DNA from: Bacillota bacterium
GTDB taxonomy: Bacteria > Bacillota > Clostridia > Saccharofermentanales > Fastidiosipilaceae
Assembly: GCA_030057555.1 (NCBI GenBank)
Contig: JASGUU010000058.1
Span: 1 to 34,953, forward strand
Reading direction: 5' to 3'
DNA length: 34,953 nt
The notes below the pieces were generated by a model that was not told the origin of the DNA, did no database searches, and was given only the letters and a program-made list of their open reading frames with translations. Position numbers and translations under genes: made by a program. This document shows positions 1-34,953 of this stretch, piece after piece (the stretch's first letter is position 1; every line of letters starts with the position of its first letter).

Positions 1-56
1 AACGACAGGGCCGACCGAAACGCAGGACGAAAACCACCCACACAGAACGCGAATGA
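1..56 (+). CDS. possible C-terminal tail of a plus-strand gene cut by the window edge
   Basis: One plus-strand frame is open from the window edge and ends with TGA at 54-56, giving about 17 residues rich in Arg, Lys and Thr. The stop falls two bases before a strong stem-loop at 58-101, as expected for the end of a real gene. The fragment is too short to identify, and another frame is also open here, so this is an inference from position only. Confidence 0.3.
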   Translation, partial: RQGRPKRRTKTTHTERE

Positions 57-57
57 C

Positions 58-101
58 AAAGACCCCGCACGGAACCTGAACAGGCTCGAACGGGGTCTTT
101 T
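58..101 (+). terminator. stem-loop terminator, possibly bidirectional
   Basis: A 10-bp perfect stem (AAAGACCCCG / CGGGGTCTTT) encloses a smaller CCTG-AA-CAGG hairpin. The 3' side ends in TTTT. It most likely ends transcription of the gene whose tail is seen at 1-56. The flanking A and T runs would also let it work on the other strand. Confidence 0.6.
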
Positions 102-147
102 GATGTGCGGGTCTTTGAGCGCTTACGGTTTTTTCTCAAAATTTCAG

Positions 148-183
148 CTTATACACGGGTTTTCGTGTATAAGTTGTTTTTTT
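148..183 (+). repeat. stem-loop repeat with T-tract and GCTC tail, copy A
   Basis: CTTATACACG (148-157) and CGTGTATAAG (164-173) form a perfect 10-bp stem with a 6-base loop, followed by a seven-T run and GCTC. It looks like a Rho-independent terminator on the plus strand, but the upstream gene already has one at 58-101. Related stem-loops occur at 14,214-14,247 and 14,298-14,341, so it belongs to an interspersed family. It could equally be the 3' end of a small RNA lying between 102 and 183. Confidence 0.55.
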
Positions 184-251
184 GCTCTCGACACCTTTAT
201 GCATCAGGGAATTCACGGCCGGCCAGGCCCTGGGAGTCATGCCCGCGCATG

Positions 252-293
252 GAAAAGCCCGCTTCCCGATCATACCGATGGGAGGCGGGCTTT
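252..293 (-). terminator. Rho-independent terminator of gap
   Basis: On the minus strand a stem of about 14 bp with one G-T pair (AAAGCCCGCCTCCC type) closes a short loop and is followed by TTTT. It lies about 55 bases after the gap stop codon. A further small hairpin (GGCCGG / CCGGCC, about 313-330) sits between the stop and the terminator. Confidence 0.75.
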
Positions 294-347
294 CGTGCGT
301 GTCATGAAGCGTCGGCCGGCAGGACCGGCCGCTTCCGCTAAGGCAGC

Positions 348-1511
<1,164 letters not shown>

Positions 1512-1520
1512 TCAGCTATA

Positions 1521-1549
1521 ATTATAACGTTATCAGGCAGGGACGGCAA
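1521..1549 (-). promoter_or_regulatory. vegetative promoter of gap
   Basis: On the minus strand the -35 element TTGCCG (1544-1549) and a perfect -10 TATAAT (1521-1526) are separated by exactly 17 bases. Transcription would start near 1514, leaving an approximately 100-base leader before the gap ATG. The -10 lies in a symmetric TATAATTATA block, so a plus-strand TATAAT also occurs at 1517-1522. Its best -35 (TTGACG, 1491-1496) is 20 bases away, so plus-strand activity toward the acetyltransferase is doubtful. Confidence 0.75.
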
Positions 1550-1764
1550 AGAAAAATCAGTATGTTCCTGCACGTACCACAAATTCTGATGGGTTGCAGG
1601 TTGATATGCATGCCCTCCCCCCTGTCCTGCCGCCGGCCGGAAGAATGGCGTTCTCCGGGATCCGGCTGCAGAGAAACTACGGGTGTCCGGGATCGGGAAC
1701 CGGACGGCCCGGAGAGTTGGCAGACCATCATAAAAACAGCCCCGGAGGCGGATCGGAGCCGTCC

Positions 1765-2337
1765 ATGAATCTTCGCGTTCCCGTCATTGACATTCACACG
1801 CCGCGCCTGCTGCTGCGCCGCTTCACCATGGATGATGCCCCGGCGATGTACCGCAACTGGGCCTCGGATCCCGAGGTCGTGCGTTTCCTGACCTGGCCGG
1901 TCCATGCGGATGTCGAGACATCACGCGAAGTCCTCGCCAACTGGATCGCCGCCTATGAAACGGGTGACTTTCCCTGCTGGGGCATCGAGCTCAGCAGTCT
2001 GGGCGAGGTCATCGGCTCGATCAGCATCGTACGCCGCGATGACAGCGTCGCGGCGGTTGAAGTTGGCTACTGCATCGGCAGCCGCTGGTGGCATCAGGGG
2101 ATTATGACGGAAGCGCTCGGCGGCCTGATCGACCACATTTTCGCGAACAGCTCCATCAACAGGATCGGGGCTGTGCACGACACGCGCAACCCGCATTCGG
2201 GTGCGGTGATGGCCAAGGCGGGCATGCGCCTCGAAGGGATCTCGCGGCAGTCGGTCATGTCCATGGCCGGTCTCGGAAATGCGGCGCACTATGCCATCCT
2301 GCGGGGAGACGGCCGGGAGCCCGGATTTTGCCTATAA
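1765..2337 (+). CDS. GNAT-family N-acetyltransferase, RimJ/RimL-like
   Basis: Predicted acetyl-CoA-dependent N-acetyltransferase of the Acetyltransf_3 type, 190 residues. The N-terminus has the family signature TPRLLLRRFTMDDA. A mid-domain block EVIGSISIVRR is followed by the acetyl-CoA binding region EVGYCIGSRWWHQGIMTEAL, where W-x-x-G-I/Y-x-x-E-A is characteristic. The C-terminal motif N..S..VMAKAGMRLEG is the usual end of the fold. The ATG at 1765 is preferred because a GGAG lies six bases upstream and the domain begins at once; an upstream in-frame ATG at 1594 would add about 57 low-complexity residues. The substrate cannot be told; ribosomal-protein or small-molecule acetylation are both known in the family. 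The next gene starts 61 bases downstream on the same strand. Confidence 0.9.
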   Translation: MNLRVPVIDIHTPRLLLRRFTMDDAPAMYRNWASDPEVVRFLTWPVHADVETSREVLANWIAAYETGDFPCWGIELSSLGEVIGSISIVRRDDSVAAVEVGYCIGSRWWHQGIMTEALGGLIDHIFANSSINRIGAVHDTRNPHSGAVMAKAGMRLEGISRQSVMSMAGLGNAAHYAILRGDGREPGFCL

Positions 2338-2338
2338 T
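2333..2338 (+). promoter_or_regulatory. possible -10 element upstream of the isomerase gene
   Basis: A perfect TATAAT overlaps the stop codon of the acetyltransferase gene. No good -35 lies 16-18 bases upstream, and the downstream leader carries a small GCCCG/CGGGC hairpin (about 2352-2375). It may give the isomerase gene its own transcript, or it may be a chance match. Confidence 0.35.
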
Positions 2339-2398
2339 GGGATCATCATTCGCCGCCCGTTCCTGATGCGGGCCGTTTCCGATGCAGGAGGTTCCTCT

Positions 2399-3241
2399 AT
2401 GTTTCAGTTCCCGATCGGTGTGATGCTTGACAGCTTCCGCCTGCCCATCCGCGAAGCGCTCGTGAAGGCGCGGGAGGTCGGCGCTGCCGGCCTGCAGGTC
2501 TATGCGACCGCCGGCGAGATGGCACCCGAGAATATGAGTGCCGCAGACCGTGCCGAATTCGTGCGCATGGCGGCTGACCATGGACTGACAATTGCGGCGC
2601 TGTGCGGCGACATCGGCGGTTTCGCGAAGATCGAGCGCAACCCCTCGCAGATTGAGCGCTCCAAGCGCATCATGGATCTCGCGAAGGATCTGGGCTGCGA
2701 TGTCGTTACGACGCACATCGGTGTGATTCCGGACGATCCGGCGGCGGAATACTTCAAGATCTATCAGGATGCCTGTAATGAGCTCGGCGCCTATGGGGAA
2801 TCAATCGGGGCGCATTTCGCAATTGAGACGGGGCCCGAGACCTGTGCGACGCTGAAGCAGTTCCTGGACAGCCTGGATAACCGTGGCGTTGGCGTCAATT
2901 TCGACCCGGCAAATCTGGTGATGGTGACCGGCGACGACCCCGTGGCCGGCGTCAGGCTGCTGGGCGATTACATCCACCATACCCATGCCAAGGATGGCGT
3001 GATGGTGAAGCCCGGCGATCCGATGGAGATCTACCATATGGTCGATCACGTGGTGGCCTACGATGAGTACTTCCTTGAGGTGCCGCTCGGTGAGGGTTCG
3101 GTGGACTGGCCGAATTATCTGGCGGCGCTGGAGGAGATCGGTTTCCGTGGCTTCCTGACGATCGAACGTGAAGTTGGCGATAATCCTGAGGCGGATATCC
3201 GTCTGGCGGTTGATTTCCTGAAGCGTCAGCTGAATAGCTGA
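2399..3241 (+). CDS. sugar phosphate isomerase/epimerase, xylose-isomerase-like TIM barrel
   Basis: A 280-residue protein of the AP-endonuclease-2 / xylose-isomerase-like TIM-barrel superfamily, acting in the cytosol on a keto- or aldo-sugar. The four expected metal ligands are visible: E143 in the AIETG strand, D169 in VNFDPAN, His in YIHHTHAKD (H194 or H196), and a C-terminal Glu in LTIEREVG (E256 or E258). The ATG is preceded by GGAGG at 2387-2391 with a normal gap; the longer frame starting at 2279 overlaps the previous gene and is rejected. Such proteins usually serve inositol, uncommon sugar or sugar-acid breakdown. The exact substrate is unknown. A strong stem-loop terminator follows at 3327-3359. 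Confidence 0.9.
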   Translation: MFQFPIGVMLDSFRLPIREALVKAREVGAAGLQVYATAGEMAPENMSAADRAEFVRMAADHGLTIAALCGDIGGFAKIERNPSQIERSKRIMDLAKDLGCDVVTTHIGVIPDDPAAEYFKIYQDACNELGAYGESIGAHFAIETGPETCATLKQFLDSLDNRGVGVNFDPANLVMVTGDDPVAGVRLLGDYIHHTHAKDGVMVKPGDPMEIYHMVDHVVAYDEYFLEVPLGEGSVDWPNYLAALEEIGFRGFLTIEREVGDNPEADIRLAVDFLKRQLNS

Positions 3242-3273
3242 CGCGTGGCAGTTGAATACCTGACGCATGGCAG
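3223..3273 (+). repeat. inverted repeat across a stop codon plus a 22-bp-spaced direct repeat
   Basis: GCGTCAGCT (3223-3231) and AGCTGACGC (3236-3244) are a perfect 9-bp inverted repeat with a 4-base loop that includes the stop codon of the isomerase gene. The right arm is also part of CTGACGCGTGGCAG (3238-3251), repeated as CTGACGCATGGCAG at 3260-3273. This may be an mRNA 3'-end stem or duplication debris. No T-run follows it. Confidence 0.45.
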
Positions 3274-3326
3274 CTGCAGGCGCTGATGCAGTTGCGGCGG
3301 AGAGGACAGCAGCGAAAGAACTGAGC

Positions 3327-3359
3327 AAAGGGGCGAGGCCGGTGGCATCGTCCCTTTTT
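3327..3359 (+). terminator. terminator between convergent genes
   Basis: AAAGGGGCGA and TCGTCCCTTT form a 10-bp stem with one mismatch, followed by TTTTT on the plus strand. It ends the isomerase transcript. On the minus strand the stem is followed by TTTGCTCAG, so it could also stop the converging acyl-CoA synthetase transcript. Confidence 0.7.
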
Positions 3360-3431
3360 GAGTCGTTTCGATGACAGTGCTGCGGTCACAGCCAACCGAG
3401 TGCGGGGCCGGATCAGGTATGAGGCAACCCG

Positions 3432-5099
3432 CTAGTGCTGCTCCCCCCGCAGGACGGCGCGGCGGATTTTGCCTGAAACAGTCTTCGGCAGCTCGGCGAC
3501 GAAGTCCACAACACGGGGATATTTGTAGGGCGCGGAGACGCTTTTGACATGGTTCTGGATTTCGCGGGCGAGGGCGGCACTGGGGCTGTAGCCGGGCACG
3601 AGGCGGATGCTGGCACGGACTACCTGACCGCGGATCTCGTCGGGAACACCTGTCACGGCGCATTCGAGCACAGCCGGATGGGTCATGACGACGTTTTCGA
3701 CCTCGAAGGGCGAGATCTTGTAGCCGGAGCTTTTGATCATGTCATCGCTGCGGCCTTCGTACCAGAGATAGCCGTCCTCATCCATGGCAGCGAGGTCGTT
3801 GGTGTGGTAGTAGCCATCATGCCAGTATGACGCGGTGAGTTCGGGGTCTTCGGCATAGCCGGAGAACATGCCGATATTGGCTGGATCTCCGGGCAGGCCG
3901 GGCGGACACAGACAGATCTCCCCGCTCCCGCCAGGACCCTGCTCCACACCATCTTCGTCCAACAGGACAACATCGTAGATGGGGTTTGGACGGCCCATCG
4001 AGCCGGCCCTGGCCTCCATCCAGTAGAAGGTGGCTACTGTCAGTGTGGTCTCGGTCTGTCCGAAACCTTCGCGCATCTCAAGGCCTGTGGCACGCTTCCA
4101 GGCGTTAAAGACTTCGGGGTTTACCGCCTCGCCGGCAACCGTGCTGTGTTCGAGTGCGGAGAGGTCGTACTTTGAGAGGTCCTCATGGATCAGGAAACGA
4201 TAGATGGTCGGGGCGGCGCAGAAGGTGGTGATACCATCAGCGGCGATGTGTTCGAGAAGGGCTGCGGGGTCAAAGCGGTCGAAATCATAGACATAGATAC
4301 CGCCACCGAGAAGCCACTGGCCATAGAGCTTCCCCCAAAGCGTTTTCGCCCAGCCGCTTTCTGAGACGGTCAGATGGAGGCCTCTGGGATTGACATTCTG
4401 CCAGTATTTTGCCGTGGCAATGTGCGCCAGTGGATAAGCGTAGTTGAGGCTGACCATCTTCGCGAGACCGGTGGTGCCGGAAGTGAAGTAGATCACCATC
4501 TCATCGTGAAGGGCGGGCTGTTCTGCGGGTGCTGGAGCAGTCCAGGGCGCAGCACCCGCGAGGCCCGTGTCGTAGTCCGTCCAGCCGGGGCGGCTGCCAT
4601 GGACGGCCAGGCGGATCGGGATGCTGTAGCCGAGATCGTGTTCGGCCTGCTCCAGCTCTGCCGCCGTCTCACCCTCCATCGTAGCGATGACAGCCTGAAT
4701 ATCCGCGCAATCGATGCGGTAGGCAAGGTCCATGGCCTTCAGCTGGCAGGTGGCAGGCACGGCGACGGCGCCAATGTGGGCGAGGCCGAGCATCGCCGAC
4801 CAGAACTGGTGGTGGCGCTTGAGGATCAGGAGGACACGGTCGCCATGACAGATGCCGATGGAGCGAAAGAAGGAGGCCGCCTGCCGGCCAAGCTGCGACA
4901 TCTCGCCAAAGGTGAAGGTGCGGCGGGTTTCGTCCTGGCCGCACCAGAGCATGGCGCGGCGCTCGGGTTCGGCGGCGGCGATGCGGTCGACGCAGTCCGT
5001 CGCGAAGTTGAAGTGTTCCGGCAGGCGCACGTGGAAATCGATGATCCGGCCGGTGGCGTCACGCTCTTCTTCGATATATTTCAAGTGCAATGATTCCAT
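3432..5099 (-). CDS. AMP-forming acyl-CoA synthetase, acetyl/medium-chain type
   Basis: An adenylate-forming ligase of the ANL superfamily that activates a carboxylic acid with ATP and couples it to CoA, 555 residues. Visible motifs in order: the ATP-binding loop YFTSGTTGLAKMV near the middle, GEAVNPE, the adenylate motif GFGQTETT, the hinge YEGRSDDMIKSSGYKISPFEVE, and the C-terminal catalytic lysine in KTVSGKIRR (K544). Length and motif spacing match the medium-chain acyl-CoA synthetase branch. The ATG at 5099 has GGAAG about eight bases upstream and starts just before the family's usual beginning; the frame runs on upstream to 5300, but those residues look like untranslated leader. Upstream are a promoter candidate and a 19-bp palindrome that could be a repressor site. 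The natural acid is unknown. Confidence 0.92.
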   Translation of the reverse strand: MESLHLKYIEEERDATGRIIDFHVRLPEHFNFATDCVDRIAAAEPERRAMLWCGQDETRRTFTFGEMSQLGRQAASFFRSIGICHGDRVLLILKRHHQFWSAMLGLAHIGAVAVPATCQLKAMDLAYRIDCADIQAVIATMEGETAAELEQAEHDLGYSIPIRLAVHGSRPGWTDYDTGLAGAAPWTAPAPAEQPALHDEMVIYFTSGTTGLAKMVSLNYAYPLAHIATAKYWQNVNPRGLHLTVSESGWAKTLWGKLYGQWLLGGGIYVYDFDRFDPAALLEHIAADGITTFCAAPTIYRFLIHEDLSKYDLSALEHSTVAGEAVNPEVFNAWKRATGLEMREGFGQTETTLTVATFYWMEARAGSMGRPNPIYDVVLLDEDGVEQGPGGSGEICLCPPGLPGDPANIGMFSGYAEDPELTASYWHDGYYHTNDLAAMDEDGYLWYEGRSDDMIKSSGYKISPFEVENVVMTHPAVLECAVTGVPDEIRGQVVRASIRLVPGYSPSAALAREIQNHVKSVSAPYKYPRVVDFVAELPKTVSGKIRRAVLRGEQH

Positions 5100-5266
5100 G
5101 AATTGACTTCCAATCCTCGTTTCTGGCCGGGGCGCTGGCCTGTCGGGCAGAACAGTTTTCTGCTGTCGCGATCGTACGGGCATATCTGCTGACTTTGCTT
5201 CCGCTGTATCTGGTCGATCTGCCGAAAGCCCGGCAGCGGAAGTTGAGATGCGGTGCCCACGCAATT

Positions 5267-5285
5267 TACTTTGATAATCAAAGTA
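5267..5285 (-). promoter_or_regulatory. 19-bp palindromic operator candidate
   Basis: TACTTTGAT-A-ATCAAAGTA is a perfect 9-1-9 inverted repeat in an AT-rich island of an otherwise GC-rich region. It lies just downstream of the best promoter candidate for the acyl-CoA synthetase gene and about 170 bases before its ATG. That is a typical position for a repressor of the TetR or GntR kind. No regulator gene is adjacent. Confidence 0.5.
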
Positions 5286-5290
5286 TTGGC

Positions 5291-5319
5291 ATGATTGCAC
5301 AACTGAGAGCAGCTGACAA
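5291..5319 (-). promoter_or_regulatory. candidate promoter of the acyl-CoA synthetase gene
   Basis: On the minus strand TTGTCA (5314-5319) and AATCAT (5291-5296) are spaced by 17 bases. The -35 matches five of six consensus positions and the -10 four of six. The 19-bp palindrome begins five bases downstream of the -10, covering the predicted start point. Confidence 0.45.
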
Positions 5320-5441
5320 GTACGCAGCGAAATTTGGCTTCAAGGAAGCGTGTTCATGAATGATTTTTCCGAAAGACGGCCGGAGACTGGTTCCGGGATG
5401 CGATTTGACGGTGAGGAACCGCTTTCAGTTGTGCAAAAACC

Positions 5442-5602
5442 ACGCTCTGGACAACCACTGGCGAACAGGAAGCGGCAAAACCCGTCCAGAACGCAAATTT
5501 TGCTCACCCGTGGTCCTTTTCTGTGCATTTTTTACGCTCTGGACAGCCACTGGTGAACAGGAAGCGGCAAAACCCGTCCAGAGCGCAAGTTTTGCTCACC
5601 CG
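5442..5602. repeat. two tandem 69-bp palindromic units, period 92 bp
   Basis: Two near-identical 69-bp units occupy 5442-5510 and 5534-5602. Each begins CGCTCTGGAC and carries GTCCAGARCGC near its 3' end, so each can fold into a large hairpin, and each closes with TTTTGCTCACCCG. The second copy differs at only a few positions, and the differing bases near the arms keep or restore pairing (GTCCAGAG in copy 2). The 23-bp spacers are unrelated. The block fills much of the gap between the seven-gene operon and the acyl-CoA synthetase gene. No coding function is likely. Confidence 0.85.
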
Positions 5603-5633
5603 GAGATCTCCCTCGGAACATACCATACTGGAG

Positions 5634-5672
5634 GAGCGGTGGCTGCCAGCCGCCCGGCAGCTGCTCCCGCTC
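5634..5672 (-). terminator. possible 3' stem-loop of the seven-gene operon
   Basis: GAGCGG (5634-5639) pairs with CCGCTC (5667-5672), and inside it GCTGCC pairs with GGCAGC, giving a two-part GC-rich stem about 40 bases after the last stop codon of the operon. No U-run follows on the minus strand, so it may be an RNA-stabilising stem or a weak terminator. Confidence 0.35.
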
Positions 5673-5709
5673 TGAAGACCGCCGCACTGGACAACTGCGT
5701 GACAGCCGC

Positions 5710-6723
5710 TCAGGCCATCGTCCTCAGCATCTCGAGGCTGACCTCGTACGGCGAGGGACGGCCGGCGCACCAGTCCTCGGCGGCACGGGTCATCAGGGCG
5801 CCCATGCGCCAGATCTCGTTGGCCTGCGAGCCGGCGATGTGCGGCGTCAGGATGATGTTGTCCAGCTTATGCAGCGGCCCCTCAGGATCGGAGGGCTCGG
5901 GCCAGGTCACATCGAGAATCGCGAAGCGTCCGGGCTCCTCGCGCAGAGCCGCGACAAGATCCGCCTCGACCACCTGCGCCCCGCGCCCGGTGTTGATAAA
6001 GGTCGCCGTCGGGCTCATGCGCCCGAAACAGGCGGCATCGAGCATGCCCCGGGTCTCGGCATTGTTCGCGAGATGGTTCGAGATCACCTGGCAGGAGGCG
6101 AAAAGTTCGGGCAGACCGTCGACGAGGCGGACACCAAGACGGCGGGCTTCGGCCGCGGGCAGGAAAGGATCGAAGACCCAGATCTCAAGTTCGGCATCCA
6201 GAGCCGTGAGCTTCTCAATCACGAGACGGCCGACGGCGCCGGCGCCGATGATGCCGATGCGGGCAGCGTAGTTGCCCGGCTGCGCGCGGGAGAGACGGAC
6301 GGCCTCCCCGCGCCGGCCGGCGAGATTGTGTCGGGCTGACTGCCAGAAGCCCTTGTTCGAAAGCAGAATCGCGGCCACTGTGTACTCGGCGACGGGCACG
6401 GCGTTGGCGCGGGCGGCGGAATAGACGCGGATACCGCGTTCGAGGAAGGGGCAGGCAAAGCTCTGCACGGAGCCCGCCGCATAGAACACGGCCTCGAGGC
6501 GCGGCAGGCGTCGGGTGAGTGTCGCTGCATCAGGGGCCGGCATGCCCCAGGTCGAAAAGAGCGCCACGGCATCATAGCCGGGGATGTCTTCAAGGCTGGT
6601 GTAGAACGGGGCATCCAGGGCAAAGGCGGCGGCGAGGCGCGCCCGGCTCTCGTCGCTGTAGGCGGCCCGGATGCCGGCCTCACCGGCGGCTGTCAGGAAA
6701 CAGGCGCGGGGCTTCACAGTCAT
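5710..6723 (-). CDS. D-isomer-specific 2-hydroxyacid dehydrogenase, NAD-binding
   Basis: A 337-residue oxidoreductase that interconverts a 2-hydroxy acid and a 2-keto acid with a nicotinamide cofactor. The Rossmann motif GIIGAGAVG is at 157-165, with an acidic residue (D185 in VFDP) after the second strand, favouring NAD(H). The catalytic triad of the family is visible: R247 in INTGRG, E276 in TWPEPSDPEGPL and H295 in LTPHIAGS. It is the last gene of a tight minus-strand operon; its ATG follows the TAG of the flavoprotein gene directly (TAGATG), with GGAGG inside the end of that gene. The context suggests it handles a hydroxy-acid intermediate of the same pathway. Substrate unknown; phosphoglycerate or glyoxylate reductase annotations would be guesses. 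Confidence 0.92.
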   Translation of the reverse strand: MTVKPRACFLTAAGEAGIRAAYSDESRARLAAAFALDAPFYTSLEDIPGYDAVALFSTWGMPAPDAATLTRRLPRLEAVFYAAGSVQSFACPFLERGIRVYSAARANAVPVAEYTVAAILLSNKGFWQSARHNLAGRRGEAVRLSRAQPGNYAARIGIIGAGAVGRLVIEKLTALDAELEIWVFDPFLPAAEARRLGVRLVDGLPELFASCQVISNHLANNAETRGMLDAACFGRMSPTATFINTGRGAQVVEADLVAALREEPGRFAILDVTWPEPSDPEGPLHKLDNIILTPHIAGSQANEIWRMGALMTRAAEDWCAGRPSPYEVSLEMLRTMA

Positions 6724-8703
6724 CTACAGGTCCTCCCTTTCGCGCGCAGCGAGGCGCCCGCCTCGCCATTCGGCGAGGCGGCGGCGACGGGCGCGGTCCT
6801 CGCGCCAGACGGATTCAAACCAGGTATCGGGATCGGGTTGCGGCCGCAGGGGGCACCAGCGGGAAACGGGAGCGCTGCCGCTCGTCGCGCTGGTCTCGAG
6901 GCAGAGTTCGCCGCACTCATCGACCGTACCACGGTGCCAGCGGCCGGCGAGACCGGGCACGGCGAGAGCGCCGGGTGTTCCCGGCGGGCAGAGCACGAGG
7001 GCGGCGCCGCGGCTGCCGCAGCGGCGGGCGGAGGCGAGCATCGCCGACAAAAGCGCCCGCATCGTACGGAGGCTGTCGCCGAATTTGAGCAGGTCGATGA
7101 GCTGCTCGGGACGGGCGAGGGGGATTTTGCCCAGATCTTCATGAGCGATTTCCTCTGCCAGAGCCTCCATCGCGGCAGGATCGCGGAGAATGGCGGCTAT
7201 TTCCGACATACGGCCGGCATAGTAGCGTTGCCTGTCGGCGAGCGCCGTCTCGTAGGCGCAATCAAAGGGCCGGGCAGCGAGGCGGTCGAGGAGACAGGCC
7301 GCGGCCGGCAGCAGCAGAGCGGGATCGGTGGCGGGGGCGGGATCCAGGGCCAGGGCGGCGGCGGCGCGCGCCGAGAGGACCTGCGTCTGGTTGAGCGCCG
7401 AGCCGCCGGGTCGGTACAGCCCGAAACTGCCGGCTGCCTCGCCGGCGGCGTAGAGGCCGGGAATCGTGGTGCGGCCGTCGGCGTCCACGGCGAGACCGCC
7501 GTTATGGTGCTGGGCGGCGACGTGGATTTCCAGCGCTTCGGTCTCCAGGTCAATACCGTGATCACGGTAGAGGGCGATGGCGGCGGGGTTCATGGCGGCG
7601 AGGCGGAGAAAGGGCGTTTCCTGGGTGGCACCGGAGTTTTCGAGATAGCGGCGGGCCTCGGGCGGGATGGCGCTGAGGTCGGTCGGGTTCCGGCGGTAGT
7701 CGAGATATACGCGGCGGCCCAGAAGCGTCTCGTTCAGGACGAGGAGATCGATCTGTGAAGAAGCATCGATTTTCCGGCTGTCGAAGGGCCACTCATAGCC
7801 CTTGAGAAAGGTCAGGCGCAGGACGGTTTCAGGATCGCCGAGGGCATCCAGGAGGAAGTCATGTCCGCAGCCGTCGCTGTCGACCGAGACGTAGCGCGGC
7901 AGCACCTGCTGGTAGCTGCCCGAGAGATTCCAGCGGAAGGCGCTGGAGGCGAGGCCGTACTGCCACTGGTCGAGGTTGTTACCGAGGGCGCCGGCAGCGA
8001 GGGCGAAGCCGCTCATCCCGGTCTGTGAGACGGGATAAACGGAGTCGCGGTAGCAGGCAGCGGGCCCTCCAGTTGCCAGGATGACCTGACGACAGGCGAT
8101 CAGGAGGAGGCCGCGATGAGGCTCATGAATGCGGCCCCGCTCGAGAGCGAGAAGGCCGGCGAGATGTCCGTCGGCGTCGCGGACGAGATCGACGACGGTG
8201 CAGCCGTCCAGGACGCTTATGCCGAGGCGCCGCGACTCCGCCTCCAGGGCCTCGACCATGTAGCGGGAAGTCAGTGGGCCGGCCGAGGTCGCACGTCCAC
8301 GGGTGTCGTGGTCGGTGCGGTAGCCGACAAATTCGCCGGCCGTGTTCGTCGGAAAGGGAACGCCAAGCTCGACGAGACGCAGAAAGGCGGCCGCGGAACC
8401 GGCCGCCTCGACGAGGGCGCTGTCGCCGTGGACCGCCCCGCCGGCCTCGAGATCGCGGGCGAGGGCGCGGACGTTGTCGGGTTCGGAGCCGGCCAGCGAG
8501 AGCTTGTAATAGGTCTGCTTGTCCGAGCCGGTGTTGCGGCTCGTGCCCCATTCGCGGCCTTCGGTCACGAGGAACGGATCGGGCACGCCGAGCCGCGCCA
8601 GCTGATTGACGGCGTTGTAGCCGGCCGCGCCGGAGCCGACCACGACGGCGGACGGCTCGAGCAGCGGGAGCTCGCGCCCGTCCGGGAGAGCGATGGTCGT
8701 CAT
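6724..8703 (-). CDS. FAD-dependent oxidoreductase, fumarate reductase / aspartate oxidase-like flavoprotein
   Basis: A 659-residue flavoprotein of the FAD_binding_2 superfamily. The ADP-binding loop VVVGSGAAGYNAVNQL is at about 20-35. An RNTGSDKQTYYK block follows where the family contacts the flavin. The C-terminal half has AAQHHNGGLAVD and TIPGLYAAGEAAGSFG, the usual substrate-cap and second FAD-contact motifs. There is no Tat or Sec signal, no heme-binding CxxCH and no FMN-domain, so it is a soluble cytosolic enzyme rather than a classical fumarate reductase. The C-terminal ~100 residues are Arg- and Pro-rich and not recognised. It starts two bases after the SDR stop codon and ends where the hydroxyacid dehydrogenase begins. 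It may reduce a C=C bond or oxidise an amine or alcohol; which is not decided by sequence. Confidence 0.9.
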   Translation of the reverse strand: MTTIALPDGRELPLLEPSAVVVGSGAAGYNAVNQLARLGVPDPFLVTEGREWGTSRNTGSDKQTYYKLSLAGSEPDNVRALARDLEAGGAVHGDSALVEAAGSAAAFLRLVELGVPFPTNTAGEFVGYRTDHDTRGRATSAGPLTSRYMVEALEAESRRLGISVLDGCTVVDLVRDADGHLAGLLALERGRIHEPHRGLLLIACRQVILATGGPAACYRDSVYPVSQTGMSGFALAAGALGNNLDQWQYGLASSAFRWNLSGSYQQVLPRYVSVDSDGCGHDFLLDALGDPETVLRLTFLKGYEWPFDSRKIDASSQIDLLVLNETLLGRRVYLDYRRNPTDLSAIPPEARRYLENSGATQETPFLRLAAMNPAAIALYRDHGIDLETEALEIHVAAQHHNGGLAVDADGRTTIPGLYAAGEAAGSFGLYRPGGSALNQTQVLSARAAAALALDPAPATDPALLLPAAACLLDRLAARPFDCAYETALADRQRYYAGRMSEIAAILRDPAAMEALAEEIAHEDLGKIPLARPEQLIDLLKFGDSLRTMRALLSAMLASARRCGSRGAALVLCPPGTPGALAVPGLAGRWHRGTVDECGELCLETSATSGSAPVSRWCPLRPQPDPDTWFESVWREDRARRRRLAEWRGGRLAAREREDL

Positions 8704-8705
8704 GT

Positions 8706-9482
8706 CTAGAGCCGTCCGATCGTGAGGCCGCCGTCGATGTTGATGATCTGGCCGGTGGCAAAGTCAAAGGCGCCCGAGGCGAGGGCCGAGACGGCAGCGG
8801 CAACATCGCCGGGCTGGCCGAAGCGCGGCACGGGCGTGAGGCCGTCGTCGATCAGGGTCTGGTAGCGGTCGTGGACAGCGGCGGTCATGTCCGTGTCGAT
8901 GATGCCGGGGCGCAGCTCGAAGACCGGAATGCCCTCGGACGCGAGGCGCACGGCGAAGAGGCGGGCGACCATGGAGAGGCCGGATTTCGAGATGCAGTAG
9001 TCGCCGCGGCTGGTCGAGACGACGTCGGCAGAGACGCTGGTGATAAAGACAATGCGCGGCTGATAGTTCTCAAGACCCGCCCGCTTCCAGGCGAGCATGG
9101 CGCGGGCCGCGGCCTGGGTCAGGAAAAGGGGTCCGCGGGTGTTGACCCGGATCAGCTCGTCGAAGCTTTCAGGACTGAGGTCAAGGAGGTCGGCGCGCAC
9201 GCGTGGAGCGATGCCGGCGTTGTTGACCAGGAGGTCGAGGCGGCCGTGGCGCTCTGAAATCGCGGCAAGCAGGGCTTCGCGCATGCCGGCGTCGGCGATG
9301 TCACAGGGGATGTACTCGGCGCTCCAGCCGGCCCCGTGAAATTCGGCGAGCACCTGATCCGCTTCCGGTGAACGGGCGGAGAGAACCACGTGCCAGCCCT
9401 CGGAGGCGAGGCGGCGGGCGATGCCGAGGCCGATGCCGCGGCGGGAGCCGGTCACCAGGGCGATGAGGCCTGGCCTAGTCAT
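8706..9482 (-). CDS. short-chain dehydrogenase/reductase, classical 3-oxoacyl-reductase type
   Basis: A 258-residue classical SDR. The cofactor loop TGSRRGIG is at 11-18; its double Arg could favour NADP(H). NNAG is at 87-90, and the catalytic set is S149, Y162 and K166 in ITSVS...YCISK. The C-terminal GQIINIDGGLTIGRL is the standard end. The chosen ATG at 9482 overlaps the upstream gene by eight bases (AATGACTAG), which points to coupled translation; a longer frame to 9578 is an overlap artefact. It sits between an OYE-like reductase and a fumarate-reductase-like flavoprotein, so it probably interconverts a hydroxyl and a keto group on the same intermediate series. Confidence 0.92.
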   Translation of the reverse strand: MTRPGLIALVTGSRRGIGLGIARRLASEGWHVVLSARSPEADQVLAEFHGAGWSAEYIPCDIADAGMREALLAAISERHGRLDLLVNNAGIAPRVRADLLDLSPESFDELIRVNTRGPLFLTQAAARAMLAWKRAGLENYQPRIVFITSVSADVVSTSRGDYCISKSGLSMVARLFAVRLASEGIPVFELRPGIIDTDMTAAVHDRYQTLIDDGLTPVPRFGQPGDVAAAVSALASGAFDFATGQIINIDGGLTIGRL

Positions 9483-10839
9483 TCGACACCATCCCTGCGA
9501 TATCGCGCTCCGATTCCAGGACATCGCGGCGGTAGATGGGGCCGTAGACCTCCCGGTCGTGGATGGGGCAGCCGGCAACCGAGCCGGCGCGCATCAGCTG
9601 TGAGCAGCGGGAGCAGGTGATACAGACGCGGCGGCGGTCGATCCGCCCCTCGTTCAGGATTTCGCGTGCGAAAGAAGGATTGGCCAGGGCGAGGCGGCCG
9701 AAGCCGGCAAAGTCGACAATGCCGTCCGCGACAACTCCGGCGGCGAGCTGGGGTGCGAAGCCGCGCAGCCAGGAAATGCCGGAGAGAACCGTGCGCATCT
9801 CCGGAACGGCCCGGCGCAGGGCCTGGGCGCAGCTGACATGGCGGCGGATGCCGGCGAGGGGATGCTCGGGCGGGTCGTAGGGGCCGCCGCTGAAGGGGCG
9901 GTTGACATGGGGATTCGAGTAGGGATTCCCGATGGTCAGGTTGAGCAGGCGCACGCCGAAATCATCATAGAGTTCGCGAATGAGCCTGTTTGGCTCCGTG
10001 AGATCGGGATCCACCGAACCGGCAGGCTCGGGGGCGACACCCCAGCCGCAGGGCCAGGGATAGCCGTCGTAGAGATTGATGCGGCTCGAAACCAGAAAGT
10101 CCGCGGGCGCGGCGGCATTCGCCAGGCGGATGGCCTCGCACAGGAAACGGGTGCGGTTTTCGAAGCTGCCGCCGTAGCGGCCGGGCCGTTCAAAGGCCGA
10201 CAGGAGCTCGGAGATGAGGTAGCGGTGGCAGGCCTTGATATCGATGCCGTCGAAGCCCGCCTCAGCCGCCAGCCGCGTCGCTTCACCATAGAAGGGCAGC
10301 AGGTCGTCGAGCTCGCCGTCACTCATGACGGCGGCATCGGGGAGGCGCTTTTCGGCCTCGAAGATCGGATGGTGATAGGCGATGCGCGGGGCCGCGACGC
10401 CGCCGGGCCTCGAGTAGCGCCCCGAGTGGGTTGCCTGCAGGATGACGAGGGGATCGGGACAGCCCGCCTCGCGCGCGCTGCGCCGGATCCCGTCAACGAG
10501 AGCGCGGAAGGAGTCCAGCGTCTCCTGTGTCAGCAGCAGCTGGCGGGCGTTGGCACGGCCGTCCTCACGTACGGCGGTAGCCTCGAACCAGATGAGGCCG
10601 GCGCCGCCGGCGGCAAAGCGGCGATAGCGGCGGACGGTGAGTTCACCGGGACGTCCGTCCTCCGTGCCGTCGCAGCCCTCCATCGGCTGGACGGCAAGAC
10701 GGTTGGCCGCCCCGCGGCTGCCGACGGCAAGCGGCGTGGCCAGTATGGAAAGGTCTTCGTTCAGGGGCAGATCGAGTTTGAGTTCGGCGAGGGCCGCACG
10801 CAGGGCGTCGAGATCGCGATAGTCACAGTTGATTGTCAT
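9475..10839 (-). CDS. NADH:flavin oxidoreductase, old yellow enzyme / 2,4-dienoyl-CoA reductase-like with Fe-S cluster
   Basis: A 454-residue FMN-binding TIM-barrel oxidoreductase. The N-terminal RLAVQPMEGCDG region binds FMN, and ILQATHSGRYSRP carries the His and Arg that hold the substrate. Four cysteines near the C-terminus (C406, C409, C412, C424; CITCSRC...GC) match the [4Fe-4S] site of dienoyl-CoA/enoate reductases, with a spacing of 2-2-11 instead of the commoner 2-3-11. Unlike full-length 2,4-dienoyl-CoA reductase, the protein stops after the cluster and lacks the C-terminal FAD/NAD(P)H domains, so another flavoprotein must bring electrons, possibly the one two genes downstream. Its ATG overlaps the preceding stop (ATGA), and GGAG lies 9-12 bases upstream. 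Confidence 0.93.
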   Translation of the reverse strand: MTINCDYRDLDALRAALAELKLDLPLNEDLSILATPLAVGSRGAANRLAVQPMEGCDGTEDGRPGELTVRRYRRFAAGGAGLIWFEATAVREDGRANARQLLLTQETLDSFRALVDGIRRSAREAGCPDPLVILQATHSGRYSRPGGVAAPRIAYHHPIFEAEKRLPDAAVMSDGELDDLLPFYGEATRLAAEAGFDGIDIKACHRYLISELLSAFERPGRYGGSFENRTRFLCEAIRLANAAAPADFLVSSRINLYDGYPWPCGWGVAPEPAGSVDPDLTEPNRLIRELYDDFGVRLLNLTIGNPYSNPHVNRPFSGGPYDPPEHPLAGIRRHVSCAQALRRAVPEMRTVLSGISWLRGFAPQLAAGVVADGIVDFAGFGRLALANPSFAREILNEGRIDRRRVCITCSRCSQLMRAGSVAGCPIHDREVYGPIYRRDVLESERDIAGMVSND

Positions 10840-11483
10840 TTCTCCATCTCCTGCCGCAGTTCATCGCGGCCGAGCCGTCCCTCGAGGCGGCGGCCGTCGG
10901 CGAAACGCAGATAGGGGATCCAGCGGAGTCCTGCGGCATCAGCCTCCGCCTGATCGGCGGCGATGGCGGCGTCATGGGCGGTATCGTCGAGGGCGGCCCG
11001 GGCGGTCGCGGGGTCCAGAACAGCGCTGGCGGCGCCAACCAGTTCATCGGGATCTGAGACAGCTTTGCCTGCTTCGAAATAACCGCGAAAGACAGCCATG
11101 ACAAAGTCTGCCGCGTCAAGGCCACGGACCTGGATGGCATGCAGCAGGCGGTGGCCCGCGAGGGTCGGACCCGAGACGCCGCGGTCAAAGTCAAAGCGGA
11201 TGCCCTCAGCCCTGCCTGCGTCCGCGATGCGGGCGAGAGCACGCTCCGCCTTTTCCCGGGGCACGCCGCCCGCGAGGTAGCGCTCGAGCGCCGGGCGCGG
11301 GTCGACCACGGCACCGGGCTCGAGCAGATAGCTGCGGAAGCGCAGCCGGGGGACATGAAGTCCACGTCTGCGGCGCTCCATCAGGACGGAAAGCAGGGCA
11401 GACTCGGCGATATAGCACCAGGGGCAGACGAAGTCGAGCCAGACCTCGATGCCGGCTTCTGTCCCCCGCTCCGGGCCGCCCAC
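10836..11483 (-). CDS. DsbA/FrnE-family thioredoxin-fold protein
   Basis: A 215-residue DsbA-like thioredoxin-fold protein with the redox motif C20-P-W-C23 in WLDFVCPWCYIAE. The helical insert and a late Pro in LRWIPYLRF (the likely cis-Pro) match the cytosolic FrnE/HCCA-isomerase branch. No signal peptide or lipobox is present, so it acts inside the cell. The start is a GTG placed directly after the gnd stop (TGAGTG). Relatives include 2-hydroxychromene-2-carboxylate isomerase, a step of aromatic-ring catabolism; that is a possible role here given the neighbours, as is simple disulfide chemistry. The sequence does not decide. Confidence 0.9.
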   Translation of the reverse strand: MGGPERGTEAGIEVWLDFVCPWCYIAESALLSVLMERRRRGLHVPRLRFRSYLLEPGAVVDPRPALERYLAGGVPREKAERALARIADAGRAEGIRFDFDRGVSGPTLAGHRLLHAIQVRGLDAADFVMAVFRGYFEAGKAVSDPDELVGAASAVLDPATARAALDDTAHDAAIAADQAEADAAGLRWIPYLRFADGRRLEGRLGRDELRQEMEK

Positions 11484-12971
11484 TCAGGCGTTGTAGGTCG
11501 AGGAGGCCGTCGCGCCGCCTTCGCCAGTCCAGTCGGTGTGGAACCATTCGCCGCGCGGGGCGTCGGTGCGCTCATAGGTGTGGGCGCCAAAATAGTCGCG
11601 CTGCGCCTGGATCATGTTGGCGGGGCCGTTCGCGGTGCGCAGGCCGTCGTAGTAGGTCAGGGCGGCGGCCATGGCCGGCACGGCGACGCCGGCCTCGATC
11701 GCGGTCGCCAGCACGCGGCGCCAGCTGGACTGCCTGGCGGCGATGGTCTTTGCAAAGAACTCATCCAGCAGCAGATTCCCGAGCTCCGGATTGCGCTCGA
11801 AGGCGCTCCAGATGTCGCCCAGGAAGGCCGAGCGGATAATGCAGCCGCCGCGCCACATCATGGCGACGCCGCCGAAATTGAGGTGCCAGCCGTAGGTCTG
11901 GGCGGCCACGCGCATCAGGTCGAAGCCCTGGGCGTAGGAGACGAGCTTGGCGGCATAGAGGGCGTCGCCGAGGGCGTCGATGAGCTCCTGGCGCTCTTCC
12001 GCCGTGCCCTCAAAGCGGCCGTGCGGGCCCTCGAGAACCTGGCTGGCGGCGACACGATCGTCCTTGAAGGAGGACAGGGCGCGGGCGAAGACGGCCTCGG
12101 CGATCAGGGTCAGGGCGACGCCTTCGTCCAGGGCCACGATCGAGGTCCACTTGCCGGTTCCCTTCTGTCCCGCGGCGTCCAGGATCTTATCGAGCAGAAT
12201 CGAGCCGTCCTCCTCACGATAGGAGAGGATATCGCCGGTGATCTCGATGAGGTAGGAGTCAAGCTCGCCCTTGTTCCACTCGCGGAAGACGGCGGCCATT
12301 TCATCGGCCGTCATGCCCAGGTAGAGGCGCATGAACTGGTAGGTCTCGGCGATGAGCTGCATGTCGCCGTACTCGATGCCGTTGTGGACCATCTTGACAA
12401 AGTGACCGGCGCCGCCTTCGCCGACCCAGTCGCAGCAGGGCTCATCGCCGTCGACCTTGGCGGCGATGGCCTGGAAGACATCCCTGATCAGGGGCCAGGC
12501 AGCCGGTGAACCGCCGGGCATCAGCGAGGGGCCGTGCAGGGCGCCCTCTTCCCCGCCGGAGACGCCCGAGCCCACATAGAGCAGACCCTGCGACTCGACA
12601 TACTCGACGCGGCGGGCGGTGTCGGTGAACTGCGAGTTGCCGCCGTCGATCAGGATGTCGCCGGCTTCAAGAAGCGGCACCAGCTGCCCGATGAGGTCAT
12701 CGACCGGCTGGCCGGCGCGGACCATCATGATGATGCGGCGCGGTTTTTTGATCCGGGCAACAAAGTCCTTAAGATTCTGGCAGCCCCAGATGCCGGCTTC
12801 GCCGCCGCGGCCGTTGATGAAGCCCTCGGTGCGCGCGTAGGTGCGGTTGTAGACCACCACCTGAAAGCCCTTCGACTGCATGTTGAGGGCGAGGTTCTCA
12901 CCCATCACCGCGAGACCGATCAGGCCGATATCCGCCAGTGTTCCTGCCGTCTGCTTAGCTGTTTCTGACAT
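11484..12971 (-). CDS. gnd: 6-phosphogluconate dehydrogenase, decarboxylating
   Basis: Converts 6-phosphogluconate and NAD(P)+ to ribulose 5-phosphate, CO2 and NAD(P)H in the oxidative pentose-phosphate pathway; cytosolic. The 495 residues are full length. The N-terminal GLIGLAVMGENLALN is the cofactor loop and YNRT follows the second strand. GSGVSGGEEGALHGPSLMPGG and KMVHNGIEYGDMQ are the substrate-binding and catalytic blocks. The C-terminal tail ends in a typical FHTDWTG...TYNA. AGGAGAAG precedes the ATG. The gene lies second in the operon, 42 bases after the cyclase-family gene, which is unusual company for gnd. zwf is about 1.6 kb upstream in its own unit, so the intermediate lactonase gene is the only oxidative step not visible in the window. 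Confidence 0.97.
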   Translation of the reverse strand: MSETAKQTAGTLADIGLIGLAVMGENLALNMQSKGFQVVVYNRTYARTEGFINGRGGEAGIWGCQNLKDFVARIKKPRRIIMMVRAGQPVDDLIGQLVPLLEAGDILIDGGNSQFTDTARRVEYVESQGLLYVGSGVSGGEEGALHGPSLMPGGSPAAWPLIRDVFQAIAAKVDGDEPCCDWVGEGGAGHFVKMVHNGIEYGDMQLIAETYQFMRLYLGMTADEMAAVFREWNKGELDSYLIEITGDILSYREEDGSILLDKILDAAGQKGTGKWTSIVALDEGVALTLIAEAVFARALSSFKDDRVAASQVLEGPHGRFEGTAEERQELIDALGDALYAAKLVSYAQGFDLMRVAAQTYGWHLNFGGVAMMWRGGCIIRSAFLGDIWSAFERNPELGNLLLDEFFAKTIAARQSSWRRVLATAIEAGVAVPAMAAALTYYDGLRTANGPANMIQAQRDYFGAHTYERTDAPRGEWFHTDWTGEGGATASSTYNA

Positions 12972-13013
12972 GCTTCTTCTCCTTTTCGTTCCGAACTGGA
13001 CTGTTTCTGATAT

Positions 13014-13697
13014 TTATTGACACCTGATGGTGTTGATTTCACTGCAGCTTTCGACCGGCAGTGCCGCGTCCGGACGTGGTCCGTCCCAGAGCACGGCGCG
13101 CGCGGGTGCGGCCTCGCAGCCGGGCAGGGAGAGCGGCAGACAGCTCAGCTGATAGCGGCCCTCCGCGACGGCGGCGAGGCGGAGATCCTCGATGATGGCG
13201 ATGCCGGCGCCGAGCAGGATCCGGTGTGTTTCGTGTGTGGGGTCGTCGCGCTCGATGCTCATGGCGTCGATCCCGACCGTGCGCACACCCTGCTCCACCA
13301 GACAGCGGGCGCCGTCCGGCGAGAGGGCAACAAAGTCAAACTCGAAAGCATCAACCAGCGAATTGCGCGTGCGCAGCAGAACGATGTCTCCAGCGCGGAT
13401 ACCGCGCCCTTCGAGATCGGCGCGGGCGATGCGATCGGCCACATGCCCGCAGTCGAGTACCAGACAGGAGCCTAGAAAATGATCGAGGCTCCAGGTTGAC
13501 ATGGGCTCGGCACCAGCAATCATGTGCAGCGGGGCATCAATGTGCGTACCTGTGTGGAGGTTGGTGTGCAGATTGGATTCGCGATAGCCGTTCGCCCCGT
13601 GGTCGGCGATGGTCTCGATCTTCACCCGCTTGACGGGGTAGTTTTTATAGACTGCAGTCTCTTCAGTCAGCGGACGGGAGATGTCGATGATGTTCAC
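13014..13697 (-). CDS. cyclase-family metal-dependent hydrolase (PF04199; kynurenine formamidase-like)
   Basis: A 227-residue member of the cyclase family, metal-dependent hydrolases that open amide or lactone bonds. The diagnostic motif HTGTHIDAPLH (about 47-57) supplies metal ligands, and DISRPLTEETAVY starts the protein as usual. A late Glu/His pair in DDPTHETH completes the site. The start is GTG at 13,697 with GAGGAGG nine bases upstream. It is the first gene of the seven-gene operon. Family members include KynB-type formamidases and isatin hydrolase, so hydrolysis of a cyclic amide or lactone would fit as entry step of a catabolic pathway. That is an inference from context. Confidence 0.92.
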   Translation of the reverse strand: MNIIDISRPLTEETAVYKNYPVKRVKIETIADHGANGYRESNLHTNLHTGTHIDAPLHMIAGAEPMSTWSLDHFLGSCLVLDCGHVADRIARADLEGRGIRAGDIVLLRTRNSLVDAFEFDFVALSPDGARCLVEQGVRTVGIDAMSIERDDPTHETHRILLGAGIAIIEDLRLAAVAEGRYQLSCLPLSLPGCEAAPARAVLWDGPRPDAALPVESCSEINTIRCQ

Positions 13698-13749
13698 CGT
13701 AGTGTGCCTCCTCGCTCTGGTTCGCCTGTTTCAGTAAAGCCTATTTTCT

Positions 13750-13778
13750 ATCATAGCGGATTCAGCCGCAAACGCGAA
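13750..13778 (-). promoter_or_regulatory. candidate promoter of the seven-gene operon
   Basis: On the minus strand a good -10, TATGAT (13750-13755), lies 17 bases after a poor -35, TTCGCG (13773-13778). The leader would be about 45 bases. The small inverted repeat GCGG/CCGC overlaps the spacer. The weak -35 suggests an activator or another control. Confidence 0.35.
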
Positions 13779-14108
13779 TGTCCAAAACGTCGGTTCGGTA
13801 CACGCGAATGGATGTCACGGCCAGCATGGGCTGAAATCCCGGTTCCTTTTGAGATCGGGGATGCTGACAGTATCAATGCCCTTCTTCGCCTCTGGCGGGA
13901 CTTTCAGAGTACATGATTGAGGATGCCTGTAAGCTTCTGCCAGGTGGTGAACCCGGGGCTCCCGGGACTGGCCTGGGATGCCTGCCTGCAGATCTGGCAG
14001 GAACATGGCTGAAAACGACTGATTGCGGGCGCTGCCTGCCCTGCTTCAACGAATCTCGGGGCGAAAGAGAAGTGAGCTGCCGGCAAAGGAAAGGAAGGCA
14101 GGGAAAAC

Positions 14109-14141
14109 AGGCCACATTCAGGCCACATTCAGGCTACATTC
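14109..14141. repeat. three tandem 11-bp repeats
   Basis: AGGCCACATTC occurs at 14,109-14,119 and 14,120-14,130, followed by AGGCTACATTC at 14,131-14,141, and a fourth partial copy (AGGCT) starts the next bases. The spacing is about one helical turn, so the copies would face the same side of the DNA. It could be a slippage product or a cooperative protein-binding site. Confidence 0.8.
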
Positions 14142-14213
14142 AGGCTGGGCGTCAGGTATGGCCTGGCCGGCCGGGTGCATTGCCGGATGCATAAGAGGCC
14201 CGCGAGCGAAAAA

Positions 14214-14247
14214 TCGACTTATGCTCGGACATTCGTGTATAAGTCGA
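14214..14247 (+). repeat. stem-loop repeat, copy B1
   Basis: TCGACTTAT (14,214-14,222) pairs perfectly with ATAAGTCGA (14,239-14,247). The inner part, CTCG..CGTG, continues the stem imperfectly. The right arm CGTGTATAAGT is identical to that of copy A at 164-174. Its tail (GAGTTTCTGAGTC) is a degenerate form of the T-tract plus GCTC tail. Confidence 0.55.
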
Positions 14248-14297
14248 GTTTCTGAGTCAATAAGCACCACTCGCAGTGGATTTTGTTGCAATAATCC

Positions 14298-14341
14298 AGG
14301 TTATGCGCGCCGGAACGTGTACAGGTCGCTTTTTTGCTCAC
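14298..14341 (+). repeat. stem-loop repeat, copy B2
   Basis: GGTTATGCGCG and CGTGTACAGGT fold into a stem that depends on several G-U pairs, followed by CGCTTTTTTGCTCAC. Aligned with copy A (148-188), the arms, the six-base loop and the T-tract plus GCTC tail all line up. It looks like a plus-strand terminator although no plus-strand gene is near. Confidence 0.55.
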
Positions 14342-14598
14342 TGCATACTGTACCCAGGTCGCAAAATGCCGTTTTCTACAACAAAAGAGCAGGCAGTGTG
14401 AAAACGGCCTCAACAGGTGACGGCAACAGATCAGCCGGAGCTTTGTTCCAGACCTCGGTGAGAGCGACGAAACGCTTGACCCTCAGTCGTCCCGGCCGTT
14501 CATGTTCCACAGCCCGGAAAGTCCCGACGGCGAGTCTGGACACCGGCAGCGGGCAGCGCCGTCCGGGTACTGCACCTGTCACGCCGGGCTGACTATCC

Positions 14599-16065
14599 TC
14601 AAGCGAAGGCGCGCAGTGAGGTTTCCGGCAGATTCGAGACCACCCAGTCAAGGCCGTCGATGGCCGGCAGCCGCTCAGCTTCGACTGGTCCCCGGCTGCC
14701 CTGTTCATAGCTCGCAAGCGGCGCCCCGTCCGCCTCCCAGGCTGCGATGACCTCATTCGCGAAACGCCACGATGCCTCTATCTGATCCCAGCGCGAGAAC
14801 AGGCTCTGGTCCCCGTTGACGGCCGCCATCAGCAGACGCTCATATGCCTCCGGCGTATTGCGATAGTTCTCCAGATGGCAGGACTGGCAGTAGTCCATAT
14901 AGACCCGCGTCAGCTCCTCACCACGGCCCGGCTGCTTGACATTGAAGCGCAGGAAAACACCCTCATCCGGCTGTACCTTGATGACCAGCAGATCCGGCGC
15001 CGCCGCGGGGTCCGTGGCACGGAAGCGGATCACAATCTCCATATCACGTGTATGCAGGCTTTTGCCCGTGCGGATATAAAAGGGCACTCCATGCCAGCGC
15101 GGCGTATCGACAAAGAGACGCAGAGCGACATAGGTCGGAGCAGCACTCTCCGGATCCACCCTTTCTTCCCTGCGGTAACCCTCATACTGCCCCATTACCA
15201 GATGCTGGCCCAGGGCCCTCCGCTCGACAGGCCGCAGCGCCTCCAGCACCCTCCGCTGTTCGTCGTGAAGGGCGGCTGCCGTCCCATCAGCAGGCGGCTC
15301 GATCGCGAGAACCGAGAGCACCTGAAAGAGATGATTCTGCACCATGTCACGAAATGCCCCCGCCTCGTCATAGTAGCCGCCGCGGCTGCCAACCCCCTCC
15401 GCCTCAAAGGCATTGATCTGAATATCGGATATCGCATGGCGTCCCCAGACATGGCGGAAGATGGCGTTGCGAAAGCGCAGCCAGAGAATGTTGCGGACCA
15501 TCTCTTTGCCGAGATAATGGTCGATATGATAAAGTTCGGCCTCGCCGTAGGCGCTGACCAGCTCGGCATGGAGCTCACGTGCCTCTTCGAGCGTATCACC
15601 GAAGGGCTTCTCGAGAATGATCCTGGAACCGCTGCGATTCAGGCCAGCCCGCACCACCCCACGGGTCACGGCGCGGAACCAGGACGGGGCCACGGCGTAA
15701 TAGAAGACACGGCGACTGTCCGGGCAGCCGGCCTCCAGCAGACGATCGAGCTCCTGATAGGCCTCCAGATCGCCCAGATCCATGCGGTGATAGTAGAGAC
15801 GCCCGGCAAAATCGCTCCAGCTCGCCTCGTCAAAGGGCACCCGTACCTGCTCTCTGGCCCAATTCCTCGCCTTCTCATGGTACCCGGCCGTCGTCCACGG
15901 GCGGCGTCCGATGGCGACGACCTCGAAACCGGTCGTCACAGCGCCCAGAACATGGAGATTGTAGAGAGCCGGTATGAGCTTCCTGAATGTCAGATCTCCA
16001 CTGCCGCCGAAGATAACAAGTACCGTTTTCCCTTCGCAGCATATAGGTGAATCTATAGTATTCAC
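14599..16065 (-). CDS. zwf: glucose-6-phosphate 1-dehydrogenase
   Basis: Oxidises glucose 6-phosphate to 6-phosphogluconolactone, making NADPH; first step of the oxidative pentose-phosphate pathway. The cofactor loop VIFGGSGDLTFRKLIPALYNL is near residue 15, with an extra Gly where GASGDL is usual. EKPFGDTLEEA and the active-site signature YHIDHYLGKEMVRNILWLRFRN are intact. Length with the chosen start is 488 residues, normal for the family. I prefer the GTG at 16,065, which has AGAAGGA nine bases upstream. An ATG at 16,089 and the frame start at 16,143 are alternatives, but an AT-rich -10-like block at 16,095-16,105 makes those starts too close to or upstream of the transcript start. Functionally paired with gnd downstream. 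Confidence 0.95.
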   Translation of the reverse strand: MNTIDSPICCEGKTVLVIFGGSGDLTFRKLIPALYNLHVLGAVTTGFEVVAIGRRPWTTAGYHEKARNWAREQVRVPFDEASWSDFAGRLYYHRMDLGDLEAYQELDRLLEAGCPDSRRVFYYAVAPSWFRAVTRGVVRAGLNRSGSRIILEKPFGDTLEEARELHAELVSAYGEAELYHIDHYLGKEMVRNILWLRFRNAIFRHVWGRHAISDIQINAFEAEGVGSRGGYYDEAGAFRDMVQNHLFQVLSVLAIEPPADGTAAALHDEQRRVLEALRPVERRALGQHLVMGQYEGYRREERVDPESAAPTYVALRLFVDTPRWHGVPFYIRTGKSLHTRDMEIVIRFRATDPAAAPDLLVIKVQPDEGVFLRFNVKQPGRGEELTRVYMDYCQSCHLENYRNTPEAYERLLMAAVNGDQSLFSRWDQIEASWRFANEVIAAWEADGAPLASYEQGSRGPVEAERLPAIDGLDWVVSNLPETSLRAFA

Positions 16066-16094
16066 AACGTCACATCCTTCTGTCGTCATCTCGT

Positions 16095-16105
16095 AATATA
16101 ATATA
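16095..16105 (-). promoter_or_regulatory. -10-like block upstream of zwf
   Basis: On the minus strand TATATTATATT offers overlapping TATATT and TATTAT hexamers in a GC-rich context, 30-40 bases before the preferred GTG start of zwf. No good -35 is seen at the right distance. Confidence 0.35.
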
Positions 16106-16204
16106 CATTCCGCAAAGTTGCCCACTGCAGGCCGCTCTTTCATGTTTCGCTTACCGGCGGATCTGATTCTTCACCGCGGGCATTTAACCTCTTCTGCTTC
16201 TGTG

Positions 16205-16210
16205 TATAAT
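16205..16210 (+). promoter_or_regulatory. -10 element of the CPBP-fusion gene
   Basis: A perfect TATAAT lies about 115 bases before the ATG of the 1,144-codon gene. The best -35-like hexamer, TTTAAC (16,183-16,188), is 16 bases upstream and matches only half the consensus. Together with the zwf promoter candidate this makes 16,066-16,323 a divergent promoter region. Confidence 0.4.
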
Positions 16211-16323
16211 GATCATCATACTGTAAACACTCTTCTGGCTTGGGTCGTGCTGGTACCGTTCCGTCAGGTTCGGTCCGTTTTCTCGACACTGCCGCAGTGT
16301 AGAGAGGACATCCAAGCACGTAA

Positions 16324-19300
16324 ATGAGGCGGACAGGCCGAAACATTGATAGAGTCAAACCGTCGGACTCCAATCGCAGGCAGCAGAAGCATGCCGGCGA
16401 CGAGCAGCGTCCTGATTCCGTGCGCCCCGTTCGCCCGCTTACACTGCAGCCCAGAGACGACAGGGATCTGCCGTCTCCCGATCCCGCCGACAGCGCCACC
16501 GATGCCGAGGCAGCCGCAGCCGCGGCTCGACGCGCAGCCGAGCGTGAGGCACGCCGCAGAGCCCCCGGCACCATCCGCCGTGTTTATGCGCGCTATCCGG
16601 AGCCGCTGATACAGCCCCAGGCTTCCGAGTCGGAAACAGCCGAAGCGGAGACCGTCGCAGCTGCCCCCGCTGCTCCAGCCGCAGAGGCCGCCGAACCGGC
16701 CCAGGTCCCTGAAAGCCCTGAGAATCTCGAAGTCTCTGAAGATCTCGAACCCATCGAGTATCTTGACGACAGCGATCCCGATGCCGACTGGCTGACCCGC
16801 CTGCAGCGTGCCGCGGACGAGGACCGCCGCCGCCGCGATGCTGAGGAAGCCAGGGAGCGCGAAGCGGCCGAACGTGAAGCCGCACGTCTGGCGGCTGAGC
16901 GAGAAGCGGCCGAACGTGAAGCCGCACGCCTGGCGGCAGAGCGGGAAGCGGCCGAGCGGGAAGCCGCGCGCCTGGCGGCAGAGCGGGAAGCCGAGGCAGC
17001 GGCTGCCCGTCGCGAAGCCGAAAGGCAGGCTGCCGCCGCGGAACAGCGCCGCAGCGCCGAAGCCCGGCGCCAGGCGGAGTTCGAAGCCCGTGGGCTGGAT
17101 CAGGCCTCGACTTCCGCTGCCGAAATCGAGATGCCTTCGCCTTCTACAGGCACCGCCGGACCGTTTCCGCCAACTGGCAGCGGCATCGAATTCGAAGAGG
17201 AGATCGCCCGGCCCCGCCGCCGCTCGGAGCGGCTGGCCCGGCAGGCAGCGCCGCCTGTGCCACCGGCCGCAGCGCCGCCTGCGCCACCGGCCGCAACGCC
17301 GCCCTTTGTGGACGGCACTCCCCCCGCCCCGGCCCGGGCCCAGGCACCGCCCCCGGCACCGGACGTGCCGCAGCCGCGCCGTGAGCCCCGGGATACGTCC
17401 GGCAGTGACCGACACCGTCAGGTTACTGCGGATGTCAGAGCCCCTTCGCTGCCCATTACGCCGCGTGAACTCGGCGAAAACCGTTCCGGCATTCGGGCTC
17501 TGCGCGAGCTGCCCCAGATTCGTCAGAGCATCAGCAGTGATCCGTCATCTTCACGCATTCCCGCTCCGCGCATCACACGGAAACTGACCCTGATCCCGGT
17601 CCCTGAGGATCAGCGGCGGCGCCGGCGGGAACTGGACCCCATTTTTTCCGCCGACTACTACGATCGCAGCCCGGATGAGATCCCGGACTTTCTGCGCAAC
17701 ACCTCACTGACGGAGGGCGAGGCCAACCGCTCTCTGAGCGAAGAGCGCCGCCGCAGAGCTACCGCCCGCCTGCCGCGCGATACAGCCGGCAGACCCCGCG
17801 ATCCGCAGACGATGGGCTCCGAAGGCGGCCGCAGGGCCCGTGTCAATCCGCCCGTGGCCCGGGTACTGCGCGGCGCGCGTCAGGTCAATCCGCTGAGCCA
17901 TGGCGAAATCGGCAGCAAAGTTCAGGCCCCGGCAACGCCGACGCGAAGCGAACTGCGGCGTCAGCGCGCCCGCAGCGGCGAGCTGCGCACGGTCCCTGTA
18001 CAGCCGCACTATAACCCCATCGAATTTGAGTCGCTCTTTGCGACCTACGAGGCGGAAATGCCGCCCGAGACGGGCAGGAGCCGCGCTGCCGAGGAGGAGC
18101 GCGAACGGCAGCGCCGCATCGCGCAGGACATAGCCCGCCTCGAGGAGCGAGCCAAACAGCACGCGGCCGCGGAGCGTCGTGCTGCCCGTACGACAGCCGG
18201 CAGCCCGCCCGTGGCCATCACGACCCGATCGACCCGGCCCATCGGACCGGTCTCGGAGGTGACAGCCGGCCCCACCGCCACGGAAACGGCGGCGGAGACG
18301 GCAGCGACCATGGGCACGGCGGCAGAGACAGCGACGGAAACGGCCACGGCCAAAAAAGAGGCGGTCCAGGAAACAGATGGCGCTACGGGCTCCGCTGCCA
18401 CTGTTGTTGAGACAGTGCCTGAAGTAGCTGCTGCGGAAGCGCAGACAACGGCTGCGCCCGCCGTCACAGCCTCCGCCTCTCCCGGGGATGCCGCGGAGGA
18501 CGCCAGTCCGGACGACAGCCAGGTGGATGCAGCCGGAGGCGCCGCCGAGCCGGAATCTGAAGACGGGCCCGAACACGAAGCAGATGCTGAAGCCGACGAT
18601 GACAGCGACGGTTTTGATCCCGGGCTCGAGGAAAACGACGAGCAGACACCCGAGCGGCGCTACCGCCCGCTCACCCTCGCACTGCTGCGCCTCGTCTCCC
18701 CCTACCGCCATTATGGCGGCTTTGCCCTGCTTCTCTCCTCCGTCGCGCTTCTTGGCATCCATCTCCTCTGGTGGGACCGCTTCAGCGGCGCCCGCCTCGA
18801 GGGTTTCCTGGGCAGCTACAGCTGGCTCGTAAGCGGCATCGCCGTCTCCCTGCTGGCCCTGCTCCTGCCGGGTCTGCTGACACTGAAAATTTTCCATCTG
18901 CCTGGCCGCCTCATCGGCGCCGCGGGCAGCGGCAGCGGCCGCACCATGCTGGCGGCGAGCCTGCTCGGCCTGCCGGCCGGTCTCGCGATCTTCGGTCTCG
19001 ACCGCCTGATTCTGGAACTGCAGGCCATGGTTGGCATTGAGGACATCGCGCCCCTGCTGCCGACGGTTCCCAAACCGGGCGGCATCCTCGACATTCTCCT
19101 GATACTCTTTGTCATCTGCATCGTGAAATCCAGCAGCGAGGAATTTCTCTTCCGCGGCCTCCTGCAGTCGGATCTGCGCCGCGGGGGCAACGCCGGCCTG
19201 GCTGTCATCCTGCAGGCCCTCGCCTATGTGCTCTATCGCGGTGATATCGGCCACATCCTGACCGCGCTCGCAATCGCCCTGCTGCTCGGCTGGCTGCGCG

Positions 19301-19758
19301 GCCGCAGCAATTCACTTTATCCGGCCATCGGCTGCCATATCATGATCAACGTTGCCTGGCACTTCGCCGCCACGCCGGCCTGGTCCGCGGTTGTCCGCCT
19401 GCTCTCGGGAACCGTGGCGGGCCCGCTGGCCCCCGGCCTCCTGGCGGCCGTCCTGCTGCTCGTCGTCGGCCTCATCGTCAGCCTGCCCCTCGGTCTGCGG
19501 GTAGCCTCGCGCTATGCCGCCTTTGAGCTGCCCTTCGAAGATGAGGAGGCACGCATCATCGCCGCCCTGCCCGAGAAGCAGCGCTACTGGTTCACCCTGG
19601 ACGATCCCGGAGAGCGCATCGAGCGCAGGCGCGCCCGCCGCCAGCGCTCACCCTACGGCGACGAACGCCGCATCGAGGAGAGCTGGCCCGGCCCGCTCTT
19701 CATGGTTGCCTTTCTCATTCTGATTCTGGTAGCCCTGCTGCCACTCCTGCTTCTATAG
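16324..19758 (+). CDS. large CPBP-family intramembrane protease-like protein with a long low-complexity N-terminal half
   Basis: A 1,144-residue protein. Residues 1 to about 790 are hydrophilic and low in complexity: Ala/Glu/Arg-rich coiled coil (three exact 14-residue repeats, 180-221), Pro/Ala stretches, and Ala/Thr then acidic segments (about 640-780). From about 792 there are roughly eight hydrophobic segments and the CPBP (CAAX protease/bacteriocin-processing) signature: E939-E940-x3-R944 (EEFLFR) and H1005-x3-N1009 (HIMIN). The middle FxxxH motif is altered to YVLYR (R972); H977 is the nearest His. The last ~20 residues form another hydrophobic segment. No signal peptide, so the long region should be cytosolic. 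The ATG has only a poor ribosome binding site (AGAGGA about 15 bases away), so the start is uncertain. The stop overlaps that of the opposite gene. Confidence 0.82.
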   Translation: MRRTGRNIDRVKPSDSNRRQQKHAGDEQRPDSVRPVRPLTLQPRDDRDLPSPDPADSATDAEAAAAAARRAAEREARRRAPGTIRRVYARYPEPLIQPQASESETAEAETVAAAPAAPAAEAAEPAQVPESPENLEVSEDLEPIEYLDDSDPDADWLTRLQRAADEDRRRRDAEEAREREAAEREAARLAAEREAAEREAARLAAEREAAEREAARLAAEREAEAAAARREAERQAAAAEQRRSAEARRQAEFEARGLDQASTSAAEIEMPSPSTGTAGPFPPTGSGIEFEEEIARPRRRSERLARQAAPPVPPAAAPPAPPAATPPFVDGTPPAPARAQAPPPAPDVPQPRREPRDTSGSDRHRQVTADVRAPSLPITPRELGENRSGIRALRELPQIRQSISSDPSSSRIPAPRITRKLTLIPVPEDQRRRRRELDPIFSADYYDRSPDEIPDFLRNTSLTEGEANRSLSEERRRRATARLPRDTAGRPRDPQTMGSEGGRRARVNPPVARVLRGARQVNPLSHGEIGSKVQAPATPTRSELRRQRARSGELRTVPVQPHYNPIEFESLFATYEAEMPPETGRSRAAEEERERQRRIAQDIARLEERAKQHAAAERRAARTTAGSPPVAITTRSTRPIGPVSEVTAGPTATETAAETAATMGTAAETATETATAKKEAVQETDGATGSAATVVETVPEVAAAEAQTTAAPAVTASASPGDAAEDASPDDSQVDAAGGAAEPESEDGPEHEADAEADDDSDGFDPGLEENDEQTPERRYRPLTLALLRLVSPYRHYGGFALLLSSVALLGIHLLWWDRFSGARLEGFLGSYSWLVSGIAVSLLALLLPGLLTLKIFHLPGRLIGAAGSGSGRTMLAASLLGLPAGLAIFGLDRLILELQAMVGIEDIAPLLPTVPKPGGILDILLILFVICIVKSSSEEFLFRGLLQSDLRRGGNAGLAVILQALAYVLYRGDIGHILTALAIALLLGWLRGRSNSLYPAIGCHIMINVAWHFAATPAWSAVVRLLSGTVAGPLAPGLLAAVLLLVVGLIVSLPLGLRVASRYAAFELPFEDEEARIIAALPEKQRYWFTLDDPGERIERRRARRQRSPYGDERRIEESWPGPLFMVAFLILILVALLPLLLL
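16861..16986 (+). repeat. three tandem 42-bp in-frame repeats
   Basis: Units start at 16,861, 16,903 and 16,945 and differ mostly at third codon positions. Each encodes a 14-residue Glu/Ala/Arg block that extends a predicted coiled coil. Copy number may vary between strains by slippage. Confidence 0.9.
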
Positions 19759-21024
19759 CGCCGCTCCGGCTGCGGAGCGCAGCAGCGAATGCTCCGGCGC
19801 CGCCGGGGCATCCGGCAGCCGAAAGCGCATCATCGGGTGCGGCGTCGCGGGGATCTCCCTCCCCTCCTCGTCCAGAATGCGCGTTACCGCAAAGCTCTCC
19901 CGGCTCCCGTCCGGCCGCAGCAGCGTGACCTCTTCCCCGAGTCGGAGCCGGCTCGTCTGCAGGCAGGCGAGTCCCGTTCCCTGTCCCGCGAAGGCATCAT
20001 CCGCCAGCACCCGCCCATACCAGACCGCCGGCTGCAGCTGGCGCACGGCGGGGCTGAGTCTGGCCTCCTGTTCCGGCCGCGTGAAGTAAAAGCCCGTGTC
20101 ATAGGGGCGGTGCGGGAGGCTCTCGAGATCCCGCAGCCAGTCGGGATCGGCATGCCAGCCGTCCGAGCCCACGTCCGCCCACAGATCCACGGCACGGCGA
20201 TAGGCGCCCGTCGTCACGGCCGCATAGGCGGCGCTGCGTGCCCGCCCCTCAATCTTGAATGCCGCGATCCCCGCCTCGATCAGCCGCGGTACATGCTCGA
20301 TGAGGCAAAGATCGCGCGAGCTCAGCAGATAGCTGCCGTGGCCGTCCTCCTCGATGGGCCAGGCCTCGCCCGGGCGTTTCTCCTCGACCAGGGCATAGGA
20401 CCAGCGGCAGGATCCGGCACAGGCACCGCGGTTCGCCCCGCGGCCGGTCATCGCATCCGAGAGCAGACAGCGGCCGGACCAGGCGACGCACATGGAGCCG
20501 TGGACAAAGGCCTCGAGCTCCACATCATCGCCGACTTCACGATGGATCACTGCGATCTCGTCCAGCGTCAGCTCGCGGGCCAGCACGATGCGCTCCGCCC
20601 CCTGATCGGCCCAGAAGCGCGCCGTCTCGGCGTTTGATACCGACATCTGCGTCGAGATGTGAATCGCCAGCTCCGGAGCGCGTCGGCGTACCCGCAGCAG
20701 CAGGGCGGGGTCGGCGACGATAACCGCGTCGGCGCCGGCGTCGCGGATCGCCTCGATCGCGGCATCCAGACGCGGGGCGAGGTCGCCGGGGCGGGCCAGA
20801 ATGTTCAGGGTCACACGGACGGCGGCCCCGGCCTCATGCGCATGCTGCACGGCCCGGGCCAGTTCCTCAGGGGAGAAGGCGGTATGGGCAGCCCGCAGGC
20901 CATAGTCGCCGGCAGCGAGATAGACGGCATCTGCACCCCAGGCGAGCGCGGCCTCGAGTTTGACGAGGTCGCCGGCGGGAGCGAGGATTTCGGGGAGCCG
21001 GGGAGCTTTGCCTGAATCAGGCAC
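19753..21024 (-). CDS. peptidase U32 family protein (RNA hydroxylation type)
   Basis: A 423-residue U32-family protein. The N-terminal LPEILAPAGDLVKLEAALAWGADAVYLA is the family opening. The central block HGSMCVAWSGRCLLSDAMTGR followed by NRGACAGSCRWSY supplies the four conserved cysteines. Known relatives (RlhA, TrhP/YrrO) help hydroxylate rRNA or tRNA bases rather than degrade protein; a collagenase role is an old annotation. The start is taken as GTG at 21,024, which has GAGGGAG upstream and overlaps the mltG stop by eight bases; an ATG at 21,048 is the alternative. The pairing with mltG is common in Bacillota. The gene converges on the CPBP-fusion gene, sharing a CTATAG that holds both stop codons. 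Confidence 0.93.
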   Translation of the reverse strand: MPDSGKAPRLPEILAPAGDLVKLEAALAWGADAVYLAAGDYGLRAAHTAFSPEELARAVQHAHEAGAAVRVTLNILARPGDLAPRLDAAIEAIRDAGADAVIVADPALLLRVRRRAPELAIHISTQMSVSNAETARFWADQGAERIVLARELTLDEIAVIHREVGDDVELEAFVHGSMCVAWSGRCLLSDAMTGRGANRGACAGSCRWSYALVEEKRPGEAWPIEEDGHGSYLLSSRDLCLIEHVPRLIEAGIAAFKIEGRARSAAYAAVTTGAYRRAVDLWADVGSDGWHADPDWLRDLESLPHRPYDTGFYFTRPEQEARLSPAVRQLQPAVWYGRVLADDAFAGQGTGLACLQTSRLRLGEEVTLLRPDGSRESFAVTRILDEEGREIPATPHPMMRFRLPDAPAAPEHSLLRSAAGAAL

Positions 21025-22390
21025 CGCCGATGGCTCCCTCGTCACCATCGCCCTGCAGGGGCTCTCCGTCCGCGGCGGTCGGCAGCGGAGCATAGCTCGC
21101 CTGCCCTTCGGCCTCCGCCTGCTGCTGCAGGGGCTCGAGATACCGGGCGATGTTGGCCTCATGCTCCTCGAGCGTGGTGGCAAAGGCGTTCGTCCCATCT
21201 CCCTTCGCCGCGAAATAGTAGAGGTTCGGCGAATCAATGTCGGGGTAGAGCGCCGCCATGATGGCATTCAGCGAGGGCGAGCAGATGGGGCCCGGCGGCA
21301 GCCAGGGGCCGAGATAGGTGTTGTAGCGCGACTCGATCGCCATGTCGGCATGCGAGACGATGAAGACCGGCTGCTGCCCGTTCAGTTTGCGCAGGTAGTT
21401 GATGGTGGCGCAGGACTGCAGGTAATCCTCGTTGTTCAGGCGGTTGTGGAAGACGCGCGAGACCTTCGCCATATCCTCGTAGACGCCGCTTTCCATCTGG
21501 ATGATGGAGGCGATGGTCATGATGGTGTCAAAGGAACGGCCCATTTCCTCGGCGCGATCGTAGTGTTTCTGGGTGATCTTGCGGTCGAAGTTGTCGAGCA
21601 GCGTACGCAGAATCTCCTCGGCGTCCGTATTCAGGTCAAAATCGTAGGTGTCCGGGAAGAGATAGCCCTGCAGCGGCCAGGTGCGCTGCTGGAGCGAGGG
21701 ATAGGCTGCAACCAGCTCGGGATTCATGGTCGGCAGGCCCTGGACGAAGCTGTAGTCGAGGAAGGTGCGCGGATCCTCGACCAGGCGATCCATCTCCGCC
21801 TCGTCAAAGACGATGTTGTTCTTCTGCAGCGTCTCCTTAAACTCCGGATAGGTCAGATCCTCCGCAAAGCGCACGCGCAGGCGCTGCGGCTTCTGCGTCA
21901 GCGTGTACATGACGGCGTCATAGGTCATGCCGCGTTTGACATAGTGCGTGCCCGCCTGATAGAGGGCGTCAAAGCCGTTGAACTTCGACAACAGTTTGAA
22001 CAGTGCGCGGTTCTCAATGACACCGAGGTTGTATAGGCGCTCGGCGATGTCATCCGGACTGTCGCCGCGTTCGATGAACAGCATGATGGCACCCGGCGTG
22101 TGCTCATCAACCAGCACGTCCGCCTGATCCGCGTCATAGGTCGGCGCCGGTGTCGGCGCCAGAATGTCGACGGGTGGGGCTTCGGTCTCGCCCGCCTCGT
22201 TTGTCGGCAGCGGCGTGGGCGTGGGCGTGGGGTTGTCACGCGCCTCGATCGCGGCGTCGTAGGCGGCGAAGCGGTCGGTCTGCTTCAGGATATAGGTATA
22301 GCCGAGCACCAGGCCGGCGCCGAGGGCGGCGACCAGAAGCAGGAATACGAGCAGAACGCCTGCTGTGCGGCTGACTTTCTTCGAGACCAT
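21017..22390 (-). CDS. mltG: endolytic murein transglycosylase MltG (YceG-like)
   Basis: A membrane-anchored lytic transglycosylase that cuts nascent peptidoglycan strands, outer face of the membrane. A single N-terminal membrane segment spans about residues 10-33. A Pro/Thr linker (54-62) and an acidic stretch follow, then the LysM-like subdomain (about 100-160) and the YceG catalytic domain. The catalytic Glu is probably E300 in ASIIQMESG, followed by the conserved VFHNRL. The C-terminus adds an Ala/Gln-rich tail. The length is 457 residues from the ATG at 22,390. That ATG has no ribosome binding site and begins six bases after a perfect extended -10, which suggests a leaderless mRNA. A GTG nine codons upstream is the alternative but also lacks a ribosome binding site. 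Confidence 0.94.
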   Translation of the reverse strand: MVSKKVSRTAGVLLVFLLLVAALGAGLVLGYTYILKQTDRFAAYDAAIEARDNPTPTPTPLPTNEAGETEAPPVDILAPTPAPTYDADQADVLVDEHTPGAIMLFIERGDSPDDIAERLYNLGVIENRALFKLLSKFNGFDALYQAGTHYVKRGMTYDAVMYTLTQKPQRLRVRFAEDLTYPEFKETLQKNNIVFDEAEMDRLVEDPRTFLDYSFVQGLPTMNPELVAAYPSLQQRTWPLQGYLFPDTYDFDLNTDAEEILRTLLDNFDRKITQKHYDRAEEMGRSFDTIMTIASIIQMESGVYEDMAKVSRVFHNRLNNEDYLQSCATINYLRKLNGQQPVFIVSHADMAIESRYNTYLGPWLPPGPICSPSLNAIMAALYPDIDSPNLYYFAAKGDGTNAFATTLEEHEANIARYLEPLQQQAEAEGQASYAPLPTAADGEPLQGDGDEGAIGGA

Positions 22391-22396
22391 GGAGCG

Positions 22397-22405
22397 ATTA
22401 TACCA
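22397..22405 (-). promoter_or_regulatory. extended -10 promoter of mltG, probably leaderless
   Basis: On the minus strand TGGTATAAT is a perfect extended -10. The last T of the hexamer is six bases before the ATG, so the expected start point is the A of the ATG itself. No -35 consensus is seen 17 bases upstream, which extended -10 promoters can do without. Confidence 0.55.
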
Positions 22406-22410
22406 GCCAC

Positions 22411-22428
22411 CCGCCACTGCTGTGGCGG
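22411..22428 (-). promoter_or_regulatory. inverted repeat at the -35 position of the mltG promoter
   Basis: CCGCCAC (22,411-22,417) and GTGGCGG (22,422-22,428) form a perfect 7-bp inverted repeat with a 4-base gap. It covers the place where a -35 would sit, so it could be a binding site for a regulator. Confidence 0.35.
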
Positions 22429-22869
22429 AATGGTGCGTTTACAGCGCATTTCTGCTGACCGCCGGGTCAGGTCTGTTCAAACGCCTAGAAGCTGTCGGCT
22501 TCCTCCTGAAGTATCATTCGTGTTCGCCTGCCCCATGACGTCTTTGACCGTCATCAAAGAAGCGCAGCCAAGTTGCACTGCCTTTGTGGGGGTCTCCAAA
22601 GGCTGTCATAACTCCCTCGCGGTGGAATATCGTACCGGCCCGGCGCGCAGGTCAGACGGACACGAACGACCGGGGCCATATGGTCCAGTCACTGTGCATG
22701 GCTTTCATCATTGACAGAAGATGCTCCAGGCTCAGGCAGTCCCTGCACCATTGCAGGGAAGCCCCGCTCAGCGATCTGCCTGCCGCCCTTTAAGCGCTCC
22801 TGAGTCAGCTGTTCACTTTTCTTCGCAATAGCGGTGATGGCTTCCCGGGCACCATAGTCTTGTATGGAA
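22429..22869. other. intergenic region with no recognised gene
   Basis: About 440 bases between mltG and the repeat element. A minus-strand frame from roughly 22,700 to 22,880 is open for some 60 codons with a plausible hydrophilic composition but has no start signal and no recognised domain. Several plus-strand frames are equally open. Nothing firm can be assigned. Confidence 0.4.
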
Positions 22870-23362
22870 GATCCATTCTCCCATTGCCTGCGTAGCGATC
22901 AGCCTCACAAACGGCCGGGATGTGAATGGTATGCGACAGGATAGGAAGCGACGAAGCTGACAGGCACGACCAGGCACGTTCCAGGAGATGGTGGCGCGAT
23001 CCAGGCTCTCTTGCTCTGATGTCATAAGATTAATGTGATCCCGACAAGCAGCACGCCGCGCAGTGGCGTGCGCGCCCCTCGTGGTCAAGATAGCGAGTAA
23101 TCCAAATCATTTTTTGGAATACTCTTCGTTTTGACCAGAAACGGCCTCTTTGTGGTCAAGATCGCGAGTATGCCAAATCATTTTTTGGAAAACTCCTCGT
23201 TTTGACCAGAAACGGTCCCTTTGTGGTCAAGATCGCGAGTAATCCAAATGATTTTTTGGAAAACTCTTCGTTTTGACCACCAGAAATCCTCACGCTGCTT
23301 TTCTCCCCTGTCAGCCGTCCTCCTGGCATGCTCACCCGCTTCCCGACATTCCTGACATGCAC
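22870..23362 (-). repeat. 0.49 kb dispersed repeat element, copy 1
   Basis: The reverse complement of this stretch aligns by eye over nearly its full length with 31,710-32,203. Shared landmarks in order: GTGCAYGTCAGG at one end, AGAAAAGCAGC, GATTTCTGGTGGTC, three 71-bp tandem palindromes, a GC-rich hairpin, CCTGGATCGC, CTGTCAGC, TTTGTGAGG and ACGCAGGCAA at the other end. The copies differ at many positions and by small insertions, so the duplication is not recent. There is no transposase, no obvious terminal inverted repeat and no target duplication. Small open frames inside are partly conserved between copies. Confidence 0.87.
23081..23280 (-). repeat. three tandem 71-bp palindromic units in copy 1
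   Basis: GTGGTCAAG starts recur at 23,081, 23,152 and 23,223, exactly 71 bp apart. Each unit is an imperfect palindrome about 55 bp long with outer arms TGGTCAA/TTGACCA and inner arms TCCAAA/TTTGGA, followed by a spacer of about 16 bp. The unit would form a strong hairpin in RNA or a cruciform in DNA. It is not CRISPR: the spacers are also repeated. Confidence 0.9.
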
Positions 23363-23449
23363 CCAGGCGGCCACAGCTGAAAGCGTTTCTGCTCACCTGG
23401 AGAAGGTCCTGCCTGCAACCGGGTTTTGCCTGCTGCCAAAGGGAGTATC

Positions 23450-24190
23450 CTATCCACTACTCGTTTTCCTTATCATGATGATGCTAATGTTGTCATCAGA
23501 TCCGTTGTCAAGCGCTTTTTGCACCAGATTGGTACAGCCGAGAGCCAGATCATCTGTTTCTGCAAGGGTAGCCTGCAGCTCGTGTTCTTTGACAAACGAC
23601 CAGAGCCCGTCCGAACAGAGCAGGTAGAGATCTCCATCAAGGCACTGGCCTGTTCCGCCAAAGAGATGAGGGCTGGCACTATTGCCGCCCAGATAGCGGG
23701 TGACAACATTGCCAAATGCCCTGCCAACCACCAGGCCCAGACCCTGAAGGCTCCTGGCCATGGTGTGGTCCTCTGAAAGCTGCAGCAGGCAGGGATGTCT
23801 ATATCGATAAATTCGGGAATCGCCAATATTGAAGGCAAAGACATCATCCCCCCGAACAACAACACCCGCCGTGGTTGTTGACATGTAGCGGTGAGAATGG
23901 TCCAGTAGTTGTCTGTTGCAGAGGAATTGATTTGTTTTGTGCAGCCAGTCCACCAGCCGCTCCGCTGTCGTGTCCGCCGGATCCATGACAGAAAGGAACA
24001 AAGCAGCGAGTTCGGCTGCTTCAGCACCATATGCTTCACCCCCGACCCCGTCGAACACGGCTGCCAGACACGAGTCGTCCAGACTCAGACTCAGGCTGCC
24101 TGTCCGAATGACCTGCCGGTTGATCAGCAGCCTGTCTTCGTTCTTCTCCCGAACCGGACCCGTGACGGTCATTCCGGCCAGCTCAAGCAT
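23450..24190 (-). CDS. PP2C-type serine/threonine protein phosphatase
   Basis: A complete 246-residue metal-dependent phosphatase of the PPM/PP2C family, cytosolic. Motifs in order: R14-x2-NED at the start, VFDGVGG with metal ligand D47, NIGDSRIYRYR (121-131), LCSDGLW with D193, and SDDNIS (231-236) with D232/D233. It removes phosphate from Ser/Thr of a partner protein. No matching kinase gene lies in the window. Its ATG overlaps the stop codon of an upstream AAA+ ATPase remnant (ATGCTTGA), and AAGGAG precedes it. The original gene was therefore the second member of a translationally coupled pair whose first gene is now broken. Whether it is still transcribed is unclear. Confidence 0.92.
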   Translation of the reverse strand: MLELAGMTVTGPVREKNEDRLLINRQVIRTGSLSLSLDDSCLAAVFDGVGGEAYGAEAAELAALFLSVMDPADTTAERLVDWLHKTNQFLCNRQLLDHSHRYMSTTTAGVVVRGDDVFAFNIGDSRIYRYRHPCLLQLSEDHTMARSLQGLGLVVGRAFGNVVTRYLGGNSASPHLFGGTGQCLDGDLYLLCSDGLWSFVKEHELQATLAETDDLALGCTNLVQKALDNGSDDNISIIMIRKTSSG

Positions 24191-24365
24191 GTATCTGCTC
24201 CTTCACCATCTGCAGGCTCTGATGATCCGCATAAATGCTGATTCGGGAGCCTGCGCTACATGATTCGTCAAACACGAACTCCGCCAACGGGTTGAGATCG
24301 TGTTCTTCGATCACATTTCCGATGCCTCTGCCGCCATCGAGATGAGGCTTTTCCAGCCAGTTAAG
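24183..24365 (-). pseudogene. C-terminal remnant of an AAA+ ATPase gene (ClpB/ClpC small-domain-like)
   Basis: A minus-strand frame of 60 codons with no start ends at TGA (24,185-24,183), overlapping the PP2C start. It reads like the C-terminal small domain of an AAA+ ATPase: LEKPHLDGGRGIGNVIEEH then NPLAEFVFDE, where GGRGIGN replaces the family's GARG...E...PL pattern. An in-frame TAA lies directly upstream (24,366-24,368), and no Walker A, Walker B or sensor motifs are found further up. Most of the gene is gone. The family assignment rests on this short stretch, so it is moderately sure at best. Confidence 0.5.
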
Positions 24366-24740
24366 TTAAAAATACCGCTTACGGGCAGAAGCATCCACAG
24401 AGATATCGATATCGTAGTTCTTTTACTATTCTGACCTGCTCAAGCTGATTTTGGACAGCACGATTTCTCTCGAGGCTGCTTCACCTGACGAACGTGGTCT
24501 GATTCCTTGGGACCTCAACGTCAACCGGACCTCGCCATTCCGTCATGTATGAATCACAGACAAGATCCAGCTCCGGCAGCTTTCCAGCTGTGACTAAAGC
24601 TTTGGCTGGACCTGTGTTCCAACTCAGCGACTGTTCTTTCGCTGTATGGACACTGCTCTTTGACGCTGTTTATCTTGGTATGCAGGCTGCCCGTCGCGGA
24701 CAGCTTTCCAGAACTGAAAGCAGCGCTTTTCGCCGGCGGC
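24366..24740. other. intergenic debris upstream of the AAA+ remnant
   Basis: This stretch holds a perfect GATATCGATATC palindrome (24,401-24,412) and, on the plus strand at 24,418-24,552, a 44-codon stop-free segment (with DLLKLILDSTISLEAASPDE and GLIPWDLNVNR) that reads like the end of a real protein but is not recognised. Both ends are broken. It may be another gene fragment from the same decay event. Confidence 0.35.
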
Positions 24741-26081
24741 TCAACCCGCCTGCAGAAAAAGCGGATTCGTCAGCGTCGCCAGTTGCGGCTCACCATCCCA
24801 GTCGGGGCGCCAGACCTCAATGCGGCAAAAACGCTCATCCACCGGCACACGAAGTTCGCGCGCGAAGGCCACGGCACCCGGCGGCACGACAAAGGTCCGG
24901 CTCCGGCCCGCGGCCGTCCAGACCTCGATGCGATCCCCCGCCCGCAGCTGGTCGGCTTCGATCCGCACTGCCGCCCCGCCGGCAGCCGACTGCGCGACAT
25001 CACCCATCATCGCGTCGCCGCACTGCAGCGAAACACGCGGACTGTCAGCCGCCGCCATGATGAAGCTGTGACCCGCCTCCAGTGCCGCGAGGATATCCGC
25101 CCGCGCCCGCGACCAGGTCCAGACCGCCGTCGCCGGCTGCCCAAGCGTCAGGTCGAGGTCACTGTGGTAGTCCGAGCCACCAATAACACGATAGCGCGCC
25201 CCGAGGGCCAGCTGCTCCTGCCACCAGGCGACGGCATCGCGGTTGCGCCTGGTATACGGCCCGTTCCAGATCTCGTAGAGCTGGTTCGGAAACGCCGTCA
25301 GACTGTGCTCCCAGGCGAGGTCAAAGGTCCTGTCAAACGGGTGGTTGATCACCACCACGGCACCGGCCGCGCGTCCCTCCGCCATGACCGCGGCCATCTC
25401 CGCTGCACCGTTCGCGAAGACGGTAGTGACGGGCTCCGCGACCCCCAGCAGATTCGCATGCCCGCTGAACCAGGTCAGCTCGAGGCCCGGAATGGCCGTC
25501 AGCTCCGGCGTGGAGCCGAGTTCACGGTTACCGGAAACCGTATTGTGATCCGTCAGAATCAGGTAGTCGAGGCGATTTTCGACCGCCTTGTTCATCAGCC
25601 GCTCCACCGTCAGCTGCCCGTCACTATGGCAGCTGTGCGCGTGCGTCTCGCCCAGCAGCAGCTGCGGCTGCCGCTCAAGCTGGCGAATCTCAACCCGACA
25701 GACAAAATTCTCTGACAGCGCCTTGACACCCAGCAGCAGCTGCCAGGTACCGGACACGAGCCTGGTCGGCAGGCAGCCGGGCGAAGCCGTCTCCTCCCCG
25801 ATCCATACCGGAGTCGTCCTCGACATCAGATTCGCCACCAGCCGCCCCTCGGGATTCTCGACCGTGATATCGACATAGGGCCGGATTTTCTTATAGGCAA
25901 AGCCTTCCCCGTCTATCCGCTCCTCTCCCGTCCAGACTTCGGGCCGGATCTCGAGCAGCTGCTGCCCCTCTGCAAGCGTGAACGGTACGCGGCGATAGCG
26001 GCCTGCATCCGCCGGCGTCAGTTCAATCGTAAGCCATTCGCTGCGCCAGACGGGCGCCTGTTTCAGATCCGAAAGCTGCAT
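24741..26081 (-). CDS. CehA/McbA family metallohydrolase, PHP domain
   Basis: A 446-residue protein with an N-terminal beta-rich region (1-140), a central PHP domain and a C-terminal beta-rich tail. The metal-binding motifs are complete: H147-A-H149 with H152 and D154 (THAHSCHSDG), D178-H179 (LTDHNT), H247 (NHPFD), and D304/H306 (GGSDYH). PHP proteins of this branch hydrolyse phosphoester bonds; CehA and McbA themselves cleave carbaryl. The true substrate here is unknown. GGGGAGG stands before the ATG, which lies 11 bases after the typA stop, so it is the last gene of the DUF512-der-typA-PHP unit. Confidence 0.91.
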   Translation of the reverse strand: MQLSDLKQAPVWRSEWLTIELTPADAGRYRRVPFTLAEGQQLLEIRPEVWTGEERIDGEGFAYKKIRPYVDITVENPEGRLVANLMSRTTPVWIGEETASPGCLPTRLVSGTWQLLLGVKALSENFVCRVEIRQLERQPQLLLGETHAHSCHSDGQLTVERLMNKAVENRLDYLILTDHNTVSGNRELGSTPELTAIPGLELTWFSGHANLLGVAEPVTTVFANGAAEMAAVMAEGRAAGAVVVINHPFDRTFDLAWEHSLTAFPNQLYEIWNGPYTRRNRDAVAWWQEQLALGARYRVIGGSDYHSDLDLTLGQPATAVWTWSRARADILAALEAGHSFIMAAADSPRVSLQCGDAMMGDVAQSAAGGAAVRIEADQLRAGDRIEVWTAAGRSRTFVVPPGAVAFARELRVPVDERFCRIEVWRPDWDGEPQLATLTNPLFLQAG

Positions 26082-26092
26082 GGGTACCTCCC

Positions 26093-28012
26093 CTAATCGC
26101 CGTCCGGGCCGCGGCGGCTGCGCGAGCGGCGGCGGGCGCGTTCGCCGGAGTCGAGGAGGGCTTTGCGCAGACGAATGCTGTGGGGCGTCACCTCGATCAG
26201 CTCGTCGTCGTCAATCAGCTCCAGACACTGCTCGAGGGAGAGCTCGAGCGGGGGCGAGAGGCGCAGGGCTTCGTCGGAGCCGGCGGCACGGATGTTGGTG
26301 ACGTGCTTCTTCCGGCAGACATTGACCACGACGTCCTCGGTCTGCTGGGTGGTGCCGACGATCATGCCCCCGTAGACCGGAGTGGCCGGGCCGATGAGGA
26401 GAACGCCGCGGCTCTGGGCCTGATAGAGGCCGTAGGTGGTGGCCTCGCCCTGCTCGTGGGCGACGAGGACACCGTGACCGCGCATCGCAATGGCGCCGGC
26501 CCAGGGCTCAAAGCCGGCGACGGTGCTGTTCATGACGCCGTTGCCGCGGGTGTCGGTCAGGAACTCCGAGCGATAGCCGATGAGGCCGCGCGTGGGAATG
26601 TGAAACACGAGGCGGCTCATGGCACGCTCCGGGGGGCGCATGTCGACCAGCGCCGCACGGCGGCGGCCGAGTTTCTCGATGACGACGCCGACATAGTCCT
26701 CGGGGACGTCGATGACGAGCTCCTCGACGGGCTCGAGACGGACACCGTCGCGCTCGCGGACGATGACCTCGGGCTTTGAAACCTGAAACTCGTAGCCCTC
26801 GCGGCGCATGGCCTCGATCAGGATGGAGAAGTGCAGCTCGCCCCTGCCCTTGACCACGAAGCGGTCGGGGCTGTCCGTTTCCTCGAGGCGCATGGCCACA
26901 TTCGTCTCCATCTCGCGCAGCAGGCGGGCGCGCAGGTGGCGACTGGTAACATAGTCGCCGTCGCGGCCCGCAAAGGGCGAGTCGTTGACCATGAAGGTCA
27001 GCGACAGGGTCGGCTCGTCGATGGCGACGAAGGGCAGGGCAACCGGCGCCTCGGGAGCGGTCAGGGTGTCGCCGATGCCGATGTCATCGATGCCGGAGAC
27101 GGCAACGATTTCGCCGGCCTCGGCCGTGTCGCAGTTCACGCGTTCGAGGCCCTCGAAGCGCATCAGCTGTCCGATACGCACACTCCGGACGCCCGCCCGG
27201 CCGTCCGTCACCTGTGCCAGCGTCTGGCCGTGCTGAATGCGGCCGCGCTCGATGCGGCCGACGGCGATGCGGCCAACATAGTTGTCGTAGATCAGATTCG
27301 AGACCAGAAGCTGCAGGGGCAGGTCGGGATCGCCGGCAGGCGGGGGCACGTGGGCGATGATGGCGTCCAGCAAAGGGCGGATCGAGCCCGCACCGGCAGC
27401 GGCCTGCCCGTCGGCGGCGGCGAAGGCCAGCGCCTCCCCGAGATCGGCCGAAACCAGACCGCTGCGCGCCGAGGCATAGAGCACCGGGTAGTCGAGGGTC
27501 TCGTCATCGGCACCGAGCTCGAGAAAAAGCTCGAAAATCTCGTCATTGACCTCGTGCGGGCGGGCGTCGGGGCGGTCGATCTTGTTCAGGACGACAACAG
27601 GGACGAGGCGGCGCTCGAGGGCCTTGCGCAGGACGAAGCGGGTCTGCGGCATCGGCCCGTCTGCGGCATCAACGACGAGCAGGACTCCATCGACCATGCG
27701 CAGCACGCGTTCGACCTCGCCGCCAAAGTCCGCATGGCCCGGCGTGTCGACAATGTTGATGCGCCAGTCGCCGTAGCTGACGGCCGTGTTCTTCGCCAGA
27801 ATGGTGATGCCCCGCTCACGCTCCAGATCGTTGCTGTCCATGACCCGGGCCGCCACGGCCTCGTTGGCACGGAAGGTGCCGGTCTGGCGCAGCATGGCGT
27901 CAACGAGCGTCGTCTTCCCGTGATCGACATGGGCGATGATGGCGATGTTGCGCAGGCGTCGCTCGGCCGGGCGGCCGGCACCGGTGGCCGGGCGGCCCTC
28001 ATTCTCCTTCAC
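26093..28012 (-). CDS. typA: ribosome-associated GTPase TypA/BipA
   Basis: A 639-residue translational GTPase related to EF-G and LepA that binds the ribosome and helps 50S assembly and stress adaptation. G motifs: AHVDHGKTT, the switch region [22 protein letters not shown], and [10 protein letters not shown]. The later [19 protein letters not shown] is typical of TypA, and the C-terminal domain ends in the Arg-rich [20 protein letters not shown]. The start is GTG at 28,012 with a GGGAGGG five bases upstream, overlapping the end of der by 14 bases, which implies coupled translation. Confidence 0.97.
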
Positions 28013-29336
28013 GCTGGCCCTCCCCCCGCGAACGCAGACTCAGGTGGATCGGTGTGCCCCGGAAGCCAAACTGTCTGCGCAGTTCGTTTTCGATGTGCCG
28101 CTCGTAGCCGAAGTGCATCAGTTCCTTATCGTTCACAAAGAGGACAAAAAGCGGCGGCCTGACCGCCACCTGGGTGGCGTAGGAGATCTTGAGGCGGCGG
28201 CCCTTGTAGGAGGGCGCGGGGTTCATGGTCTGGATGTCGCCGATCACGCTGTTGAGGACCCCGGTCGGGATGCGCTTCGAAGCCTCCTCGTAGACTTCGC
28301 GGATCAGGCGCGGGAGGCGCTCGACGCGCTGGCCGGTCTTTGCAGAAATAAAGATCAGGGGTGCGTAGGGCATATAGGCGAGACGGGTGCGGATGTCGTT
28401 CTCGAACTCGCGCACGGTCCGGTTCGTCTTCTCGATCAGATCCCACTTGTTCACCACGATGATGGTCGCCTTCCCCTCGTTGTGGGCGAGGCCGGCGATA
28501 CGCGCGTCCTGCTCGCTCGAACCCTCCTCGGCGTCGATCAGCAGCAGACAGACATCGGCCCGCTTGATGGCGGCCAGGGCGCGCAGCACGGAGTAATGCT
28601 CGAGGGGGTCGTCGATGCGGCTGCGGCGGCGGATGCCGGCGGTGTCAACAAAGATGTAGCGCTGCCCGTCGCGCTCAATCACGGAGTCGAGCGTGTCGCG
28701 CGTCGTGCCCGGCATGTCCGAGACGATCGCCCGCTCCTCACCGACCAGACGGTTAACGAGGGAGGACTTCCCGCTGTTGGGCTTCCCGATGATGGCGACG
28801 CGGATCGCATCGTCCTGGTCCTCCCCGGCTTCCGGCGGCGGCAGCAGGTCTATGACGGCGTCGAGAAGGTCGCCGATGCCGAGTCCATGGGCGGCCGAGA
28901 CCGGCAGCACGGTCTCGAAGCCGAGGCGGTAGAACTCATAGGCCTCGGGCGGCATGTCGCCGGGGCGGTCGACCTTGTTCACCGCGACGAGGACGGGTTT
29001 TCCGGAGCGGCGCAGCAGCGTGGCGATGTCGAGATCGGCGGGCACGAGGCCCATCTGCAGATCGACGATGAAGATGATGACATCGCCGGTTTCGATGGCG
29101 ATTTCGGCCTGCCGGCGCATGCTTTGCAGAAGTGAATCCGTACTGTCGGGCTCGATGCCTCCCGTGTCGATCAGGGTGAAGGCGCGGCCGAGCCACTCGC
29201 CGTCCGCATAGAGGCGGTCGCGGGTGACACCCGGCCGGTCGTCGACGATCGCGAGGCGCGTGCCGATCACATGGTTGAAGAGGGTCGATTTCCCGACATT
29301 CGGACGGCCGACGACGGCGACGAGGGGTTTGGTCAT
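27999..29336 (-). CDS. der: ribosome biogenesis GTPase Der (EngA)
   Basis: A 445-residue double GTPase needed for maturation of the 50S subunit. The first G domain has GRPNVGKST (10-18), DTGGIE and NKVD. The second has GKPNSGKSS, DTAGIRRRSR and NKWDLIEK. The C-terminal KH-like domain (about 355-440) follows, ending in GFRGTPIHLSLRSRG. In the first domain the conserved GVTRDR is intact. The ATG overlaps the stop of the DUF512 gene by four bases (ATGA), and the 3' end overlaps typA. Two translation-linked GTPases directly next to each other suggest joint control of ribosome assembly. Confidence 0.98.
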   Translation of the reverse strand: MTKPLVAVVGRPNVGKSTLFNHVIGTRLAIVDDRPGVTRDRLYADGEWLGRAFTLIDTGGIEPDSTDSLLQSMRRQAEIAIETGDVIIFIVDLQMGLVPADLDIATLLRRSGKPVLVAVNKVDRPGDMPPEAYEFYRLGFETVLPVSAAHGLGIGDLLDAVIDLLPPPEAGEDQDDAIRVAIIGKPNSGKSSLVNRLVGEERAIVSDMPGTTRDTLDSVIERDGQRYIFVDTAGIRRRSRIDDPLEHYSVLRALAAIKRADVCLLLIDAEEGSSEQDARIAGLAHNEGKATIIVVNKWDLIEKTNRTVREFENDIRTRLAYMPYAPLIFISAKTGQRVERLPRLIREVYEEASKRIPTGVLNSVIGDIQTMNPAPSYKGRRLKISYATQVAVRPPLFVLFVNDKELMHFGYERHIENELRRQFGFRGTPIHLSLRSRGEGQREGE

Positions 29337-30682
29337 GGTACTGGCCTTTCTGCCGCGAGGGCGCGGATCGTGTCGACGAGGCCGGCGGCACGGCTCCCGG
29401 TGATCCGGGTTTCCAGCCCGCTCCGGCGGGCGATGTCGGCGACGCTGAGATCGTCGAGGAAGAGGGGCTCCCCCGCCCGCAGCATCACGTCGGGAATGAG
29501 GAGGACGGCGTCCGGCGGGACCTCGTTCTCCGCCAGCGCGGCGAGGAGGTCGCCGCCCGTCACGAGGCCCGTCACCGTGATCCGGGGACCGAAGAAGAGA
29601 CTGGGCACCGCCAGCACCTGCAGTCCGAGTCCGGGAAAGCGGGCCTCAATCCGCCGGCTCCAGGAGGCCAGGAAGGGCGCCGCATCCACCCCCACCGGCA
29701 GCAGCAGGGTCCGCGGCCGGAGGGCGGGCCGGGGCTCCAGACCCGAGAGCATGTCCTCGAGGTCGGAGGCAAAGGAGGTCAAGAGTCCGACGCCATTCTC
29801 GAGCTGGGGGTAGTCCTCGTAGTGTTCGGGCAGCGGCAGGGGCCGGCCGGCGCGCAGATAGAATTCGTCGCCGAGGTAGAAGAGACGGCTTCCGTGGCTG
29901 TCGAGAAAGCGCGCCTGCCAGCGCTCGCAGCTGTCGATAACGGCGGCTGCCCGGGCGGGTGTGTAGGTCTCGAGCTGCGGGAGGCCGAGGCTTTCGCGGT
30001 AGCGCGTCAGACCGACCGGCACGGCGGCGATGCTCTGGAGACAGGGGCCGAGCGTGGCCAGATCGCCGAGCGTCCGCTCGAGCGCCGGCCCGTCGTTCAG
30101 GCCCGGGCAGAGAACGAGCTGGACATTGAGGCGGATCCCGCCGTCGACAATGCGCCTGAGCTGCTCCATGATGCGGGCGGCCGCGGGATTTCGCATCATG
30201 CGGACGCGCAGTTCGGGATCAGTCGTATGAACCGAAACATTCATGGGCGAGAGCCGGGCCCGGATCAGGCGGTCGAGCTCGGCGTCACTGACATTCGTCA
30301 GCGTCACATAGTTCCCGGTCAGAAAGGAGAGGCGCAGGTCGTCATCCTTAAAATACAGTGTCTCGCGGAGATTGGCCGGCAGCTGGTCGATGAAGCAGAA
30401 GATACAGCGATTCTGACAGCGGCGGCAGTGATCCATGAGCGGTTCGGCGAACTCCAGGCCGATCTCCTCGTCCTCATCCGCCTCGATCTCGTACTCGACC
30501 AGGCTGCCGTCGGGCTCCTCAATCGTCAGTACATAGACGGGGGCGAGCAGGGCGAGGCGCCAGGCAAAGACATCCGGCACCGGCTCCCCGTCGACCGCCA
30601 GCAGCCGGCTTCCGGGCTGTATGCCGAGGGCGGCGGCGATGCTGCCGGGCTCAACAGCCATGATGCGTTTCGGGTCATCCAT
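29333..30682 (-). CDS. DUF512 protein: PDZ-like domain plus radical-SAM-like iron-sulfur domain
   Basis: A 449-residue protein common next to der in Clostridia. The N-terminal 80 residues form a PDZ-like module (VEPGSIAAALGIQPGSRLLAVDG). C86-x2-C89-x3-C93-x2-C96 follows; C89/C93/C96 match the radical-SAM CxxxCxxC. The central barrel and the C-terminal DUF512 segment (TGLVTGGDLL, VLLIPDVMLRAGEPLFLDDLS) are typical. The function is not established in the family; a link to RNA or ribosome modification is plausible from the neighbours. The ATG at 30,682 fits the family start; a GTG at 30,703 would start three bases after the U-run of a terminator. None of the candidate starts has a clear ribosome binding site. 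Confidence 0.92.
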   Translation of the reverse strand: MDDPKRIMAVEPGSIAAALGIQPGSRLLAVDGEPVPDVFAWRLALLAPVYVLTIEEPDGSLVEYEIEADEDEEIGLEFAEPLMDHCRRCQNRCIFCFIDQLPANLRETLYFKDDDLRLSFLTGNYVTLTNVSDAELDRLIRARLSPMNVSVHTTDPELRVRMMRNPAAARIMEQLRRIVDGGIRLNVQLVLCPGLNDGPALERTLGDLATLGPCLQSIAAVPVGLTRYRESLGLPQLETYTPARAAAVIDSCERWQARFLDSHGSRLFYLGDEFYLRAGRPLPLPEHYEDYPQLENGVGLLTSFASDLEDMLSGLEPRPALRPRTLLLPVGVDAAPFLASWSRRIEARFPGLGLQVLAVPSLFFGPRITVTGLVTGGDLLAALAENEVPPDAVLLIPDVMLRAGEPLFLDDLSVADIARRSGLETRITGSRAAGLVDTIRALAAERPVP

Positions 30683-30705
30683 GGATCTTGGGGCTCGAGA
30701 CACGG

Positions 30706-30738
30706 AAAAAGACGGCCGACGCCCGTCGACCGCCCGTC
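30706..30738 (-). terminator. terminator between rpmF and the DUF512 gene
   Basis: On the minus strand GACGGGCG and CGGCCGTC form an 8-bp stem with one mismatch, with an inner TCGAC/GTCG pairing, followed by TTTTT. It ends the DUF177-rpmF transcript 49 bases after the rpmF stop. The downstream DUF512-der-typA unit must rely on read-through or an unseen promoter. Confidence 0.62.
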
Positions 30739-30786
30739 TGTCCGCATCTGCCTGGCATCAGGCGCGACCGCGAGCCGCGCACGGAC

Positions 30787-30972
30787 TCACTCCGCAGCGA
30801 CGACTCCGTCCACCAGGCGGCCTTTGTAATAGCCACAGTTTTTGCAGACCACATGCGGCGCCTTCAGCGTATGACACTGCGGACAGGCACCGAGATTCGG
30901 TGCATTGATCTTGTACTGTGCCCGCTGGCGGCGCGAGCGTGCCTTTGACCATCTACTCTTTGGAACTGCCAT
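30787..30972 (-). CDS. rpmF: 50S ribosomal protein L32
   Basis: A 61-residue ribosomal protein with the standard start MAVPKSRWSKARSRRQR and a zinc ribbon from C30/C33 (CPQC) and C43/C46 (CKNC). This is the zinc-binding (C+) form. AAGG precedes the ATG. It lies 83 bases after the DUF177 gene, the usual bacterial arrangement, and is followed by a terminator. Confidence 0.98.
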   Translation of the reverse strand: MAVPKSRWSKARSRRQRAQYKINAPNLGACPQCHTLKAPHVVCKNCGYYKGRLVDGVVAAE

Positions 30973-31055
30973 GTTGTTACCTTCCTCCGCGCTCTCCCGC
31001 GCCTTCTTCTTCTGCGGGCGTCCGCCTGCGCCTGCGGCGCATCAGAGTTCCCCGC

Positions 31056-31634
31056 CTATTCGTCGTTCGTTTTCGCCAGCAGCCGTCCCAGCTCCGCCAG
31101 GGCGGAGAAGGAACCCACCGGTTCCGGCTGACAGCCGCAGCTGTCTGTGTTGCGGTTGCAGCCGCAGATGGGACACAGGCCTCTGCAGTCATCGCTGCAG
31201 AGTACAACCGGCGGCAGGGCGAGCCAGAGCACCGCTTCCAGTCCCGGATCGGTATCGAGGTACTGTCCGTCATGTGGCAGGGCTCTCTCCGCCTCCTGGT
31301 CCAGCTCCCCGTCCGCCCCGGCGTCATCGCCAAAATCCGTGCGGTTCAACTCATCAACACTGTGCTGCGGCAGGTAGATCTCTTCCACCTCGAGGTCAAA
31401 GGGCAGCCGTGTCGCCGCCAGGCAGCGGGCACAGTCCGTCTCCGCCGTTCCGGTGAGGCGCCCGCTAAGCAGGTAGCGTCCTCCGCCTGTGTGTTCGAGT
31501 CTCCCCTCAAAAAGCGGTGCTTCCGGAAAGCGCCAGGCCGCATCGCGTTTGGCGAGCTGGGCGCCGTCCAGCACGAACCTCAGTTCGCGGCGACTTCCGG
31601 CCTGTCGGCGAAGTCGGGACAGTTCCACAATCAT
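31056..31634 (-). CDS. DUF177 / YceD-family protein, large-subunit accumulation protein
   Basis: A 192-residue YceD/DUF177 protein; members affect 23S rRNA accumulation and pair with rpmF. C68-A-R-C71 begins a first cysteine pair and the C-terminal half has C146, C150, C154, C157, C159, C166 and C168 in CSDDCRGLCPICGCN followed by CGC, a richer cluster than most members. The ATG at 31,634 has AGAGG at a normal distance and starts right at the conserved MIVELSRLRR. The frame runs on upstream into the repeat element, but that part lies before the promoter and is not coding. A strong promoter sits at 31,662-31,691. Confidence 0.94.
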   Translation of the reverse strand: MIVELSRLRRQAGSRRELRFVLDGAQLAKRDAAWRFPEAPLFEGRLEHTGGGRYLLSGRLTGTAETDCARCLAATRLPFDLEVEEIYLPQHSVDELNRTDFGDDAGADGELDQEAERALPHDGQYLDTDPGLEAVLWLALPPVVLCSDDCRGLCPICGCNRNTDSCGCQPEPVGSFSALAELGRLLAKTNDE

Positions 31635-31661
31635 AGGGATACCTCTGCAGACACGCCCGCC

Positions 31662-31691
31662 ATTATCCGTAAGAAACAGCGCAGTTGTCAA
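31662..31691 (-). promoter_or_regulatory. vegetative promoter of the DUF177-rpmF operon
   Basis: A perfect -35 TTGACA (31,686-31,691) and a -10 GATAAT (31,662-31,667, five of six) are 18 bases apart on the minus strand. The start point would be near 31,655, giving a leader of about 20 bases. The repeat element begins only about 20 bases upstream of the -35. Confidence 0.78.
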
Positions 31692-31709
31692 GCTTTTCGA
31701 GCTGGAGGA

Positions 31710-32203
31710 GTGCACGTCAGGAAGGTCGGAAAGCGGTTGAGCAGACCAGAAGCACTGCTGGCAAGGAAGAAAAGCAGCTTGTGGATTTCTGGTGGTCAAA
31801 ACGAGGAGTTTTCCAAAAAACGATTTGGATTTCTCGCTGTCTTGACCACAAAGGGGCCGTTTCTGGTCAAAACGAAGAGTAATCCAAAAAAAGATTTGGA
31901 TTTCTCGCTGTCTTGACCACAAAGGGGTCGTTTCTGGTCAAAACGAGGAGTTTTCCAAAAAAAGATTTGGATTACTCGCTGTCTTGACCACAAGGGGGCG
32001 CGCCGCTACGCGGCGCTCTGGCTGTCAGGATCGCCTTTATCTTAAGGCAGCAAAGCAGGAAAACCTGGATCGCTTCACAATCTCCCTAAAAGTAACAGGT
32101 CGTGTCTGTCAGCCTCGTCGCTCGCAATCCTATTCCTTATCCCATTCGCATTCCGGCAGTTTGTGAGGGCGATCGCCACGCAGGCAAAATGGAGAAGTGA
32201 TCG
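31710..32203 (+). repeat. 0.49 kb dispersed repeat element, copy 2
   Basis: Second copy of the element at 22,870-23,362, in the opposite orientation. The order of parts is identical: GTGCACGTCAGG end, AGAAAAGCAGC, three 71-bp palindromes, GC hairpin (32,000-32,016), CCTGGATCGC, CTGTCAGC, TTTGTGAGG, ACGCAGGCAA. The GC hairpin has arms GCGCCGC/GCGGCGC here against GCACGCC/GGCGTGC in copy 1, so pairing is kept while the sequence changed. Outside these limits the flanks of the two copies are unrelated. Confidence 0.87.
31792..31991 (+). repeat. three tandem 71-bp palindromic units in copy 2
   Basis: TGGTCAAAACGA starts recur at 31,793, 31,864 and 31,935, exactly 71 bp apart, the same number and period as in copy 1 but in reverse orientation. 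Outer arms TGGTCAA/TTGACCA and inner arms TCCAAA/TTTGGA recur in every unit. Confidence 0.9.
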
Positions 32204-32419
32204 TCCAATTGCCCGCATGCAGGCTGCGCTGAAAACGCCACGGTGTTTCAGGTCTTTGAGGAAGGTTCGGAAAAAGGCTTCACCCGTCCCGACAAATATG
32301 ACGTGCACCCGAGCGGAAGCGGGCAGCGGCGCCGCTGCTGCGCAGACTGCGTTGTTTTCCGCGACCACGTCAGGTGTTCGCAGCACGCTGCCTGCCATGG
32401 AGCTTCCCTCACCCGGTCT
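32204..32419. other. intergenic segment upstream of the MATE gene
   Basis: About 215 bases after the repeat with no gene. It contains a perfect GCAGCGGCGCCGCTGC palindrome (about 32,326-32,341). The frame of the MATE gene stays open through it back to 32,163, but there is no domain or ribosome binding site there. Confidence 0.4.
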
Positions 32420-32447
32420 TTGGAGACGCCGCACTCCATGGTATAGT
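32420..32447 (+). promoter_or_regulatory. candidate promoter of the MATE gene
   Basis: TATAGT (32,442-32,447) is preceded by TGG, giving an extended -10 (TGGTATAGT). TTGGAG (32,420-32,425) lies 16 bases upstream as a partial -35. The leader would be about 60 bases. Confidence 0.5.
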
Positions 32448-32513
32448 TCATCAACAGTTCCCGCTACGCTGATGACACGGATTTCCTCACAGGACGACAC
32501 GACAGGAGCACCC

Positions 32514-33956
32514 ATGCAGCGCCTAAAAAGCTTGTTCGGAGCACAGGATCTGACCACCGGCTCACCCCTCGGCAGACTGGTCCGCTTTTCCGTCCCACTC
32601 CTGCTGGGAAATCTGGCCCAGCAGATGTATTCAACAGTCGACGCCATCGTCGTAGGCCGCTATGTCGGCGACGGAGGCCTGGCAGCCATTGGCGCCACCA
32701 TGCCGGTCATCAATATGCTGCTGGTTCTGTTCATGGCCATCTCAACCGGCGCCAGCGTCCTGGTCTCGCAGAACTTTGGCGCCCGTGCCTATGAACGCCT
32801 GAACCGCGTCATCGGCAACGCCATCGTCCTCATCATCGCTTCCTCCCTCCTCATCATGGCCATTGCGATCCCGCTGTCCGGCCCGCTGATGCAGCTGGTG
32901 CGCACGCCGGAAAACATCCGTGCCATGGCGACAGGCTACATGCGCATTATCTTCATAGGCCTGCTCGGCTCGGCATTCTACAACATCATCTCAGGCATTC
33001 TGCGCGGCCTGGGCGACTCGCTCACCCCGCTTCTGATCCTGCTTTTGACCACCTTTATGAACACCGTCCTCGACCTCTACTTCGTTGCCGTCCTCCACTG
33101 GGGCGTCGAGGGCGCTGCCTGGGCCACCATCCTCTCGCAGGCGGTTTCAGCCGTCCTCTGCCTCTTCCAGCTCAGCCGCGTGCGCGGCCTTCCCCGCCTG
33201 CGCCTCAACAACCTGCGTCCCGACTTCCATGAGATTGGCAGACTGCTGCGTATCGGCCTGCCTGCCGGAATGACACAGGCCATCTTCTCCCTCGCCATGA
33301 TCACGGTTCAGGCACTGACCAACTCCATGGGCTCACACGTGGTGGCCGCCAATACCGCCGTCATCCGCATCGACGGTTTCGCCATGATGCCGAACTTCAC
33401 ACTCGGCATGGCCGTCATGACCTTTGTCGGCCAGAATATCGGCGCCGGCCGCATGGACCGCGTGGACCGGGGAACAAAGGCCGCCGTCCGCCTCGGCCTG
33501 GCCATGTCGACAACTCTGACCCTGCTGGTACTGATCTTTGGCCCGCAGCTGCTGCGTGTGTTTACGAGCACCGGGACCGTCATTGATCTCGGAACCGGCA
33601 TGATGCGCATTCTGGCGGTCGGCTACATCATGATGTCACTGAATCAGGTATTCGGCTCCGTCATGCGCGGCGCCGGCGACACCCTGCCAGCCCTCTGGAT
33701 TTCCATGGTCACGACCGTCATGGTCCGCGTTCCGACAGCCTATCTCCTGGCCTCGCTGACACGCTCCGCCGACTGGCCGAACGGTCACCCCTTCTCGCTG
33801 AGCGTCTCCCTTCTCGTCTCCTGGTCTCTCGGAGCTCTGATCCAGTATCTGGTCTACCGCCGCGGACGCTGGCGCACACTTGCCATCGTCAAACCGCGAC
33901 CGGCATACGAAGCTGCGACAGTGCCGGCCGTGGCCGACAACGAACAGGGGCTGTAA
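32514..33956 (+). CDS. MATE family efflux transporter
   Basis: A 480-residue inner-membrane multidrug/toxin extrusion transporter with about twelve hydrophobic segments in two related halves. The opening GSPLGRLVRFSVPLLLGNLAQQMYSTVDAIVVGRYVG is the family's classic first helix, and TGASVLVSQNFGAR and VMTFVGQNIGAGRMDRV are the paired mid-helix motifs of the N and C halves. Transport is driven by a Na+ or H+ gradient; the substrate is not evident. The ATG at 32,514 has AGGAG five bases upstream; upstream in-frame ATGs are non-coding. The metallopeptidase gene follows after 26 bases, probably in the same transcript. Confidence 0.96.
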   Translation: MQRLKSLFGAQDLTTGSPLGRLVRFSVPLLLGNLAQQMYSTVDAIVVGRYVGDGGLAAIGATMPVINMLLVLFMAISTGASVLVSQNFGARAYERLNRVIGNAIVLIIASSLLIMAIAIPLSGPLMQLVRTPENIRAMATGYMRIIFIGLLGSAFYNIISGILRGLGDSLTPLLILLLTTFMNTVLDLYFVAVLHWGVEGAAWATILSQAVSAVLCLFQLSRVRGLPRLRLNNLRPDFHEIGRLLRIGLPAGMTQAIFSLAMITVQALTNSMGSHVVAANTAVIRIDGFAMMPNFTLGMAVMTFVGQNIGAGRMDRVDRGTKAAVRLGLAMSTTLTLLVLIFGPQLLRVFTSTGTVIDLGTGMMRILAVGYIMMSLNQVFGSVMRGAGDTLPALWISMVTTVMVRVPTAYLLASLTRSADWPNGHPFSLSVSLLVSWSLGALIQYLVYRRGRWRTLAIVKPRPAYEAATVPAVADNEQGL

Positions 33957-33982
33957 GGCCGCACGGGCCTGGAGAATGAGTT

Positions 33983-34378
33983 GTGCATACGATTGAAGCA
34001 ACTCAGGCCATACTGGAAGAGCTGGTCGCAGAGCTGCCGGCTGCCCTGTTCTCCGGGCTCAACGGCGGCGTATCACTGACAGAACGGGCCCCTCTTCACG
34101 AACAGAGTCAGCCCGGCCGTCCCCTCTATGTGCTGGGCGCCTATCATCGTGATTCTCTGGGACGCTATGTTCTGCTGCACTACGGTTCGCTCAGGCGCTG
34201 CTTCGGCCACCTGCCCCATGACGCCTATGTCAGCGAACTGCGCCGTGTTCTGCGCCATGAACTGCGCCATCACGTCGAGTCGCTGGCCGGCGAGCACGGC
34301 CTGATCGACTTCGATCGGGAGCAGATCGCGGCCTATCTCACAGAAACTGCGGATCTCGGCACACCGCCGCAGGGCTGA
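33983..34378 (+). CDS. small zincin-like metallopeptidase family protein
   Basis: A 131-residue protein with the zinc motif H92-E-L-R-H96-H97 (HELRHH) in its last third and a conserved LYVLGAYHRDSLGRYVLLHYGS sheet before it. This arrangement matches the short metallopeptidase family found in many Clostridia and Actinobacteria, whose substrates are unknown. A third ligand may be one of the acidic residues or His in the segment after the motif (E103-D109). The start is GTG with GGAG eight bases upstream. A GGCGGC/GCCGCC hairpin (34,393-34,413) follows the stop; the nearest T-run is 13 bases further, so it is a weak terminator candidate. No signal peptide. Confidence 0.87.
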   Translation: MHTIEATQAILEELVAELPAALFSGLNGGVSLTERAPLHEQSQPGRPLYVLGAYHRDSLGRYVLLHYGSLRRCFGHLPHDAYVSELRRVLRHELRHHVESLAGEHGLIDFDREQIAAYLTETADLGTPPQG

Positions 34379-34559
34379 CGGACGGCTCGGCGGGCGGCGC
34401 AGGCAATGCCGCCACAGGATGAACAGTTTTTCAAGGTTCCGCACGCTTTTATTACGGAAGTTTGAAATTTCCCGGAGTTGACTGGCGCCCTGTTCACCGC
34501 TTCAATCCGGCTGTATGTCGGTCTGCTTTCAGGCTCACACTGCGCGGGGATATCTGCGG

Positions 34560-34953
34560 CTAAAAGAGCCAGACCAGTATAGCTATGATGAGGCAAAGAA
34601 CAACGCAGCCGATCACGAGCAGATAAAGGCGCCGCCTGCTCCGCCAGCCCTCCCTGAGTCTCGCCAGCAAACTCCGGGGCAGAATCTCATCCATCTGTTC
34701 CGGCGTTATCTCCTCGTCGGCCACCCTAAAATCGGCTTCGACCGCCAGGCTTTTCGGCTCGGAGCGACGGAAGCGTCGCGGCCGCCCGCTGCCGCGCAGG
34801 CCGCGCAGCCGCCCGGGGCTCTGGCCATGGACATCGGCATAGAATTCGGCTTCAACATGAAAGTGGCTGGGCTGACTGAGATCGACATCGAGGGAGCCTG
34901 ATTCCTTCTCGACAAAGCGCAGGAAAGAGAGGAAACGCCGCAGGGCATCCTCT
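34560..34953 (-). CDS. unrecognised protein with C-terminal membrane anchor, 5' end beyond the window
   Basis: A minus-strand frame is open from the right edge to TAG (34,562-34,560), giving 130 visible residues. The visible N-terminal part is hydrophilic (DALRRFLSFLRFVEKESGS, then SQPSHFHVEAEFYADVHG), followed by a basic Arg/Gly-rich stretch and an acidic TPEQMDEILPR segment. The last ~20 residues (LLVIGCVVLCLIIAILVWLF) form one membrane helix preceded by basic residues, so it looks like a tail-anchored or type II-like membrane protein with its body in the cytosol. Codon use resembles its neighbours. It converges on the metallopeptidase gene. No family recognised. Confidence 0.78.
   Translation of the reverse strand, partial: EDALRRFLSFLRFVEKESGSLDVDLSQPSHFHVEAEFYADVHGQSPGRLRGLRGSGRPRRFRRSEPKSLAVEADFRVADEEITPEQMDEILPRSLLARLREGWRSRRRLYLLVIGCVVLCLIIAILVWLF

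Follow-up and report, generated by a model that had tools for sequence, protein, structure and literature searches.

Two CPBP-fold membrane proteins, SpdC and ComM, are regulators of wall synthesis or division that may not need proteolysis. SpdC, or LyrA, of Staphylococcus aureus is a CPBP-type membrane protein reported, in the excerpted text of PMC12214887, to act by binding and not by proteolysis; excerpts of two further papers describe it as septal and as controlling the release of peptidoglycan (PMC12272431, PMC5854430). ComM of Streptococcus pneumoniae is described as a CAAX-protease-like membrane protein that acts on division and whose protease activity is unproven (PMC12214887, in excerpt). 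How the release of peptidoglycan is coordinated with the Z-ring is an open question, and a CPBP member carrying an FtsZ-tail-like motif would offer a direct physical link, with a single short peptide and an already known receptor as its two parts. Here we analyse a candidate for such a protein, encoded in a window of 34,953 nucleotides (the whole stretch of DNA that was analysed).

A CPBP membrane domain preceded by a long arm

The gene and the features of its N-terminal part are as follows.

16324-19758, + strand: CPBP-fusion frame, open for 1144 codons from its ATG
16324..18693, + strand: N-terminal arm, residues 1-790, low-complexity, probably mostly disordered and probably cytosolic (translation, composition, dN/dS)
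16789..17115, + strand: long single helix, residues 156-264, a coiled coil or single alpha-helix, partly of EREAAEREAARLAA repeats (AF2, pLDDT mostly 80-95)
16855-16991: 42-bp (14-residue) repeat in the DNA of the helix region
17449..17748, + strand: conserved arm patch, residues 376-475 (dN/dS 0.11 over residues 375-475, equal to the level of the membrane domain)
17677..17700, + strand: FtsZ-tail-like motif EIPDFLRN, residues 452-459, resembling the SepF-binding FtsZ tail peptide
18001..18042, + strand: short linear motif QPHYNPIEFESLFA, residues 560-573, with the counterpart QPHFDPIQFESLFA in genus g8 (ungapped match, MAFFT)
18079..18195, + strand: second arm helix, residues 586-624 (AF2)

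A preliminary description of this DNA had read the frame as a fusion of some 790 low-complexity residues to a CPBP domain, and had placed the boundary where we also find it, at about residue 790. The fusion is real. The nearest relative, G001 of the same genus, has the full architecture in 1223 codons with a start that also reads MRRTGR, and the arm is under purifying selection. An in-frame TAA lies immediately 5′ of the ATG (16324, +), and no strong ribosome-binding site was seen just 5′ of it. Given the shared start and architecture in G001, the selection on the arm and this upstream check, we reject an artefact of annotation or frame. Translation starting near residue 780 is unlikely, because the arm is under selection, and the arm is almost certainly genuine. 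Two overlapping antisense frames, 16264-17415 and 17704-19254, were judged mechanical, the sense frame being favoured by the codon pattern of its strand. A megablast search of phage records gave no match to the gene.

Between this genome (G000) and G001 the arm has a dN/dS of 0.22, by a simple Nei-Gojobori estimate with a dS of 1.2, and differences at the three codon positions of 0.24, 0.21 and 0.52; some patches are as low as about 0.1. Order-promoting residues make up only 14.2% of residues 1-790, which are rich in A, R, E, P and T, and it is mainly on this composition that the arm is judged to be probably disordered. AlphaFold, run on the full-length protein, gave no confident structure for most of the arm except for the helices at 156-264, longer in G001, and 586-624. 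As the input held four sequences only and the membrane domain was also of low confidence in that model, the low pLDDT of the arm is weak evidence of disorder. The arm is probably on the cytosolic side, given that no signal sequence was seen and that a basic stretch precedes the first membrane helix.

The comparison of orthologues shows that close relatives do carry the arm: at least 135 residues precede the membrane-domain match in all 12 analysed genomes of the organism's own family (f1), including a 1060-codon version in G008, a third genus represented by the cultured strain HV4-5-C5C. It is absent from the sister family (f4) and from 46 of the 47 rows from other families; the one row outside f1 and f4 with an arm, L165, has its own of about 190 residues. 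Long open frames also lie upstream in the f4 genomes G182 (L092/L169), G174 (L170) and G175 (L122/L171). On reading, these appear to belong to short proteins, since the DNA is of high GC and the frames are either G/R-rich or have a plausible start further in.

Arm length ranges between about 135 and 930 residues, and for the greater part the sequences do not align across genera, as would fit an arm that is selected but unspecific, a spacer or tether made of an entropic bristle and a rigid helix in which the FtsZ-like motif is coincidental. Against this, some patches within it change no faster than the membrane domain, and motifs are colinear in two genera despite surroundings that can hardly be aligned. 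Whole-arm local alignment between genera, which leaves the same-genus pair outside the comparison, passed a z of 4 only for G008-G011 and, weakly, for G002-G004, mostly failing because the composition is too biased. In an ungapped comparison with genus g8, however, the motif at residues 560-573 scored 49.4, where the highest of 20 shuffles reached 26.9, and it is colinear in MAFFT. Besides this match (QPH..FESLFA) there were five short ones barely above the shuffle maximum; of these VNPL, also aligned by MAFFT, was the only one used. FESLF occurs at 8 places in G000, none of them in an obvious division protein, and gives no hint of a partner. The suggestion that the arm is a scaffold or partner-binding element thus gains support, the arm being conserved as protein and sharing colinear short motifs with another genus.

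Catalytic motifs of the membrane domain

18694..19755, + strand: CPBP/Rce1-like membrane domain with an extra C-terminal helix, residues 791-1144 (AF2, PDB matches)
19093..19353, + strand: match to Pfam PF02517 (Rce1-like), residues 924-1010 (E 3.5e-15, 56.5 bits against a cut-off of 22.4)
19138..19155, + strand: motif 1, EEFLFR (EExxxR), residues 939-944, present
19237..19239, + strand: Arg972 in place of the histidine of motif 2 (FxxxH), local sequence YVLYR
19336..19350, + strand: motif 3, HIMIN (HxxxN), residues 1005-1009, present
19687..19752, + strand: extra C-terminal membrane helix, residues 1122-1143 (sequence, AF2)

The AF2 model of the membrane part has a pLDDT of 81.8 and a pTM of 0.83. 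Its best fold match in the PDB is SpdC (6u0o chain A; Z 13.1 over 228 residues, rmsd 5.5), followed by Rce1 (4cad; Z 11.4 over 204 residues, rmsd 4.1), with the next match at Z 7.1. SpdC is ahead of Rce1 by only 1.7 Z, and both are CPBP folds. Foldseek also ranks SpdC first, at E 6.6e-3, with no match reaching E 0.001. Searching the PDB with a sequence profile gave no more than three matches, all chance-looking (E 0.27 to 0.36), so that the link to SpdC rests on the comparison of folds. With this caveat, we lean slightly towards the membrane domain being part of an SpdC-like scaffold.

EExxxR, FxxxH and HxxxN have a catalytic role in the CPBP glutamic proteases. The histidine of motif 2 is kept in 14/14 rows of f4, in 1/12 of f1 and in 0/47 from other families (73 rows after merging identical ones, with the G001 paralogue L034 left out). 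EExxxR followed by FxxxH is found in 18/18 control rows from paralogues, though these were found with profiles that contain the motifs and may favour intact copies; of 20 paralogue loci, 18 yielded rows that passed the profile, the exceptions being L037 and L040, both from this genome. Within f1 the histidine is replaced by R, P, F, Q, K, L, S or Y, a variety that points to relaxed constraint. Motif 1 is also degraded there: its first glutamate is alanine in G008 and G011 and aspartate in G007, and G009 lacks the second glutamate and the arginine.

The name "protease" is therefore doubtful, the histidine being arginine here and lost across most of the lineage, and from its sequence the protein is probably catalytically inactive. 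It could still be an intramembrane protease of the glutamic type whose active site has shifted, with, for example, His977 taking over from the lost histidine and the arm positioning the protease or presenting a substrate. EExxxR and HxxxN are intact, His977 lies five residues beyond Arg972, and G004 combines an arm with every motif. We nevertheless think this quite improbable, as the histidine has been exchanged for so many residues across f1, motif 1 has degenerated in G007, G008, G009 and G011, and His977, present in G001, is absent from G008.

As one family keeps the full set of motifs, the order seems to show catalysis being lost, and intact and degenerate forms can be compared within it. 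In a gene tree built by a quick method the 18 paralogues fall to one side of a branch supported at only 73%, and G000/G001 join G008/G011 at 94%; f1 is not one clade, and the tree is unsure because of its long branches.

An FtsZ-tail-like motif in the arm

In B. subtilis FtsZ, Pro372 and Phe374 are reported to be essential for binding SepF, and Leu375, Arg376 and Asn377 to be important (PMC3418248, in excerpt). EIPDFLRN in the arm resembles this peptide; the organism's own FtsZ has the tail motif DVPAFLSN, which is also internal in that protein. The pLDDT is below 50 at residues 452-469, in the four-sequence job that was of low confidence overall, and the composition suggests disorder. The core [ILVM]P[ADEGS]FL was seen 3 times in 12 arms where composition shuffles give 0.042, which speaks against coincidence, although the motif had been noticed before testing and this count, like the patterns below, is partly post hoc. 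The arms compared were 11 from f1, with G010, nearly a duplicate of G003, omitted, and that of L165. The three are G000, G001 and G008; the G011 sequence is truncated at a contig end. Since G000 and G001 are closely related, the independent sightings number about two, and the copy in G008 (SVPGFLTN) is weaker.

The motif is missing from the remaining arms compared and does not explain arms elsewhere in the family, again as a mere spacer would have it. On all of this evidence we consider an unspecific tether unlikely. In the G008 genome a pattern additionally fitted to G008 occurs at two places, the FtsZ tail and the arm, and a looser pattern at three; in G000 the looser pattern occurs at seven, including a glutamate dehydrogenase and a ROK-like protein, so named and judged folded by reading. 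By such reading, the FtsZ tail and the arm are the only disordered sites with the motif in G000 and G008.

SepF is present in all 12 genomes of f1, and in none of them did FtsA give a match over the cut-off. The FtsZ-tail-like piece suggests a connection between the protein and the machinery of cell division. Whether the motif would bind SepF, or another receptor of the FtsZ tail, we regard as nearly an even call. Among the literature matches listed, none concerned FtsZ-tail mimics of this kind.

Gene neighbourhood, possible function and known systems

19753..21267, − strand: U32 peptidase-family gene, the convergent neighbour, with its true start probably inside the listed frame (PF01136, E 1.1e-88)
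21017..22417, − strand: mltG (yceG), endolytic transglycosylase and candidate partner (PF02618; TIGR00247, 166.2 bits against a cut-off of 103.4)
23450-24190: PP2C-type phosphatase gene

The CPBP-fusion gene is convergent with the U32 and mltG genes and so is not co-transcribed with them. The fetched stretch contains mltG in 7/12 genomes of f1 and in the five f4 genomes that were fetched through the CPBP gene itself; mltG and the U32 gene were not found near the CPBP gene in G002, G005 and G009. Loci outside f1 were mostly located by a search for MltG (the best 80 of 167 relatives, with a CPBP row in 59 of the 80), and their linkage to mltG is biased accordingly. The neighbourhood may simply be an old gene order. 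No link between CPBP proteins and MltG was found among the literature matches listed, and we put MltG forward as the partner with considerable reserve.

The protein might instead be a membrane regulator of another partner, unrelated to MltG. SpdC is reported to bind WalK and other kinases as well (PMC5854430, in excerpt), ComM is proposed to work through DivIB (PMC12214887, in excerpt), and the PP2C-type phosphatase gene in the window makes Ser/Thr phosphorylation of the arm conceivable. However, no kinase or divIB was found among the 20 other window frames that were scanned, a subset of the frames, and the linkage to mltG recurs within the order; we consider a sensor kinase or DivIB an improbable partner.

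The best overall explanation, tentative and somewhat short of probable, is a membrane scaffold resembling SpdC that a mimic of the FtsZ tail keeps at the Z-ring. The protein would be a CPBP-fold scaffold of the SpdC/LyrA type and not a working protease, with a membrane domain that probably controls a peptidoglycan-releasing enzyme, for which the nearby mltG gene supplies the leading candidate. Its own family would have gained the long, probably disordered arm, which in its own and the neighbour genus carries the mimic (EIPDFLRN here) and the second conserved motif (QPHYNPIEFESLFA here). By binding in the pocket where SepF takes the FtsZ tail, the mimic would anchor the scaffold at the Z-ring, and the long helix and flexible segments would set its reach and spacing. 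We infer in this way the lack of proteolysis, the cytosolic arm, the binding of SepF, the partnership with MltG and the septal location. Put more broadly, an MltG-linked CPBP protease may have become a dead scaffold in this lineage of Clostridia, to which one family added a long arm with an FtsZ-tail mimic; by competing for or sharing SepF, the mimic would couple Z-ring assembly inside the cell to the release of glycan strands outside it, with no recognisable FtsA. Taken whole, this history is doubtful.

Among known systems, the ABC permease/CPBP fusion NF041647 also ends a longer protein with a CPBP domain, but the model's name gives a permease as its N-terminal portion, and against a cut-off of 435 bits the window protein reaches only 46.9. 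For ComM, compared by description, the excerpt mentions no long arm (PMC12214887). The C-terminal peptide of FtsZ has the same spacing of P, F, L, R and N as EIPDFLRN (PMC3418248, in excerpt), whereas the arm motif sits within the arm of a membrane protein, as a putative ligand of SepF. Rce1 and the CPBP glutamic intramembrane proteases (PF02517; 4cad) share the fold, motif 1 and motif 3, and differ in the motif 2 histidine, which is arginine here. The closest likeness in fold is to SpdC/LyrA in the SagB-SpdC complex (PDB 6u0o), which ranks first among the structural matches to the membrane domain. Matches to PF01832, taken as a test for a SagB-type glucosaminidase, are present in 7/12 genomes of f1, with one in G000 on another contig; the neighbour here is mltG and not such an enzyme, and the protein differs from SpdC further in an N-terminal arm of 790 residues that contains the FtsZ-tail-like motif and in its extra C-terminal membrane helix.

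The N-terminal arm and its distribution

The window protein is encoded in a genome of 2.9 Mb in 90 contigs (G000) by the following frame:
16324-19758, + strand, CPBP protein of 1144 residues (arm, 1-790; membrane domain, 791-1144)

As read from the sequence, a TAA-type in-frame stop lies immediately 5' of its ATG. Pfam recognises only the C-terminal end (PF02517, residues 924-1010). The arm is rich in Ala, Arg, Glu, Pro and Thr, and the DNA encoding it contains a 42-bp repeat. AlphaFold leaves it mostly without confident structure, the exceptions being a helix of 109 residues (156-264) and a shorter one (586-624). Since this full-length model derives from an alignment of four sequences, with the membrane part likewise of low confidence, disorder of the arm is argued mainly from its composition.

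The preliminary description had proposed that the CPBP domain is fused to a low-complexity region of about 790 residues, and on comparison of the sequences the arm is real. The counterpart in G001, of the same genus, shares the architecture, with 1223 codons, identical starting residues and 72% identity overall. Within the arm the identity is 64%, and the differences at codon positions 1, 2 and 3 are 0.24, 0.21 and 0.52. Estimated dN/dS is 0.22 across the arm and 0.11 across the membrane part; arm residues 375-475 and 515-580 give 0.11 and 0.10. Because synonymous changes in the arm approach saturation, these ratios are rough. The N-terminal half is also present in close relatives: at least 135 residues, and up to 933, precede the membrane-domain match in all 12 genomes of the family (f1), the relative in G011 being truncated where its contig ends. 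Of the 14 relatives in sister family f4, 12 have a stretch of 14-91 residues there, and the other two (130 and 275) look like open frames without support; in other families the stretch is 31-78 residues in 46 of 47 and 206 in one. The arm is thus a trait of the family, with rapid change in both its length and its sequence. One relative outside both families (L165:11170-12744) has its own arm of ~190 residues, rich in Arg, Lys, Pro and Ser, with repeated segments.

Catalytic motifs and fold of the membrane domain

CPBP proteases carry EExxxR, FxxxH and HxxxN motifs, which have catalytic roles. Among 73 distinct relatives the histidine of motif 2 is kept in all 14 from f4, in one of 12 from f1 (G004) and in none of the 47 others, and the same counts are obtained when the two glutamates, the arginine and both histidines must all be intact. 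In the window protein Arg972 takes the place of this histidine, while motifs 1 and 3 are intact. Loss of the motif-2 histidine is a feature of the lineage, with replacement by many different residues, as expected once catalysis is not needed. Paralogous relatives from the same and related genomes, retrieved with profiles that include these motifs, have EExxxR followed by FxxxH in 18/18. Paralogous CPBP proteins with intact motifs are found at L034:4226-5914 and L016:667-2052, where the frame appears to start with a segment resembling a helix-turn-helix and a linker rich in Pro and Gln. The G004 protein (L024:378-2147) is the sole f1 member with both an arm and complete catalytic motifs, so the two can coexist, and G004 is possibly a natural intermediate.

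For the membrane part, an AlphaFold2 model built from 39 sequences (pLDDT 81.8, pTM 0.83) gave as its best PDB chain SpdC of the SagB-SpdC peptidoglycan release complex (6u0o_A), ranked first by Foldseek with an E of 6.6e-3; no Foldseek match fell under 0.001. On structural comparison SpdC gave a Z of 13.1 (rmsd 5.5 over 228 residues), followed by Rce1 (4cad), which lies outside Foldseek's first 50, with a Z of 11.4 (rmsd 4.1 over 204 residues), and a third chain at 7.1. Given the small gap between the first two, the model supports the fold and no more than leans towards SpdC over Rce1. SpdC is reported to control SagB such that glycan products of the correct length are made, and to be preferentially septal (PMC12272431, PMC5854430). 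LyrA/SpdC is also said to work through its membrane domain without proteolysis, and the related ComM to act on pneumococcal division (PMC12214887).

Short motifs in the arm, one of them FtsZ-tail-like

Residues 560-573 of the arm, QPHYNPIEFESLFA, have a counterpart, QPHFDPIQFESLFA, in G008, of another genus, with an ungapped score of 49.4, where 20 shuffles reached at most 26.9. On full-length alignment the QPHYNPIEFESLFA-type motif, FEEEI, VNPL and an IPxFL motif are colinear between the two genera. The IPxFL motif, EIPDFLRN in the window protein, resembles the FtsZ tail and has the P-x-F-L-R-N spacing of that of B. subtilis, where changing Pro372 or Phe374 is reported to abolish SepF binding and changing Leu369, Leu375, Arg376 or Asn377 to leave less than 25% (PMC3418248).

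FtsZ was detected in 16 of 17 genomes searched (L177-L192; C5:40704-41660 in G000), the exception being G004. The core [ILVM]P[ADEGS]FL stands at an internal position of the FtsZ tail in 10 of the 16 (DVPAFLSN in G000). Across 12 arms (11 of f1, excluding G010, plus L165) it occurs in three, G000, G001 and G008, where 0.042 are expected from composition shuffles; as G000 and G001 are close kin this amounts to about two independent sightings, and the G008 copy is weaker. The C-terminal end of FtsZ is also conserved around LPW in 13 of 16 tails, an example being ILPWFFSDNDE. It looks as though the customary C-terminal peptide had shifted inward and a second end motif had arisen.

DNA patterns drawn up after the motif had been noticed were used to gauge its rarity. 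In G000, [DE][IVM]P followed by a codon that begins with G and then F[LF] occurs in nine places: FtsZ, the arm, two proteins read as folded (glycoside-hydrolase-like and helicase-like) and five short or spurious-looking frames. In G008, [IVM]P-x-F[LF]-x-N with an A-starting codon ahead of the Asn occurs in exactly two, the FtsZ tail and the arm, and a control pattern in none. Without the A requirement there are 7, 6, 3 and 4 places in G000, G001, G008 and G011, including several short frames and proteins read as glutamate dehydrogenase and ROK-like; FtsZ of G001 lacks the Asn and is missed.

SepF is present in all 12 f1 genomes, while FtsA passes the curated cut-off in none; nine have weaker FtsA matches, which stay inside positions 160-348 of the 371-position profile, and in control genomes FtsA passes in 7/14. 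This makes SepF the protein most likely to recognise FtsZ-type tail motifs in f1. SepF of C. glutamicum is reported to bind an FtsZ tail peptide of 10 residues with an apparent Kd of 15 μM (PMC7118173).

Gene neighbourhood and a proposed scaffold model

The gene is convergent with a U32-family gene and mltG. The named relatives, reached through MltG, are Bacillota, labelled Clostridia for the most part, and include Mageeibacillus, Saccharofermentans and Oscillospiraceae bacterium HV4-5-C5C, described as an isolate from anaerobic digestion (PMC7330241). When genomes were reached through the CPBP gene, mltG lay on the retrieved stretch for 7 of the 12 from f1 (G000, G001, G008, G011, G006, G003, G010) and for 5/5 from f4. 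It is the direct neighbour, with no U32 match inside 3 kb, in G003, G010, L158, L162 and L165. The stretch from G007 has U32 without mltG, those from G002, G005 and G009 have neither, and the G004 contig is only 3.3 kb. This proximity could reflect an old gene order without a functional tie. Two further features of the window are:
23450-24190, - strand, PP2C-type phosphatase gene, upstream of mltG and a few kb from the arm protein
5710-11483, - strand, block of dehydrogenase/oxidoreductase-family genes

No partner kinase for the phosphatase was found among the window frames scanned. The block (2-hydroxyacid dehydrogenase, FAD-binding, SDR, FMN oxidoreductase, DsbA-like) has a higher GC content (about 0.68-0.69 from position 6001 onward) and is flanked by genes for an AMP-binding enzyme and 6-phosphogluconate dehydrogenase, which adjoin in G008.

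We propose that the protein may act as a scaffold. The CPBP fold, probably dead catalytically, would bind an enzyme that releases peptidoglycan, within the membrane or outside it, in the way SpdC binds SagB, with MltG the candidate; inside the cell the arm would dock onto SepF by mimicking the FtsZ tail, its helix and flexible stretches supplying reach. If such docking occurs, strand release would be brought to the division site, or the scaffold would compete with FtsZ for SepF. The model covers arm, motif and lost catalysis together, with a docking, partner and location that we infer; the FtsZ-like motif accounts only for the arms of two genera.

A CPBP protein with a long arm, above all one with an FtsZ-tail-like motif, was not found in the literature among the matches listed. 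CPBP proteins have already been put forward as non-proteolytic regulators of wall enzymes.
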